Positions 1 to 64,000 of a DNA stretch of 64,000 nucleotides are shown here, piece by piece. The translations under genes and the position numbers were made by a program. The notes beneath the pieces are model-generated. The model was not told the DNA's origin. It saw only the letters and a program-made list of their open reading frames with translations, and made no database searches. Every line of letters starts with the position of its first letter. Within the stretch, counting starts at the first letter, position 1. The DNA is taken from assembly GCF_013302895.1 (NCBI RefSeq), contig NZ_VJOK01000001.1:1527415-1591414 (forward strand), given 5' to 3'. This DNA is from Streptomyces albus subsp. chlorinus. GTDB lineage: Bacteria > Actinomycetota > Actinomycetes > Streptomycetales > Streptomycetaceae.

Positions 1-547
1 CGGCCGGCGCGGCGGGGGTGGCCGGTGCGGCGGGGGTGGCCGGCGAGGCGGCGGGCTCCTCGACGTTCACCCCGAAGTCGGAGGCGATCCCGCCCAGTCC
101 GTTCGCATACCCCTGCCCGACGGCCCGTACCTTCCAGGCGCCGTTCCTGCGGTAGATCTCCACCACCAGCAGCGCCGTCTCGGCACCCAGCCGCGGCGGG
201 GTGAAGGTGGCGAGCACGGCACCGCTCGCCGCGTCGCGGACCGTGGCCGTCGGCTCCGTCCCCGCGAAGGTGGCACCGGGGGTGTCGAGGCTCGCGGTGA
301 CGACGACCTTGTCGATCTCGGCGGGAACGGACCCGGTCTCCACGGTGATGGTGTCAGCGGCACCGCTGCTGTGCGTCACGCCGGGCGCGGTCGGCTGGTT
401 GTAGAAGACGAAGTCGTCGTCCGAGCGCACCTTGCCGTCCGTGCTCAGCAGCAGGGCCGAGACATCGAGCTTGGTGGGTGCGGTCACGTCCACCGCCACG
501 CGCTGTGCGGTCAGCGGCAGGTTGGAGCCGGGAGTCATTGCGGTCAT
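1..547 (-). CDS. TerD-family stress protein (partial, C-terminus off the window)
   Basis: The leftward frame runs off the left edge, so only about 182 N-terminal codons are visible. The protein begins MTAMTPGSNLPLTAQRVAVD and has the TerD-fold hallmarks: an acidic DDDFVFYNQ segment near residue 44 (the calcium-site region of the family) and the typical closing strand YRRNGAWKVRAVGQGYANGL near residues 130-150. It then enters an Ala/Pro/Thr linker made of near-identical repeats and continues past base 1, so a further domain may follow, as in the TerD fusion at 57435-59372. TerD proteins are cytoplasmic Ca-binding proteins tied to tellurite and envelope-stress responses; the exact role here is unknown. 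Two ATGs, at 547 and 538, are in frame, and neither has a strong ribosome binding site. It is divergent from the tetR gene at 756. Confidence 0.85.
   Translation of the reverse strand, partial: MTAMTPGSNLPLTAQRVAVDVTAPTKLDVSALLLSTDGKVRSDDDFVFYNQPTAPGVTHSSGAADTITVETGSVPAEIDKVVVTASLDTPGATFAGTEPTATVRDAASGAVLATFTPPRLGAETALLVVEIYRRNGAWKVRAVGQGYANGLGGIASDFGVNVEEPAASPATPAAPATPAAPA
2..37. repeat. 18-bp tandem repeat in the TerD-protein linker
   Basis: Two adjacent 18-bp units (2-19 and 20-37) differ at one base and encode an Ala/Thr/Pro linker. A third, degenerate unit follows. The array may continue beyond the window edge. Confidence 0.7.
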
Positions 548-673
548 GCCGAAGGTAACGACCGGCCGTGCTTTGCGGTTCCTTTGCCGAGGGACCGGTT
601 CCGCCGCGGCCGGGCGCGCACCGGTACTGCCGGGCAGGCACCGGGCAACCGGCGCCGGGCCCGCCGGGCGACG

Positions 674-700
674 TACAGTGCAGTAGACAGGACGGTTTAC
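674..700 (+). promoter_or_regulatory. Candidate promoter and TetR-type operator before the TetR gene
   Basis: A TACAGT hexamer (674-679) can serve as a -10 box. It is followed by an imperfect 18-bp palindrome at 683-700, GTAGACAGGACGGTTTAC, in which 12 of 18 positions are symmetric. Size and placement suit autoregulation by the TetR protein encoded 56 bp downstream, and possibly control of the divergent TerD gene. This is inferred from position and symmetry only. Confidence 0.35.
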
Positions 701-755
701 CGCCGCGCGTGGGCGCGGTGGGGTGGACCAGGGGATGGGAAGGAGCCGGTGAGCG

Positions 756-1418
756 GTGGAGACGGGAACGGCCGGGCCCGACGGGCTGACTCCGGGGGCC
801 CGCAAGATCCTGGACGCGGCGAGCGCCCTCTTCTACGAGCGCGGCATCACAGCCGTGGGTGTGGACCTGATCGCCAGGGAGGCGGGGACCACCAAGAAGA
901 CCCTCTACGACCGGTTCGGCGGCAAGGACGCGCTGATCGCCGCGTACCTTAGTGAGCGCGACCGCCGCTGGCGGTCCTGGCTGACCTCCTGGGTGGACGG
1001 AGGGGAGGCACCCGCCGGACCGCGCGGGAAAATGCTGGCGACCTTCGACGCGCTCGCCGAGTGGACCCGGCGCAACAACGCGCGGGGCTGCGGCTTCGTC
1101 AACGCCGCCGCCGAGCTGCCCGATCCCTCGCACCCGGGGCGGCGCGTGATCACCGAGCAGAAGCACTGGCTGCGTGGCTATCTGTACGAGCTGTGCGTGG
1201 CCGCGGACGCGGCCGATCCCGGACGGCTGGCCGACGAGCTGACGCTGCTGCACGAGGGCGCCACGGTGCTGCACGGGCTCGGTGTCGTCGACGACCCGGT
1301 CGCCGCCGCACGCGCGCTGGCCGAGCAGGCGCTGGACCGGGCGGGAGCGGCCGACGGGCAGCGGGCCGGGCACCCGCGTCGGGGCCGGAGAACCGATGTG
1401 CGTCACGATCGCGCCTGA
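756..1418 (+). CDS. TetR/AcrR-family transcriptional regulator
   Basis: This 220-residue protein has an N-terminal TetR helix-turn-helix at about residues 13-62 (GARKILDAASALFYERGI, then GVDLIAREAGTTKKTLYDRF), with the family's usual position and spacing. The C-terminal ligand-binding half carries a conserved-looking RGCGFVNAAAELPDPSHPG segment seen in one TetR subgroup. The last 25 residues are basic and low-complexity. The GTG start at 756 is chosen because AGGAG lies at 741-745; the GTG at 749 is out of frame. The ligand and targets cannot be read from the sequence. The divergent TerD gene and the palindrome at 683-700 make self-regulation plausible. Confidence 0.88.
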   Translation: METGTAGPDGLTPGARKILDAASALFYERGITAVGVDLIAREAGTTKKTLYDRFGGKDALIAAYLSERDRRWRSWLTSWVDGGEAPAGPRGKMLATFDALAEWTRRNNARGCGFVNAAAELPDPSHPGRRVITEQKHWLRGYLYELCVAADAADPGRLADELTLLHEGATVLHGLGVVDDPVAAARALAEQALDRAGAADGQRAGHPRRGRRTDVRHDRA

Positions 1419-1432
1419 CGCAACCTGGAAGT

Positions 1433-1648
1433 ATGAGTTCGCTCATAGTCGTCCACCCTCCCTCCCCGGAAGGCGGCCGCCGTGTCACGTCGCACGGTGA
1501 GACGCTGGGGACCGCGTACGGTCTGACGGACCTGATCGAGTATCTCGGCCGTACGGGCCTGGACGTCGCGACGATCGACCTCTACGACGACGCGATCATC
1601 GACTGGCGCGGCGGGAATCACCTGGTCTGGGGACGCGAGGCGGAGTGA
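1433..1648 (+). CDS. Conserved small hypothetical protein (71 aa)
   Basis: This 71-residue acidic protein begins MSSLIVVHPPSPEGGRRVTS and ends GNHLVWGREAE. It lacks transmembrane segments, a signal peptide and cysteines. The compact sequence mixes hydrophobic strand-like and helical stretches, which suggests a single small folded domain; I do not recognise a family with a known function. The ATG at 1433 lies 15 bp after the tetR stop, and only a weak ribosome binding site (CTGGAAG) precedes it. The gene could be cotranscribed with tetR and with the membrane protein that starts at 1704. Confidence 0.7.
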   Translation: MSSLIVVHPPSPEGGRRVTSHGETLGTAYGLTDLIEYLGRTGLDVATIDLYDDAIIDWRGGNHLVWGREAE

Positions 1649-1703
1649 GGACGGTACCGCCGGGCGGATGAGGAGAGCCCGGGCGGCGAAGGGAGGGGAC
1701 GAC

Positions 1704-2429
1704 GTGCGCCGGGACGGAGCCGGGAACGGACGGCACGGGCACGACAGGCGCGGGATGGACACCTGCGGGAACCGCACGTGTGGGAACCACACCTGCGGGA
1801 ACGACACGTGCGGCCAGGGGGACGGGAACGGGGGCCGGGGTCCGCGGGGGACGGCGTTCCCCTGGGTATGGCTGGTGCCCGGGCTGCTGACGCTGGCGGG
1901 GCTCGTGGCGTGGGGCATCGTCGTCTATCCCCGCCTTCCCCCTCAGGTGCCACAGCACTTCGGCAGCGACGGTGTGGACGCGTACGCGGACAAGTCCGTC
2001 GGCAGCGTCTTCCTGCCCGTCCTGGTGCACGCGGGGGCGCTCGCCCTGGTGGCCGGGACGGCGTACGCCACCCTGCGGGTGACGCCGGCGTCCGAGCTGG
2101 GACCCGGTCGGCGCGCCTTCGGCCTCGTCAACCGGCCGAGCACCCGGGAGGGCGCGCGGCGCATCGCCAAGGCGCAGCTCTTCCTCGGGTTCTGCCTGGG
2201 GCTGACGATGGCCGGGAGCTGCAAGCTGATGTGGGACACCGCACCGCACCGGCGGGGCGCGGCCACGGCCGGCCCGCTCGTCCTCGTCCTGGCGCCCCTC
2301 GCCGTGGGCACCCTCGCGGTTCTCGGGGCGGCCCTGTGGGACCGCCGTTCCGTCCCCGCGGCGAAGACAAAGAAGGCGACGGGGACGGAGACCGGCGGCG
2401 GACCGCACAGGCCGCCTAGCGCCGGCTGA
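1704..2429 (+). CDS. DUF1648-like membrane protein with an N-terminal TCGNX repeat
   Basis: This protein of about 241 residues has a soluble N-terminus and about four transmembrane helices. The first helix (WLVPGLLTLAGLVAWGIVVY) is followed by YPRLPPQVPQHFGSDGVDAY, the pattern of DUF1648/SdpI-type proteins in which the segment after the first helix carries a P-x-H-F-x-x-x-G motif. The N-terminus contains four consecutive Cys-bearing pentapeptides of the form TCGNX, which is unusual for the family. The GTG at 1704 is preferred because GGGAGGGG precedes it by 6-7 nt; an in-frame ATG at 1668 would add 12 residues but lacks a clear ribosome binding site. The 3' end overlaps the convergent transporter gene by 14 bp. 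The function is unknown; family members are often predicted to take part in immunity or signalling. Confidence 0.72.
   Translation: MRRDGAGNGRHGHDRRGMDTCGNRTCGNHTCGNDTCGQGDGNGGRGPRGTAFPWVWLVPGLLTLAGLVAWGIVVYPRLPPQVPQHFGSDGVDAYADKSVGSVFLPVLVHAGALALVAGTAYATLRVTPASELGPGRRAFGLVNRPSTREGARRIAKAQLFLGFCLGLTMAGSCKLMWDTAPHRRGAATAGPLVLVLAPLAVGTLAVLGAALWDRRSVPAAKTKKATGTETGGGPHRPPSAG
1761..1820 (+). repeat. 15-bp tandem repeat encoding TCGNX pentapeptides
   Basis: Four 15-bp units (1761, 1776, 1791 and 1806) read ACSTGYGGGAACNAC with small changes; the last unit diverges at its 3' end. They encode TCGNR-TCGNH-TCGND-TCGQG. The third codon positions vary between units while Thr-Cys-Gly is kept, which hints at selection for the peptide. 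Confidence 0.8.
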
Positions 2430-3954
2430 ACGTCTCCAGCTCCCGGCTGGTGGAGATCAGCTCCCTGGCCTCCTCCTCGGTGCTGACCATGGGCTGCGAG
2501 CCGTGCAGCGGGACCCCCGCGCTCTCGGGCATGAAGCGGACGGCGAGCAGGCCGATCAGACCGCTGGCGATCAGATAGACGCCGGGCAGCAGATTGGTGC
2601 CCGTGGCGCTGACCAGGCCCTCGGTGATCAGCGGCGTGGTGCCGCCGAACGCGGCGACGGAGAAGTTGAAGCCGATCCCCATGGCCGCGTACCGCACGCT
2701 CGTGGGGAAGAGCGCGGGCAGCGTCGCGGCGGAGGGTGCGGCGAACCCGGCGAGCAGCGTGGCCAGGACGAGCACGCCGAGGGCGGGCAGCACCCAGCCG
2801 TCGGAGCGGATCAGCATGAAGGACGGCACGGCCAGCACGATCTGGCCGATCGCCGCCCAGCGGTAGACCGGGCGGCGGCCGACGCGGTCGCTCAGCCGCC
2901 CCATGAAGGTGATCAGCACGACCACCCAGACCATGCCGACCAGCACCAGTACGTCGGAGGTGGTCCCCGGCCTGTCCAGCACCTCGGTCTGGTAGGTCGG
3001 CAGATAGCCGGTGACCATGTAGTTGGTCACGTTGTAGAGCAGCACCAGGCCGACGCAGATCAGCAGCGGCTCCCAGTGCTTGCGCAGGATGGTGCGGAAC
3101 TCGTGCCGGTTGGTCTCCCGCTCCGCCAGCTTCTGGTCGTGCTCGTCCAACTGCTGCTGGAAGGCGGGGGACTCCTCCAGTTTGAGCCGCATGTAGAGGC
3201 CGATCAGGCCCAGCGGACCCGCGATCAGGAAGGGGACGCGCCAGCCCCAGGAAAGCATCTGGGCGTCGGTCAGCGCCAAGTTGAGCAGCGTGACGAGGGC
3301 CGATCCGAGCGCGTAGCCGACGAACGTGCCGAAGTCGAGCCAGCTGCCGAGGAAGCCGCGCCTGCGGTCGGGGGAGAACTCCGCGATGAAGGTGGTGGCG
3401 CCGCCGTACTCGCCGCCGGTGGAGAAGCCCTGGAGCATCCGCGCGACGAGCAGCAGGATGGGCGCCGCGATACCGATGGTGGCGTAGCTGGGGATGAAGC
3501 CGATCAGGAAGGTGCCGAACGCCATCAGGATCATCGTCGCGGCGAGCACCTTCTGCCGCCCCAGCTTGTCGCCGAGCGGCCCGAAGAAGAGCCCGCCCAG
3601 CGGGCGGACGACGAACGCCGCGGCGAAGGTCGCGAACGAGGCCAGCAGCTGTGCCGCGTCCGAGGCCCCCGGGTAGAAGACCTTGCCGATGGTGGCGGCC
3701 AGGTAGCTGTAGACGCCGAAGTCGAACCACTCCATGCAGTTGCCGAGCGCCGAGGCGGTCACCGCCCGCTTCAGCATCGGCTCCTCGACGACCTGCACGT
3801 CGTCCTTGGTGAACGGCCTGCCTTTGCGGCGCAGCCTGCGCACCAGTTCGTCGCGCACCTGGCGTGGCAGCTCGGCGACCGCTTGGGGTACGTGCCGGGC
3901 CGCCGCCTTGCCCCCCGGTTGTCGCTTGGGGCTCTCTGTCACGTCGGCATTCAC
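2416..3954 (-). CDS. MFS transporter, metabolite:H+ symporter (ProP-like) family
   Basis: This 512-residue protein has about 12 predicted membrane helices after a cytoplasmic, charged N-terminus of roughly 70 residues. The first-loop motif GPLGDKLGRQKVL and the sixth-loop copy GRLSDRVGRRP are the duplicated MFS signatures. ALGNCMEWFDFGVYSYLA in helix 1 and RMLQGFSTGGEYGGATTFIAE in helix 4 are diagnostic of the metabolite:H+ symporter branch (ProP, ShiA, KgtP). The likely substrate is a compatible solute such as proline or betaine, or an organic acid; the sequence does not decide. The start is taken at GTG 3954; no strong ribosome binding site is visible, and a shorter start at GTG 3942 is possible. 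It is convergent with, and overlaps, the DUF1648-like gene. Confidence 0.88.
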   Translation of the reverse strand: MNADVTESPKRQPGGKAAARHVPQAVAELPRQVRDELVRRLRRKGRPFTKDDVQVVEEPMLKRAVTASALGNCMEWFDFGVYSYLAATIGKVFYPGASDAAQLLASFATFAAAFVVRPLGGLFFGPLGDKLGRQKVLAATMILMAFGTFLIGFIPSYATIGIAAPILLLVARMLQGFSTGGEYGGATTFIAEFSPDRRRGFLGSWLDFGTFVGYALGSALVTLLNLALTDAQMLSWGWRVPFLIAGPLGLIGLYMRLKLEESPAFQQQLDEHDQKLAERETNRHEFRTILRKHWEPLLICVGLVLLYNVTNYMVTGYLPTYQTEVLDRPGTTSDVLVLVGMVWVVVLITFMGRLSDRVGRRPVYRWAAIGQIVLAVPSFMLIRSDGWVLPALGVLVLATLLAGFAAPSAATLPALFPTSVRYAAMGIGFNFSVAAFGGTTPLITEGLVSATGTNLLPGVYLIASGLIGLLAVRFMPESAGVPLHGSQPMVSTEEEARELISTSRELETFSRR

Positions 3955-4332
3955 ACCCTTTGTTCCGTATGGCCGAAAGGCTGGATCTGCTCGATCGTAC
4001 GGAAAGGCCCGAGCGGATCCCGGAACCGGGTTGCCGGACTCGCCGCATCACACACGCGAACCGGCACACAGCGGACGTGCCGGTCCGGTGAAGGCGCCAG
4101 GGGCACCCCGGTCGGCTCCGGACCGCCATGCCCCCCCGGGCGCCCACAACACCGCGGGCGCCCAGGACGCCCGGGACACCACGAGCCCGGCGGCCGACGC
4201 CGGACCCGGCCGAACCCGCCCCCGGACGACGACGAAGCTGAGACCGGGCGCCCGCCCCCGCGGACGACGACGAAGCTGACCAGGCCCGCCCCCGCGGACC
4301 CGGCGGCCGAGGCCCGGCCGCGCCTCGGCCGC
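3955..4332. other. Intergenic region upstream of the MFS gene
   Basis: This 378-bp stretch separates the 5' end of the MFS gene from the 3' end of the YeeE gene, both leftward. It should contain the MFS promoter, but I cannot identify good -35/-10 boxes. Apart from the tandem repeat at 4215-4299 it shows no credible coding sequence. Confidence 0.5.
4215..4299. repeat. Short tandem repeat with GACGACGACGAAGCTGA core
   Basis: Copy 1 (4215-4241) and copy 2 (4251-4280) share CCCGCCCCCG followed by GACGACGACGAAGCTGA, and a partial third copy (4284-4299) keeps only the first half. It lies just downstream of the YeeE stop codon. Confidence 0.7.
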
Positions 4333-5622
4333 TCAGCAGACGCCGTCGTCCGGCTTCGGGTTGGCGAGCCCGGCGTACGGCCGCAGCCGCAGACCCACCC
4401 AGGTGCCGGCGAGCGCGACGGCGCCCCACAGCCAGCCGTGCAGACTACCGGACGCGATACCGGCGAGGTACGCGCCGATGTTGCAGCCGCCCGCCAGCCG
4501 TGCCCCGATCCCCATCAGGATGCCGCCGAGCACGGCCGCGCCGGCGGTCCGCCAGGCGACGCCCTTGTGCAGCGTCCACACGCCGCCGGCCGCCGCGGCG
4601 ACGGCGGCGCCGATCATGATGCCGAGATCGGTGAGGCTGGTCTTGTCGGCCAGCACCGGGCCGGACAGCGCCTCGGCGTTGCCGGGCTGCTTCCAGTACG
4701 CCCAGCTCTCGGGCGAGCCGCCCAGCGCCGCTACGATCTTGGACCCCCACAGCGCGAACGCGCTGGTCACACCCCAGGCGCCACCCGACACGAGCAGCAC
4801 GGCGGCACCCAGTACGGCCAGCACCAGGGCGCCGACGGCCAGCGGCCACGAGCCGCGCACCACGCGCGCCAGCGTGCCGCGCGCCGACGGCGGCACGCCG
4901 ACCGGCGGCGGAGTGCGCCGGGCCTGGACCCGGCGCGAGACCAGCACCACGAGCGCGAGCAGCGCCAGCGTCACCGCCAGCGACCCGCCCCAGCCCAGGT
5001 GGTCGGAGAAGAGCACCGGGTCGAAGGCCGGCAGATCGCTCCAGAGGCCGTACTGCCAGGCGGCGAGGGTCGAGCCGACGACGAAGCCGCCCAGCGTCAG
5101 CACGATCGTGCTCTGGCCCGAGCCGACGGCGAACAGGGTCCCGGAGGCGCAGGCGCCGCCGAGCTGCATTCCGACGGCGAAGAGGAAGGCGCCCAGCAGC
5201 AGCCCGATCCCGATCGGCCCGGCGCTGGGTGCGGGCGCCGAACCGAACAGTCCCGTGCCGGTTCCGATGACCAGGGCGAACAGGGTGGCCGTCGTGCCGA
5301 GCAGCAGCGCGTGTGCCCGCAGCCCGGTGCCGTTCCCGACGGCTATCAGCTGCCGCCAGGCCGAGGTGAACCCGAAGCGCGAGTGGAAGAGGCCGACGCC
5401 CAGGCCGATACCGAGCAGGAGCAGGACGCCCGGCTTGGTGCCGTGCGCGGACCACACGTAACCGGTCAGCGCCAGCCCGATCACCAGCGCGACACCGAGC
5501 GGCACCCACCGCACGGCGGGCGCGGCGGGCGCCTCGGGCGCGGGCAGCCGGGTCGGCGCGGGACCGGGCAGCACCGAACGGGAAGGAGCCTGGCGGGGAG
5601 AGGGCGGGGAAGCGGTTGTCAC
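4333..5622 (-). CDS. YeeE/YedE-family sulfur transporter
   Basis: This protein of about 429 residues is an integral membrane protein with two homologous halves. The YeeE/YedE signatures are present: GGACASGTLFAVGSG in the first half and GGCNIGAYLAGIASGS in the second, each with the conserved Cys that relays thiosulfate or a related sulfur species through the channel in characterised members. SRFGFTSAWRQ near the N-terminus is also typical. A GTG at 5622 with GGAG 6 nt upstream is preferred to the upstream in-frame GTG at 5670, which has no ribosome binding site. No rhodanese or TusA-like partner gene adjoins it, which is unusual since the family often pairs with a SirA/TusA protein. Its role in sulfur uptake is inferred from the family. 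Confidence 0.85.
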   Translation of the reverse strand: MTTASPPSPRQAPSRSVLPGPAPTRLPAPEAPAAPAVRWVPLGVALVIGLALTGYVWSAHGTKPGVLLLLGIGLGVGLFHSRFGFTSAWRQLIAVGNGTGLRAHALLLGTTATLFALVIGTGTGLFGSAPAPSAGPIGIGLLLGAFLFAVGMQLGGACASGTLFAVGSGQSTIVLTLGGFVVGSTLAAWQYGLWSDLPAFDPVLFSDHLGWGGSLAVTLALLALVVLVSRRVQARRTPPPVGVPPSARGTLARVVRGSWPLAVGALVLAVLGAAVLLVSGGAWGVTSAFALWGSKIVAALGGSPESWAYWKQPGNAEALSGPVLADKTSLTDLGIMIGAAVAAAAGGVWTLHKGVAWRTAGAAVLGGILMGIGARLAGGCNIGAYLAGIASGSLHGWLWGAVALAGTWVGLRLRPYAGLANPKPDDGVC

Positions 5623-6182
5623 AACAGTCTCCGTGCGAAGGCGGGGAGGGGTGAGCGGGAGGGGAGCCACTGGGGCCGAGCGACGGGAGGCCCGGGAGAG
5701 CGGGGCGGAGACGGCGCCGTCTCACGGACCGAGACGCGTCCTGGACGCGCGCGAAAAGGCCGGGGTGCGCGTGCGCCGTCAGCGGCGGAAGCGGCGACAG
5801 AGCGCGTCGTCCACGCTCCACGCGGTGGCCGCGAAGAGCGTGAGCGCGAGTGCCAGCAGGCACGCGGGTCCGGACATGAAGGCAACGGTAAAGCACGTGG
5901 CTGGTTTCGTACGGCCGCATCTCGCTTCGCGAGACAGAAGATGAGACGCGAGGTCCGCAACAGAGCCGGCCGCCCGGCTCGACCGGTTCCCCCAGATCAG
6001 CCTGAGGGCCGTCCTGGCGTCGCTGCACGCCCAGAGGGCCCTGCCCGAACCGGCGGGCCTCGCCCAGGAGTGCGCCCACGGCGCCGAGGCGGCCGGGGAG
6101 GCGCACGAGCGCGGCTCCGCCTCCGCCACCGGAGGGGCCCGCCGCTGCTCGTTCGACACCGCACGCCCGGGCGGAAACGGAA
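5623..6182. other. Long leader/intergenic region upstream of the YeeE gene
   Basis: This 560-bp stretch has no convincing gene besides the 32-codon frame at 5779-5877. It contains a small perfect hairpin, TCTCGC-TTC-GCGAGA, near 5925-5939. I looked for a SAM or other sulfur riboswitch on the minus strand and could not assign one. Confidence 0.45.
5779..5877 (-). CDS. Candidate 32-aa single-span membrane miniprotein
   Basis: The frame begins ATG at 5877 and encodes a short hydrophobic stretch (ACLLALALTLFAATAW) followed by a charged tail, SVDDALCRRFRR, which fits a tiny single-pass membrane protein. It lies about 155 bp upstream of and codirectional with the YeeE gene, so it could be a leader peptide or small partner. 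No ribosome binding site is visible, and in GC-rich DNA such short frames arise by chance, so support is weak. Confidence 0.22.
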   Translation of the reverse strand: MSGPACLLALALTLFAATAWSVDDALCRRFRR

Positions 6183-6228
6183 AGGCCCGGTCCCTCCCCC
6201 ACTGACTCCGTGGGAAGGGACCGGGCCT
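6183..6228. terminator. Long hairpin, likely transcription terminator
   Basis: Perfect 13-bp arms (6183-6195 and 6216-6228, AGGCCCGGTCCCT and its complement) enclose further pairing TCCC/GGGA. It lies about 110 bp beyond the stop of the leftward 571-aa gene. Like most Streptomyces terminators it lacks a strong U tract. Confidence 0.75.
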
Positions 6229-6337
6229 CCTCGACCGGACGGCCCTCAGCGGCAGGCGGGCCTCGACCCGCGCCGACGGCTCGACCGGCGCGGTCGGTCC
6301 TCAGGGCGGCAGGCGGGCCTCGTCGGCCCGGCGGCCG

Positions 6338-8053
6338 TCAGCGGGAGCGGGCCTTGAAGGCGGCCTTGCGGGCTGCCTTCGCGACGTGCTTGTCGGGATG
6401 CACCCGGCCCATGGTCTCCAGCACGTCCCCGGTGGCGGGGTGGTCGACCCGCCACGCCTTGTCGAAGAACCCCGTGTGCTGGTCGACCAGGTCCCGCACC
6501 AGTTCGCGGAGTTCCTCGGGCTCGCCCGCGGTCGCGACCTGGGCGGCGATGGTGTCGATGGTCAGCCAGAAGACCATCTCCTCGTCGGGCTGGGGCACCT
6601 CGGCCGCACCGCGCTCCGCGAGCCAGACCCGGGCCAGCCCGCCCAGTTGCCGGTCGTCGAGCACCTCGCGCAGCGCGGGCTCGGCGTCGGGGCCGGCCAG
6701 GGAGAGGGCCTGCTGGCAGGCGAGGCGGCGCACCGGTGCCTCCTCGTCGCTGCCGCGCGCCGCCGCCAGGAGTTCGCGGGCCGCGGCCGGCGTGCCGCCG
6801 TCGCCCCGGGCGGCGAACCAGCCCTCGATCTCGCTGCGCGCGTTGTCCTCCGTGTAGACGGGCAGGGCGGCCAGCAACCGGTCCGCCGCGGCGCCGGCGA
6901 GGTCGCCCACCGCGGGGACGTCCATGCCGGCCTGCCGCATCCGTTCCCGGACACCGTGCAACCCCAGCGGGGTGAGCCGCACCATGCCGTACCGGGAGAC
7001 GTCCTCCTCGCCGAGTTCACCGAGTTCACCGAGTTCACCGAGTTCACCGAGTTCACCGAGTTCGCCGAGGTCACCGTGTTCGCCGAGGCCGCCGAGGTCC
7101 GCGCCCGGCTGCTCGCCGCCCGGCGTCCGGCGCCCCTCTCCGAAGGCATCGGCCTCGCCGGACTCGCCGGTCTCGTCGGCCTCCTGGGTGAGGGCCTCGT
7201 CCACCGGCTGGTACTCGACCAGACCGGTCGGCTCCAGCATGCGGAACTGCTCGTCCAGCCGCATCATCGCCGTCGAGACCTCTTCGAGTACCTCGTCGGT
7301 GGGCTCGTCCATCCCCTCGGGGACGATCATGGACGCCGCCAGCACGGGGAGGGGGACCATGGAGCCGGCCGCCACGGCGGGGTCGGTGGCCGTGAGCAGG
7401 TAGAGGTTGCCGAGCGCGCTGTCGAGCGCGGCGGTCTCCTCCTCGGGGTCCCAGTCCACGGCGTCGAGGTCGAGGGCGTCCGGGTCCACCTGGCCGTCCT
7501 CACCGATGGCCCCCTCGATGCCGCCCAGCAGCTCCTCGAAACTGGGGGTCGCGGCGTCCGCGAGGACCGTGTCCAGGCCGTTCTGCCACAGGTCGAGAAT
7601 GTCGGCGGGCCCCGGCATGGCCGCGTCGGGGGCACCGGTGAGGCCGCCCAGTTCCTCGTCGGGGGTGGCCAGTCCGACGGGCTCGTCGCTGCTGGGCGGA
7701 CCGTCGGTGCCGGCGTCCGGGCCGGCGCCGTCCGCCGCGTCGTCCTCCTCCACGGTCAACAGCCCCGTGTCGACGGCGAAGTTCCAGGCGTCGGCGGCGA
7801 GGGCCGGAGCCTCCTCGTCGCCGGTCAGACCCAGGTGTGCGGCGGCCTCCTTCAGCTGCTCGGACAGGAGTTCACCGCCGGCTCCCACCGGCACCCCCCG
7901 CGTCGCTGACCCGCTCCCGCGCGCCCAGCGGGTGAGTTCCACGGCGCGTGAGAGGAGCGGTGCGGCCAGTGCGTCCCGCGCCAGTTCGGCATCGGAGGGC
8001 AGCCGTACGGGCGGCAGGGTGGGACGGTCGTCACCGGTCATGTGGGGGTTCAT
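6338..8053 (-). CDS. Conserved hypothetical acidic protein with Gly-Glu-Leu repeat (571 aa)
   Basis: This 571-residue soluble, very acidic protein has no recognised catalytic motif. The N-terminal 100 residues are helical (LPSDAELARDALAAPLLSRA). The middle is Asp/Glu/Gly-rich, and about residues 331-347 are a run of Gly-Glu-Leu triplets encoded by a 9-bp tandem repeat. The C-terminal 200 residues consist of Ala/Leu-rich paired helices (for example EEAPVRRLACQQALSLAG) that resemble HEAT-type repeats, ending in a basic tail, KHVAKAARKAAFKARSR. I infer a scaffold or adaptor, not an enzyme. The ATG at 8053 is abutted by TAGGAG; the in-frame ATG at 8041 gives 12-nt spacing and may be the true start. 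The gene is divergent from the secreted nuclease. Confidence 0.75.
   Translation of the reverse strand: MNPHMTGDDRPTLPPVRLPSDAELARDALAAPLLSRAVELTRWARGSGSATRGVPVGAGGELLSEQLKEAAAHLGLTGDEEAPALAADAWNFAVDTGLLTVEEDDAADGAGPDAGTDGPPSSDEPVGLATPDEELGGLTGAPDAAMPGPADILDLWQNGLDTVLADAATPSFEELLGGIEGAIGEDGQVDPDALDLDAVDWDPEEETAALDSALGNLYLLTATDPAVAAGSMVPLPVLAASMIVPEGMDEPTDEVLEEVSTAMMRLDEQFRMLEPTGLVEYQPVDEALTQEADETGESGEADAFGEGRRTPGGEQPGADLGGLGEHGDLGELGELGELGELGELGELGEEDVSRYGMVRLTPLGLHGVRERMRQAGMDVPAVGDLAGAAADRLLAALPVYTEDNARSEIEGWFAARGDGGTPAAARELLAAARGSDEEAPVRRLACQQALSLAGPDAEPALREVLDDRQLGGLARVWLAERGAAEVPQPDEEMVFWLTIDTIAAQVATAGEPEELRELVRDLVDQHTGFFDKAWRVDHPATGDVLETMGRVHPDKHVAKAARKAAFKARSR
7011..7064. repeat. 9-bp tandem repeat (CCGAGTTCA) inside a coding sequence
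   Basis: Five perfect copies of CCGAGTTCA (7011-7055) are followed by a sixth with one change and by degenerate units to about 7090. Being a multiple of three, copy-number change keeps the reading frame of the 571-aa protein and alters only the length of its Gly-Glu-Leu tract. Confidence 0.9.
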
Positions 8054-8211
8054 CTCCTACGGGTCCTACGGGTTCGCCGGACGGTGCGGACCCCAGCGTA
8101 GACGGGTTCTGTACCCGGGTGCCCGAATCGTGCAGCGGCCACCTAACGGCCTGGTGACAGCCCGCGCCCCCGACCTGTCACGACCTTGACAACTGCCGTT
8201 CGCCCGCCATG

Positions 8212-8227
8212 CTTTACGCGCGTAAAG
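8212..8227. promoter_or_regulatory. Perfect 16-bp palindrome, candidate operator
   Basis: CTTTACGCGCGTAAAG is a perfect inverted repeat with no spacer, located 20 bp after a TTGACA hexamer and 210 bp before the nuclease start. The AT-containing outer half-sites stand out in a GC-rich background, which suggests a dimeric repressor site. The regulator is unknown. Confidence 0.5.
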
Positions 8228-8287
8228 AATGCGCGCACAGTGCGTGCACACGCGACATGCGCCACGCGACACGTGCACACGTCGCCT

Positions 8288-8344
8288 GCGCACAGGTGTC
8301 ACACGCGCACAGGCGCCGCATGTGCGCAAGCGTCACCTGTGCGC
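8288..8344. repeat. Three copies of GCGCACAGG (two direct, one inverted)
   Basis: GCGCACAGG occurs at 8288-8296 and 8305-8313 (17 bp apart) and as its complement at 8336-8344. In RNA the first and third copies can pair (GCGCACAGGTG with CACCTGTGCGC), forming a large stem in the nuclease leader. Confidence 0.6.
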
Positions 8345-8436
8345 GCCCAGCGAGTGCGCGACCGTACGACAACAGCACGCCGCCCCGCCCCTCCTTCGTT
8401 CCGTACGTCCCCCACAACGTCCTCCGGAGGCTCTTC

Positions 8437-10371
8437 GTGCCGTCCCGATCCCCGTCCCGCTCCTCTTCCCACCCCGGGCCCCGTCCCTCGTCCCACCCCT
8501 CGTCCCGCTCCTCCTGGCGGCCGGGCCGGGCCGCGGCCCTGGTGGTCGCCGCCGTGTGCGCCACGCTGCCGGCCCTGCCCGCCTCGGCGGCGGCCCCGGC
8601 CGCCTCGTCCTCCCCCACGGCCCGCGCGCCCCGGATCCACGACATCCAGGGCACGACCCGGCTGTCCCCCCTGGCCGGAGAGCGCGTCACCGACGTGCCC
8701 GGCGTCGTCACCGGGGTGCGGGACTTCGGCCAGGCGCGCGGCTTCTGGCTCCAGGACCCGCACCCGGACCGGAACGCGGCCACCAGCGAGGGCCTCTTCG
8801 TGTTCACCGGCAAGGAGAGCCCCGGTGTCGCCGTCGGGGACGGTCTGCGGGTCAGCGGCCGGGTCACCGAGTTCTACCCCGGCGGAAAGGAGGCCGGCGG
8901 CCAGTCGGTCACCGAACTGACCGGCGCGTCCTGGAAGACGGACGGCACCCGGCGCGGCGGCGGGCTCCCGGCCGCCTTCCGGCTCACCCCGCGCTCCGTA
9001 CCGGAGGCGTACGCGCCCGACGCCGGGGGCGGCAGCATCGAGAACCGCGCGCTGCGGCCCGGCCGGTACGCGCTGGACCGGTACGAGTCGCTGGAGGGCA
9101 TGCGGGTGTCCGTACACGACGCGGGGGTCACCGGGCCCACCTCCCGCTACCACGACCTGTGGGTGACCACCGACCCCGGCCAGAACCCCACCCCGCGCGG
9201 CGGCACCCTCTACGGCGGCTACGAGGACCAGAACGGCGCCCGGATGAAGGTCTCCTCGCTCCTCCCGCTGGACGAGCACCCCTTCCCGCAGGCCGACGTC
9301 GGCGACGAACTGGACGGCACCACGGCAGGCCCGCTGGACTACGAGCAGTTCGGCGGCTACACGCTGCGCGCCACCACACTCGGCACGCACCGCGACAACC
9401 ACCTGGAGCGCGAGCGGACCCGCAAGCAGCGCCGCGACGAACTGGCGGTGGCCACCTACAACGTGGAGAACCTCTCCCCCAGGTCCGACCCGGCCAAGTT
9501 CGCGCGGCTGGCCGAGGGCCTGGTCAGCAACCTCTCCTCCCCCGACATCGTCACCGTCGAGGAGGTCCAGGACGACACCGGCCCCGACGACGACGGCACG
9601 GTCGGCGCGCGCAAGACGCTCACCATGCTCACCGACGCCGTCGAGAAGGCGGGCGGCCCCTCCTACGCGTGGCGCCAGATCGACCCGGTCGACCAGGCCG
9701 ACGGCGGCCAGCCGGGCGGCAACATCCGTGTCGCCTTCCTCTACAACCCCGAGCGGGTCTCCTTCACCGACCGCCCCGGGGGCGACTCGACGACTCCCGT
9801 GAAGGTCGTCGAGAAGGGCGGCAAGCCAGCGCTGTCCGCCTCGCCAGGGCGGATCGCGTCCCAGGACCCGGCGTGGAAGGCCAGCCGCAAGCCGCTGGCG
9901 GGCGAGTTCCGCTTCCGGGGCCGCACGGTCTTCGTCGTCGCCAACCACTTCAGTTCCAAGGGCGGCGGTGATCTGGACGGGGACCAGCCCATGGAGGGCC
10001 GCTTCCAGCCGCCGGCCAGGCACTCGGAACCGCAGCGCGTCGAGCAGGCGAAGCTGCTGAACGCCTTCGTACGGGACATCCGGGCGGTGGATTCCCGGGC
10101 CGTCGTCGTCGCGGGCGGCGACTTCAACGACTTCCCGTTCTCCCCCACCCTTAAGACCCTGCGCTCGGGCCACGCCCTCACCAGCCCGATGAACCAGCTG
10201 CCCGGCGACGAGCGCTACGGCTACGTCTTCAACGGCAACTCGCAGACGCTGGACCACCTGCTCACCAGCCCGGGTGCCGGGCGCCCCGACTACGACATCG
10301 TCCACATCAACGCCGAGTTCGCCGACCAGACCAGCGACCACGACCCGTCGGTGGTACGCCTCCCCCGGTAA
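8437..10371 (+). CDS. Secreted endonuclease/exonuclease/phosphatase-family nuclease
   Basis: This 644-residue protein has a signal peptide: a long Ser/Arg/Pro n-region, then AAALVVAAVCATLPALPASA before mature Ala-rich sequence. After it comes an OB-fold-like segment (GERVTDVPGVVTGVRDF, about residues 80-180) typical of ExeM/NucH-type extracellular nucleases. The C-terminal half is an EEP catalytic domain: TYNVENL near 340, EEVQDD near 378, NHFSSKGGGDLDG near 502, GGDFNDF near 558 and SDHDPSVV near 632. These supply the Mg-binding Asp/Glu/His residues. It probably degrades extracellular DNA or nucleotides. The GTG at 8437 is chosen because GGAGG sits 6 nt upstream and the signal peptide starts there. 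Convergent with the EI24 gene. Confidence 0.88.
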   Translation: MPSRSPSRSSSHPGPRPSSHPSSRSSWRPGRAAALVVAAVCATLPALPASAAAPAASSSPTARAPRIHDIQGTTRLSPLAGERVTDVPGVVTGVRDFGQARGFWLQDPHPDRNAATSEGLFVFTGKESPGVAVGDGLRVSGRVTEFYPGGKEAGGQSVTELTGASWKTDGTRRGGGLPAAFRLTPRSVPEAYAPDAGGGSIENRALRPGRYALDRYESLEGMRVSVHDAGVTGPTSRYHDLWVTTDPGQNPTPRGGTLYGGYEDQNGARMKVSSLLPLDEHPFPQADVGDELDGTTAGPLDYEQFGGYTLRATTLGTHRDNHLERERTRKQRRDELAVATYNVENLSPRSDPAKFARLAEGLVSNLSSPDIVTVEEVQDDTGPDDDGTVGARKTLTMLTDAVEKAGGPSYAWRQIDPVDQADGGQPGGNIRVAFLYNPERVSFTDRPGGDSTTPVKVVEKGGKPALSASPGRIASQDPAWKASRKPLAGEFRFRGRTVFVVANHFSSKGGGDLDGDQPMEGRFQPPARHSEPQRVEQAKLLNAFVRDIRAVDSRAVVVAGGDFNDFPFSPTLKTLRSGHALTSPMNQLPGDERYGYVFNGNSQTLDHLLTSPGAGRPDYDIVHINAEFADQTSDHDPSVVRLPR

Positions 10372-10482
10372 CCGCGCCGCTTGCCCGCCGCCACCGCCTG
10401 CCCGCCCTCACGGGCACCAGGACCGGGGCCCCGCCCGCCACCCGCCGACCCGCCCTGGGGCAGGGGCGCGTGCCGTGACAGC

Positions 10483-11301
10483 TCAGTGCCAGGCGGGCGG
10501 GGGCGGCGCCTGGGTGCCATGGGCGGGGTACGGCGGCGGGGTGGCGCCCGCATCAGGGTGCGGGCGCTCCCCATCCAGGTCGCGTACCAGGAAGGTGGCG
10601 CCGGCGACGGCGCCGGGCATCAGGGGGACGGCGAGCAGCGGCACCAGGAACGCGAGGGTCAGGGGCACCCCGAACCCGAGGGCGAGGGCCTTGCGGGAGC
10701 GCAGCATGCGCAGCCGCTCCCGCACCGGGACCCCCCGGCGCTGCATGGCGACGGACGTCAGCTCCAGGGTGAGGAAGAACCCGGAGACGCAGAACCCGAG
10801 CACGGGCACCACGGTCTGGCCGATCACCGGGACGAAGCCGAGGAAGAACAGCGGGACGGTGAACAGCAGTGTCCGGCTCAGGACGTAGAGGCTGTCGGTG
10901 AGCGCGGTCCACACCTCGCGCCACAGCGGCTGTTCGACGGCCCCGCTCGTCCCGCCCTCGCTCTCCTCCACCTTCTCCGAGAGCTTCTCGTAGAAGGGTT
11001 CCCCGATCAGCAGGGCGACGGCGGCGAAGGTCACCACCGCGAGCATGAGGACGGCGAGCCACAGCATGACGGCGAAGACGCCGCGGGTGAGCATCCGGCC
11101 GGTGGAGCCCCAGTCGTCGGCGAAGGGTGTGGCCCAGGCGGCGATGTCGTCGGCGTAGAAGCCCAGCGCGGTCAGGGCGGCGGCGTAGAGGACGAGGGTG
11201 ATCAGCGCGGGCAGGAGTCCGAATCCGAACCACCGCCCGTGGGTGAGCACCCACCGTTGTCCTCGTCCCAAGTACCGCAGCCCAGCCCCAAGATCACGCA
11301 T
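10483..11301 (-). CDS. EI24-domain (CysZ-like) integral membrane protein
   Basis: This 272-residue protein has about four membrane-embedded helical regions, for example LLPALITLVLYAAALTALGF, VMLWLAVLMLAVVTFAAVAL and LFTVPLFFLGFVPVIGQTVV. The order DLGAGLRYLGRG, LIGEPFYEKLSEKVE and the PVIGQTVVPVLGF loop are signatures of EI24/CysZ-family proteins; bacterial CysZ takes up sulfate, but the actinobacterial branch is uncharacterised. The C-terminus is a Pro-rich cytoplasmic tail ending APPPPAWH. The ATG at 11301 is favoured over GTG 11328 because a -10 hexamer (TAGGCT) lies 7 nt upstream, indicating a leaderless start. The YeeE gene elsewhere in the window is another sulfur-linked transporter, but the two are not adjacent. 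Confidence 0.82.
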   Translation of the reverse strand: MRDLGAGLRYLGRGQRWVLTHGRWFGFGLLPALITLVLYAAALTALGFYADDIAAWATPFADDWGSTGRMLTRGVFAVMLWLAVLMLAVVTFAAVALLIGEPFYEKLSEKVEESEGGTSGAVEQPLWREVWTALTDSLYVLSRTLLFTVPLFFLGFVPVIGQTVVPVLGFCVSGFFLTLELTSVAMQRRGVPVRERLRMLRSRKALALGFGVPLTLAFLVPLLAVPLMPGAVAGATFLVRDLDGERPHPDAGATPPPYPAHGTQAPPPPAWH

Positions 11302-11308
11302 GCCCGCA

Positions 11309-11314
11309 AGCCTA
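11309..11314 (-). promoter_or_regulatory. -10 box TAGGCT, leaderless promoter of the EI24 gene
   Basis: On the minus strand TAGGCT ends 7 nt before the ATG at 11301, so transcription should start at or next to the start codon. No ribosome binding site is present. Confidence 0.55.
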
Positions 11315-11368
11315 GGGCCTGCGGGCACGCGCGTGCGCGGACTGTGACACAGCCTCCGCGATCGCAGC

Positions 11369-12358
11369 TCAGTTGTGACTGTGCAGCGCCTCGTTGAGGC
11401 CGCCCCAGGAGCCGGTGCGCTGGAGTGCCTCGACGGTGCCGGTGACGGAGTTGCGGCGGAAGAGCAGGTTGTTCGCGCCGGACAGCTCCAGCGCCTTGAC
11501 GATCTTGCCGTCGGGCAGGGTGACGCGCGTACCGGCGGTCACATAGAGCCCGGCCTCGATCACGCAGTCGTCGCCCAGGGCGATGCCGAGGCCCGCCTCG
11601 GCGCCGATCAGGCAGCGCTCGCCGACGGAGACGATCTGCTTGCCGCCGCCGGAGAGGGTGCCCATGATCGAGGCGCCGCCGCCCAGGTCGGTGCCGTCAC
11701 CGAGGACGACACCCGCGCTGATGCGGCCCTCCACCATGGAGGTGCCCAGCGTGCCGGCGTTGAAGTTGCAGAAGCCCTCGTGCATGACGGTGGTGCCCTC
11801 GGCCAGGTGCGCGCCGAGGCGGACCCGGTCGGCGTCGCCGATGCGCACGCCCTTGGGGACGACGTAGTCGGTCATGCGGGGGAACTTGTCCACGCTGGTG
11901 ACCGTCAGCTGGGTGCCGGAGGCGCGGGCGGCCAGCCGGACGTCCTCGACCCTGTCCACCGGCACCGGGCCGATGTTCGTCCAGGCGACGTTGGCCAGGT
12001 GGGCGAACTGCCCCTCCAGGCTGAGGCCGTGCGGCTTGACCAGCCGGTGGCTGAGCAGGTGCAGCCGCAGGTAGACGTCGTGCGCGTCCAGCGGCTTGTC
12101 GTCGAGGGCGGCGATGACCGTACGGACGGCCACGACCTCGACCCCGCGGCGGGGGTCCTCGCCGAGGGCCTTCGGCGCGCTCTGGCCGAGCAGCTCGGCG
12201 GCACGCTCGGCGCTCAGCCGCTCGGTCCCGGCCGGGCCGGGCTCGGCGGTCAGCTCGGGCCGCGGGAACCAGGTGTCCAGGACGGTTCCGTCGGCCGCGA
12301 CGGTGGCGAGGCCGGCGGCGACGGCCCCGGTGGTGCTGGGGTTGGGTGCTTCGGTCAT
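11369..12358 (-). CDS. dapD: Tetrahydrodipicolinate N-succinyltransferase
   Basis: This 329-residue enzyme transfers succinyl from succinyl-CoA to tetrahydrodipicolinate in the succinylase branch of lysine and meso-diaminopimelate synthesis. The C-terminal half shows the hexapeptide-repeat left-handed beta helix: [20 protein letters not shown], then [20 protein letters not shown] and [20 protein letters not shown]. The N-terminal domain ([27 protein letters not shown] in the form [16 protein letters not shown]) matches the long actinobacterial DapD type, whose length is also about 320-330. The start ATG at 12358 has a -10 box (TAGCGT) 7 nt upstream and no ribosome binding site. It stands alone, transcribed leftward between the EI24 and tetR genes. 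Confidence 0.95.
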
Positions 12359-12365
12359 GTCTCGA

Positions 12366-12371
12366 ACGCTA
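12366..12371 (-). promoter_or_regulatory. -10 box TAGCGT, leaderless promoter of dapD
   Basis: TAGCGT on the minus strand is separated from the dapD ATG by 7 nt, the layout of Streptomyces leaderless transcripts. Confidence 0.55.
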
Positions 12372-12412
12372 TCCGGATTCGGTGCGGGATGACGAACCGG
12401 TCCACGGGGCGG

Positions 12413-12970
12413 TCACTCCCCGTCACCGCCCTCGCCGAGGACCCTGGCGAGGGCGGCGCGGACCTCCGCCCGGTCGAAGGGCCGGTCGGTGAGCAGCAGC
12501 TGGAGCAGCAGTCCGTCGATGAGCGCGACCAGGGCGCGGGCGGTGGCCAGGTCGGCGGTGTGGGGGGCCAGCGCCCGCACCATGTCGTCCAGCCAGGCGG
12601 CGGCCACCGGCTGGAGCAGGGGGCGGCGCAGCGCCGCCAGGTACAGCTCGTACTCCAGCCGTATGCGGCCCCGGCCGCCCGAGGCGTACTCCTCCAGCAG
12701 CCGGGTGAGCCCGTCCGCCAGCGGCACGCCCCCGGCCAGTTCGCGGCCCCACGCCTCGATGGCGGTCTGCGGCTCGCAGTTGACCTGTTCCAGGGCGGCC
12801 AGCAGGAGATCGTCCAGGGTCGCGAAGTGGTAGGTCGTCGAGCCCAGGGGGACGTCGGCCTCGGCGGCCACCGTGCGGTGGCTGAGGGCCGCGATGCCCT
12901 TGAGTTCCACGATGCGGATGGCCGCGTCGATGATGCGCTGCCGCCGCTCGGGGTCGTACCGCCGTCCCAT
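12413..12970 (-). CDS. TetR-family regulator paired with an SMR efflux pump
   Basis: This 185-residue protein has a TetR DNA-binding domain in residues 8-55 (RRQRIIDAAIRIVELKGIAA, then HRTVAAEADVPLGSTTYHFA). A helical C-terminal domain of the usual length follows, including the DDLLLAALEQVN and LLLQLLLTDRPFD segments. The ATG (12968-12970) overlaps the stop of the upstream SMR gene by one base (TGATG), so the two are translationally coupled in one leftward operon. It most likely represses the pump promoter at 13293-13304, with a cationic drug as inducer; the partnership is inferred from the operon structure. Confidence 0.9.
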   Translation of the reverse strand: MGRRYDPERRQRIIDAAIRIVELKGIAALSHRTVAAEADVPLGSTTYHFATLDDLLLAALEQVNCEPQTAIEAWGRELAGGVPLADGLTRLLEEYASGGRGRIRLEYELYLAALRRPLLQPVAAAWLDDMVRALAPHTADLATARALVALIDGLLLQLLLTDRPFDRAEVRAALARVLGEGGDGE

Positions 12971-13290
12971 CAGTGGGCTCCTCCCAGGTTGAGGACGACG
13001 ACGCCGCAGATCACCAGCAGCAGGCCGAGGAGCTTCAGCGCGGTGACCGCCTCGCCGATGAACACCATCCCGATCAGTGCGATGGCCGCCGTCCCCGCGC
13101 CGGACCAGATGGCGTAGGCGGTGCCCACCGGCATGGTCTTGAGGGTGTGTGCGAGCAGCAGGAAGGCGACGACGTATCCGGCGGCGGTGAGCAGCGAGGG
13201 CACCAGTTTGCTGAAGCCGTCGCTGTACTTCATCGCCGTCGTGCCCAGCACCTCGGCGAGGATCGCGCCCGCGAGCGTCACATAGACCAT
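12970..13290 (-). CDS. Small multidrug resistance (SMR/EmrE-type) efflux transporter
   Basis: This 106-residue protein has four transmembrane helices, the standard SMR size. The membrane-embedded Glu of helix 1 is present (LAGAILAEVLGTTAMKYSDG, Glu13), followed by KLVPSLLTAAGYVVAFLLLA, TMPVGTAYAIWSGAGTAAIA and KLLGLLLVICGVVVLNLGGA. The KYSDGF and PVGTAYAIW motifs place it in the proton-coupled drug/quaternary-cation exporter branch. The ATG at 13290 is used in place of GTG 13308: a TACGCT hexamer lies 7 nt before it, and six extra residues would otherwise cover the palindromic operator. Operon with the downstream tetR gene. Confidence 0.92.
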   Translation of the reverse strand: MVYVTLAGAILAEVLGTTAMKYSDGFSKLVPSLLTAAGYVVAFLLLAHTLKTMPVGTAYAIWSGAGTAAIALIGMVFIGEAVTALKLLGLLLVICGVVVLNLGGAH

Positions 13291-13292
13291 AC

Positions 13293-13304
13293 GTACGAGC
13301 GTAC
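13293..13304 (-). promoter_or_regulatory. Palindrome GTACGAGCGTAC overlapping a leaderless -10 box
   Basis: The interrupted palindrome GTACG-AG-CGTAC overlaps the -10 hexamer TACGCT (13298-13303, minus strand), which ends 7 nt before the SMR start codon. A repressor bound here would block transcription initiation, so it is a good candidate operator for the TetR protein encoded by the second gene of the operon. Confidence 0.5.
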
Positions 13305-13335
13305 ACAACGGGCGGCGGCCGGACCGCGGCGCGCG

Positions 13336-13368
13336 AACGGCCGCGCACCCGGTGGGTGCGCGGCCGTT
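13336..13368. terminator. Strong hairpin terminating the suf operon
   Basis: A perfect 15-bp stem (AACGGCCGCGCACCC and its complement) with a 3-nt loop lies 26 bp beyond the sufT stop and also separates it from the SMR promoter. Confidence 0.85.
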
Positions 13369-13393
13369 GCGCAGGGCTGACGGCAGGCGGGAC

Positions 13394-13723
13394 TCAGACG
13401 TTGAAGCCCAGGGCCCGCAGCTGCTCGCGGCCGTCGTCGGTGATCTTGTCGGGACCCCACGGCGGCATCCAGACCCAGTTGATCCTCAGCTCGTTGACGA
13501 TGCCCTCGGTGGCCGAACGGGCCTGGTCCTCGATGACGTCGGTCAGCGGGCAGGCCGCCGAGGTGAGCGTCATGTCGATCGTCGCCACGTTCGTGTCGTC
13601 GATGTGGATGCCGTAGACCAGGCCGAGGTTGACGACATCGATGCCCAGCTCGGGGTCGACGACGTCCATCATCGCCTCGCGGACCTCGTCCTCGCTCGCG
13701 GGCTTGGTGGTCATCTCGGTCAT
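13394..13723 (-). CDS. SufT-type Fe-S maturation protein (DUF59/MIP18 family)
   Basis: This 109-residue protein contains DPELGIDVVNLGLVYGI (about residues 23-39) and MTLTSAACPLTDVIEDQA with the conserved Cys, the two signatures of the DUF59/PaaD/SufT family. A WVWMPPWGPDKITDDGREQL segment near the C-terminus is standard. Members help deliver Fe-S clusters to target proteins. The ATG at 13723 follows AGGAGAGG and overlaps the sufU stop by 4 nt (ATGA), so it is the last gene of the suf operon. The upstream codons open in the same frame belong to sufU sequence read out of phase. Confidence 0.9.
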   Translation of the reverse strand: MTEMTTKPASEDEVREAMMDVVDPELGIDVVNLGLVYGIHIDDTNVATIDMTLTSAACPLTDVIEDQARSATEGIVNELRINWVWMPPWGPDKITDDGREQLRALGFNV

Positions 13724-14226
13724 GCGGTCCTCTCCTTGGCCGAGTCGGCTTCGGTCGAGCCCGGCGCCTGCGCCGTCGCCTCTGCCCCGCCGAACGCCTG
13801 CGCCGTCGCGTCCTTCCAGGCCATCCAGCTCAGCAGGGCGCACTTCACCCGCGCCGGGTACTTCGAGACCCCGGCGAACGCCACGGCGTCCTCCAGCAGG
13901 TCCTCCATGGTGTCGTCCGGCTCCAGCTGGCCCTTGGACTGCATCAGCTCCAGGAAGCTCTCCTGGATCCTGCGGGCCTCGGCCAGGTCCTTGCCGACCA
14001 GCAGCTCGTTGAGCACCGAGGCGCTGGCCTGGCTGATGGAACAGCCCTGGCCCTCGTACGACACGTCCTCGATCCTGTCGCCGTCGTAGCGCACCCGCAA
14101 GGTGATCTCGTCGCCGCAGGTCGGGTTGACGTGGTGCACTTCGGCATCGCCGTCGCGCAGCCCGCGCCCGTGCGGGTTCTTGTAGTGGTCCAGGATGACG
14201 TCCTGGTACATCGAGTCCAGCTTCAC
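13720..14226 (-). CDS. sufU: SufU: zinc-dependent sulfurtransferase/scaffold of Fe-S assembly
   Basis: This 168-residue member of the IscU-like fold has the three conserved cysteines at 37 (NPTCGDEI), 62 (GQGCSISQAS) and 129 (VKCALLSW), plus Asp39. In Gram-positive SufU these bind zinc and accept persulfide sulfur from SufS. The 18-21 residue insertion that separates SufU from IscU is present between Cys62 and Cys129. The C-terminal 25 residues form an Ala/Thr/Glu-rich tail. It follows sufS by 9 bp and overlaps sufT by 4 bp. Confidence 0.93.
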   Translation of the reverse strand: MKLDSMYQDVILDHYKNPHGRGLRDGDAEVHHVNPTCGDEITLRVRYDGDRIEDVSYEGQGCSISQASASVLNELLVGKDLAEARRIQESFLELMQSKGQLEPDDTMEDLLEDAVAFAGVSKYPARVKCALLSWMAWKDATAQAFGGAEATAQAPGSTEADSAKERTA

Positions 14227-14235
14227 CGACAGCCC

Positions 14236-15492
14236 CTATGCGAAGAAATTCCGAACGTGTTCCAGTCCGTCCGCCAGGGCGTCCACCTCGGCGGGCGTGG
14301 AGTACAGATAGAACGACGCTCGTGTCGTCGCGGGAATTCCGTAGCGCAGGCAGACGGGGCGTGCGCAGTGGTGGCCGACACGGATCGCGATGCCCTGCTC
14401 GTCCAGCACCTGGCCCACGTCGTGCGGGTGGATGTCACCGAGCGTGAAGGAGATCGTCGCGCCGCGGTCCTCGGCCGTGGTGGGGCCGATGATCCGCAGG
14501 TCGGGGATGTCCTTCAGCCGGCGCACGGCGTACTCCGTCAGCGCGTGCTCGTGCTGCTGGACGCGGTCCATGCCGATCGACGTCAGGTAGTCCACCGCCG
14601 CGCCGAGGCCGACCGCCTGGGCGATCGGCGGAGTGCCCGCCTCGAACTTGTGCGGAGCCGGAGCGTACGTCGACGCGTGCATCGTGACGGTCTCGATCAT
14701 CTCCCCGCCGCCGAGGAACGGCGGCAGGTCGTTGAGCAGCTCCTGGCGTCCCCACAGCACGCCGATGCCGGTGGGGCCGCACATCTTGTGCCCGGTGAAG
14801 GCCACGAAGTCCGCCTGGAGGGCCTGCACGTCCAGCGGCATGTGGGGGGCCGCCTGGGAGGCGTCCACCACGACCAGCGCGCCGACCTCCTGCGCCCGCC
14901 GCACGATGTCCTCGACGGGGTTGAAGGTGCCCATGATGTTGGAGACGAGCGTGAGCGCGACCACCTTGGTGCGCTCCGTGATCAGCTCCTCGATCCCGGC
15001 CAGGTCGAGCCGGCCCTCGTCGGTGAGGCCGAACCACTTCAGCTTCGCGCCGGTGCGCTGCGACAGCAGCTGCCACGGGACGATGTTGGAGTGGTGCTCC
15101 ATCTCCGTGATGACGATCTCGGTGTCCCGCTCGACGCGGTAGGGCTCGTCGGCCCAGCCGAGCATGTTCGCCACCAGGTTCAGCGACTCCGAGGCGTTCT
15201 TGGTGAAGATCACCTCGTCGCGGCTGGGCGCGTTGACGAACGCGGCGACCTTGTCGCGCGCGCCCTCGTACAGCGCCGTGGCCTCCTCGGCCAGCACGTG
15301 CACGCCGCGGTGGACGTTGGCGTTGTGCTTCTCGTAGTAGTCGGCCAGCGCGTCGAGTACCTGGGTCGGCTTCTGCGAGGTCGCCGCGTTGTCCAGGTAG
15401 ACGAGTTTGCGCCCGTCGTGCACCTGGCGGTCCAGGACGGGGAAGTCCTTACGGATCGCGTCGGTGTCGAGCAGGCCCGGGAGCTGTGTCAC
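14236..15492 (-). CDS. sufS: SufS: group II cysteine desulfurase
   Basis: This 418-residue PLP enzyme converts cysteine to alanine and an enzyme-bound persulfide. Visible motifs include KLVYLDNAATSQKP near residue 29, TKNASESLNLVAN, HHSNIVPWQLL, VVVDASQAAPHMPLD (PLP contact), the Schiff-base lysine in FTGHKMCGPTGIGVLW and the catalytic Cys loop IRVGHHCARPVCLRYG near the C-terminus. The length equals the family norm. Its GTG start at 15492 overlaps the sufC stop by 4 bp. It provides sulfur to SufU and then to the SufBCD scaffold encoded upstream. Confidence 0.96.
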   Translation of the reverse strand: MTQLPGLLDTDAIRKDFPVLDRQVHDGRKLVYLDNAATSQKPTQVLDALADYYEKHNANVHRGVHVLAEEATALYEGARDKVAAFVNAPSRDEVIFTKNASESLNLVANMLGWADEPYRVERDTEIVITEMEHHSNIVPWQLLSQRTGAKLKWFGLTDEGRLDLAGIEELITERTKVVALTLVSNIMGTFNPVEDIVRRAQEVGALVVVDASQAAPHMPLDVQALQADFVAFTGHKMCGPTGIGVLWGRQELLNDLPPFLGGGEMIETVTMHASTYAPAPHKFEAGTPPIAQAVGLGAAVDYLTSIGMDRVQQHEHALTEYAVRRLKDIPDLRIIGPTTAEDRGATISFTLGDIHPHDVGQVLDEQGIAIRVGHHCARPVCLRYGIPATTRASFYLYSTPAEVDALADGLEHVRNFFA

Positions 15493-16253
15493 GCAGTGGC
15501 ACCACCCTTCACGTACTGCTCGTAGCCCTCTTCCTCCAGCTTGTCGGCCAGCTCCGCGCCGCCGGACTCGACGATGCGGCCCTTGGCGAACACATGCACG
15601 TGGTCGGGCTTGATGTAGCGGAGGATACGGGTGTAGTGCGTGATCAGCAGGGTGCCGACCTCGCCGGTCTCGCGGACCCGGTTGACGCCCTCGGACACCA
15701 CGCGCAGCGCGTCCACGTCGAGGCCGGAGTCGGTCTCGTCCAGGATCGCGATCTTCGGCTTGAGCAGCTCCAGCTGGAGGATCTCGTGGCGCTTCTTCTC
15801 ACCGCCGGAGAAGCCCTCGTTCACGTTGCGCTCGGCGAACTTCGGGTCGATGGAGAGCCGCTCCATGGCCTCCTTGACCTCCTTGACCCAGGTCCGCAGC
15901 TTGGGGGCCTCACCGCGGACGGCGGTGGCGGAGGTGCGCAGGAAGTTGGAGACGGAGACACCGGGGACCTCGACCGGGTACTGCATGGCGAGGAAGACGC
16001 CGGCGCGGGCGCGCTCGTCGACGGACATCTCCAGGACGTCCTCGCCGTCGAGCTTCACGGAGCCGCCGGTGACGGTGTACTTCGGGTGGCCGGCCAGCGA
16101 GTACGCCAGCGTGGACTTGCCCGAACCGTTCGGGCCCATGATCGCGTGCGTCTCGCCCTGCTTCACGGTCAGGTCGACGCCGCGCAGGATCTCGTTCGGG
16201 CCGCCCTCGGTCTCGACGGAGACGTGCAGGTCGTTGATCTCAAGCGTTGCCAT
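15489..16253 (-). CDS. sufC: SufC: Fe-S assembly ATPase
   Basis: This 254-residue ABC-type ATPase lacks membrane domains. Walker A is GPNGSGKST (40-48), the signature is GFSGGEKKRHEILQ and Walker B is IAILDETDSGLD. The GEKKRHE variant and DETDSGLD are diagnostic of SufC over transport ATPases. It drives conformational changes in SufB/SufD during cluster assembly. The ATG at 16253 is preferred to the upstream in-frame start, whose extra 13 residues are not SufC-like. It lies 7 bp after the Rieske gene and overlaps sufS. Confidence 0.96.
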   Translation of the reverse strand: MATLEINDLHVSVETEGGPNEILRGVDLTVKQGETHAIMGPNGSGKSTLAYSLAGHPKYTVTGGSVKLDGEDVLEMSVDERARAGVFLAMQYPVEVPGVSVSNFLRTSATAVRGEAPKLRTWVKEVKEAMERLSIDPKFAERNVNEGFSGGEKKRHEILQLELLKPKIAILDETDSGLDVDALRVVSEGVNRVRETGEVGTLLITHYTRILRYIKPDHVHVFAKGRIVESGGAELADKLEEEGYEQYVKGGATA

Positions 16254-16260
16254 GGGGACT

Positions 16261-16587
16261 TCAGGACTCCTGTGTGACGGAGACGAGCACATCGTCCCCT
16301 TCGATCTTTACGGGGTACACGGGGACGGGGCGGGTGGCGGGCAGCCCCGAGGGCTTGCCGGTCCGCAGGTCGAAGCGCGAGCCGTGCAGCCAGCACTCGA
16401 TCGTGCAGTCCTCCACATCGCCCTCCGACAGCGACACGTTCGCGTGCGAGCAGATGTCGTTGATGGCGAACACCTCGCCCTCCGTGCGGACGACGGAGAC
16501 CGGGACACCGCCCAGCTCCACCCGCAGCGGGGTGTCCTCCTCCAGCTCGCTGAGCGACGCGACGCGCTCGAAGCCTTCCTCGCTCAT
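16261..16587 (-). CDS. Rieske-type [2Fe-2S] ferredoxin inside the suf operon
   Basis: This 108-residue soluble Rieske protein has the cluster ligands Cys46-x-His48 (CSHANVSL) and Cys65-x2-His68 (CWLHGSRF). It resembles the ferredoxin subunits of aromatic-ring dioxygenases, but no oxygenase is nearby. The start ATG (16585-16587) overlaps the sufD stop (ATGA), so it is a genuine operon member. Actinobacterial suf operons commonly carry this gene; I infer that it supplies electrons to, or is a model client of, the SUF machinery. The exact role is not established. Confidence 0.92.
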   Translation of the reverse strand: MSEEGFERVASLSELEEDTPLRVELGGVPVSVVRTEGEVFAINDICSHANVSLSEGDVEDCTIECWLHGSRFDLRTGKPSGLPATRPVPVYPVKIEGDDVLVSVTQES

Positions 16588-17765
16588 GAGACGGACGCCT
16601 CCAGTTCGGCATCGATCTTGGCGAGCAGCCGCTCCTCCAGGTCGGGCAGGCCGATCTGCTGGACCAGTTCGGCGAAGAAGCCGCGCACCACCAGGCGGCG
16701 CGCCTCGCGCTCCGAGATGCCGCGCGCCATCAGGTAGAACAGCTGCTCGTCCTCGAAGCGGCCGGTCGCCGAGGCGTGTCCGGCGCCGACGATCTCGCCG
16801 GTCTCGATCTCCAGGTTCGGCACCGAGTCGACGCGCGCGCCGTCGGTGAGGACCAGGTTCCGGTTCAGCTCGTAGGTGTCGGTTCCGGTGGCCGCCGCCT
16901 GGATGATCACATCCCCGATCCACACCGCGTGCGCGTCCTCGCCCTGGAGCGCACCCTTGTAGGCGACGTTGCTGCGGCAGTTGGGGGTGTCGTGGTCCAC
17001 CAGGAGACGGTGCTCCTGGTGCTGGCCGGCGTCGGTGAAGTACAGCCCGTACAGCTCGGCCTCGGCGCCGGGGCCGCCGTAGCTGACCCGCGGGTTGAGC
17101 CGCACCAGGTCGCCGCCGAAGGTGACCACGACGGACTTGAACGTCGCGTCGCGGCCGACCAGCGCGTTGTGCTGCGAGCAGTGCACGGCGGTGTCGTCCC
17201 AGTCCTGCACCGAGACCACGGTCACCTTGGCGCCGTCGCCGACGACGAACTCGACGTTGGCCGAGCGCACCGCGTCACCGGTGTGGTCGATGACGATGAC
17301 GGCCTCGGCGAAGGCGCCGATGTCGAAGACCGTGTGCCCGTAGGTGACACCGCCCTCGCCGTGCAGGCTCACCCGCACCGGCTCGGTCAGCACCGCGTCC
17401 TTGGGCACCGTGATGACGGACGCCTTCTCGAAGGAGGAGAACGCCTGGGCCGCCACCCGGTCCACCGGCTTGCCGGCGCGGCCGATGCGCGCGTCGTCCC
17501 GGGAGACGGACTCGACGATGACACCGTCGGGCGCCGAGACGTCCACCTTGATGCTGCCGGACGCCTGCGCGGTGCCGTCGTGCAGGCCCCCCAGCCGGTC
17601 GAGCGGAGTGAAGCGCCACTCCTCCTCGCGGCCGTGCGGCACCGGGAAGTCCGCCACGTCGAAGGACGGCGGCGCGCTCATCCTCGTGGCGGTGGTGGAC
17701 TCTGCGGCCACCGCGATGGCTCCGGCGGTGCTGGAGCCAGCCGGAATGTTCTGGGCCTCAGCCAT
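16584..17765 (-). CDS. sufD: SufD: Fe-S cluster scaffold subunit
   Basis: This 393-residue protein has an N-terminal region with DFPVPHGREEEWRFTPLDRL, the classical SufD entry motif, a beta-helix core (VTVVSVQDWDDTAVHCSQHN; LYGLYFTDAGQHQEHRLLVD) and the C-terminal ATGRFEDEQLFYLMARGISE block shared with SufB. It pairs with SufB and SufC. An upstream in-frame extension to 17852 exists, but the ATG at 17765 is taken because the protein normally begins with a short MAEAQNIPAG-like leader. The 152-bp gap to sufB is the longest in the operon and contains a CCCCCCGGCC-rich run but no obvious promoter. Confidence 0.94.
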   Translation of the reverse strand: MAEAQNIPAGSSTAGAIAVAAESTTATRMSAPPSFDVADFPVPHGREEEWRFTPLDRLGGLHDGTAQASGSIKVDVSAPDGVIVESVSRDDARIGRAGKPVDRVAAQAFSSFEKASVITVPKDAVLTEPVRVSLHGEGGVTYGHTVFDIGAFAEAVIVIDHTGDAVRSANVEFVVGDGAKVTVVSVQDWDDTAVHCSQHNALVGRDATFKSVVVTFGGDLVRLNPRVSYGGPGAEAELYGLYFTDAGQHQEHRLLVDHDTPNCRSNVAYKGALQGEDAHAVWIGDVIIQAAATGTDTYELNRNLVLTDGARVDSVPNLEIETGEIVGAGHASATGRFEDEQLFYLMARGISEREARRLVVRGFFAELVQQIGLPDLEERLLAKIDAELEASVS

Positions 17766-17917
17766 GGGTCTCGTTCTGCTCGCTTCCTGGGTGAGAAATC
17801 TTGTCCGCCGCCTGCGGATGCCCCCCGGCCGGAGGCTGGGGGGCTCAGCCACGGCGGTGCGGGTCCGGCGGCATCAGGACGGCAGCACCCGAGAGTTCGA
17901 CCGCTGCCGGGACGGCA

Positions 17918-19339
17918 CTAGCCGACCGCGCCCTCCATCTGCAGCTCGATCAGCCGGTTCAGCTCCAGGGCGTACTCCATGGGCAGCTCCTTGGCGATCG
18001 GCTCGACGAAACCGCGCACGATCATCGCCATGGCCTCGTCCTCGGCCAGACCGCGGCTCATCAGGTAGAAGAGCTGGTCGTCGCTGACCTTGGAGACGGT
18101 CGCCTCGTGCCCCATCGTCACGTCGTCCTCACGGACGTCGACGTAGGGGTAGGTGTCCGAACGCGAGACGGTGTCGACCAGCAGCGCGTCGCACAGCACG
18201 TTGGACTTGGAGCCCTCGGCGCCCTCGCCGATCTCGATGAGACCGCGGTAGGAGGTGCGGCCGCCGCCCCGGGCCACCGACTTGGAGACGATGTTCGAGG
18301 AGGTGCGGGGGGCCATGTGGACCATCTTGGCGCCCGCGTCCTGGTGCTGGCCCTCGCCGGCGAAGGCGACGGACAGCGTCTCGCCCTTGGCGTGCTCACC
18401 CATCAGGTAGACCGCCGGGTACTTCATCGTCACCTTGGAGCCGAGGTTGCCGTCGACCCACTCCATGGTCGCGCCCTCGTAGGCCACGGCGCGCTTGGTG
18501 ACCAGGTTGTAGACGTTGTTCGACCAGTTCTGGATCGTCGTGTAGCGGCACCGGCCGCCCTTCTTGACGATGATCTCCACCACGGCCGAGTGCAGCGAGT
18601 CCGAGTTGTAGATCGGCGCCGTGCAGCCCTCGACGTAGTGGACGTAGGCGTCCTCGTCGACGATGATCAGCGTCCGCTCGAACTGGCCCATGTTCTCGGT
18701 GTTGATCCGGAAGTAGGCCTGGAGCGGGATGTCCACGTGCACGCCCTTCGGCACGTAGATGAACGAACCGCCCGACCACACCGCCGTGTTCAGCGCGGCG
18801 AACTTGTTGTCGCCGGCCGGGATGACGGTGCCGAAGTGCTCCTGGAACAGCTCGGGGTGCTCGCGCAGCGCGGTGTCCGTGTCCAGGAAGATGACGCCCT
18901 GCTTCTCCAGGTCCTCACGGATCTGGTGGTAGACGACCTCCGACTCGTACTGCGCGGCGACGCCGGCGACCAGGCGCTGCTTCTCCGCCTCCGGGATACC
19001 GAGCTTGTCGTAGGTGTTCTTGATGTCCTCGGGCAGGTCCTCCCAGGTCTGGGCCTGCTTCTCGGTGGACCGGACGAAGTACTTGATGTTGTCGAAGTCG
19101 ATACCCGACAGGTCCGAGCCCCAGTTCGGCATCGGCTTCTTCTCGAAGAGCTTGTGACCCTTGAGCCGGAGCTTGAGCATCCACTCGGGCTCGTTCTTCT
19201 TCGCGGAGATGTCGCGGACGACCTCCTCGGAGAGCCCGCGCTTGGCTGCTGCGCCCGCGGCGTCGGGGTCGGCCCAGCCGTACTCGTACTTGCCCAGCCC
19301 CTCGAGCTCGGGGTGAGCAGTCTCCGTGGGAGCAGTCAT
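17918..19339 (-). CDS. sufB: SufB: Fe-S cluster scaffold subunit
   Basis: This 473-residue, highly conserved protein includes [13 protein letters not shown] at the N-terminus, the beta-helix core ([38 protein letters not shown] with the cysteine implicated in cluster assembly) and a C-terminal [20 protein letters not shown] block. The ATG at 19339 has GGGAGGA upstream and overlaps the sufR stop by 4 nt. SufB forms the SufBC2D scaffold on which the [4Fe-4S] cluster is built. Confidence 0.97.
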
Positions 19340-20205
19340 GCGGGGTTCCTCCCGGCCTTGTTCGCTGTGGTGGCGGTGCTGGCTTTGCTGGTCTTGGGTG
19401 GTGCTGCGGTCTTCCGCGGCGGTGGCGCCGGGATCTGCGGCCGCGCCGGGGCGCCCTGTGCCGCGGTCTTCGGCTGTGCCCCGGGGATGAAGGTCGTACA
19501 CACCCCGTCGCCGTGCGCGATGGTCGCCAGGCGCTGTACGTGCGTACCGAGCAGGCGGGAGAAGACCTCTGTCTCCGCCTCGCACAGCTGGGGGAACTGC
19601 TCCGCCGTATGGGCCACCGGGCAGTGGTGCTGGCAGAGCTGCTCGCCGGCCTGCCCGGGGGCTTCCCGCGCCGTGGCAGCGTACCCGTCCTCGGACAGGG
19701 CCCGTGCCAGCGCCCGGGCGCGGTCCTTGGGCGGCACGCCGGCGAGCGCCGCGTGGTACTTGGCGGCCTGCGCCTCGACGCGGGCACGGGCGAAGGCCGC
19801 GACCGCCGCGTTCCCGACCTCCCCGCCGCCCGCCTGCTGGGCGATCCAGCGCAGGGCGTCGGCGGCGAGCTGGTCGTACGCCTGGTCGAAGGCGTCCCGG
19901 CCGCAGTCGGTGAGGGCGAACACCTTGGCGGGACGGCCCCGGCCACGCGACCCGTAGACCCGCTTGGCGCGAGCCTCCACGACGCCCTCGGCGACGAGCG
20001 CGTCGAGGTGGCGGCGGACGGCCGCCTGGGTCAGCTGAAGGCGCAGCGCCAGCTCGGCCGCGGTGGACGGACCGTGGTCGAGAATGGAGCGCGCGACCTT
20101 GTTCCTGGTGCCGTGCTGTTCATCCTGGGTGGTCTGTGCACTCTGGATGCCATCTGATGTGGAGGGACCGGGCGCGGCGGCCTCGCCGGTGGCCTGTGCG
20201 GCCAT
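19336..20205 (-). CDS. sufR: SufR: Fe-S-sensing repressor of the suf operon
   Basis: This 289-residue protein has an N-terminal winged helix-turn-helix ([20 protein letters not shown] and [20 protein letters not shown]). A cysteine cluster follows near residues 203-250 ([33 protein letters not shown]); these Cys residues ligate a cluster in characterised SufR proteins. The C-terminus is a Pro/Ala/Lys tail of about 35 residues. The ATG at 20205 follows GGGAGGA. It overlaps sufB, so repressor and targets form one transcript. The upstream CAAC-N6-GTTG repeat supports autorepression when its cluster is intact and induction under iron limitation or oxidative stress. Confidence 0.93.
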
Positions 20206-20240
20206 CGGTCGGTCCTCCCGAGCCTTCTCCCTCTTTTTCA

Positions 20241-20254
20241 CAACGTCATTGTTG
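20241..20254. promoter_or_regulatory. SufR operator, CAAC-N6-GTTG
   Basis: CAACGTCATTGTTG matches exactly the inverted repeat CAAC-N6-GTTG that I recall for SufR in cyanobacteria and Streptomyces. It lies 36 bp upstream of the sufR ATG and overlaps the likely -10 region (AACAAT on the minus strand, about 17-18 bp after a TTGCCG -35-like box at 20272-20277), which suits repression. Confidence 0.8.
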
Positions 20255-20439
20255 CTTAATTCCGCTGACCCCGGCAAGCGCCACCTCTGGCCAGGCCCCA
20301 TGGGGTGTATCACGTAAGGCGTACCTAACCCGCGCGCCCGTGAGCCCCCAGGCGAAGCACCCGCGACGCCCCGCACCGGCCCTCTCCCCGTCCTCGCCCC
20401 CTCGGGAAGCCCCCGGCGAAAGCGCCGTGAGCGGCTCCT

Positions 20440-20445
20440 TAGACT
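20440..20445 (+). promoter_or_regulatory. -10 box TAGACT, leaderless promoter of the ABC ATPase gene
   Basis: TAGACT ends 7 nt before the ATG at 20453, and there is no ribosome binding site between them. Confidence 0.55.
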
Positions 20446-20452
20446 GCCTTGC

Positions 20453-21379
20453 ATGCGAAGTGCAGCGGCCGTGGAAGTCGCGGGGCTGGTGAAGCGGTAC
20501 GGCGGCAGGACCGCCGTCGACGGACTCGACCTGACCGTCGCGCCCGGCACCGTCACCGCGTTCCTCGGCCCCAATGGCGCGGGCAAGACCACCACCATCG
20601 AGACCTGCGAAGGCTACCGCCGTCCGGACGGCGGCACCGTCCGGGTGCTGGGCCTGGACCCGGTCACCCAGGGAGCCGAGCTGCGGCCGCGGATCGGGGT
20701 GATGCTCCAGAGCGGCGGGATCTACCCCACGGCGCGGGCCGAGGAGACCCTGCGCCACATGGCCACCCTGCACGCGCACCCGCTGGACGTGCCCGCCCTC
20801 GTCGAACGCCTCGGCCTGGGCGGCTGCGGCCGCACGCCCTACCGCCGGCTGTCCGGCGGCCAGCAGCAGCGCCTCGCGCTCGCGCTGGCCCTGGTCGGCC
20901 GCCCTGAACTGGTGTTCCTGGACGAGCCCACCGCCGGACTGGACCCCCAGGCCCGGCACGCCACCTGGGACCTGGTCCGCGAGCTGCGCGCCGACGGTGT
21001 GACCGTGGTACTGACGACGCACTACATGGAGGAGGCCGAAGAGCTGTCCGACGATGTGGCCATCGTCGACGGCGGCAAGGTCATCGCCCAGGGCGCGCCC
21101 GACGTGCTGTGCAAGGGCGGCGCGGAGAACACCCTCCGCTTCACCGGACGCCCCGGCCTCGACCTCCCCTCGCTGCTCAAGGCCCTCCCCGCGGAGACCA
21201 CCGCGGTGGAGACCGGCCCCGGCAGCTACCGGCTCACCGGCACCGTCGACCCCCAGCTGCTCGCCACCGTCACCTCCTGGTGCGCCCAGAACGGCGTCCT
21301 CCCGGACCGCATCTCGGTGGAACGCAGGACGCTGGAGGACGTCTTCCTGGAGTTGACGGGGAAGGAGCTGCGCGCATGA
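20453..21379 (+). CDS. ABC exporter ATP-binding protein
   Basis: This 308-residue ATPase has Walker A GPNGAGKTT (39-47), Q-loop VMLQSGGIYP, signature RLSGGQQQRLALALAL, Walker B LVFLDEPTAGLDP and H-loop TTHYMEEAEEL. The C-terminal extension of about 90 residues and the LEDVFLELTGKEL ending are characteristic of the DrrA/NatA exporter class. With the permease that follows it forms a two-gene exporter; the substrate (drug, lipid or ion) is unknown. In other Streptomyces this pair also lies between suf and ctaA. The gene is divergent from sufR with 247 bp between them. Confidence 0.92.
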   Translation: MRSAAAVEVAGLVKRYGGRTAVDGLDLTVAPGTVTAFLGPNGAGKTTTIETCEGYRRPDGGTVRVLGLDPVTQGAELRPRIGVMLQSGGIYPTARAEETLRHMATLHAHPLDVPALVERLGLGGCGRTPYRRLSGGQQQRLALALALVGRPELVFLDEPTAGLDPQARHATWDLVRELRADGVTVVLTTHYMEEAEELSDDVAIVDGGKVIAQGAPDVLCKGGAENTLRFTGRPGLDLPSLLKALPAETTAVETGPGSYRLTGTVDPQLLATVTSWCAQNGVLPDRISVERRTLEDVFLELTGKELRA

Positions 21380-21405
21380 GGCAGCCCTTCTCGCCCGGCC
21401 GGGGG

Positions 21406-21426
21406 CCCGAGGGGTCGCCCCTCGGG
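21406..21426 (+). other. Hairpin between two alternative starts of the permease gene
   Basis: A perfect 9-bp stem CCCGAGGGG-TCG-CCCCTCGGG lies between ATG 21376 and ATG 21466. Both ATGs are preceded at the same distance by GACGGGGAAGGAGC, so the segment looks like a duplicated initiation region with a hairpin in between. Confidence 0.7.
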
Positions 21427-21465
21427 GGATCGCAGCGTGGAGTCGACGGGGAAGGAGCCGGCCTC

Positions 21466-22245
21466 ATGAGTGGTCCGGTCGGTACCGGGACGTACGCGCC
21501 CGCACCGGGGGCCGCGCCGCTGCCGCGCATGGTGCGGGCCCAGGCGTGGCTGGAGACGCGCACCCAGCTGCGCAACGGGGAGCAGCTGCTGCTCACCGTC
21601 ATCATCCCGACCCTGCTGCTGGTGCTCTTCAGCGCGGTCGACATCGTCGACACGGGCGCCGGCTCGCGGGTGGACTTCCTGGCGCCCGGCATCCTCGCGC
21701 TGGCGATCCTCTCGACCGCCTTCACGGGCCAGGCCATCGCCACCGGCTTCGAGCGCCGCTACGGCGTCCTCAAGCGGCTCGGCGCCTCGCCGCTGCCCCG
21801 CTGGGGGCTGATGACGGCCAAGACCTGCTCCGTGCTGGTGATCGAGGCCCTCCAGGTGCTGCTGCTGACACTGGTGGCGCTCGCGCTGGGCTGGGCGCCG
21901 CACGGGAACCCGGCCACCGTGCTGCTCCTGCTCCTGCTGGGCACGGCGGCCTTCTCCGGGCTCGGCCTGCTGATGGCGGGCACGCTCAAGGCCGAGGCCA
22001 CGCTCGCGGGGGCCAACCTGGTCTTCATCCTGCTGCTGGTCGGCGGAGGCGTGATCGTCCCGCTGGACAAGTTCCCCGACGCCGCGCGGCAGGCGCTGGA
22101 GCTGCTGCCGATCTCGGCCCTGTCCGACGGTCTGCGCGAGGTGCTCCGGCACGGCGCCGGGGTGCCGTGGGGCGACCTGGGCGTCCTGGCGGTGTGGGCC
22201 GTGCTGGGGCTGGGCGCCGCGGCGCGTTTCTTCAAGTGGGAGTGA
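21466..22245 (+). CDS. ABC-2 type permease
   Basis: This 259-residue membrane protein has six predicted helices (LLLTVIIPTLLLVLFSAVDI; FLAPGILALAILSTAFTGQA; VLLLTLVALALGW; VLLLLLLGTAAFSGLGLLMA; LVFILLLVGGGVIVPLDKFP; LGVLAVWAVLGLGAAARFF). The FERRYGVLKRLGASPLPRW loop and LELLPISALSDGLREVL are ABC-2 signatures. GAAGGAG at 21451-21457 supports ATG 21466. An in-frame ATG at 21376, overlapping the ATPase stop and preceded by the same ribosome binding sequence, would add 30 low-complexity residues; both may be used. It pairs with the ATPase upstream. Confidence 0.88.
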   Translation: MSGPVGTGTYAPAPGAAPLPRMVRAQAWLETRTQLRNGEQLLLTVIIPTLLLVLFSAVDIVDTGAGSRVDFLAPGILALAILSTAFTGQAIATGFERRYGVLKRLGASPLPRWGLMTAKTCSVLVIEALQVLLLTLVALALGWAPHGNPATVLLLLLLGTAAFSGLGLLMAGTLKAEATLAGANLVFILLLVGGGVIVPLDKFPDAARQALELLPISALSDGLREVLRHGAGVPWGDLGVLAVWAVLGLGAAARFFKWE

Positions 22246-22300
22246 GCCTTCCGCTCCTCACATGGAGTGGGTCTCCTTCTTCACGTGGGAGTGGGTCTCC
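22228..22300 (+). repeat. Three degenerate copies of the permease 3' end
   Basis: TTCTTCAAGTGGGAGTGAGCC at the permease stop (22228-22248) recurs as CTCCTCACATGGAGTGGGTC (22254 on) and TTCTTCACGTGGGAGTGGGT (22277 on). The downstream copies lack the stop, so they look like tandem duplications of the gene's 3' terminus. Confidence 0.65.
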
Positions 22301-22331
22301 CGCCGGCGGTGAGTCAGACACGGGCGCTTCC

Positions 22332-22388
22332 CTTTCCCGTCCTTGCCGGCCCTTCCCGTCCTTGCCGGCCCTTTCCGCCCTTGCCGCC
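22332..22388. repeat. About 19-bp tandem repeat CTTCCCGTCCTTGCCGGCC
   Basis: Three units (22332, 22352 and 22371) are followed by shorter CTTCCGTTTT repeats to about 22420. They fill the gap between the permease gene and the ctaA promoter. I see no coding capacity. Confidence 0.7.
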
Positions 22389-22495
22389 CCTTCCCGTCTT
22401 CCGTTTTCCGTTTTCCGTCCCGAGTCCGGGAGGGGCTCCGCCCGGTGGCGGGCCGCGTAGGGAGCCCCTCGTGAAAGCGCGCACAAGCGGCGCCC

Positions 22496-22501
22496 TACGA
22501 T
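22496..22501 (+). promoter_or_regulatory. -10 box TACGAT, leaderless promoter of ctaA
   Basis: TACGAT is separated from the GTG start at 22508 by 6 nt; no ribosome binding site is present. Confidence 0.55.
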
Positions 22502-22507
22502 GTCCCC

Positions 22508-23557
22508 GTGCCGAAACTGCTCGAACTCGTACGTAACCCCATCGCGTACATCGCCGCGCGCTGGACCCCCTCGCCCCGCACCGTGGAGCGAGCGGCCTTC
22601 CTCGCGCTGCTGATGAGCATCGTCATCGTCGTCACCGGCGGAGCCGTACGGCTCACCGGGTCGGGGCTGGGCTGCGACACCTGGCCCAAGTGCAGCGACG
22701 ACTCCCTCACCACCACCTCCGAGATGGGCGTCCACGGCGCCATCGAGTTCGGCAACCGCCTGATGACCTGGGTGGTCTCCGCCGCCGCGGGCTGGACCAT
22801 CATCGCCGTACGGGCGGCCAAGCCCGCCCGCAAGGGACTGAGCCGGCTCGCCTGGTCGCAGTTCTGGGTCATCATGAGCAACGGCGTCGTCGGCGGCGTC
22901 ACGGTATGGGTGAAGCTGAACCCGTTCGTGGTCGCCGCCCACTTCCTGGCCGCCACGGCACTGCTGACCGTCACCACTCTCACCTGGCTGCGCACCCGTG
23001 AGGGCGACGACCGGCCCCGCCCCCTGGTGGGGAAGCCCGTCAAGAAGCTCACTCGTGTACTGGTTTTCTTCGCCGGCTGCCTCATCGTGGCCGGCACCGT
23101 CGCCACGGGTGCGGGGCCGCACGCCGGCGACAGCAGCGAGGTGAAGCGCATGCCTGTCCCCGTCGAGGTGGCGACCCACACGCACGCCGTCTTCGCCTGG
23201 ATCGTGGTGGCCCTCGCGGTGCTGCTGTACGCGGGCCTGCGCGTCATGGACGCGCCCATGGGACCCCGGCGCACCGCGCGCAACCTGATCCTGGTGCTGC
23301 TCGCGCAGGGCGCCATCGGGTACGTGCAGTACTTGACCGACCTGCCCGAGCTGCTGGTCGGCGCCCATCTGCTGGGCTCGACGCTGGTGTGGATCGGCGT
23401 CCTGCGGGTGCTGCTGTCCACGCGCGAGCGCGGGGCGTCCCCGTCGGCCGACGGGACGCCGGACACCCCGGAGGAGGGCTCCGTCAGCGAGGGCGCCCTC
23501 GCGGCGGGTACGGGCACGGAGACGGGCGCCGCGCCGGCGCCCGCGGGCAGCCGCTGA
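22508..23557 (+). CDS. ctaA: Haem A synthase
   Basis: This 349-residue membrane protein has eight helices in two homologous halves. Diagnostic features are GGAVRLTGSGLGCDTWPKCS with the paired cysteines of the first periplasmic loop, GVHGAIEFGNRLMTWVVSA with the haem-ligand His and catalytic Glu, VAAHFLAATALLT, VATHTHAVFAWIVVA and LLVGAHLLGSTLVWIG with the other conserved His residues. It oxidises haem O to haem A for cytochrome c oxidase. The C-terminal 45 residues are a Ser/Gly/Ala-rich tail. The starting GTG is leaderless. The partner ctaB lies 600 bp downstream on the other strand. Confidence 0.95.
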   Translation: MPKLLELVRNPIAYIAARWTPSPRTVERAAFLALLMSIVIVVTGGAVRLTGSGLGCDTWPKCSDDSLTTTSEMGVHGAIEFGNRLMTWVVSAAAGWTIIAVRAAKPARKGLSRLAWSQFWVIMSNGVVGGVTVWVKLNPFVVAAHFLAATALLTVTTLTWLRTREGDDRPRPLVGKPVKKLTRVLVFFAGCLIVAGTVATGAGPHAGDSSEVKRMPVPVEVATHTHAVFAWIVVALAVLLYAGLRVMDAPMGPRRTARNLILVLLAQGAIGYVQYLTDLPELLVGAHLLGSTLVWIGVLRVLLSTRERGASPSADGTPDTPEEGSVSEGALAAGTGTETGAAPAPAGSR

Positions 23558-23664
23558 ACGGTACGCCGCAAGCGCGCCGCCGTTCCGTGCCGCAGGGGCG
23601 CCGCCGCTCCGCAGGGACAGGTGCCGGCCGCCCTTCCCCTCTCGCCCGTTCGGCTACCCGCCGG

Positions 23665-23670
23665 TAGCAT
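23665..23670 (+). promoter_or_regulatory. -10 box TAGCAT, leaderless promoter of the 107-aa gene
   Basis: TAGCAT ends 7 nt before the ATG at 23678, with no Shine-Dalgarno sequence. Confidence 0.55.
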
Positions 23671-23677
23671 CTGCCGC

Positions 23678-24001
23678 ATGGCAGCAGCAGACAGCAGTAA
23701 GCAGGCGGCCCGGCTCGCCAAGTGGATCGGTTCCTTCGCACGGCGGCACGGCGGAAGCGCCGAGGGGCAGATCGCCTATGTGGGCCAGAAGGGCTTCCGT
23801 ATCTCCCTGGTCGCCCAGGACGGCACCTGGGGCGACCTGATGGCTCCCTCCAAAGAGGTCGCGGAGGCCGCCGTGGAGAGGGCCGGGATCACCGTCAAGG
23901 AGAGCTTCGACGGGGAGATGGCCGAGCGCATGAGGACCGGCCCGTACGAGTGGTCCCGGATGGCGGGCATCCAGTTGGGCGGCCCGGCCAGCAGCCGGTA
24001 G
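23678..24001 (+). CDS. Conserved actinobacterial hypothetical protein (107 aa)
   Basis: This 107-residue basic, soluble protein has no transmembrane helix. AARLAKWIGSFARRHGGSAE forms an amphipathic helix, then IAYVGQKGFRISLVAQDGTW and DLMAPSKEVAEAAVERAGIT suggest an alpha/beta fold. I know of no assigned function. Its position between ctaA and ctaB and its own leaderless promoter suggest independent expression. The upstream in-frame ATG at 23621 is rejected because it would place the -10 hexamer inside the gene. Confidence 0.78.
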   Translation: MAAADSSKQAARLAKWIGSFARRHGGSAEGQIAYVGQKGFRISLVAQDGTWGDLMAPSKEVAEAAVERAGITVKESFDGEMAERMRTGPYEWSRMAGIQLGGPASSR

Positions 24002-24062
24002 CGGGCCGCGGCGCGCCATGCCGGCGGGGGCACCCGTGCAGGGCACACATGGGCGCCCGCGC

Positions 24063-24118
24063 GGACATACACGTAAGGGCGCCCTCCAGGGCAGGAGGGC
24101 CCCCTTACGTGTATGTCC
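24063..24118. terminator. Very strong bidirectional terminator between convergent genes
   Basis: 17-bp perfect outer arms (GGACATACACGTAAGGG at 24063-24079 and its complement at 24102-24118) enclose a further GC-rich stem (GCCCTCC/GGAGGGC). It lies between the convergent 107-aa gene and ctaB. Confidence 0.92.
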
Positions 24119-24151
24119 TACGTGATGTCCGGGGTGCGCCCCGGGGCCGTC

Positions 24152-25090
24152 TCAGCGGAGGAACGGGTCGATCGCCACCGCTGCGAACAGCAGCGACACG
24201 TAGGTGATCGACCAGTGGAAGAGCCGCATCTCCTTCAGCTTGGCGCCGGTCAGCCCGGCGCGGGCGCGGGCTCGCAGGGCGTGCGCCTCCCACAGCCACA
24301 GGCCGCCCGACAGGACGGCGACCAGCGGGTAGAACCAGCCGACGTACCCGAGGGGCCACAGCAGCAGGGAGACGAGCACCATCGCCCAGCTGTAGACGAC
24401 GATCTGGGTGGAGACGGTGATGTTGTTGGCGATGGCCGGGAGCATCGGCACGCCGGCCCGCTGGTAGTCCTCCTTGACCTTCATGGACAGCGGCCAGTAG
24501 TGCGGCGGCGTCCAGAAGAAGATCACCAGGAAGAGGATGAGGGCGGCCCAGCTGACCTCGTTCTTGACGGCGGACCAGCCGATGAAGACGGGCATGCAGC
24601 CGGCGATGCCGCCCCACACGATGTTCTGCGACGTGCGGCGCTTGAGGATCATCGTGTAGACGATGACGTAGAAGAGGAGCGCGCCCAACGAGAGCGCGGC
24701 CGACAGCCAGTTGACCAGCAGTCCGAACAGCAGGGTCGAGACCACGGCGAGGGTGATGCCGAAGACCATGCACTCCCAGGGGCGGACCATGCCGGTGACC
24801 AGCGGGCGGCGCTCGGTGCGGTGCATCAGCGCGTCGATGTCGCGGTCGATGTACATGTTCAGCGCCGCGGCACCGCCGGCGGACAGGTAACCGCCGACGC
24901 AGGTGATCACGACGAGCTTCAGGTCCGGCACGCCCCGGGCTGCCAGGAACATGACCGGGATGGTGGTCATGAGGAGCAGTTCGACGACCCGCGGCTTGGT
25001 CAGCTCGATGAACGCCTTGACACGGGCACCGAGCGGCCGATGGCCGCTGGGCTCCACCGCCCCCGCGGGACGGGATTCGACGGCCGTCAC
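24152..25090 (-). CDS. ctaB: Protohaem IX farnesyltransferase (haem O synthase)
   Basis: This protein of about 312 residues is a UbiA-type prenyltransferase with nine helices. The two Asp-rich, Mg-diphosphate-binding loops are [20 protein letters not shown] and, in the second half, [20 protein letters not shown]. It farnesylates haem B to haem O, the substrate of CtaA. The GTG at 25090 is preferred (AGGGG 5 nt upstream; begins [10 protein letters not shown]). In-frame alternatives at 25096 (GTG), 25111 (ATG) and 25186 exist and the N-terminus is uncertain. Confidence 0.93.
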
Positions 25091-25563
25091 GGACACCCCT
25101 GATCGCCTCATAAGGAACCAGCGAGCTCGCGGAACGGGCGCACAGCAGGTAAAGGTGCAGGCCCGGGTCAAGCTCGCGCGTACCACGCCACTTTAGACGT
25201 TGGCGATACCCCGCCCGTCATGGGGGGTCGCCCGTGTTGGGCCCGTGGGCGCCGCCCGTGTCGGGTGCCGTGGACGGGGGAACACGGGGCCGGAGGGCGG
25301 ACGGCCGGGCCGACGGTCCGTGTTCGACAGGCGAATACAGGGAACAGACGTCAGCCTGGGAGTGGCATCACGGCACCCGGGCCGCCAATCGGTGGGAATA
25401 GCACATATCTCTCCCGGCGTTCTGCTGAGTGTCGGCCGGGGCGCGGTGGTGTCCAGCCAGTGACCTGTCGAAAAGTCGCACGTCCCGGCAGCGGTACGCT
25501 CGACACCGCCCGGTGAGCGCACACACCGGCCATCGAACATGTGGAGAGGAGCCCTGACGCAGG
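25091..25563. other. Divergent ctaB-tkt intergenic region
   Basis: This 473-bp region must hold promoters for both genes. TACGCT at 25495-25500 is a possible rightward -10 box, putting the tkt start 5-10 nt downstream with a 5' leader of about 55-60 nt. On the minus strand TAAAGT near 25191-25196 is a possible ctaB -10 box. No good coding sequence is visible. Confidence 0.4.
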
Positions 25564-27639
25564 GTGAGCACCAAGCCGACCACCACAGATCTTGAGTGGA
25601 CCGACCTGGACCAGCAGGCCGTGGACACGGTCCGCGTCCTGGCCATGGATTCCGTGCAGAAGGTCGGTAACGGCCATCCCGGTACGGCCATGAGCCTGGC
25701 CCCCGTCGCCTACCTGCTCTACCAGAAGCTGATGCGTCACGACCCGACCGATCCGGACTGGACCGGGCGTGACCGCTTCGTCCTCTCCGCGGGTCATTCG
25801 AGCCTCACGCAGTACATCCAGCTCTTCCTGGCCGGCTACGGCCTGGAGATGGACGACCTCAAGGCGTTCCGCACCTGGGGCAGCCGCACGCCGGGCCACC
25901 CGGAGCACGGCCACACGGCCGGCATCGAGACGACGACGGGCCCGCTGGGCCAGGGCATCTCCAACGCGGTCGGCATGGCGATGGCCGCACGCTACGAGCG
26001 CGGGCTGTTCGACCCTGAGACCCCCGCGGGTGAGTCCCCGTTCGACCACACCATCTGGGTCATCGCCAGCGACGGCGACCTGGAGGAGGGTGTCTCCGCC
26101 GAGGCATCCTCGCTCGCGGGCCACCAGAAGCTCGGCAATCTGATCGTGCTGTGGGACGACAACCACATCTCGATCGAGGGCGACACGGCGACCGCGTTCT
26201 CCGAGGACACCGTCAAGCGGTACGAGTCCTACGGCTGGCACGTGCAGCGCGTCGACCAGCAGGAGGACGGCGACCTCGACCCGAAGGCGCTGTACAAGGC
26301 GCTCAAGGCGGCGCAGGCCGAGACCGAGCGCCCCTCCTTCATCGCCATGCGCTCCATCATCGCCTGGCCGGCCCCCAACGCCCAGAACACCGAGGCCGCG
26401 CACGGCTCGGCGCTCGGCGAGGAAGAGGTCGCCGCCACCAAGCGGGTGCTGGGCTTCGACCCGGACAAGCACTTCTTCATCTCCGACGAGGTCTTCGCCC
26501 ACGTCCGCAAGGCCAGCGACCGCGGCCGCGAGATGCAGGCCGAGTGGGAGAAGCGGATGGCCAAGTGGCGCGAGGCCAACCCGGAGCGCGCCGCCGAGTT
26601 CGACCGCATCCGCGAGGGCCGGCTGCCCGAGGGCTGGGAGAAGGCGCTGCCCGTCTTCCCCGCGGGCGAGTCCGTGGCCACCCGCAAGGCGTCCGGCAGT
26701 GTCCTGAAGGCCCTCGGCCCGGTCATCCCGGAGCTGTGGGGCGGTTCCGCGGACCTGGCGGGCTCGAACAACACGACGTTCGCCAAGACCTCCTTCCTCC
26801 CGGAGGGCAACCCGCTGACCGGTGCCGACCCGTACGGGCGTACCGTGCACTGGGGCATCCGCGAGCACGCGATGGGTTCGACGATGAACGGCATCGCACT
26901 GCACGGCAACACGCGGATCTACGGCGGGACCTTCCTGGTCTTCTCCGACTACATGCGGCCGGCCGTCCGGCTCGCCGCGCTGATGAAGGCGCCGGTCACC
27001 TACGTGTGGACGCATGACTCCATCGGCCTGGGCGAGGACGGCCCGACGCACCAGCCGGTCGAGCACCTCTCCGCGCTGCGTGCCATCCCCGGCCTCAATG
27101 TCGTCCGTCCCGCGGACGCCAACGAGACCGCGCAGGCGTGGGCGGAGATCATGCGCCGCCACGGGAGCAAGCCGGCACCGCACGGCCTCGCGCTCACCCG
27201 GCAGGGTGTGCCGACCTACGAGGCCAACCCGGCCACGGCCAAGGGCGGTTACGTGATGTTCGAGGCCGAGGGCGGTCACCCGCAGGTCATTTTGATGGGT
27301 ACCGGCTCCGAGGTGCAGCTCGCCGTCGAGGCGCGCGAGCGGCTCCAGGAGCAGGGCATCCCGACGCGGGTCGTCTCCATGCCGTGCCTGGAGTGGTTCG
27401 AGGAGCAGGAGCAGTCCTACCGCGACAGCGTCCTGCCGCCGGACATCAAGGCGCGCGTCGCCGTCGAGGCCGGTGTGGGGCTGACCTGGCACCGGTACGT
27501 GGGCGAGGCGGGCCGGATCGTGTCGCTGGAGCACTTCGGTGCCTCGGCCGACGGCAAGGTCCTCTTCAAGGAGTTCGGCTTCACCGCGGAGGCCGTTCAG
27601 CTGGCGGCGAAGGAGTCGCTGGAGGCGGCAGCCCGCTGA
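25564..27639 (+). CDS. tkt: Transketolase
   Basis: This 691-residue thiamine-diphosphate enzyme of the pentose phosphate pathway shows [20 protein letters not shown] near residue 37, [20 protein letters not shown], the ThDP/Mg motif [20 protein letters not shown] continuing to [10 protein letters not shown], the catalytic-loop [20 protein letters not shown] and [20 protein letters not shown]. The start is GTG 25564; GGAGAGGAG lies about 12 nt upstream. It is the first gene of the rightward tkt-tal-zwf-opcA-pgl cluster, which makes NADPH and pentoses. Confidence 0.97.
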
Positions 27640-27680
27640 CGGGCCGAGGTCCCCGGGACTTCCTCGGGGAAGCACCCCGG

Positions 27681-27712
27681 CCGGGCGGCGCACCCAGTGG
27701 TGCACCGCCCGG
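27681..27712 (+). terminator. Hairpin between tkt and tal
   Basis: An 8-bp outer stem CCGGGCGG/CCGCCCGG and a 5-bp inner stem GCACC/GGTGC (one mismatch between) lie 42 bp after the tkt stop and 49 bp before the tal start. It could be a partial terminator or an mRNA processing/stability element within the cluster. Confidence 0.6.
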
Positions 27713-27760
27713 CACGCCCCGACACAACACAAGCCAACAAGCACAGGAGATGCGAATCCC

Positions 27761-28879
27761 ATGACAGACGCACTGAAGCGCCTCTCCGACGAAGGCGTCG
27801 CGATCTGGCTGGACGACCTGTCGCGCAAGCGCATCACGTCGGGCAACCTCGGCGAACTGATGGACGAGCACCACGTGGTCGGCGTGACCACCAACCCGAC
27901 GATCTTCCAGAAGGCGATCTCGGCGGGCGACGGCTACGAGCAGCAGGTCTCCGACCTGGCGGCGCGCCGCGTCACCGTCGAGGAGGCCGTCCGCATGATC
28001 ACCACGGCGGACGTCCGCGACGCCGCCGACGTCCTGCGCCCGGTCTACGACGCGACCGGCGGCAAGGACGGCCGGGTCTCCATCGAGGTGGACCCGCGCC
28101 TGGCGCACAACACGAAGGCCACCATCGCCGAGGCCCGCCAGCTGGCCTGGCTGGTGGACCGGCCCAACACCTTCATCAAGATCCCGGCCACCGAGGCCGG
28201 TCTCCCCGCGATCACCGAGACGATCGGCAAGGGCATCAGCGTCAACGTCACGCTGATCTTCTCGCTGGAGCGCTACCGGGCGGTCATGGACGCCTACATG
28301 GCGGGTCTGGAGAAGGCCAAGAGCCTGGGCCTGGACCTGTCGGAGATCCACTCCGTCGCCTCGTTCTTCGTCTCCCGCGTGGACACCGAGGTCGACAAGC
28401 GGCTGGCGGCGGTCGGCACCGACGAGGCCAAGGAGCTGAAGAGCAAGGCGGCCATCGCCAACGCGCGACTGGCCTACCGCGAGTACGAGCGGGTCATCGC
28501 CTCGGACCGGTGGCAGGCCCTGGAGAAGGCCGGCGCCAACCAGCAGCGCCCGCTGTGGGCGTCGACCGGCGTGAAGGACCCCGAGCTGCCCGACACGCTG
28601 TACGTGACCGAGCTGGTCGCCCCCAACACCGTCAACACCATGCCGGAGGCCACCCTCCAGGCCGTCGGTGACCACGGGAAGATCGAGGGCGACAAGGTCC
28701 GCGGCAGCTACGAGGACGCGCAGGCCGTCCTCGACGCCGTCGCCAAGCTCGGCATCTCCTACGACGACGTCGTCAAGGTGCTGGAGGACGAGGGCGTGCA
28801 GAAGTTCGAGGACTCCTGGACCGCCCTGCTCAAGTCCACGGAGGCCGAACTCGTGCGCCTCGCCCCGAAGGAGGCGTAA
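27761..28879 (+). CDS. tal: Transaldolase
   Basis: This 372-residue member of the long actinobacterial transaldolase type has [12 protein letters not shown] near residue 44, [12 protein letters not shown], the Schiff-base lysine in [16 protein letters not shown] (about residue 140) and [20 protein letters not shown]. It exchanges dihydroxyacetone units between sedoheptulose 7-phosphate and glyceraldehyde 3-phosphate. AGGAGATG precedes the ATG with a spacing of about 10 nt. Confidence 0.97.
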
Positions 28880-28884
28880 CCGAA

Positions 28885-30420
28885 TTGAACAACGTCAGCG
28901 GTGCGAGCAACCCGCTGCGTGACGCCCAGGACCGACGGCTCCCGCGCATCGCGGGGCCGTCGGGCCTGGTCATCTTCGGCGTCACGGGCGATTTGTCACG
29001 GAAAAAGCTGATGCCGGCGGTGTACGACCTCGCCAACCGCGGGCTCCTCCCCCCGGGCTTCTCCCTCATCGGCTTCGCCCGGCGCGACTGGGAGGACGAG
29101 GACTTCGCCCAGGTCGTGCACGACGCCGTCAAGGAGCACTCCCGCACCCCCTTCCGCGAGGAGGTGTGGCAGCAGCTCGCGCAGGGCATGCGCTTCGTCC
29201 CCGGCGAATTCCACGACGACGAGGCGTTCGAGACGCTGCGGAGGACCATCGAGGAACTCGACAAGTCCCGCGGCACCGGCGGCAACTTCGCCTTCTACCT
29301 CTCCGTCCCGCCCAAGTTCTTCCCCACGGTCGTCTCCCAGCTCAAGAAGCACGGCCTCTCCGACGCCGGGCCCGGCTCCTGGCGGCGCGCCGTCATCGAG
29401 AAGCCGTTCGGCCACGACCTGAAGTCGGCGCAGGAACTCAACGCCGTCATCCACGAGGTCTTCCGCGCCAGCGAGGTCTTCCGGATCGACCACTACCTCG
29501 GCAAGGAGACGGTCCAGAACATCCTGGCCATCCGCTTCGCCAACACGATGTTCGAACCGCTGTGGAACCGCAGCTACGTCGACCATGTGCAGATCACCAT
29601 GGCCGAGGACATCGGCATCGGCGGCCGCGCCGGCTACTACGACGGCATCGGCTCGGCCCGCGACGTCATCCAGAACCACCTCCTCCAGCTGCTCGCCCTG
29701 ACCGCCATGGAGGAACCCACCTCCTTCGACGCCAAGGCGCTGGTGACCGAGAAGCTGAAGGTCCTCAACTCCGTACGGCTGCCGAAGGACCTGGGCAAGT
29801 ACACCGTCCGCGGCCAGTACGCCGCCGGCTGGCAGGGCGGCGAGAAGGTGCCCGGCTACCTCGATGAGGAGGGCATCGACCCCCACTCGAAGACCGACAC
29901 CTACGCCGCCATCAAACTGGAGATCGACAACCGCCGCTGGGCGGGCGTCCCCTTCTACCTCCGCACCGGCAAGCGCCTGGGCCGCCGCGTCACCGAGATC
30001 GCGGTCGTCTTCCAGCGCGCCCCCCACTCCCCCTTCGACGCCACCGACACCCAGGAGCTGGGCCAGAACGCGCTGGTCATCCGCGTCCAGCCGGACGAGG
30101 GCGTCACCATCCGCTTCGGCTCCAAGGTGCCCGGCACCCAGATGGAGATCCGGGACGTGACCATGGACTTCGCCTACGGCGAGTCCTTCACCGAGTCCAG
30201 CCCCGAGGCGTACGAGCGGCTCATCCTCGACGTCCTGCTCGGTGACGCGAACCTCTTCCCCCGGCACCAGGAGGTCGAACGCTCCTGGGAGATCCTCGAC
30301 CCGATCGAGGAGTACTGGGACAAGCACGGCAAGCCCGAGCAGTATCCCGCCGGCACCTGGGGACCCCAGGCGGCCGACGAGATGCTCGCACGCGACGGAC
30401 GGATTTGGCGGCGGCCATGA
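28885..30420 (+). CDS. zwf: Glucose-6-phosphate 1-dehydrogenase
   Basis: This 511-residue enzyme has the Rossmann motif LVIFGVTGDLSRKKLMPAVY near residue 29, the active-site signature RIDHYLGKETVQN near residue 200, and YVDHVQITMAEDIGIGGRAG. It makes 6-phosphogluconolactone and NADPH. The start codon is the rare TTG at 28885, chosen because AAGGAGG lies 10 nt upstream within the tal 3' end and no ATG/GTG is close by. Five bases separate it from tal, and its stop overlaps opcA. Confidence 0.96.
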   Translation: MNNVSGASNPLRDAQDRRLPRIAGPSGLVIFGVTGDLSRKKLMPAVYDLANRGLLPPGFSLIGFARRDWEDEDFAQVVHDAVKEHSRTPFREEVWQQLAQGMRFVPGEFHDDEAFETLRRTIEELDKSRGTGGNFAFYLSVPPKFFPTVVSQLKKHGLSDAGPGSWRRAVIEKPFGHDLKSAQELNAVIHEVFRASEVFRIDHYLGKETVQNILAIRFANTMFEPLWNRSYVDHVQITMAEDIGIGGRAGYYDGIGSARDVIQNHLLQLLALTAMEEPTSFDAKALVTEKLKVLNSVRLPKDLGKYTVRGQYAAGWQGGEKVPGYLDEEGIDPHSKTDTYAAIKLEIDNRRWAGVPFYLRTGKRLGRRVTEIAVVFQRAPHSPFDATDTQELGQNALVIRVQPDEGVTIRFGSKVPGTQMEIRDVTMDFAYGESFTESSPEAYERLILDVLLGDANLFPRHQEVERSWEILDPIEEYWDKHGKPEQYPAGTWGPQAADEMLARDGRIWRRP

Positions 30421-31652
30421 ACATCGACCTGACGGACACCACGTCCAGCCGCATCAACGCCGAACTGGTCAAGGCGCGCCGGTCCCTCGGCTCGCCGGCC
30501 ATGGGCATGGTGCTGACCCTCGTCATCGTCACCGACGAGGGCAACCACTACGACGCGCTCAAGGCCGCCAGCGGCGCCTCCAAGGAACACCCCTCCCGCA
30601 TCCTCGTCGTCGTCCGCCGCCCCGGACGCTCCCCCCGCGACCGGGCACAGCACCGGCTCGACGCCGAGGTCCGCGTCGGCGCCGGCGTCGGCGAGGCCGG
30701 TTCCGGGGAGACGGTCATCCTGCGGCTGCACGGCGAACTCGCCCTGCACGCCCACAGCGTCGTCCTGCCGCTGCTGCTGCCGGACGCTCCCGTGGTCGTG
30801 TGGTGGCCCGAGGACGCACCCGAGAACCCCGCCGAGGACGCCCTGGGCAAGCTGGCCCAGCGGCGCATCACCGACGCGGCGGCCACCGAGGACCCGGTCG
30901 GCGCGCTCAGCCTCCGCGCCTCCACCTACGCACCCGGCGACACCGACCTGTCCTGGACCCGCATCACCCCCTGGCGCAGCATGCTCGCCGCCTCCCTCGA
31001 CCAGAAGGACACCGCCATCCAGTCGGCCGTCGTCGAGGGCGAGGAGTACAACCCCTCCAGCGAACTGCTCGCCCTCTGGCTCGCCGAACGCCTGCGCGTC
31101 CCCGTCGAACGCCAGATCTCCGACGGCCCCGGCATCACCGCCGTACGCCTGGAGACCGCCGACGGCCAGATCTGCCTGGACCGCGCCGACGGCGCCCTGG
31201 CCGAACTCGCCGTCCCCGGCCAGCCCGACCGGCACGTCGCCCTCCAGCGACGCAGCACGGCCGAACTGCTGGCCGAGGAACTGCGGCGGCTCGACCCCGA
31301 CGAGGCGTACGCCGAGGCGGTGCGCTTCGGCGTCAACAAGATCGCGGGCCCCGACCCCGCCCACCCCACCCCGGCAGCACCGGCACCCGCCCCCCAGGAA
31401 GCCTCCGGAATCGACCCCGAGGCGATGACCGGCGCTCCGGCCGGCGCGGCGGGCGAAGCGACGGCCGGAGAGGGCGGCCGAGCGGATGGCGGAGCGGGCG
31501 CCGGAGCGAGTGCCGGAGCGAGTGGTGGAGCCGGCTCCCAGACCCCGGCCAGGAAGACGGCGACCCGGACTCGCACGTCCAAGAACCAGGGCAAGGGCAC
31601 GGACAAGAAGACGGGCAAGGCGGACACGGCAGACAAGAAGGCGGACAAGTGA
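30417..31652 (+). CDS. opcA: OpcA: glucose-6-phosphate dehydrogenase assembly protein
   Basis: This 411-residue protein starts at the ATG overlapping the zwf stop (ATGA). The conserved OpcA core (ARRSLGSPAMGMVLTLVIVT; HSVVLPLLLPDAPVVVWWPE; DLSWTRITPWRSMLAASLDQ) covers residues 1-310. It is known as an allosteric activator or assembly factor of Zwf in cyanobacteria and actinobacteria. The last 100 residues are an extension: Ala/Pro-rich, then Gly/Ala repeats, then a Lys/Thr-rich tail with about a third lysine (KKTGKADTADKKADK). The tail is beyond the usual family length and might bind nucleic acid or act as a solubility tail; that is inference. Confidence 0.94.
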   Translation: MNIDLTDTTSSRINAELVKARRSLGSPAMGMVLTLVIVTDEGNHYDALKAASGASKEHPSRILVVVRRPGRSPRDRAQHRLDAEVRVGAGVGEAGSGETVILRLHGELALHAHSVVLPLLLPDAPVVVWWPEDAPENPAEDALGKLAQRRITDAAATEDPVGALSLRASTYAPGDTDLSWTRITPWRSMLAASLDQKDTAIQSAVVEGEEYNPSSELLALWLAERLRVPVERQISDGPGITAVRLETADGQICLDRADGALAELAVPGQPDRHVALQRRSTAELLAEELRRLDPDEAYAEAVRFGVNKIAGPDPAHPTPAAPAPAPQEASGIDPEAMTGAPAGAAGEATAGEGGRADGGAGAGASAGASGGAGSQTPARKTATRTRTSKNQGKGTDKKTGKADTADKKADK

Positions 31653-32416
31653 GCGCGGCCGGACGCGAGGTGCTCGTACACCCCGACAAGGACGCGCTCG
31701 CCCGGGCCACCGCGGAAAGGCTCATCGCACGCCTGGCCGACGCGCAGGACACCCGCGGCACGGCGTCCGTCGTCCTGACCGGAGGACGCAACGGCAACGC
31801 CCTGCTGGGCGCGCTCGCCTCCTCGGGCGACCGCGACCGGATCGACTGGTCCCGGCTGGACGTGTGGTGGGGCGACGAGCGGTTCCTCCCCGAGGGGGAC
31901 CCGGAACGCAACCACACCCAGGCACGCGAGGCCCTGCTGGACAGCGTCCCGCTGGACCCCGCGCGCATCCACGTGATGCCGCCCTCGGACGGCCCCTACG
32001 CGGGGGACGCCGAAGCCGCGGCCGAGGCCTACGCCACCGAGCTGGCCGCGGCGGCGGGCGGCAACCCGGCGAAGGTGCCCGCCTTCGACGTCCTCCTCCT
32101 CGGCGTCGGCCCCGACACCCACGTCGCCTCCCTCTTCCCGGAGCATCCCGCCCTGCGCGAGACGGAGCGGACGGTCGTCGGCGTCCACGCGGCGCCCAAG
32201 CCGCCGCCCACCCGGCTGACCCTCACCCTGCCCGCCATCCGAGCGGCGGAAGAGGTCTGGCTCCTTGCGGCCGGGGACGACAAGGCCGATGCCGTCGCCC
32301 TGGCCCTCTCGGGCCCGGGCGAACTCCAGGCCCCGGCCGCGGCCGTGCGCGGGCGCTCCCGCACCCTGTGGCTCCTCGACCACACTGCGGCCTCCCGCCT
32401 GCCCGCCACCGACTGA
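31649..32416 (+). CDS. pgl: 6-phosphogluconolactonase
   Basis: This 255-residue enzyme of the DevB/Pgl family has SVVLTGGRNGNALLGALASS, the catalytic-region RLDVWWGDERFLPEGDPERN and the signature LLLGVGPDTHVASLFPEHPA, in which the usual Gly-Asp-Gly-His is read Gly-Pro-Asp-Thr-His. It hydrolyses the Zwf product. The GTG at 31649 overlaps the opcA stop (GTGA), so zwf, opcA and pgl are translationally coupled. It ends the rightward pentose phosphate unit. Confidence 0.94.
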   Translation: MSAAGREVLVHPDKDALARATAERLIARLADAQDTRGTASVVLTGGRNGNALLGALASSGDRDRIDWSRLDVWWGDERFLPEGDPERNHTQAREALLDSVPLDPARIHVMPPSDGPYAGDAEAAAEAYATELAAAAGGNPAKVPAFDVLLLGVGPDTHVASLFPEHPALRETERTVVGVHAAPKPPPTRLTLTLPAIRAAEEVWLLAAGDDKADAVALALSGPGELQAPAAAVRGRSRTLWLLDHTAASRLPATD

Positions 32417-32424
32417 GAGGGGCC

Positions 32425-32449
32425 GGGGGTGTGCACACCACTCACCCCC
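32425..32449 (+). terminator. Weak hairpin after pgl
   Basis: A 7-bp stem GGGGGTG/CACCCCC with an 11-nt loop follows the pgl stop by 8 nt. The stem is short and C-rich runs follow, so it is only a modest terminator candidate between pgl and the convergent pseudogene. Confidence 0.4.
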
Positions 32450-33553
32450 ACCCCCTCACACGGCAACCTCTTCTCCACCTCCCCCATAGCCACCTGAACC
32501 AGCCTCCCCAACGGCTCCCGAAGCTTCTTCCAGTCGGCGTCGAACTTGTAGGCGCTGACAGGCCGTGCAGGACGGACTGGAGGTGTTCGGCGGAGCAGGC
32601 GTGCTGGGAAGCGGCGATCGCCCCGTAGGCGTGGGGGTCCCGCGCCACCGCGCCGAGGAAGGCGTGGAGTTCGGCGGCGCCGAAGCCGGCGGGGGCACCC
32701 GTGACGGGCAGGTCGTCGCGGTACATGGCGCGCCGCACGTCGCCGGGGTACTCGGCGATCATGCGGCCCGGGGCGGGTCGCAACCGGTATCCGGCGGAGC
32801 CGAACGCGAGCCTTCGGCCGGTTCCGTCCCGGAAGACCGGCACGGCCGTGGCCGTGGCGAGGGAGGTGGGCAGGCCCCGCTCCGGCCTGCCGAGGACGGG
32901 GCTGTCCCCGCCGTGGCCGCCCGGCGGAGTGAGGCGGTGGGCGAGCCGCGTGGTGCCCTCGGGGCCGAGGGCGGCCAGCAGGGTGCGGGCGTACGCGGGG
33001 TCGTCGCCGTTCTCGCGCTGGAGGAAGTCGAGGCGGCGCGGTTCGGCGGGGCTCAGCTCCTCGCCGCGGGCCAGCTCGGCGTAGAGGGCGGCGGCACGGC
33101 GGCGTGTGCGGCGCCGGTGGAACCGGCCAGCGCGCCGTCGAAGCCGTCGGCCAGGCACCGGCCGTCGTCCGGCGGGTCGGTCCGGAGGGCGAACCGCAGG
33201 TTGTGGTCGGCGTCGCGGGTGTCCTGGATGGCGCGGGCGATCCGTTCGGTCCACTCCGTCTCGGCGTGCGGCCCGACGACCGCGGGCCCGGGGCCGGTGA
33301 GCGACCGGTCGGGGTCATGGGTGGAGCGGCGGGTGGATGAGATCGTCATCCCGGCGTCGCGCGCCTGGTCGCGCAGCCGCTCCAGGCGTCGCTTGTGGTC
33401 CTGGAGCGTCTCGTACGCCTCGTCCAGCAGTCTGCCGACCGCCCGTGCCTCGTCCCGCGCGCTCGCGAACTCCTCCAGCGTGGGTGCGGCTCTGTGCGCG
33501 GTAGGCACGCGCCGGCGGCTGGTTCCCGGGCCTGGGAGGAGGCCGAGCCTCAT
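32443..33553 (-). pseudogene. Decayed large Streptomyces hypothetical protein (coiled-coil/DUF6571-like)
   Basis: Protein-like sequence is scattered over three minus-strand frames. About 33110-33553 encodes a coiled-coil N-terminal part (LLDEAYETLQDHKRRLERLR; TEWTERIARAIQDTRDADHN). About 32557-33110, in another frame, encodes RRLDFLQRENGDDPAYARTL, MIAEYPGDVRRAMYRDDLPV and ARDPHAYGAIAASQHACSAE. About 32460-32556, in a third, encodes YKFDADWKKLREPLGRLVQV. These fragments match in order a family of roughly 700-800-residue secreted or WXG-type hypothetical proteins, but two frameshifts and loss of most of the middle leave about half the length. It sits where S. coelicolor has uncharacterised genes between pgl and pgi. 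Sequencing error could explain a frameshift but not the missing middle. Confidence 0.65.
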
Positions 33554-33600
33554 GCCCGGCTCACCCCATCGGGTGAGCGGAGGCCGCCGGGGGGACGCAC

Positions 33601-33629
33601 AGGGGCGGGGCCTCACCGGCCCCGCCCCT
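33601..33629. terminator. Hairpin terminator downstream of pgi
   Basis: A perfect 12-bp stem AGGGGCGGGGCC/GGCCCCGCCCCT with a 5-nt loop lies 37 bp beyond the pgi stop codon. Confidence 0.85.
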
Positions 33630-33665
33630 CGGTCCCGCCTGCGCGGGCGTGCGAACCGAATGCGC

Positions 33666-35321
33666 TTATTCGGCGCGCCCCCGCAGCGAGCGGTAGCGCT
33701 GGACCAGTGCCGAGGTCGAGGGGTCGAGGCCGGTCACGTCCGCGCCCTCGGTGAGGGCGGGCTCCAGGCGCTTGGCGAGGACCTTGCCGAGTTCGACGCC
33801 CCACTGGTCGAAGGAGTCGATGTCCCAGATGGCGCCCTGGACGAACACCTTGTGCTCGTAGAGGGCGACGAGCTGGCCCAGCACGGAGGGGGTCAGCGCC
33901 GAGGCCAGGATGGTGGTGGTGGGGCGGTTGCCGGGGAAGGTGCGGTGCGGTACCTGCTCCTCCGGGACGCCCTCGGCGCGGACTTCCTCGGCCGTCTTGC
34001 CGAAGGCCAGGGCCTGGCCCTGCGCGAACATGTTGGCCATCAGCAGGTCGTGCTGGTCGCGCAGGCCGCCGAGTTCGGCGACGGGGTCGGCGAAGCCGAT
34101 CAGGTCGGCCGGGATCATCTTGGTGCCCTGGTGCAGCAACTGGTAGTAGGCGTGCTGTCCGTTGGTGCCGGGGGTGCCCCATACGACGGGTCCGGTCTGC
34201 CAGTTCACCGGGCCGCCCCCGCGGGTGGTGGACTTCCCGTTGGACTCCATGTCCAGTTGCTGGAGGTAGGCGGTGAACTGGGACAGGTAGTGGCTGTAGG
34301 GCAGGACGGCGTGGGACTGCGCATCGTGGAAGTTGCCGTACCAGATGCCCAACAGGCCCATCAGCAACGGCGCGTTGGACTCGAAGGGCGCGGTGCGGAA
34401 GTGCTCGTCCATGAGGTGGAAGCCGGCGAGCATGTCACCGAAGCACTCGGGGCCGATGGCCACCATGAGGGAGAGCCCGATGGCCGAGTCGTACGAGTAG
34501 CGCCCGCCGACCCAGTCCCAGAACTCGAACATGTTGTCGGTGTTGATGCCGAACTCGGCGACCTTCTCCGCGTTGGTGGAGACGGCCACGAAGTGCTTGG
34601 CCACCGCCGAGGTGTCCCCGTCGAACGCGTTCAGCAGCCAGGCGCGGGCGGCCTTGGCGTTGGTGAGGGTCTCGACGGTGGTGAAGGTCTTGGAGGCGAC
34701 GATGAACAGCGTCTCGGCCGGGTCGAGGTCCCTGACGGCCTCGTGCAGGTCGGCGCCGTCCACGTTGGAGACGAAGCGGAAGACCATGTCGCGGCGCGTG
34801 TACGGGCGCAGTGCCTCGTAGGCCATCTTCGGGCCGAGGTCGGAGCCCCCGATGCCGATGTTGACGATGTTCTTGATGCGCTTCCCGGTGTGCCCCTGCC
34901 AGTGGCCCTCGCGGATGCGGGTGGCGAACGTGCCCATGCGGATGAGGACTTGGTGCACCTTGGGCATCACGTTGTCGCCGTCCACGCGGACGGTGGCCGA
35001 CTCGGGGGTACGCAGCGCGGTGTGCAGGACGGCGCGGTCCTCGGTGACGTTGATCTTCTCACCGTCGAACATGGCGTCGCGGAGCCGGGCCACGCCCGCC
35101 GCCTCGGCGAGCTGCCGCAGCAGGCGCAGCGTCTCGTCGGTGACCAGGTGCTTGGAGTAGTCGATGGTCAGGTCGCCGACCCGCACGGTGTAGCGCTCGG
35201 CACGCCCGGGGTCGTCGTCGAACAGCCGCCGCAGGTGCGTCCGTCCGAACTCCTCGCGGTGCTTGGACAGCGCCTGCCATTCGGGCATCTGGTCGAGCCG
35301 GGTGCGGCCTTCAGCGTTCAT
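33666..35321 (-). CDS. pgi: Glucose-6-phosphate isomerase
   Basis: This 551-residue enzyme links glycolysis with the pentose phosphate pathway. Signatures include [60 protein letters not shown], catalytic-region [20 protein letters not shown] and [20 protein letters not shown]. The C-terminal [20 protein letters not shown] ends in the conserved QWGVELGK block. It is transcribed leftward; a TAGGTT hexamer (35367-35372, minus strand) about 45 nt upstream may be its -10 box. The gene lies between two strong hairpins and appears to be a single unit. Confidence 0.97.
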
Positions 35322-35373
35322 CAGCGAAATCAGCCCATTCCTCTCGTAATGATCCCCGCCGTCTCCAACCTAG

Positions 35374-35431
35374 ACGATGGACGGCCCGGCCGCGCACCGC
35401 AGGGGCGGTGTACGGCCGGGCCGTCCATCGT
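35374..35431. terminator. Long hairpin between the RbpA-like gene and pgi
   Basis: 19-bp perfect arms (35374-35392 and 35413-35431, beginning ACGATGGACGGCCCGGCCG) with a 20-nt loop containing CACCGC/GCGGTG pairing. It lies 53 bp upstream of the pgi start and 189 bp beyond the RbpA-like stop, so it should insulate pgi from upstream transcription. Confidence 0.9.
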
Positions 35432-35619
35432 TCGGTGCCATGGGGCGGCGCCGGCGTTCTCACGAGGGCTTCCGCTCGTCCTCACGGGCGCGGGGGGGCT
35501 TTCCCGGGCTCGTCCCCCGGGAGCTGCGCGTGCCGTGCGGGCCCCGGGCCATCGCCGTTCGCGCCCAGGCCCCGAGGGGCCGCGCGCCTGGGGCTCGGCC
35601 GGATCCCGCCCCGGAGCCT

Positions 35620-35955
35620 CTAGATCTCACCCCGGAGCTTGGCGAGCGCCTCGGCGAGGATCGCCTCGCCGTCCGCGTCGCTGCGCCGTTCGCGCACATA
35701 GGCGAGGTGTGTCTTGTACGGCTCCGTGCGGGGCGGGTCCGGGGGGTTGTCCCGGTCCTTCCCGGCTGGGAAGCCGCAGCGGGGACAGTCCCAGGTCTCG
35801 GGGATCTGCGCGTCGCTGGCGAAGCTCGGCTGGGTCTCGTGCCCGTTGGAGCACCAGAAGGAGATGCGGAGGCGGGGCGCGGACTCGCCTCGCTCGGCCT
35901 CGCCCATCGGCCCCGCTCCGACCCGGCTGCCCCGGATCGCGTTGCCACTTGCCAC
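35620..35955 (-). CDS. RbpA-family RNA polymerase-binding protein (paralogue type)
   Basis: This 111-residue protein has a zinc-ribbon-like pair of Cys motifs, FWCSNGHETQPSF and TWDCPRCGFPAG, followed by a basic segment (RTEPYKTHLAYVRERRSDAD) and a C-terminal sigma-interacting helix (GEAILAEALAKLRGEI). Annotation pipelines label such sequences RbpA. The classical stress-induced S. coelicolor RbpA (SCO1421), as I recall it, is a different sequence with a shorter motif set, so this is probably the second paralogue. The GTG at 35955 has GGGAG 8 nt upstream. RbpA proteins bind RNA polymerase and principal sigma factors and stabilise the open complex. Confidence 0.85.
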   Translation of the reverse strand: MASGNAIRGSRVGAGPMGEAERGESAPRLRISFWCSNGHETQPSFASDAQIPETWDCPRCGFPAGKDRDNPPDPPRTEPYKTHLAYVRERRSDADGEAILAEALAKLRGEI

Positions 35956-36202
35956 GGTCGTAACTCCCTGCCTCACGGTGCTACGGAGCATCGGCACATG
36001 CGCGCGCTCCGCTGCGGGCGCCCTAGTGTACGTAGGGCCCAACGCGCGCCCGGTGACCGGAGTTACTGCGTCGGTACCGGACGCGAGCCCTCATGATAGG
36101 CAGGGGACACGACACCCTGTCAGCTCTTGTGCAGGCGCCGCCTGTCGGATGTGCGCGCGGGAGCGGCTCGGCGGCGGCGCGGCGACGGCGTGCGGCGCGG
36201 CC

Positions 36203-36439
36203 TCAGTTGTCGAACTTCGTCAGCAGGCCGAGCACGACGATGAGGGCGAACCACACCAGGCCGACGACGACCGTGATCCGGTCGAGGTTGCGCTCGGCGA
36301 CCGACGATCCACCGACGGAGGACTGCATTCCGCCGCCGAACATGTCGGAGAGGCCACCGCCCTTGCCCTTGTGCATCAGCACCAGCAGCAGCAGCAGCGC
36401 GCTGAAGACGATGAGGGCGATTGAGAACCCCATGACCAC
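36203..36439 (-). CDS. secG: SecG: preprotein translocase subunit
   Basis: This 78-residue protein has two transmembrane helices (FSIALIVFSALLLLLVLMHK and ITVVVGLVWFALIVVLGLL) joined by the glycine-rich cytosolic loop GKGGGLSDMFGGGMQSSVGG that is the SecG signature. It assists SecYE-mediated protein export. The start is GTG 36439, or ATG 36433 two codons later; GAGAG upstream is weak. It precedes the RbpA-like gene with 247 bp between and follows tpiA after a terminator. Confidence 0.93.
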   Translation of the reverse strand: MVMGFSIALIVFSALLLLLVLMHKGKGGGLSDMFGGGMQSSVGGSSVAERNLDRITVVVGLVWFALIVVLGLLTKFDN

Positions 36440-36507
36440 GGCTGGACCAACTCTCTCGGATCGTGGCTGGACACTTACGGTTGTTTGACACTCAGGGTGA
36501 CGCGATG

Positions 36508-36543
36508 CTTACGGGGCCGGAGCGCGGGCCCCGGCCCCGTAAG
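36508..36543. terminator. Hairpin terminator downstream of tpiA
   Basis: A perfect 13-bp stem CTTACGGGGCCGG/CCGGCCCCGTAAG with a 10-nt loop begins 40 bp beyond the tpiA stop, separating tpiA from secG. Confidence 0.88.
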
Positions 36544-36582
36544 CCTACGACGTGGGGCGGGCCCTCGTCACACGCCGTGGGC

Positions 36583-37359
36583 TCACTGGTCGCGGAACCG
36601 GACGATCTTGACGAACTCCTCCGCGTCCAGCGAGGCACCGCCGACCAGGGCGCCGTCGATGTCGGGCTGCGCCATGATCTTGGCGACGTTGCCCGACTTG
36701 ACGGAGCCGCCGTACTGGATGCGGACCCGCTGCGCCGTCTCCTCGTCGTACAGCTCGGCCAGCCGGCCGCGGATCGCGCCGCAGACCTCCTGCGCGTCCT
36801 CCTCGCCGCAGACCTTGCCGGTGCCGATGGCCCAGACCGGCTCGTAGGCGATCACCAGTGAGGCGACGGACTCGGCCGGTACGTCCTTCAGGCCGCCGTC
36901 GACCTGGGCGAGGGTGTGGCCGACGTGGTTGCCGGCCTCGCGGACGGACAGCTCCTCGCCGACGCACACGATCGGGGTCAGCCCGTGCTGGAGGGCGGCC
37001 TTGACCTTGGCGTTGACGACGGGCTCGTCCTCGCCGTGGTACTGGCGGCGCTCGGAGTGGCCGATGGTGACATAGGTGCAGTTGAGCTTCGCCAGCATCG
37101 CACCGGAGATCTCACCGGTGTAGGCACCGGACTCGTGCGCCGAGAGGTCCTGGGCGCCGTACCTGATCTTCAGCTTGTCGCCGTCGACCAGCGTCTGCAC
37201 GGAGCGCAGGTCGGTGAAGGGCGGCAGGACCGCGACCTCCACGGCCTCGTAGTCCTTGTCCGTGAGCGCGAAAGCGAGCTTCTGGACGTGGGCGATGGCC
37301 TCCAGGTGGTTGAGGTTCATCTTCCAGTTGCCCGCCATCAGCGGGGTGCGGGTGGGCAT
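36583..37359 (-). CDS. tpiA: Triosephosphate isomerase
   Basis: This 258-residue (beta/alpha)8 enzyme has all catalytic parts: Lys13 in GNWKMNLN, the catalytic His in [14 protein letters not shown], the Glu in [20 protein letters not shown] (flexible loop 6 follows it) and the phosphate-binding [11 protein letters not shown] and [16 protein letters not shown] precedes the ATG, and only 5 bp separate it from the pgk stop, so pgk and tpiA form one leftward operon. Confidence 0.97.
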
Positions 37360-37364
37360 GGGGG

Positions 37365-38576
37365 TCAGTCCTCCAGTGCGGCGAGGCCGGGGAGCGTCTT
37401 GCCCTCGAGGTATTCGAGGCTGGCGCCGCCGCCGGTCGAGATGTGTCCGAACGCGTTCTCGTCGAAGCCCAGCTGCCGCACGGCGGCCGCGCTGTCACCG
37501 CCGCCGACGACCGTGAAGGCCGGGCTGTCGAGCAGGCCCTGCGCGACGGCCCTGGTGCCCGCGGCGAAGTCCGGGTGCTCGAAGACACCCATGGGGCCGT
37601 TCCAGAAGACCGTGGCCGCGTCGGCGAGCTTCGCGGCGTAGCGCTTACGGCTCTCCGGGCCGATGTCCAGGCCCTCCAGCTCCGCGGGGATCGCGTCCGC
37701 CGTGACCACCGCCGAGTTCGCGGGGGCCTTGGTCTTCAGGTCGGGGAACTCGGCCGCGGCCACCACGTCCACCGGCAGCACGAACTCCACGCCCAGCTGC
37801 TCGGCGCGGTCCAGATAGCCCTTGACCGCGGGGATCTGGTCCTCCTGAAGGAGCGACTTGCCCACCTCGTAGCCCTTGGCCGCCAGGAAGGTGTAGGCCA
37901 TGCCGCCGCCGACGAGCAGCCGGTCGGCCTTGCCCAGCAGGTGGTCGATGACCCCGAGCTTGTCGGAGACCTTGGCGCCGCCGAGCACCACGGCGTACGG
38001 CCGCTCGACGTCCTCGGTGAGCTTCTTGAGGACACCGACCTCGGTGGCGATCAGGTACCCGGCCGCGTGCGGCAGGCGCGCCGGCAGGTCGTAGACCGAG
38101 GCGTGCTTGCGGTGGACGGCGCCGAAGCCGTCGCCCACGTAGGCGTCGGCCAGCGCGGCCAGCTGGTCGGCGAACGCGCCGCGCTCGGTGTCGTCCTTGC
38201 TGGTCTCACCGGCGTTGAAGCGGAGGTTCTCCAGCAGCGTGACCCCGCCGTCGGCGGTCCCGCCGACGGTGGCCTTCGCGCTGTCCCCCACGGTGTCGGT
38301 CGCGAACGCGACCTCGGTGCCGAGGAGTTCACCGAGCCGCTGCGCGACGGGCGCGAGCGAGAACTGCGGGTCCGGGGCGCCCTTGGGGCGGCCCAGGTGG
38401 GAGGCCACGATCACCCGCGCGCCGCTCTCGGCGAGCTTTTGGATCGTGGGGACGGCGGCGCGGATGCGGCCGTCGTCCGTGATGGTGTCGCCGTCGAGCG
38501 GGACGTTGAGGTCGGCGCGGACGAAGACCCGCTTGCCGGACACTCCGTCGCCGACGAGTTCGTCGATCGTCTTCAT
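37365..38576 (-). CDS. pgk: Phosphoglycerate kinase
   Basis: This 403-residue two-domain kinase has [20 protein letters not shown] with the PGK signature near residue 16, [20 protein letters not shown], the hinge-region [40 protein letters not shown] and the nucleotide-binding [15 protein letters not shown] near the C-terminus. The ATG at 38576 is chosen; the frame extends upstream through the GTGTTCAACCGG repeats but not as PGK sequence. It belongs to a pgk-tpiA unit separate from gap. Confidence 0.97.
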
Positions 38577-38607
38577 GGCTGGCTCCTGTCGAGGGGTCCG
38601 GGGCTGC

Positions 38608-38656
38608 CCCGGTCGAACACCCGGTTGAACACCTGGTGGCACGCCCGGTTGAACAC
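38608..38656 (-). repeat. 12-bp direct repeats GTGTTCAACCGG upstream of pgk
   Basis: On the minus strand GTGTTCAACCGGG occurs at 38644-38656 and 38620-38632, and GTGTTCGACCGGG at 38608-38620, in 12-bp register with one degenerate unit between. They lie 32-80 bp before the pgk ATG, immediately after the gap terminator, and could be a multi-site operator (the GTTCAACC word recalls PhoP-type GTTCACC repeats) or a leader repeat. Confidence 0.7.
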
Positions 38657-38663
38657 TGCATGG

Positions 38664-38694
38664 GACAGGGCTCGTGCGGCGCACGAGCCCTGTC
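38664..38694. terminator. Hairpin terminator downstream of gap
   Basis: A perfect 14-bp stem GACAGGGCTCGTGC/GCACGAGCCCTGTC with a 3-nt loop starts 23 bp after the gap stop codon. Confidence 0.92.
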
Positions 38695-38716
38695 GTTCAG
38701 CTGTGGCCGCCCGGGT

Positions 38717-39736
<1,020 letters not shown>

Positions 39737-39743
39737 CTAGGTA

Positions 39744-39763
39744 CGCCGGTGCGGACACCGGCG
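39744..39763 (-). promoter_or_regulatory. Hairpin in the gap 5' leader
   Basis: A perfect stem CGCCGGTG-TCCG-CACCGGCG (minus-strand reading) lies 23-42 nt before the gap start, ending 11 nt before the ribosome binding site. Whether it is an attenuator, an operator or only a stability element is not known. Confidence 0.4.
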
Positions 39764-39863
39764 AGTGCTGTTTGGGATGTCCCCGACCGAGTCCGACCCT
39801 ACCTCTCCATCGCGGCGGGGATCACATCGGCCGGACGGGCCGGAGAGCCGTGTCAGCCAGCCG

Positions 39864-39934
39864 CTCAGCCGAGCAATTCGGGGCTCGTTCCGATGCCCTT
39901 TTCCTTGCTCAACCGAGCATTTCCCGGCTCATTC
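39864..39934. repeat. 27-bp imperfect direct repeat between whiA and gap
   Basis: CTCAGCCGAGCAATTCGGGG... (39864-39890) recurs as CTCAACCGAGCATTTCCCGG... (39908-39934), about 21 of 27 positions identical, 44 bp apart. Each copy contains GAGC...GCTC and can form a small hairpin. It lies just beyond the whiA stop. Confidence 0.6.
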
Positions 39935-39955
39935 AGCCGATGCTCGGCCGGCCCG

Positions 39956-40933
39956 TCAGCCGACCATTTCCTCGGTCAGATTGGACTCGGTACCCGGAAT
40001 TCCGAGGTCCTGCGCACGCTTGTCCGCCATCGCCAGCAGCCGCCTGATCCGGCCCGCCACCGCGTCCTTGGTCAGCGGCGGGTCCGCGAGCGCCCCCAGC
40101 TCCTCCAAAGAGGCCTGCTTGTGCTCCATGCGCAGCCGTCCGGCGGCGGCCAGGTGCTCGGGCACCTCGTCGCCGAGGATCTCCAGCGCGCGCTGCACCC
40201 GGGCGCCGGCGGCGACGGCCGCGCGGGCCGAGCGGCGCAGGTTGGCGTCGTCGAAGTTGGCGAGCCGGTTGGCGGTGGCCCGCACCTCGCGGCGCATCCG
40301 CCGCTCCTCCCAGGCCAGCACCGACTCATGGGCGCCCAGCCGCGTCAGCAGCGCGCCGATGGCGTCACCGTCCCGGACGACGACGCGGTCCACGCCGCGC
40401 ACCTCGCGGGCCTTCGCGGCGATCTGCAGCCGCCTCGCCGCGCCGACGAGGGCGAGCGCCGCCTCCGGTCCCGGACAGGTGACCTCCAAGGAGGAGCTGC
40501 GGCCGGGCTCGGTGAGCGAACCGTGGGCGAGGAACGCGCCGCGCCAGGCGGCCTCGGCGTCGCAGGTGGCCCCCGAGACCACCTGCGGGGGCAGGCCCCG
40601 GATGGGGCGGCCCCGGCCGTCGACGAGGCCGGTCTGCCGGGCGAGCTGGTCACCGCCCGCGACCACCCGTACGACGTACCGGCTGTTGCGCCGCAGCCCG
40701 CTGGGTGCCATCACCACCAGATCGGAGGAGTGGCCGAAGATCTCCAGGATGTCCTTGCGCAGCCGCCGGGCGGCGATGCCCGTGTCCAGCTCCGCCTCGA
40801 TCACGATCCGCCCGCTCACCAGGTGCAGCCCACCCGCGAAGCGCAGGATCGACGAGACCTCTGACTTCCGGCAGCAGGTGCGGGTGACGGGAAGCCGGGA
40901 GATCTCGTCCTTCACCGCAGGCGTCATCGCCAT
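39956..40933 (-). CDS. whiA: WhiA: sporulation regulator
   Basis: This 325-residue protein joins an N-terminal LAGLIDADG-like domain ([40 protein letters not shown]) to a C-terminal helix-turn-helix ([20 protein letters not shown], then [18 protein letters not shown]). It works with WhiB to switch aerial hyphae from growth to sporulation septation in Streptomyces. It is near identical to the S. coelicolor protein as I recall it, but the C-terminus ends NLTEEMVG, a few residues shorter. Its first 10 bp overlap the yvcK stop, making it the last gene of the operon uvrC-rapZ-yvcK-whiA. Confidence 0.96.
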
Positions 40934-41958
40934 GGGCCGATCCTTCCATGCATCCGAAAAATACGGTCGTACGCGGCGGCCAGCAGCTCCGGATCGTGCC
41001 GGGAAGCCCCTTCAGATGCCGCCACGGGCGCCAGCTCGACCTTCCCGCCCAGCTGCTCGGCGGCCTCGCTGAGGGAGTCCTGGTCGGGCACGGCATCCTG
41101 GTCGGCCAGCACCACGTCGAAGGTGAGTTTAGGGGCGTGTCGGGCCAAAACCTCCAAATGACGCTGCGGGGAAAAACCGTCCGTTTCCCCCGGCTGCGGA
41201 GCGAGGTTGAGAGAGAGGACCTTGCGCGCCTTGGTCTCGGTGAGCGCCTGGAGCAGTTCGGGTACCAGCAGGTGCGGGATGACGGAGGAGAACCAGGAGC
41301 CCGGCCCCAGCACCACCCAGTCGGCGTCGAGCACGGCGCGTACGGCCTCCGGCACGGCGGGCGGGTCGTGCGGGACCAGGTGGACCTCCTGGACCTCGCC
41401 GGGGGTGAGGGCGACGGTGGCCTGGCCGCGGACCGTGGACAGGTCGTCGGGGTGCGCGGGGTCGTGGCCGCGCACCAGGGCGCGCAGCTCCAGCGGAACG
41501 GCGGACATCGGCAGCACCCTGCCGTGCGCCCCCAGCAGCTTGCCGACCAGGTCGAGCGCCTGCACATGGTCGCCCAGCTGTTCCCACAGGGCGACGATCA
41601 GCAGGTTGCCGACCGCGTGGTCGTGCAGGTCGCCGCGGCTGACGAAGCGGTGCTGGATCACCTCGGCCCAGGTGCGGCCCCACTCGTCGTCGCCGCACAG
41701 CGCCGCCAGCGCCTTGCGCAGGTCCCCGGGGGGCAGCACACCCAGCTCGTCGCGCAGCCGCCCGCTGGAGCCGCCGTCGTCGGCGACGGTGACCACGGCG
41801 GTGAGGTCCCCGGTGATGCGGCGCAGCGCCGTCAGCGACGCCGACAGTCCCATGCCGCCGCCGAGCGCCACCACCTTGGGCTGCTTGGAGGTGAGGCCGC
41901 GCAGCGCTCCGCGCGGCCCGGCCAGATGCCTCAGGCTCCTACGGGCCATGGGCGTCAC
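40924..41958 (-). CDS. yvcK: YvcK/GlmR-family regulatory protein
   Basis: This 344-residue member of the CofD-like family starts the fold with [20 protein letters not shown], followed by [20 protein letters not shown] and [40 protein letters not shown] is the second nucleotide-binding segment. YvcK/GlmR binds UDP-sugars and regulates carbon flow to the cell wall in Firmicutes; the Streptomyces role is inferred. The GTG at 41958 overlaps the rapZ stop (GTGA); an ATG three codons later is an alternative. It overlaps whiA by 10 bp. Confidence 0.94.
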
Positions 41959-42941
41959 TCACGCCCCATGTCACGGTGGACGACCACCGTCTCCACGCCC
42001 CCGTCGGACAGCCTGCGGGCCAGCTTCTCGGACATGGCGACGCTGCGGTGCTTGCCGCCGGTGCAGCCCACGGCGACGGTGACGTACCGCTTGCCCTCCC
42101 TGCGGTAGCCGGCCGCGATCAGCTGGAGCAACTCCGTGTAGCGGTCCAGGAACTCCTTGGCACCGGGCTGGTTGAAGACGTAGTTGGAGACCTCCTCGCT
42201 GGTGCCGGTGTAGGGGCGCAGCTCGGGGACCCAGTGCGGGTTGGGCAGGAAGCGGCAGTCCACGACGAGGTCGGCGTCCACGGGCAGCCCGTATTTGTAG
42301 CCGAACGACATGACGGTGGCCCGCAGTTCCGGCTCCTCGTCGCCCGCGAACTGGGCGTCCAGCTTGGCCCGCAGCTCGTGCACGTTCAGGCTGGAGGTGT
42401 CGATCACCAGGTCGGCGTCGCCGCGCAGCTCGCGCAGCAGGTCGCGCTCGGCGGCGATGCCGTCCACGATGCGGCCGTCGCCCTGGAGCGGGTGGGGCCG
42501 GCGCACCGACTCGAAGCGGCGCACCAAGGCCTCGTCGGAGGCCTCCAGGAAGACGATGCGCCGGGCGACGTTGAAGGCCGCCAGGTCGGCGAGCGAGCCC
42601 TTGAGGTTGTCGAAGAAGTTGCGGCCGCGCACGTCGACGACCACCGCGATCCTGGCGACGTTGCCCTGGGACCGGGCACCCAGCTCGACCATGGTCGGGA
42701 TCAGCTCCGGCGGCAGGTTGTCGACCACGAACCAGCCGAGATCCTCCAGACACTTGGCCGCGGTGCTGCGGCCCGCACCCGACATCCCGGAGATGATCAC
42801 CAACTCCGGGATCGTCGCGTTCGCCGACTCCTCCGGCTGCGCCGTCCCCAGCGTACTCACCACTGCTCCGTCTCCGCGCTGCTCGCTCTGCGCGCTCATG
42901 CTGTCATCCCCCGGGGTGTCGTCTTCGTGCGGTTTGCTCAC
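41955..42941 (-). CDS. rapZ: RapZ/YvcJ-family nucleotide-binding protein
   Basis: This 328-residue P-loop protein has Walker [21 protein letters not shown] near residue 50. The expected Lys is replaced by Arg (GAGRST), apparently a conserved actinobacterial variant. [30 protein letters not shown] and the C-terminal [20 protein letters not shown] and [20 protein letters not shown] follow. Enterobacterial RapZ controls glucosamine-6-phosphate synthase through small RNAs; actinobacterial function is unresolved. The GTG at 42941 overlaps the uvrC stop (GTGA). Confidence 0.94.
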
Positions 42942-45010
42942 TCTTCTTCAACGATCTCACCCGTGGCGGTATTCACCGCCGGACCCGAGGGCACGGCCCC
43001 GGCCAGCGCCGCCACGACCGTCTCGGCGGTCTTGCGGCCCACGCCGGGGACCTGGGAGATCTCCTCCACGGAGGCGGCACGCAGCTTCTTGACCGAGCCG
43101 AAGTGCTTGAGCAGCGCCTTCTTGCGGGCCTCCCCCAGACCCTGCACGTCGTCCAGCGGGCTGCTGCGGAGCCGCTTGCCCCGCTTGCCGCGCTGGTAGC
43201 GGATGGCGAAGCGGTGCGCCTCGTCGCGGACCCGCTGGAGCAGGTAGAGGCCCTCGCTGGAGCGGGGCAGCACCACCGGGTCGCTCTCGCCGGGCAGCCA
43301 CACCTCTTCCAGCCGCTTGGCCAGCCCGCAGACGGCCACGTCGTCGATGCCCAGCTCGTCCAGCGCCGCCTGCGCGGCGGCGACCTGCGGCTGCCCGCCG
43401 TCGACGACCACGAGCTGCGGCGGGTACGCGAACTTCTTGGGCCGCCCCTCCTCGTCCCGCCCGGCGCCCTGGGCGGGCTGCGCGGGCTGGGCGGATCCGT
43501 CCGCGGGGTGCGGGGCAGGGGCCCGGCCCGCCGGCCCCGCCTCCAGTTCGCCGCCCAGCTCCTCCTCCGGCCACTCCCCGGTCCGCTGCTTGTCCACCAG
43601 GTAGCGGCGGAAGCGGCGGCTGACGACCTCGTGCATGGCCCGCACGTCGTCCTGGCCCGCGAAGGACTTGATCTGGAAGCGGCGGTACTCGCTCTTGCGC
43701 GCGAGGCCGTCCTCGAAGACGACCATGGAGGCCACCACGTCGTCACCCTGGAGGTGGGAGATGTCGAAGCACTCGATGCGCAGCGGGGCCGAGTCCAGAT
43801 CGAGGGCCTCGGCGATCTCCTCCAGCGCGCGGGAGCGGGTGGTCAGGTCGGAGGCCCGCTTGGTCTTGTGCAGCACCAGGGCGTGCTCGGCGTTGCGCCG
43901 GACCGTCTCCATCAGGGCGCGCTTGTCGCCGCGCTGCGGGATGCGCAGGCTCACCTGGGCGCCGCGCCGCTCGGAGAGCCACTGCGCTATGGGCTCCGCC
44001 GGCTCGGGCAGGGCCGGGACCAGCACCTCCTTGGGGACGCCGCCGCTGCCGCCGCCGGTGGCCGCGTCGCCCTCCTCGGCGCCGTAGAGCTGCTGGAGCG
44101 CGTGCTCGACCAGCTCGGCGGTGCCCACCGCCTCGACCTTGTCGGTGACCCAGCCGCGCTGCCCGCGTACGCGACCGCCGCGTACATGGAAGATCTGGAC
44201 GGCGGCCTCCAGCTCGTCCTCGGCCACCGCGATCAGATCGGCGTCGGTGGCGTCGGTGAGGACGACGGCGTTCTTCTCCATCGCGCGCTTGAGCGCGTCG
44301 ATGTCGTCGCGCAGCCGGGCGGCGCGCTCGTACTCCAGCTCCTCGGCCGCCTCCTGCATCTCCCGCTCCAGGCGGCGCAGGTAGGAGCCGGTGTGCCCGG
44401 CCATGAAGTCGCAGAACTCCTCGGCCAGTTCGCGGTGCTCCTGCGGGGTGACCCGGCCGACGCAGGGGGCGGAGCACTTGCCGATGTAGCCGAGCAGGCA
44501 GGGGCGGCCGATCTGCCGGGAGCGCTTGAAGACCCCCGCGGAGCAGGTGCGCACGGGGAAGACCCGCAGCATCAGGTCGACCGTCTCGCGGATGGCCCAC
44601 GCCTGGCCGTAGGGGCCGAAGTAGCGCACGCCCTTCTTCTTGGGGCCGCGCATCACCTGGACGCGGGGGAACTCCTCGTTCATCGTCACCGCGAGGGACG
44701 GATAGCTCTTGTCGTCGCGGTACTTGACGTTGAAGCGGGGCGCGAACTCCTGGATCCAGGTGTATTCGAGCTGGAGGGCCTCCACCTCGGTGCTCACGAC
44801 CGTCCACTCGACGGAGGCCGCCGTGGTCACCATCGTGCGGGTGCGCGGATGGAGGCCGGCGAGGTCCTGGAAGTAGTTGCCGAGCCGCTGGCGGAGGCTC
44901 TTGGCCTTGCCGACGTAGATCACCCTGCGGTGTTCGTCGCGGAAGCGGTAGACCCCGGGCGAGTCGGGGATCTCTCCCGGTTTCGGACGGTAGGTGGAGG
45001 GGTCTGCCAT
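42938..45010 (-). CDS. uvrC: UvrC: excinuclease ABC subunit C
   Basis: This 690-residue nuclease of nucleotide excision repair has an N-terminal GIY-YIG domain ([20 protein letters not shown]), the UVR coiled-coil that contacts UvrB ([20 protein letters not shown] near residue 215), an RNase H-like endonuclease domain ([40 protein letters not shown]) and C-terminal helix-hairpin-helix motifs ([20 protein letters not shown]). A Pro/Ala/Gly-rich insertion of about 45 residues (near 485-530) splits the endonuclease domain. The ATG at 45010 has a leaderless -10 box. It heads the uvrC-rapZ-yvcK-whiA operon. Confidence 0.97.
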
Positions 45011-45017
45011 ACCTCAC

Positions 45018-45023
45018 ACCCTA
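45018..45023 (-). promoter_or_regulatory. -10 box TAGGGT, leaderless promoter of the uvrC operon
   Basis: TAGGGT on the minus strand ends 7 nt before the uvrC ATG, with a 7-nt gap GTGAGGT. The GAGG within it is too close to act as a ribosome binding site. Confidence 0.55.
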
Positions 45024-45095
45024 CTGGGGCGGGGTGACAGCGATCATCGGGCGCGCGGCCCCGGGCCGCGCGCCCCTCAGCGTGTGCGCCGTCGG

Positions 45096-45752
45096 CTACC
45101 AGCCGCGTTCGCGCCACTCCGCCAGGTGCGGGCGCTCGGTCCCCAGAGTGGTGTCGGCGCCGTGCCCGGGGTACACCCAGGTCTCGTCCGGGAGTTGGCC
45201 GAACAGCTTGTTCTCGACGTCGTCGATGAGGCGGGCGAAGTTCTCCGCGTCGCCGAAGGTGTTGCCCACCCCGCCGGGGAAGAGGCAGTCGCCCGTGAAC
45301 AGGTGCGGGTGGCCGGAGGGGTCGTCGTAGACGAGGGCCACGGAGCCGGGGGTGTGCCCGGTCAGGTGGCGTGCGGTCAGCTCCACCTCGCCGACCCGCA
45401 GAGTGTCCCCGTCCTCGAGCAGGACATCGGTGGGGACGGGGATGCCCTCGGCGTCGTACCGCCCGGCGCAGGTGCGCGCCCCCGTGGCGGCCACCACCTC
45501 GGCCAGCGCCTGCCAGTGGTCGCCGTGCCGGTGGGTGGTGACGACGGAGGCGATGCCGTCGTCACCGATGAGTTCCAGCAGGGTGCCCGCGTCGTTCGCG
45601 GCGTCGATCAGGAGCTGCTGCCCTGTGGCCCGGCAGCGCAGCAGGTACGCGTTGTTGTCCATGGGGCCGACGGCGACCTTGGAGATCATCAGATCCCGCA
45701 GCTCGTGCACGTCCGCGGGGCCGCCGACCGTCACGTTTCCGCTGTATGGCAT
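45096..45752 (-). CDS. Metallo-beta-lactamase-fold hydrolase
   Basis: This 218-residue protein has the zinc-binding HRHGDHWQAL motif (HxHxDH near residue 75), ARHLTGHTPGSVALVYDD with the second His, HLFTGDCLFPGGVGNT with the bridging Asp, and the final YPGHGADTTLGTERPHL. This is the glyoxalase II/rhodanese-linked MBL arrangement; hydroxyacylglutathione-like, persulfide or mycothiol-thioester hydrolysis are possibilities. The next gene leftward in order of transcription is uvrC, and the DinB-fold protein upstream suggests mycothiol chemistry. The start ATG is leaderless. Confidence 0.9.
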   Translation of the reverse strand: MPYSGNVTVGGPADVHELRDLMISKVAVGPMDNNAYLLRCRATGQQLLIDAANDAGTLLELIGDDGIASVVTTHRHGDHWQALAEVVAATGARTCAGRYDAEGIPVPTDVLLEDGDTLRVGEVELTARHLTGHTPGSVALVYDDPSGHPHLFTGDCLFPGGVGNTFGDAENFARLIDDVENKLFGQLPDETWVYPGHGADTTLGTERPHLAEWRERGW

Positions 45753-45758
45753 GGGCTC

Positions 45759-45764
45759 ACCCTA
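45759..45764 (-). promoter_or_regulatory. -10 box TAGGGT, leaderless promoter of the MBL-fold gene
   Basis: TAGGGT on the minus strand is 6 nt before the ATG at 45752. It lies across the stop codon end of the upstream gene (stop at 45762-45764), so it is an internal promoter within a co-directional pair. Confidence 0.5.
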
Positions 45765-46463
45765 GAGTGCGGGCAGCTCGGGCAGGGGCCCCCTCGCCGA
45801 CAGGCCGCTTCCGGTGGTCCGTCCGGTGAGCCAGCCGACCAGGGCGACGGGGGTGCCGGCCACCACGAGCGGACCGTCCTCCCCCGCCTCGGTGGCGCCG
45901 GTCCGCCATGTCGTGCCGTCCTCGGCGCGCAGCTCAAGGGCGACGGGGACGTTGGGGTGCCCGGCGAAGCGGCGGGCCATGTTCGCCAGCTCCCGGTCGA
46001 CGAAGGTGCCCGGCAGGTCCTGGAGGGTGTAGCCGATGCCGAGGTCCACGTGGTGCAGCTCGACCTCGATCCAGCGGCGGAAGGGGAGGGAGGAGGCGAG
46101 ATCCGTCACACCGTTGCGCAGGGTGACGGTGCGCTTCCAGTCGTCCTCACCGAGCGCGGCGAAGGCGCTCTCCAGGCGGGAGGCGGAGGCCCGGACGTCG
46201 TCCACCAGCTCGTCCAGGGTGCGGTGCGCGCCCTTCTGGATGTCGGCGTCGCGGGCCTCGGCGCTGACGTACATCGGGCGGCCCGCCAGGACGTTGACGA
46301 GGGCGTCGGCGTTGCGGGCGAGGTGGGCGAGCACGTGGGCGCGGGTCCAGCCTGGCAGCCGGGAGGGCCCGGCCACCTGCGAGGGCTCCAGTTTGACGGT
46401 GGCGCTGAGCAGGCGTCCGGTCGCGGTCCGTACGAGTTCGGCGTCGTGCGCGGGCGTCGTCAT
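45762..46463 (-). CDS. Maleylpyruvate isomerase/mycothiol-dependent DinB-fold protein
   Basis: This 233-residue four-helix protein has the MDMPI N-terminal pattern: LPGWTRAHVLAHLARNADAL with a metal-binding His near residue 48, and PFRRWIEVELHHVDLGIGYT supplying Glu and His ligands near 133-140. The C-terminal portion (ALELRAEDGTTWRTG) is the small alpha/beta domain of this group. Such proteins are mycothiol-dependent isomerases or transferases; the substrate is unknown. It is leaderless (TAGCTT 6 nt upstream) and shares direction with the MBL-fold gene, 9 bp away. Confidence 0.88.
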   Translation of the reverse strand: MTTPAHDAELVRTATGRLLSATVKLEPSQVAGPSRLPGWTRAHVLAHLARNADALVNVLAGRPMYVSAEARDADIQKGAHRTLDELVDDVRASASRLESAFAALGEDDWKRTVTLRNGVTDLASSLPFRRWIEVELHHVDLGIGYTLQDLPGTFVDRELANMARRFAGHPNVPVALELRAEDGTTWRTGATEAGEDGPLVVAGTPVALVGWLTGRTTGSGLSARGPLPELPAL

Positions 46464-46469
46464 GATCCA

Positions 46470-46475
46470 AAGCTA
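46470..46475 (-). promoter_or_regulatory. -10 box TAGCTT, leaderless promoter of the DinB-fold gene
   Basis: TAGCTT on the minus strand ends 6 nt before the ATG at 46463; no ribosome binding site is seen. Confidence 0.55.
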
Positions 46476-46520
46476 CGGGGCCACTCGTTCGTGTGGAAGA
46501 TGACGAGGCCGCCCGTAATT

Positions 46521-46541
46521 CGAAAACACGTGCTATAGAGT
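46521..46541 (+). promoter_or_regulatory. Candidate LexA/SOS box overlapping the uvrA -10 box
   Basis: CGAAAACACGTGCT (46521-46534) matches 11 of 14 positions of the Gram-positive SOS consensus CGAACRNRYGTTCG. It runs directly into TAGAGT (46536-46541), a good -10 hexamer about 118 bp before the uvrA start. Overlap of operator and promoter fits LexA repression of this DNA-repair gene. Confidence 0.45.
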
Positions 46542-46659
46542 CGAAGGCCGGCTCCGCTCCCGAAGCGCACGACACTCCGGGCGGCGCCGTCCTACTCTTG
46601 GTCGGGGACTCCCGCGGTGCGGCGGGCTCCCGTTCCTCACATGAAAGGTGCCGACAGGC

Positions 46660-49632
<2,973 letters not shown>

Positions 49633-49666
49633 CCGGCCGGCCGGACCGGACAGAAGAGGACGTAGA

Positions 49667-50110
49667 GTGCGGCGCGTGACGACGAGCAAGGAATCGCCGG
49701 CCACGCGCCGCACCGTGCTGTGCGGCGCCGCGCTGGCCGCGCTGGGGTTGACCGCCGCGGCATGCGGCGGAGGTGGGTCCGGGGGCTCCGGGGCCTCGGA
49801 AGGTCCCGACGAGCCCGTGGACCTGGGCGACGCGAAGGCCGTGCCGGTGGGCGGCGCCAAGCTGTACGCCGAGCAGAAGGTGCTGGTCTCGCAGCCGGAG
49901 GAGGGCGACTTCAAGGGGTTCAGCGCCGTGTGCACCCACCAGGGAAGCCTGCTGGGCGAGGTGGACGGGGACGTGGCCGTCTGCCCCATGCACGGGAGCC
50001 GTTTCCATGTGGACACGGGCGAGGTCGCCAAGGGTCCCGCCACCCAGGCGCTGCCGTCCGTCCCGGTGAAGGTGCGCGGCGGCAAGCTGATCGCCGGCCC
50101 GGAGAGCTGA
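49667..50110 (+). CDS. Exported Rieske [2Fe-2S] protein
   Basis: This 147-residue protein starts at GTG 49667 (GAGG 7 nt upstream). The N-terminus has a Tat-type twin-arginine and hydrophobic core (ATRRTVLCGAALAALGLTAA) ending at Cys-Gly-Gly, a likely lipidation or cleavage site, then a Gly/Ser linker. The Rieske fold carries the ligands CTHQGSLLGE and CPMHGSRFHVD (C-x-H...C-x2-H). It is 34 bp after uvrA and codirectional. Secreted Rieske proteins of this size recur in Streptomyces, and their partner oxidoreductase is unknown; membrane-anchored electron transfer is inferred. Confidence 0.88.
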   Translation: MRRVTTSKESPATRRTVLCGAALAALGLTAAACGGGGSGGSGASEGPDEPVDLGDAKAVPVGGAKLYAEQKVLVSQPEEGDFKGFSAVCTHQGSLLGEVDGDVAVCPMHGSRFHVDTGEVAKGPATQALPSVPVKVRGGKLIAGPES

Positions 50111-50160
50111 GGCCCCGGGGGCGGGCCGCGGGAACCGCGGGCGGGGCCCGACGCCGCGGC

Positions 50161-50358
50161 GGGTCCCAGGGGACGGGAGCCCCGGAGGCAGAAGTCTCCG
50201 GGACGGGACTCCCAAGGACGGGACTCCCAGAGGCGGAGTCCAAGGGACCGCAGTCGCAAGGACGGAAGCCTCGGGCGCGGAAGTCCCAGGGCCGGAAGCC
50301 TCCGGGGTGGCGGAAGTCCCAGGGGCAGAAGTCAGGGGCAGAAGTTCCAGGGGGAGAG
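50161..50358. repeat. Degenerate 15-bp minisatellite, about 13 units
   Basis: From 50171 the sequence falls into 15-bp units of the type GGACGGGACTCCCAG (50201 and 50216 differ at one base), with others such as CGCGGAAGTCCCAGG and GCCGGAAGCCTCCGG; one unit is 18 bp and one 13 bp. It fills the gap between two convergent genes and is not part of either. A frame open across it encodes only low-complexity Gly/Arg/Lys sequence. Confidence 0.85.
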
Positions 50359-50379
50359 AGCCTTCTGTGCCGGAGTGCC

Positions 50380-51876
50380 TCAGGAGCGGGGCCGCTCGCC
50401 GGGGGTGGAGGTCGCCACGCCGGTGCCCAGCGGCGGGGCGGTACCCGGACGGAGCCCTCCCCCGGTGGTACCGGGCTCCCCCTCGGACGGCCAGCGGCCT
50501 CCGTTCTGCCAGTACGCCCTGATCTCCTCCAGTTGCCGGCCCTTGGTCTCGGGCGCCACCCGGGCCATGAAGACCAGGGCGATCAGCGCCAGGGCGGCGA
50601 AGCCGCCGAAGGCCCAAGTGGCGCCGAGGCCCTCCAGCACAGAGGGGAAGAACTGGGCGACGAGGAAGTTCGCCGCCAGGTCCGCGGTGAGCATCACCGA
50701 GGCGCCCAGGGAGCGCAGCCGCGCGGGGAAGGCTTCCGAGGCGTAGACCCAGATGAGCGCGCCGAACCCGAAGTTGAACGCCGCGGTGAACAGGGCGATC
50801 GCACCGAAGCCGAGCCAGATCCCGGCTCCGCTGAGCGAGTGGGTGCCGAAGAGTGCGGCCAGCACGAGCAGGGTGGCCAGCATGGTGCCGATGCCCGAGA
50901 GCAGGACGACGCGGCGGCCGAGCCGGTCCACGACGAACAGGGCGGCGACCGTGGCGGCCAGCGAGACCAGCTCGACGATCGCGGGGAGCAGGAACGCCTG
51001 CCCGTCGCCGTGGAAGCCGAGGGTCCGGAAGATCTGCGGGCTGTAGTAGGTGACGGCGTTGATGCCGGTGATCTGACAGAAGAAGCCCATGCCGAGGACG
51101 AAGACCGTGGCGCGGAGGAAGGGGCGGCGGACCATCTGTCCCAGTGAGCCACCGCGGCCCCGCCGCTCGGTGCGCAGCTCGTGCTGGATGGCGGCGGTCT
51201 CGGCGAGCGGGTCCACGTCCGGGTCGGTGGCGGCCATCACGCGGGCCGCCTCGTCCACCCGGCCCTTGAGGAGGTACCAGCGGGGGCTGTCGGGCAGCCG
51301 CAGCAGCGGGATGACGACCAGGGCGGAGGGGATCGCGGCGAGGCCGAGCATGATCCGCCAGTGGCCGCCGCCGGACAGGCCCCAGTTGACGAAGTAGGTC
51401 AGCGTGATCCCGGCGACACAGGCCACCTGGTAGCCGGCGACCGCGGCGCCCCGCAGCCGGGCCGGGGTGGACTCGGCGATGAACAGGGGCGCCGCCACGA
51501 TGGAGACGCCGATCGTGACGCCCAGGCAGAAGCGCACCAGGTCGAGGACGAGGACCGTGGGTGAGAGGGCCGAGAGCGCGGAGAAGACGGCGTACGCGGC
51601 GGCGACGAGCACCATGGTGGGCTTGCGGCCGAGCGCGTCGGCGAGCCGTCCCGCGACCAGGGCGCCCAGGATGTTGCCGAGCACCAGGATGCTGTTGACG
51701 AACCCCGCCTCGCCCGCGCTCAGGTCGAAGTCCTCGCTCAGGAAGACCAGCGCGCCGGAGATGGAGCCGGTGTCGTAGCCGTAGACCACCCCCACGACCG
51801 CGCCGGTGAGCGCGATCATGCGGCCGGCGCGGTAGCCGGAGGAGAGTGGGGGCGGGGCGGTGGGCGGTGCTGCCAT
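50380..51876 (-). CDS. Sugar porter (SP) family MFS transporter
   Basis: This 498-residue 12-helix transporter shows the sugar porter signatures GAVVGVVYGYDTGSISGALV in helix 1, GRLADALGRKPTMVLVAAAY after helix 2, PARLRGAAVAGYQ, PDSPRWYLLKGR after helix 6, QITGINAVTYYSPQIF in helix 7 and APETKGRQLEEIRAYW after helix 12. It is likely a proton:monosaccharide or polyol symporter. The ATG at 51876 (GAAGGG 8 nt upstream) is preferred; the frame stays open 74 codons further but as Arg-rich non-MFS sequence. Its stop lies about 20 bp from the minisatellite. It is divergent from the glycosidase gene. Confidence 0.92.
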   Translation of the reverse strand: MAAPPTAPPPLSSGYRAGRMIALTGAVVGVVYGYDTGSISGALVFLSEDFDLSAGEAGFVNSILVLGNILGALVAGRLADALGRKPTMVLVAAAYAVFSALSALSPTVLVLDLVRFCLGVTIGVSIVAAPLFIAESTPARLRGAAVAGYQVACVAGITLTYFVNWGLSGGGHWRIMLGLAAIPSALVVIPLLRLPDSPRWYLLKGRVDEAARVMAATDPDVDPLAETAAIQHELRTERRGRGGSLGQMVRRPFLRATVFVLGMGFFCQITGINAVTYYSPQIFRTLGFHGDGQAFLLPAIVELVSLAATVAALFVVDRLGRRVVLLSGIGTMLATLLVLAALFGTHSLSGAGIWLGFGAIALFTAAFNFGFGALIWVYASEAFPARLRSLGASVMLTADLAANFLVAQFFPSVLEGLGATWAFGGFAALALIALVFMARVAPETKGRQLEEIRAYWQNGGRWPSEGEPGTTGGGLRPGTAPPLGTGVATSTPGERPRS

Positions 51877-52076
51877 GGTGCGGGCCCTTCGGTGCGTCCT
51901 GGCGGCCTGTCGTCCGACGCGGCCGGTGCGCGGTGGCGGCGGCCGGGGTGCCGAGGGCACCGTGGGGCCGTCCGCCCGCCGTCGTATGCCGTCGGACGCT
52001 GCCGCACGCCGTCGGATGCGTACTCCTGGGAGGGGTTCGAGGCGTTCGAGGGGGCAGGGGGTGCGTGGTCGTGCAA

Positions 52077-52145
52077 GGTTTCCGCTGGTTTCGCGCAACT
52101 GTCAACAGAGACGCGGGCGATTTTGCGCGTTCATGAGCGGAAACC
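52077..52145. promoter_or_regulatory. Inverted GGTTTCCGC/GCGGAAACC pair around a possible porter promoter
   Basis: Two 9-bp half-sites in opposite orientation, 51 bp apart, flank the minus-strand TTGACA hexamer at 52100-52105. Such an arrangement could let a LacI-type or other sugar regulator loop the DNA. The role is inferred from symmetry only. Confidence 0.3.
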
Positions 52146-52269
52146 ACTCCGATACGTCGGAAAAGGGCAGTCGTGGGGTCCGTTCGAGTCAGGGCGGCCC
52201 CTATTCCGCGCCCGTTACGCCGCATGCGCCTCCGCCAGACTGATGTTTCCCCCGACTTCGCTCCCGCCC

Positions 52270-52285
52270 TCTGGTGTAGACCGGT
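52270..52285 (+). promoter_or_regulatory. DasR-responsive-element-like site
   Basis: TCTGGTGTAGACCGGT matches 13 of 16 bases of the dre consensus ACTGGTCTAGACCAGT as I remember it, including the central TGGT-TAGACC core. It lies 70 bp upstream of the glycosidase start. DasR senses glucosamine-6-phosphate and controls N-acetylglucosamine use, so a site in front of a NAGPA-type glycosidase makes functional sense. Confidence 0.45.
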
Positions 52286-52354
52286 CCCCCTTGGGACCCT
52301 GTGCGGCACTGTGCGCAGAAAGTGCCGAGAACACAGGTCTTCGTGGGGGACGTT

Positions 52355-55300
52355 GTGAGACAAGTCCACGCACGCGCCAACCGGTCCACGACACGCGGAA
52401 GACTCGCCCGGTCGCTGCTGCCCGCGGCGGCCGTCTCCGCGCTGCTGACCGGCCTCCTGCCGGCCGGCATCACACTGGCGGCCACGCCCGCCATCCCGTC
52501 CGCCCGGCAGGCGGCACCGGCCGCCGCACCACCCGCCGTGGCCGACCGCAGCCCCGCAGCCCACGGCAGTTCCATGGCCGACGGCGACGGCATGGAACTC
52601 TCCCGCACCACCCGCCCCCTCGCACCCGGCGCCTCGCTCACCTCCTTCTCCCGCCTGGAGTCGGACAAGTGGCTGCGGGCCGACGCGCTCTCGCTGGAAC
52701 TCGGCAGCGCCGAGAGCGGCACGAGCGCCGACTACCTGTCCACCGGCAAGGTCTCCGAGCGGCGCACCGTCAGCCGGCTGGCCGCCGCGCACAAGCCCGG
52801 CAAGGGGCGCCGCACCATCGCGGCGATCAACGCGGACTTCTTCGACATCAACGAGACGGGCGCTCCCCTCGGACCGGGGATCGACAACGGCGCACCGACC
52901 CACTCCCCCGCCCCGGGCACCTCCGAGGCGGCCGGGATCGGCCCCCGGGCGGCCGGCCGCATCCTGGACCTGTACTTCGAGGGAACGGTCACCCTCCCCG
53001 GGGGTGCCGCCCCGCTCGCCGGACGGAACGCCGCGAACGTGCCGGAGGGCGGCATCGGCCTGTACGACTCGCACTGGGGCGACGCCGACCGGGCGCTGAC
53101 GGTCGATCAGGAACCGAAGGTGACCGAGGTGACGGTCGAGGACGGCAAGGTCGCCTCCGTCGCGGAGAAGCCCGGAAAGGGTGACATCCTTGACGGGACG
53201 ACCGTTCTGCTGGGCCGGGGAGCGGGTGCCGCCCGGCTGGCCGCCCTGCGCCCCGGCGACCCGGTGGCCGTCGAGTACCGGGTGCGCACCGACGACGGCT
53301 CCCCGGTGCCGCGAACCGCGGTCGGCGGCCGGGGCCTGCTGGTCGTGGACGGGAAGCCGCAGAACTGGGACGGCAGGCCGAACAACACGGCGGCGCCGCG
53401 CACCGCGGTCGGGTTCTCCAAGGACGGCGGCACCATGCACGTGCTGACCGTGGACGGCCGCCAGGCGGCCTCCGGCGGCGTGACCCTCACCGAACTGGCG
53501 CTGATGATGACGAGGCTGGGCGCCCACAACGCCCTCAACCTCGACGGCGGCGGCTCCTCCACCCTGCTGGCCCGCGAGCCGGGCTCCGACACCCTGCGGC
53601 TGGAGAACTCCCCCTCCGACGGCGAGGAACGCGAGGTGCCCAACGGTCTGGCGCTGACCGCTCCCGAAGGTTCGGGGCGGCTGAGCGGCTACTGGGTGAA
53701 GACGGCCCTCGACCCGGACCGGGCCCCGACCGCCGACACCGTGCCGGGCGGCCACCCGGACCGGGTCTTCCCCGGTCTGCGGCGCACCCTGACCGCCGCC
53801 GCGTACGACGAGACCTACGGGCCCGCCACCGGAGCGCCCCGCCCCTCCTGGCACACGGCACGGCCCCGCGTGGGCCGCGTCGAGGGCAGGGCCGACGGGA
53901 GCGGCGTCTTCCACGCCCGCCGCGGCGGCACCACCGAGGTGACCGCGCGCGGGGGCGCCACGAACGGCTCCGCCAAGGGCTCGGTGACGCTGCGGGTCCT
54001 CGGGGAGCTGGACCGCGTCCGGCCCACCACGGACCGGGTCGGGCTGGCGGACGGCCACGCCAAGGGCTCGTTCGGGCTGGTCGGCTACGACGCGGACGGC
54101 AACAGCGCACCGATCGAACCGGCCGACGCACGGCTCTCGTACGACCGTTCGCTGTTCTCCGTCGTGCCCGACCAGGACGCGGCGGGCGGCGGGTTCACCG
54201 TCACCCCGCGCTCCGGTCAGGAGTCGGCCTCCGGCACGGTGACCGTCACGGTGCGCGGGAAGACGACACGGCTGGCCGTCACCGTCGGGCTGCGGGAGCA
54301 GACGGTCGCGGACTTCGACGACGCTTCCGCGTGGAAGTTCAGCGCGGCCCGTGCCACCGGATCGGTGGCGCCCGAACCGTCCGGCAAGGAGGGCGGCGGA
54401 CTGAAGCTCAGCTACGACTTCACCCAGTCGACCGCCACCCGCGCCGCCTACGCCACCCCGCCCGCCGACCGGTCGATTCCCGGCCAGCCACGCGGCTTCA
54501 CCCTGTGGATCAGAGGGGACGGCTCCGGTGCCTGGCCCTCGCTCCACCTCAAGGACGCGGCCGGCACCGACCAGGTGCTGCGCGGACCGCTGGTGGACTG
54601 GCGCGACTGGCGCCAGGTCACCTTCGACGTACCCGAAGGAGTGGCATACCCGCTGACACTGCGCCGCTTCTACCTGGCCGAGACCCGACCCCAGGCGCAG
54701 TACAAGGGCCAGGTGGTGCTGGACGAACTCGTGGCGCGCACCCCGCCCGATGTCGCCCTTCCGGCCGCCGGGCGCCCGCACGACCCGCTGGTCTCCACGG
54801 CAGCCGAGGTGGCCGGGCGCGACTGGCGGTTCGCGGTGATGTCGGACGCGCAGTTCGTGGCCCGTGACCCGGACAGCGAGGCGGTACGGCAGGCACGCCG
54901 CACCCTGCGGGAGATCCGCGCGGCCCGCCCGGACTTCCTGGTCGTCAACGGCGACCTGGTGGACGAGGGATCGCCGGCGGATCTGGCGTTCGCCCGGAAA
55001 CTGCTGACCGAGGAGCTGGGCGACGCCCTCCCCTGGTACTACGTCCCCGGCAACCACGAGGTGATGGGCGGCTCCATCGCCGATTTCGTCAAGGAGTTCG
55101 GCCCCGCGCAGCGCACGTTCGACCACAAGGGCACCCGGTTCCTCACCCTCGACACCTCGTCGCTGACGGTGCGCGGCGGCGGGTACGGGCAGTTCCAGGA
55201 ACTGCGGCGGCAGCTGGACGAGGCGGCGCGGGACCGCCGCGTCACCTCGGTCGCCGTCATCCAGCACGTGCCCCCGCGCGATCCGACGCCGCAGCAGGCC

Positions 55301-55882
55301 AGCCGGCTCACCGACCGGATGGAGGCCGACCTGCTGGAGGACTGGCTGTCCCGCTTCCGCGCCCGCTCGGGCAAGGGCGCGGCCTTGGTCGCCGGGCACG
55401 TGGGGACCTTCGACGCCTCCCGGGTGGACGGCGTGCCCTACCTCGTCAACGGCAACGCGGGGAAGTCGCCCGCCGCCCCACCGGACCAGGGCGGGTTCAC
55501 CGGGTGGTCGCTGCTGGGCATCGACAAGGGCCGGCCGCACCGGGACGGCGACTGGCTCTCCGTGCAGACCCGCGCCCACGTGGACCGGCTGACGCTCCAG
55601 GCCCCCGAGCGGCTGTCGGTGGGCGGCAGCGGCACGGCGTCGGCCACTGTCGAACAGGGCACCGGCCCGGGCGCGCGCCGGGTGCCGGTCGGCTGGCCGG
55701 TCAGCGCGGACTGGCCGGGTTCGGCGGGGCTGTGTGTGCGGGGCAGCGTGCCCCGGGGGCGGTGTGTGGCCGGGTACGACCCAAAGAGCGGTGTGCTGCG
55801 CGGGCGCGCGCCGGGCACCGTCACGCTGTCGGTGCTCGTCAACGGGGTGAGGGCCGAGCAGAAGGTGACCGTCACCCGCTGA
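52355..55882 (+). CDS. Secreted phosphodiester glycosidase (NAGPA-like) fused to a metallophosphoesterase
   Basis: This 1175-residue protein has an N-terminal signal sequence (RSLLPAAAVSALLTGLLPAG, then ITLAA). Residues about 150-430 form a phosphodiester glycosidase domain of the NAGPA/DUF2233 type: AAINADFFDINETGAPLGPG near 157, RTAVGFSKDGGTMHVLTVDG near 350, and NALNLDGGGSSTLLAREPGS near 395. Ig-like and beta-sandwich segments follow (about 440-800). Residues about 820-1080 are a calcineurin-like phosphoesterase (VNGDLVDEG, YYVPGNHEVMGG, VAGHVGTFDA); its first motif reads MSDAQF, with Gln where the metal-binding His is usual. A terminal beta domain ends the protein. The GTG at 52355 has GGGGGA upstream. 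It may remove sugar-1-phosphate caps or act on cell-wall phosphodiesters; inferred. Confidence 0.85.
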   Translation: MRQVHARANRSTTRGRLARSLLPAAAVSALLTGLLPAGITLAATPAIPSARQAAPAAAPPAVADRSPAAHGSSMADGDGMELSRTTRPLAPGASLTSFSRLESDKWLRADALSLELGSAESGTSADYLSTGKVSERRTVSRLAAAHKPGKGRRTIAAINADFFDINETGAPLGPGIDNGAPTHSPAPGTSEAAGIGPRAAGRILDLYFEGTVTLPGGAAPLAGRNAANVPEGGIGLYDSHWGDADRALTVDQEPKVTEVTVEDGKVASVAEKPGKGDILDGTTVLLGRGAGAARLAALRPGDPVAVEYRVRTDDGSPVPRTAVGGRGLLVVDGKPQNWDGRPNNTAAPRTAVGFSKDGGTMHVLTVDGRQAASGGVTLTELALMMTRLGAHNALNLDGGGSSTLLAREPGSDTLRLENSPSDGEEREVPNGLALTAPEGSGRLSGYWVKTALDPDRAPTADTVPGGHPDRVFPGLRRTLTAAAYDETYGPATGAPRPSWHTARPRVGRVEGRADGSGVFHARRGGTTEVTARGGATNGSAKGSVTLRVLGELDRVRPTTDRVGLADGHAKGSFGLVGYDADGNSAPIEPADARLSYDRSLFSVVPDQDAAGGGFTVTPRSGQESASGTVTVTVRGKTTRLAVTVGLREQTVADFDDASAWKFSAARATGSVAPEPSGKEGGGLKLSYDFTQSTATRAAYATPPADRSIPGQPRGFTLWIRGDGSGAWPSLHLKDAAGTDQVLRGPLVDWRDWRQVTFDVPEGVAYPLTLRRFYLAETRPQAQYKGQVVLDELVARTPPDVALPAAGRPHDPLVSTAAEVAGRDWRFAVMSDAQFVARDPDSEAVRQARRTLREIRAARPDFLVVNGDLVDEGSPADLAFARKLLTEELGDALPWYYVPGNHEVMGGSIADFVKEFGPAQRTFDHKGTRFLTLDTSSLTVRGGGYGQFQELRRQLDEAARDRRVTSVAVIQHVPPRDPTPQQASRLTDRMEADLLEDWLSRFRARSGKGAALVAGHVGTFDASRVDGVPYLVNGNAGKSPAAPPDQGGFTGWSLLGIDKGRPHRDGDWLSVQTRAHVDRLTLQAPERLSVGGSGTASATVEQGTGPGARRVPVGWPVSADWPGSAGLCVRGSVPRGRCVAGYDPKSGVLRGRAPGTVTLSVLVNGVRAEQKVTVTR

Positions 55883-55958
55883 CCGGCCGTCCGGGCATCC
55901 CCGCGCTCCCGCCGGAAGCGACCCGCCCCCGCCCCACCGGCAGGCGGAGGGGAAGTGC

Positions 55959-56003
55959 CCCGGCCCCGCCCCCTACCGGAAGGGGTGACGGGGCGGGGCC
56001 GGG
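55959..56003. terminator. Hairpin between convergent genes
   Basis: 14-bp arms CCCGGCCCCGCCCC (55959-55972) and its complement (55990-56003) lie between the glycosidase stop and the terC stop, so they can serve both strands. Confidence 0.8.
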
Positions 56004-56046
56004 AGCCCGGGCCGGGCGGTGCCGGGCCGGGCCCGGGAGGCCGGGG

Positions 56047-57132
56047 TCAGGAGTCCACTTCCGCCTTGCGGGCGGCCTCGGCTTCCCGGGTCCTCTCGGT
56101 GCCTTCGGCGCCCCCGTCGCCGTCCGAGGACTCCGCCCCCGCACCCTCCGGCCGCCCGGCCGACGCGGCGCGCTCGCCCTCCCCGGCCTTGGCCTGCTTG
56201 CTGGAGGCCATCAGGGAGGTGATCGTGGTGACGATCAGCACGGCGCAGATGACACCCAGCGAGACCGGGATGCTGATCTCCGGCACGTGCACTCCGGTCT
56301 CGTGCAGGGCGTGCAGCACCAGCTTGACGCCGATGAAGCCGAGGATGACCGACAGCCCGTAGGACAGGTGCACCAGCTTCTTCAGCAGACCGCCGATGAG
56401 GAAGTACAGCTGCCGCAGGCCCATCAGGGCGAAGGCGTTGGCGGTGAAGACGATGTACGGGTCCTGCGTCAGGCCGAAGATGGCCGGGATGGAGTCCAGC
56501 GCGAAGAGGACGTCGGTGGTACCGATCGCGAGCATCACGATCAGCATCGGCGTCATCAGCCGCTTGCCGTTCTCCAGGATCGTCAGTTTGGTGCCGTGGT
56601 ACTTGTCGGTGGACGGGAAGCGGCGCTCGATGGACTTGAGCAGCCGGTTCTCCTCGAAGTCCTCCTCCTCGTCCGCGCGGGCCTCCTGGATGAGCTTCCA
56701 CGCCGTCCAGATGAGGAAGGCGCCGAAGAGGAAGAAGACCCAGGAGAAGGTGGAGATGATCGCGGCGCCGGCCGCGATGAAAATGCCGCGCAGCACCAGC
56801 GCTATGAGGACACCGACCATCAGCACGCGCTGCTGGTAGATGGTGGGGACCGCGAACTTCGCCATGATCAGGACGAAGACGAAGAGGTTGTCCACACTCA
56901 GCGACTTCTCGGTGATGAAGCCCGCGAAGAACTCCCCGGAGGCCTGACCTCCTCCGAACAGGAAGACGCCGAGCCCGAAGAGGGCGGCGAGGACGATCCA
57001 GACGGTCGTCCAGATCCCGGCCTCCTTGAGGGAGACCTCGTGCGGCTTGCGGCCGCCGATGAAGAAGTCGACAGCGATGAGGGCGCACAGACCGACGATG
57101 GTCAGCACCCAGACGGACGGGGAAACGTCCAT
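56047..57132 (-). CDS. TerC-family integral membrane protein
   Basis: This 361-residue protein has about nine transmembrane segments with acidic metal-site residues inside the membrane: EKSLSVDNLFVFVLIMAKFA and GTTDVLFALDSIPAIFGLTQ, the two TerC signatures. YIVFTANAFALMGLRQLYF and LILGFIGVKL-like SVILGFIGVKLVLHALHETG follow. The C-terminal 50 residues are an acidic and basic low-complexity tail. TerC proteins export or load Mn during metalation of secreted proteins and interact with TerD/TerB proteins in the tellurium-resistance system. The ATG at 57132 has GGAGGA 6 nt upstream. Last of a leftward group with the two TerD-type genes. Confidence 0.92.
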   Translation of the reverse strand: MDVSPSVWVLTIVGLCALIAVDFFIGGRKPHEVSLKEAGIWTTVWIVLAALFGLGVFLFGGGQASGEFFAGFITEKSLSVDNLFVFVLIMAKFAVPTIYQQRVLMVGVLIALVLRGIFIAAGAAIISTFSWVFFLFGAFLIWTAWKLIQEARADEEEDFEENRLLKSIERRFPSTDKYHGTKLTILENGKRLMTPMLIVMLAIGTTDVLFALDSIPAIFGLTQDPYIVFTANAFALMGLRQLYFLIGGLLKKLVHLSYGLSVILGFIGVKLVLHALHETGVHVPEISIPVSLGVICAVLIVTTITSLMASSKQAKAGEGERAASAGRPEGAGAESSDGDGGAEGTERTREAEAARKAEVDS

Positions 57133-57434
57133 GAGCAGTCCTCCGGCTTGCCTTGGAGCATGGGCCGGAGGTCTCTTCCACCCGGGACCGCCGCCCACAG
57201 CGGACCGGGCCGGCGCCCCGGGACCGGCCCTGTCCGGTCCGTACTGACGGGGTCACCGCGTGGCTGGGAATACTCCCCTCCGTTGAAAGAAAGAGTAAAG
57301 CAAACCCATGGAAAGGTAAAGAGGGGGGCAATGCCCCAGCTCAGGCGGGTGTGCGCGGTGGACCCGGCCGACTGGAGGAAGGTGGCGGCGGGGGTCGACG
57401 GGGCGACCGGGGCGACCGGGACGGGGCCCCGCGT
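57133..57434. other. terC upstream region
   Basis: This 302-bp region separates the TerD fusion gene from terC. It includes an AT-richer, pyrimidine-rich tract on the minus strand (57285-57335), unusual for this window, which may hold the terC promoter; a GGGAGTATTCCC partial palindrome occurs at 57267-57278. No coding sequence is credible. Confidence 0.45.
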
Positions 57435-59372
57435 TCACCCCCCGGCGGAGTGCCGGGCCGCCACCACGCGCCGCAGCACCTGCGGGACGACCTGGCTGTC
57501 GCCGGGCACCAGGGGCGGCTCGTACGTCCAGGCGTGGCCGACCCAGGGGTCCGCCAGGTGGTCGTCGGGCACGGGGGTCAGCCGCAGCAAGGAGCGCCAC
57601 AGCGGGTCGAGCACGGGCCCGTAGCCGCCGGCCTCGTCCCGGTCGGCGACCATCATCAGGCTGACGCCGACCGAGGGGCCCTCGTCCGCGAGGTAGCGGA
57701 GCTGGTTGACCGCGCGGTCGTCGAAGCCGTGCGGGAAGTCGTGAACGACCAGCAGCTGGTCGGCGACGTCGAGGTCGGGCGGCAGCGCGTCGGTGGCCCC
57801 GCTGCGCACCGCCATCTGCACCAGGTCCACCCGCCGTGTCAGCCGCTCCAGGGTGCGGGCGACGCCCGAGGCCCCCGCCGCGGGCGCCTCGCCCAGCACC
57901 CCGGACTCGACCAGCGGCAGCAGCGCGGTGGCCGCCGCGCCCGCCGGATCGATGACGTGCACCGACATCTCGCCCGCCGGGTGGACGGCGACGATGCGTG
58001 CCGCGAGGGCCGTCGCGGTGAGCGCGGCGAGCCGCCGCAGTTCGTCCGTGTCCGCGAGGGAGGTCTCGCCGCCCCGCGCCCGCCCGCTGTCGATCCACAG
58101 GCCCCGCTCCAGCGGCAGCCGCACCAGCAGCGGGATGCGCAGACCGGCATGCTCGGGCAAGCTCAGGTCGCCCACCCGCAGCCCCATGGGGCGCCCGGCG
58201 GGCGGCTGGTACGCCTGCCAGACCGGACTGTCCCAGCGGGCCAGCGCGGGCGGCAGCGCGGGTTCGACCACGTCCGCCTCGGCCTCCAGCTGGGCGAGGT
58301 CCCGCTCCAGCGACGTCTCGGCCTGTTCGACGAGGGCGTTGTGCTTGGCGTGGGCCGCGGCGCGGGCGGCGTCGGCCGCGGGGCCGATGCGGGTGCGCGG
58401 GTCGCCCAGGACGTCCTCCAGCTCCCGTTCCATCCGCGACGCGGCGAAGTCCACGGCGGACCGGTAGGCCGCGACCGTGCGGGCCAGGTCCTCGAACATG
58501 CCCCATATCTGGTTGTAGAGCCGCTCCTCCATCGACCAGCCCGGGGCATCCCCGGCGACGGGCTGCGAGCCGTCCCCCTGCGGTGGGGCGGGAGGCGGGG
58601 CGGCGGGAGCGGGCGGGGCGGCGGGACGCGCCGCGGTCGGTCCCGTGGTAGTCCGCCCCGTGGTGGTCCGCCCCGTGGTGGACGGTCCCGTGGTGGACGG
58701 TCCCGTGGCCGGAGCCGCCGGTGCGGCGGCGGGCTGCGGGGCGGCGGCGCGGCGGGGGTGGCGGTAGTCGATCCCCCCTCCGCCGGCCGAGCCGTCCTGT
58801 GGCCGGGCCACCGAGCGGGCCCTTCCGGCGGCGACCGCCTCGTCGATGGTCCCGGCGAGCGCGTGCGCGTCACCGAGGCCCTGGTCGGCCAGCAGCGCGG
58901 CGAGTCCGTCGGCGTAGCCCTGTCCGACGGCCCGCACCTTCCATGCCCCCTGGCGCCGGTACAGCTCCATGGCGACGACGGCGGACTCTGCGCCCAGTCC
59001 GGTCACCGTGTATCCGGCGATCTCCTCGCCGTCCAGGCCCGTGACGGCGACGAAGGGCGCGGCCAGCCCGGCGAAGGCGGCAGGGCCGCCCGTCCCGGTG
59101 GGCAGGGACAGCAGGACGTTCACCCGGTGGACGCCCTGCGGGAGCGCCGCGAGATCGACGGCGAGGCGGTGGGCGGCCGCCGCCTGACGGGAGACCTCCA
59201 CCCCGGGCAGCCGCGGCTCGGCCGGGTGGGCGATCCACCCGGCGTCGCGCAGACGCCCCCGCTCGTCGTTGAGGGTCGCCCCCGCGATGACCGGTGTGTC
59301 CGCCGTCACCCGTATCTCCACCCGGGTACCGGGCAGCGGGTGGTTCTGCCCCCGGACCAGCTCGGCCGTCAT
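57435..59372 (-). CDS. TerD-domain protein fused to an FtsK-like module
   Basis: This 645-residue protein has an N-terminal TerD fold (residues about 1-175) with the closing motif ELYRRQGAWKVRAVGQGYAD and a Pro/Thr/Ala linker (about 190-275) containing five TTGPS/TTGRT-like pentapeptides. A helical region with many heptad-like Leu/Ala/Glu residues (about 280-385) precedes a C-terminal domain beginning MGLRVGDLSLPE near 394, resembling the FtsK/SpoIIIE-like modules seen in ter gene clusters (IPLLVRLPLERGLWIDSG; LLVVHDFPHGFDDRAVNQLR). The Walker A lysine motif is not evident, so ATPase activity is doubtful. GAGAGG lies 7 nt before the ATG. It probably is a scaffold in the TerC/TerD envelope-stress complex (inference). 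Confidence 0.8.
   Translation of the reverse strand: MTAELVRGQNHPLPGTRVEIRVTADTPVIAGATLNDERGRLRDAGWIAHPAEPRLPGVEVSRQAAAAHRLAVDLAALPQGVHRVNVLLSLPTGTGGPAAFAGLAAPFVAVTGLDGEEIAGYTVTGLGAESAVVAMELYRRQGAWKVRAVGQGYADGLAALLADQGLGDAHALAGTIDEAVAAGRARSVARPQDGSAGGGGIDYRHPRRAAAPQPAAAPAAPATGPSTTGPSTTGRTTTGRTTTGPTAARPAAPPAPAAPPPAPPQGDGSQPVAGDAPGWSMEERLYNQIWGMFEDLARTVAAYRSAVDFAASRMERELEDVLGDPRTRIGPAADAARAAAHAKHNALVEQAETSLERDLAQLEAEADVVEPALPPALARWDSPVWQAYQPPAGRPMGLRVGDLSLPEHAGLRIPLLVRLPLERGLWIDSGRARGGETSLADTDELRRLAALTATALAARIVAVHPAGEMSVHVIDPAGAAATALLPLVESGVLGEAPAAGASGVARTLERLTRRVDLVQMAVRSGATDALPPDLDVADQLLVVHDFPHGFDDRAVNQLRYLADEGPSVGVSLMMVADRDEAGGYGPVLDPLWRSLLRLTPVPDDHLADPWVGHAWTYEPPLVPGDSQVVPQVLRRVVAARHSAGG
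58639..58713. repeat. 15-bp tandem repeat (five units) in the TerD-fusion linker
   Basis: Units begin at 58639, 58654, 58669, 58684 and 58699, alternating GGTCCCGTGGTGGAC and CGCCCCGTGGTGGTC. They encode the T-T-G-[PR]-[ST] pentapeptides of the linker. Confidence 0.88.
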
Positions 59373-59423
59373 CCTCGCGCCTCTCCCCTGCGGCTCGTCA
59401 CGCCTGCGGCTGGACCAGGGCGG

Positions 59424-60002
59424 TCACAGCTTCGGCAGGATCGCCGGCATCAGGTCCTGGAAGGTGCGGCCGTTGGTGGGCTCGCCGATGGCGGTCATCT
59501 GCCAGCCACCGCCCTGCCGGTGCACCTTGGCCATGATCTGCGCCGTGTACTGGCCGCCGCCGGTGAGGGTGTAGCGGGCCATCTCCTGGCCGTTGGTCTC
59601 GTCGACGATGCGGCAGAAGGCGTTCTCGACCTCGGCGAACGTCTGGCCGGTGAAGGAGTTCACCGTGAAGACGATCTGGTCGATGTGCACCGGGACGCGC
59701 TGGAGGTCCACCGTGATGGCCTCGTCGTCGCCGCCCTGGCCGACACCGCCCACCAGGTTGTCGCCGGTGTGCTTGACCGAGCCGTCGTCGCTCACCAGGT
59801 GGCGGAAGAAGACGACGTCGACCGGCTGCTTGTCGGCGAAGAGCACCGCCGAGGCGTCCAGGTCGATCTCCTTGGTGCGCTTCCCGAAGAGCCCGCGGCG
59901 CTGTGCGGCCTTCCAGCCCAGGCCCATGCGCACGGCCGTGAGGTTGCCCCCGTCGCTCTTCTGCAGGCTGATGGCCTGGCCCTTGGACAAGTTGACCGAC
60001 AC
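59424..60002 (-). CDS. TerD/TerZ-family calcium-binding stress protein
   Basis: This 192-residue single-domain TerD protein begins VSVNLSKGQAISLQKSDGGN and contains RTKEIDLDASAVLFADKQPV, FRHLVSDDGSVKHTGDNLVG and VGQGGDDEAITVDLQRVPVH, with the clustered Asp residues of the double Ca sites. The end is HRQGGGWQMTAIGEPTNGRT. The GTG at 60002 has GAGGGG 6 nt upstream. A minus-strand TAGGGT at 60088-60093 about 85 nt before the start may be its -10 box. It is upstream of the TerD/FtsK-like and terC genes in the same direction, 51 bp from the former. Confidence 0.92.
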   Translation of the reverse strand: MSVNLSKGQAISLQKSDGGNLTAVRMGLGWKAAQRRGLFGKRTKEIDLDASAVLFADKQPVDVVFFRHLVSDDGSVKHTGDNLVGGVGQGGDDEAITVDLQRVPVHIDQIVFTVNSFTGQTFAEVENAFCRIVDETNGQEMARYTLTGGGQYTAQIMAKVHRQGGGWQMTAIGEPTNGRTFQDLMPAILPKL

Positions 60003-60188
60003 GTGCGTCCCCTCTCTGACCCTCTGCCGAACAGGGGCCCGACCCTCTGTGAACACCGGCCGCCAACGGGCGGCCATCAGGCACAGCACCCTACGCAAGG
60101 GCACCGACAGCGGCGGCGGCCGCCCGCGTCTTGTGTCGTTCTTGCAACACTCGCCGCGCCCGGGCCGGGCTCCGGCGGGAACCCGGGG

Positions 60189-62312
<2,124 letters not shown>

Positions 62313-62319
62313 GCTCACC

Positions 62320-62325
62320 ACGGTA
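62320..62325 (-). promoter_or_regulatory. -10 box TACCGT, leaderless promoter of uvrB
   Basis: TACCGT on the minus strand ends 7 nt before the uvrB ATG at 62312. Confidence 0.5.
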
Positions 62326-62371
62326 CGACCCGGCACTGACAGCCGGACCGCGCTCGCAAACTACCCCCCAC

Positions 62372-62387
62372 TGGCAGATAGCTGCCA
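62372..62387. promoter_or_regulatory. Inverted repeat TGGCAG-ATAG-CTGCCA
   Basis: A 6-bp perfect inverted repeat with a 4-nt spacer lies 60 bp upstream of uvrB and 131 bp upstream of the glycerophosphodiesterase gene, in the divergent promoter region. It is not a LexA box; the binding protein is unknown. Confidence 0.4.
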
Positions 62388-62517
62388 ATTTGTTCCGTCG
62401 CAGGTCAGAGGCTTGGCCACCCCTCGTTCAGCTCTACGCCACTTTGTCCCCGCTTGTTTGTATTGCGCATCGGGAACTGTCATCGCAGTCCGTGCAGGCA
62501 CAAGCGAGGAGTCCCGC

Positions 62518-63483
62518 ATGTCGATACGCCCGCTGACCGCTGCCACCACAGGCGCGCTGCTGGGTATGAGCGCGCTCTTCCTCACCGCCGCTCCGGCCGC
62601 CACGGCCTCCGAGCGGCCGGCAAGACAGACGCCGGAGCCTGGCGTAGACTCCGCCGCCCCTTCGCCGCAGTCGGAAACGAGAAAACCCCATAAGTCCCCC
62701 CTGGCGGTGGCGCACCGCGGAGCGTCGGGTTACGCCCCGGAGAACACGCTCGCCGCCGTGGACAAGGCCCACGAGCTGGGCATCGACTGGGTCGAGAACG
62801 ATGTGCAGCGCACGAAGGACGGTGAGCTGGTCGTCCTCCACGACACCACGCTCTCCCGTACGACCGACGTCGAACAGCGCTTCCCCGGCCGCAACCCCTG
62901 GAAGGTCTCCGACTTCACGCTCAAGGAGATCAAGACGCTCGACGCCGGCAGCTGGTTCGGCAACGAGTTCGCGGGCGAGCGGATCCCGACGCTGCGCGAG
63001 TTCCTGGACCGCGTCACCAGCAACGGCCAGAACCTCCTGCTGGAGCTGAAGTCACCGGAGCTCTATCCCGGCATCGAACGCGAGACGCTCGGCCAGCTGG
63101 GGCGCGAGGGCTGGCTGGACCACCGGCACACCAGGAACCGGCTCATAGTCCAGAGCTTCAACAAGAACGCCGTCGCCGAGATCCACAAGCGGAACGCCGC
63201 GGTGAAGACCGGCTTCCTGGGCACGCCCAAGACGGGCGAGCTGAAGGACTTCGCGAGGTTCACCGACCAGATCAACCCCACCTACGCGGACGCCACCAAG
63301 GACTACGTGCGCGCCGTTCAGGCGCTCAAGGGCCCCCACCACAAGCGGATGGAGGTCTTCACCTGGACCGTGAACGACGCCGCCACCGCCCGCAAGGTCG
63401 CCGACGCCGGGGTGGACGGCATCATCTCCAACAAGCCCGACATCGTCAGCGACGCGGTCGCCGGGGCGGCGACCGCCGGCTGA
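62518..63483 (+). CDS. Secreted glycerophosphodiester phosphodiesterase
   Basis: This 321-residue protein has a signal peptide (PLTAATTGALLGMSALFLTA, then APAATA) and a GDPD TIM barrel: AVAHRGASGYAPENTLAAVD near residue 66, WVENDVQRTKDGELVVLHDT with the Glu/Asp metal ligands and catalytic His pair, LLLELKSPELYPGIERE, and GVDGIISNKPDIVS at the end. It releases glycerol-3-phosphate from deacylated phospholipids or teichoic acids outside the cell. GAGGAG lies 6-7 nt before the ATG at 62518. Such genes are often in the PhoP regulon, but I see no clear PHO box. Confidence 0.94.
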   Translation: MSIRPLTAATTGALLGMSALFLTAAPAATASERPARQTPEPGVDSAAPSPQSETRKPHKSPLAVAHRGASGYAPENTLAAVDKAHELGIDWVENDVQRTKDGELVVLHDTTLSRTTDVEQRFPGRNPWKVSDFTLKEIKTLDAGSWFGNEFAGERIPTLREFLDRVTSNGQNLLLELKSPELYPGIERETLGQLGREGWLDHRHTRNRLIVQSFNKNAVAEIHKRNAAVKTGFLGTPKTGELKDFARFTDQINPTYADATKDYVRAVQALKGPHHKRMEVFTWTVNDAATARKVADAGVDGIISNKPDIVSDAVAGAATAG

Positions 63484-63623
63484 CCCGCCGGTCCGGACCG
63501 CGCCCTGCCCCCGTGCGTCCCGGCTGCGACGCCGCCGGGCGCCCTCGGGGCGGGCGGGGGCAGTACCGGGGCGGAGGCCGAGGTTCCGGGGGCGGTTCGG
63601 AGGCGGGTGTCAGTGGGGCGCTC

Positions 63624-63629
63624 TAGGCT
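63624..63629 (+). promoter_or_regulatory. -10 box TAGGCT, leaderless promoter of the ogt-like gene
   Basis: TAGGCT ends 6 nt before the ATG at 63636, without a ribosome binding site. Confidence 0.55.
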
Positions 63630-63635
63630 GCCGGT

Positions 63636-64000
63636 ATGACTGACACTTCGGCCACCCCGCAGGCCGCGCACGGCGGCCGGGCCCCGGAGCCGGAAGGTCC
63701 CGCCCCGGAGCCGGACGGACCCGCCCCGGCCGCCTCCGCCCCGGCCCCGGGGACGTGCGTATGGGCCGTGCGGGAGACGCCCATCGGGCCGCTGATGCTC
63801 GCGGCCACCGGGAAGGGCCTGGTCAACGTCGTCTTCCATGCGCGGGGACGCACGCTGGAGCGGGCGCTGTCCCGGCTGGCCGGGCGCCTGGGGTGCGAGG
63901 TGATATCCGCCGAGCGTGCCCCGCGCGTGTCCGGTCACCTCCGCACGGCCCTGGCCGAGCTCGAACGCTACTTCGAGGGGGACCGCGCCCCCTTCACCGT
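63636..64000 (+). CDS. ogt: Methylated-DNA-[protein]-cysteine S-methyltransferase (partial)
   Basis: The first 121 codons are present; the right window edge removes the active-site half (expected PCHR motif). The N-terminus carries a Pro/Glu/Ala-rich extension of about 40 residues with PEPEGPAPEPDGPAPA repeats. It is followed by the Ada/Ogt entry strand TCVWAVRETPIGPLMLAATG and GLVNVVFHARGRTLERALS, and AELERYFEGDRAPFT, which corresponds to the conserved Q-L-x-E-Y-F-x-G-x-R segment. It repairs O6-alkylguanine and O4-alkylthymine by self-alkylation. The identification rests on the N-terminal half only, so confidence is moderate. Confidence 0.75.
   Translation, partial: MTDTSATPQAAHGGRAPEPEGPAPEPDGPAPAASAPAPGTCVWAVRETPIGPLMLAATGKGLVNVVFHARGRTLERALSRLAGRLGCEVISAERAPRVSGHLRTALAELERYFEGDRAPFT

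Follow-up and report, generated by a model that had tools for sequence, protein, structure and literature searches.

The window analysed here is a stretch of 64,000 nucleotides from Streptomyces albus subsp. chlorinus. It contains a nuclease gene with its promoter and a long leader, as well as a divergent neighbouring gene:

6338-8053, minus strand: divergent conserved gene (571 aa), neighbour of the nuclease gene across the genus (123 of 126 nuclease loci)
8186-8191, plus strand: TTGACA, -35 hexamer of the nuclease promoter, found in all 21 aligned promoters
8208-8213, plus strand: CATGCT, likely -10 element after a 16-nt spacer, from the alignment of 21 promoters
8212-8227, no strand assigned: putative operator palindrome CTTTACGCGCGTAAAG, found at all 17 Streptomyces orthologue loci whose upstream DNA is available
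8229-8380, plus strand: strain-specific leader tract of alternating purines and pyrimidines, with GTGCGC/GTGCAC words and GCGCACAGG (alternation score 67)
8426-8430, plus strand: GGAGG, ribosome-binding site, kept ahead of GTGCCG in close orthologues
8437-10371, plus strand: gene for a predicted secreted ExeM/NucH-like nuclease with an endonuclease/exonuclease/phosphatase domain (PF03372, E 4.7e-15)

The nuclease appears similar to the ExeM/NucH extracellular nucleases, in that it matches NF033681 (ExeM_NucH_DNase; E 3.4e-44), but its score of 151.6 bits lies under the family cut-off of 300 bits and membership is not claimed; its secretion is predicted from the N-terminal sequence. An upstream-extended reading frame from an ATG at 8209 was rejected, since that ATG falls within the -10 element, and in several orthologues the frame closes before it reaches the promoter. 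The divergent 571-aa gene has no match to a Pfam family at E 0.001, and contains a short run of 9-bp repeats (CCGAGTTCA; 7015-7075) that encode repeated E-L-G on the minus strand. Elsewhere in the window, a conserved CATACGTACGAGCGTACACAACG element (13288-13310) stands near a TetR-like gene and directly upstream of a gene that, by eye, is small-multidrug-resistance-like. In relatives (e.g., L004:8827-8881, L007:8792-8847, and L017:8823-8880) a second GTACG..CGTAC dyad follows, and the window element seems to retain the first dyad only; this element is perhaps the operator of the nearby TetR-like regulator.

An earlier note on this DNA described the region ahead of the nuclease gene as a repeat- and palindrome-dense leader, and the elements that it listed are all present: TTGACA, a perfect 16-bp palindrome, three repeat elements, and GTGCGC/GTGCAC words. 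That description merges two independent parts: one, at 8186-8227, is a promoter-operator that is conserved, and the other, at 8229-8380, is a leader tract specific to the lineage. Perfect 16-bp palindromes are not rare by themselves (five in the 64-kb window); within the genome of the window strain, 8212-8227 is the sole place that lies within two mismatches of CTTTACGCGCGTAAAG. The window CATGCT overlaps the left arm of the palindrome, and several orthologues read CAGACT at the -10 position. Transcription would start near 8220, at about the centre of the palindrome. A simple consensus scan of 8000-8500 reported no sigma-70-like site, which in our reading is because the -10 element is weak.

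A protein search with the nuclease identified 29 loci, of which 18 are from Streptomyces and 17 of these include upstream DNA (L012 starts at a contig end). The palindrome region was found with at most three mismatches before the nuclease gene in all 17 of these Streptomyces loci, and had no match in the 11 non-Streptomyces loci (L020-L027, L029, L030, and L032). We aligned 21 promoters: that of the window, the 17 from the protein search, and three from motif searches (L066, L068, and L069). The dyad is kept at a fixed place in these promoters, with 30 nt (18 promoters) or 31 nt (three promoters) from the start of TTGACA to the invariant ACGCGCGT core. The dyad columns are the best conserved part of the promoter, with a mean information of 1.83 bits compared with 1.54 bits for the -35 region, 1.07 for the -10 element, 0.79 for the spacer, and 0.33 for the leader. 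Dyad mismatches (out of eight) number at most one in 13 promoters, two in four, and three in four. The sequence in 12 of the 20 aligned relatives is CTTTACGCGCGTAGAG, one letter off the perfect palindrome of the window, and the right arm has diverged in L004, L005, and L019.

Across 392 sampled Streptomyces genomes, the exact 16-mer YTTTACGCGCGTAGAG is present in seven, and the pattern TTGACA-N(20-27)-ACGCGCGTNNANA in 126, once each (reversed control: one match), with two-thirds of the genomes lacking the pattern. All 126 loci were found through this pattern, which makes conservation of the letters it specifies a given. The nuclease is encoded downstream in all 126 (best segment 52-100% identity), and a divergent homologue of the 571-aa gene is present in 123. 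The distance from the start of TTGACA to the core is 31 nt in 106 loci and 30 nt in the other 20, the pattern having allowed 26-33. In a S. coelicolor-type clade (many of L081-L109), a conserved TACATGGC(C/T)GAAACC lies directly upstream of TTGACA, and is not found in the window; these words presumably resemble AdpA or GlnR half-sites.

Half of the nuclease leaders carry a second, inverted copy of the operator, TTTCTACGCGCGTC: 63 of 126 with at most two of 14 mismatches, and 68 of 126 with at most three, whereas a reversed-motif control never fell under four mismatches. The second copy is downstream, at a core-to-core distance of 40-102 bp overall and of 43 bp in 34 of the 63. The window leader has one site only, its best match to a second copy having six of 14 mismatches; the multi-site operator suggested in the earlier note thus does not hold for the window strain.

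Recurrence of the site elsewhere in the genome was assessed at several stringencies. In the genome of the window strain TNTACGCGCGT has 16 matches, two of them the nuclease palindrome read on either strand and 14 at other places. Sites of the form TCTACGCGCGT number eight, compared with about four expected under a Markov model, and all eight are promoter-proximal, within about 130 nt of a gene start:

TCTACGCGCGT sites, same genome: before purS, a PnrA-type ABC lipoprotein gene (PF02608), the adenosine deaminase gene, and deoC
TCTACGCGCGT sites, same genome: before genes for purine nucleoside phosphorylase, an NCS1 permease (PF02133), a secreted RNase (PF00545), and a GH25 muramidase

Seven of these eight sites are thus at nucleoside, purine, or RNase genes, which places the element at promoters of linked function. 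Three of the sites (L292, L293, and L298) overlap upstream open frames, yet stand before add, deoC, and the RNase gene. Six TGTACGCGCGT/TATACGCGCGT sites with the same core are, by eye, at no recognised nucleoside gene of this genome. Because TCTACGCGCGT is only twice as frequent as expected, the weight of the argument falls on what the genes do and on the conservation of the sites, and not on how many sites there are. The 16-mer allowing three mismatches shows no excess in the same genome (33 matches vs. 38 in the control), for which reason a large regulon defined by loose matching was dropped; in eight of nine genomes there were fewer matches than in the control. The purS sites (L289:1501 and L311:6436 in the genome of the window strain; L246, L260, L265, and L283) lie in a region shared with an lsr2-like gene, and the site might also touch lsr2.

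The sites are kept at orthologous promoters of other species. In stretches fetched from three genomes (G330, G384, and G405) the site precedes add, deoC, and pnp in all three (homology by tblastn); it also precedes the PnrA-type gene in two (G330 and G405; the G384 stretches contain no homologue) and purS in G384. A consensus, TCTACGCGCGTAGA, was derived from 21 sites picked by motif, eight from the genome of the window strain and 13 from these three genomes; 13 of the sites have one mismatch to it, six have two, and two have three. The window palindrome departs from the consensus at a symmetric pair of positions. By our reading, the site at add, pnp, and purS is just upstream of a -10-like hexamer, and at the nuclease gene it lies over the -10 element and the start.

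In 12 genomes with two nuclease sites, TTTCTACGCGCGT occurs within one mismatch 8-16 times per genome (139 in total; reversed control 0-4). Two of the matches in each genome are the nuclease pair, and there are 115 others, of which 39 were fetched, from nine of the 12 genomes; the fetched set is complete only for G330 (10 sites) and G269 (nine sites). Promoter sites among them precede genes for a HAD acid phosphatase (six genomes), an S1-type protease (five), purS (four), and deoC (three), and in G330 also a PhoX phosphatase gene and an RNase gene (one genome each). Gene identities are from Pfam on one example each, with tblastn for purS, deoC, and RNase. Genes that fit this functional set stand behind six of the 10 sites in G330 and four of the nine in G269; the remaining four and five, respectively, are coding-like or at genes with no evident link. 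Matches at F-Y-A-R codons at a gene start (L249/L258/L267/L273), by look a coding coincidence, were not counted toward the regulon, nor were coding-like matches in the last part of an Abhydrolase_8 gene that precedes a DUF4429 gene (L250/L259/L268/L275 and L282/L284). Among the sites with no evident link is GTTCTACGCGCGT, conserved between DUF397-like and HATPase_c_2 genes (L251:1501, L261:1501, L269:1501, and L276:1501, in G330, G269, G013, and G157), neither of which is linked to nucleosides.

We consider it likely that the palindrome is the operator of a dimeric transcription factor, which would control a Streptomyces regulon for scavenging purines, nucleosides, and nucleic acids, with the consensus TCTACGCGCGTAGA. 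Conservation, fixed geometry, and recurrence of the site at related promoters are properties of the sequences themselves; we infer repression, a ligand, and a single protein that reads all sites. The preferred mechanism is repression, because the sites at add, pnp, purS, and the nuclease gene would all fall inside the footprint of the polymerase: at the nuclease promoter, protein bound over the -10 element and the presumed start would block RNA polymerase, and the repressor would be released once scavenging becomes worthwhile, as signalled by nucleosides, purines, or nucleic acids outside the cell. It is quite possible, if short of probable, that TCTACGCGCGTAGA marks an undescribed genus-wide regulon of Streptomyces under one repressor, by which secretion of hydrolases that act on dead biomass is coupled to nucleoside uptake, nucleoside catabolism, and purine synthesis. 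The hydrolases of this genus-wide regulon would, with the same reservation, be DNase, RNase, PhoX and acid phosphatases, serine protease, and muramidase.

As for the regulator, a rough gene list for the 120-kb nucleoside region of the genome of the window strain (4.73 to 4.85 Mb) has no regulator gene adjoining a site; the regulator-like genes noted there by eye are of LysR, HxlR, and MarR type, together with a response regulator. One site in this genome (L308:9427-9440) lies between the GH25 muramidase gene and a divergent gene for a MarR-family regulator, which by the logic of autoregulation is a weak candidate for the regulator. The palindrome has a central CG, and a central CG is common in LacI-type operators.

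The conserved element could instead be a mere promoter feature, such as a start-site or discriminator sequence of a particular form of RNA polymerase, with no dedicated regulator; its overlap with the -10 element and the presumed start would suit this, as would the outcome of the regulator survey above. We regard this explanation as distinctly unlikely, given that the palindrome is placed differently relative to the likely -10 element of add, pnp, and purS (upstream of it, in our reading), that 63 of 126 genomes have a second inverted copy 40-102 bp downstream, and that the genes behind the sites form one pathway. Another explanation, that the element acts as RNA, would have mRNA stability or translation controlled by a 5' hairpin, with either the palindrome or the pair of inverted copies as its stem. 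The copies in relatives are indeed complementary over 13-14 nt, with loops of widely varying length, and at one edge position both sides change jointly in seven of 68 genomes. However, this joint change is from G-C to T-T, which is no pair. The inner pairs of the two-copy stems are nearly invariant and the outer pairs vary in the second copy; relatives with two sites show no pair-restoring changes in the first copy to match. These uncompensated changes, and the lack of a second copy in half of the genomes (including the clade of the window), favour two DNA sites over an RNA hairpin, and the same element stands upstream of the likely -10 element in other genes. For the window leader itself, no Rfam family scored above its gathering score, and folding was not clearly beyond dinucleotide shuffles (z = -1.07 for RNA 8218-8450, -0.32 for 8230-8365, and -1.59 for the opposite strand); a reading as RNA structure was dismissed on these two grounds, and the structured 5' leader proposed in the earlier note finds no support beyond base composition. 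Overall, action of the element as RNA is very improbable.

The operator reading, which we retain, concerns 8186-8227 and leaves the tract at 8229-8380 to be explained. Purines and pyrimidines alternate in 81% of steps over 8231-8364. The alternation score of the best segment (8229-8380) is 67. By comparison, 200 mononucleotide shuffles of the window reach no more than 32, an 800-kb sample of the same genome (some 19 kb of it N) no more than 31, and the remaining 125 nuclease leaders no more than 21. The tract contains two copies of GCGCACAGG (8288-8296 and 8305-8313) and one of the inverse CCTGTGCGC (8336-8344), and there are no further copies of either in the 64-kb window. It has no counterpart in the orthologous leaders examined, and the distance from the core to the first GGAG is 210 nt in the window vs. 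41-182 nt in 20 relatives. Blast searches with the leader identified no other copy in the same genome save its own inverted half. At E values of 0.01 or less, 71 of 392 genomes had matches; the strongest four from other genomes correspond to the promoter block, and the rest are short stretches, mostly within the tract. On the minus strand, 8231-8254 contains two overlapping terminator-like hairpins (shuffle mean 0.0), which point toward the side of the divergent gene, yet are upstream of its start.

This tract probably stems from a recent gain of low-complexity sequence by the 5' leader in the lineage of the window. It may have a tendency to form Z-DNA. A function of the GTGCGC/GCGCACAGG tract in the window strain, such as adjusting nuclease expression through Z-DNA formation or protein binding in the leader, would accord with an alternation so far beyond the 800-kb sample and with a position directly after the presumed start site. 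It is nevertheless rather unlikely: none of the other 125 nuclease leaders has the tract, its fold is not unusual, and similar low-complexity tracts occur at unrelated genes of other Streptomyces (e.g., L037 and L046). The tract in L037 (1473-1572; G190) is a tandem array of units of about 22 bp (GTGCGCGTGTACGTGGCGCGT), and is also alternating in purines and pyrimidines. The multi-site operator of the earlier note, in which one protein binds the palindrome and the GCGCACAGG repeats together, draws on the adjacency of the two and on the capacity of repeats to serve as operators. We consider it extremely improbable, given that orthologous leaders keep the palindrome and lack the tract, and that the tract contains no copy of the operator; the GCGCACAGG words were discarded as operators because the best operator match there has six of 14 mismatches, and neither they nor the GTGCGC words are conserved. 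Comparison with orthologues, proposed in the same note for palindrome and repeats alike, thus upheld the palindrome and found no counterpart of the repeats. The term operator is borne out for the palindrome by its fixed spacing from TTGACA in orthologues and its recurrence at functionally related promoters, and this half of the interpretation probably grows into an undescribed regulon; the half about the repeats comes down to a peculiarity of the window strain.

In the course of their development, Streptomyces break down some of their own mycelium, whose DNA and RNA they can reuse. If the genus-wide regulon with consensus TCTACGCGCGTAGA is real, it would be a switch for the recycling of dying mycelium or of foreign nucleic acid. 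A short, near-invariant site at this set of genes makes the link from digestion to use directly testable, with a probe for the regulator known to the base; furthermore, purine metabolism also feeds ppGpp and antibiotic production.

Certain regulators and genes described for S. coelicolor are relevant for comparison. XdhR, a repressor tied to purine salvage and ppGpp, resembles the proposed regulator in being a Streptomyces repressor linked to purine salvage, and differs in that the accessible part of its source describes it for the xdhABC operon only (PMC6627660). WblC/WhiB7 is named as repressing the promoters of SCO4914 (deoC) and guaB2, among others; the accessible part of that source gives no such palindrome, and its topic is translation-targeting antibiotics (PMC7157823). 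SCO4914 is identified as deoxyribose-phosphate aldolase in the part of its source available to us (PMC3293853). Some nucleases and the adenosine deaminase SCO4901 are more abundant in S. coelicolor than in a compared strain, with no mechanism given in the accessible text (PMC7244524). Our searches of the open-licence literature yielded no description of the present operator, nor any operator or regulator that ties extracellular nucleic-acid digestion to intracellular nucleoside use. PurR, both the LacI type of enterics and the ppGpp-responsive type of Bacillus, is comparable in that the TCTACGCGCGTAGA set includes a promoter of purine biosynthesis (purS), whereas catabolic and uptake genes dominate in the TCTACGCGCGTAGA set. 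The known PurR boxes are, to our knowledge, unlike the TCTACGCGCGTAGA site, and the operators of the DeoR, CytR, and NupR families that we know of also differ from it. DeoR and CytR control genes for nucleoside uptake and breakdown, and the GntR/HutC-type regulator NupR of Bacillus thuringiensis, as far as the consulted portion of its description goes, controls nucleoside transport. The TCTACGCGCGTAGA set shares with these types the nucleoside uptake and breakdown genes, and adds to them a secreted DNase, RNase, and phosphatases.
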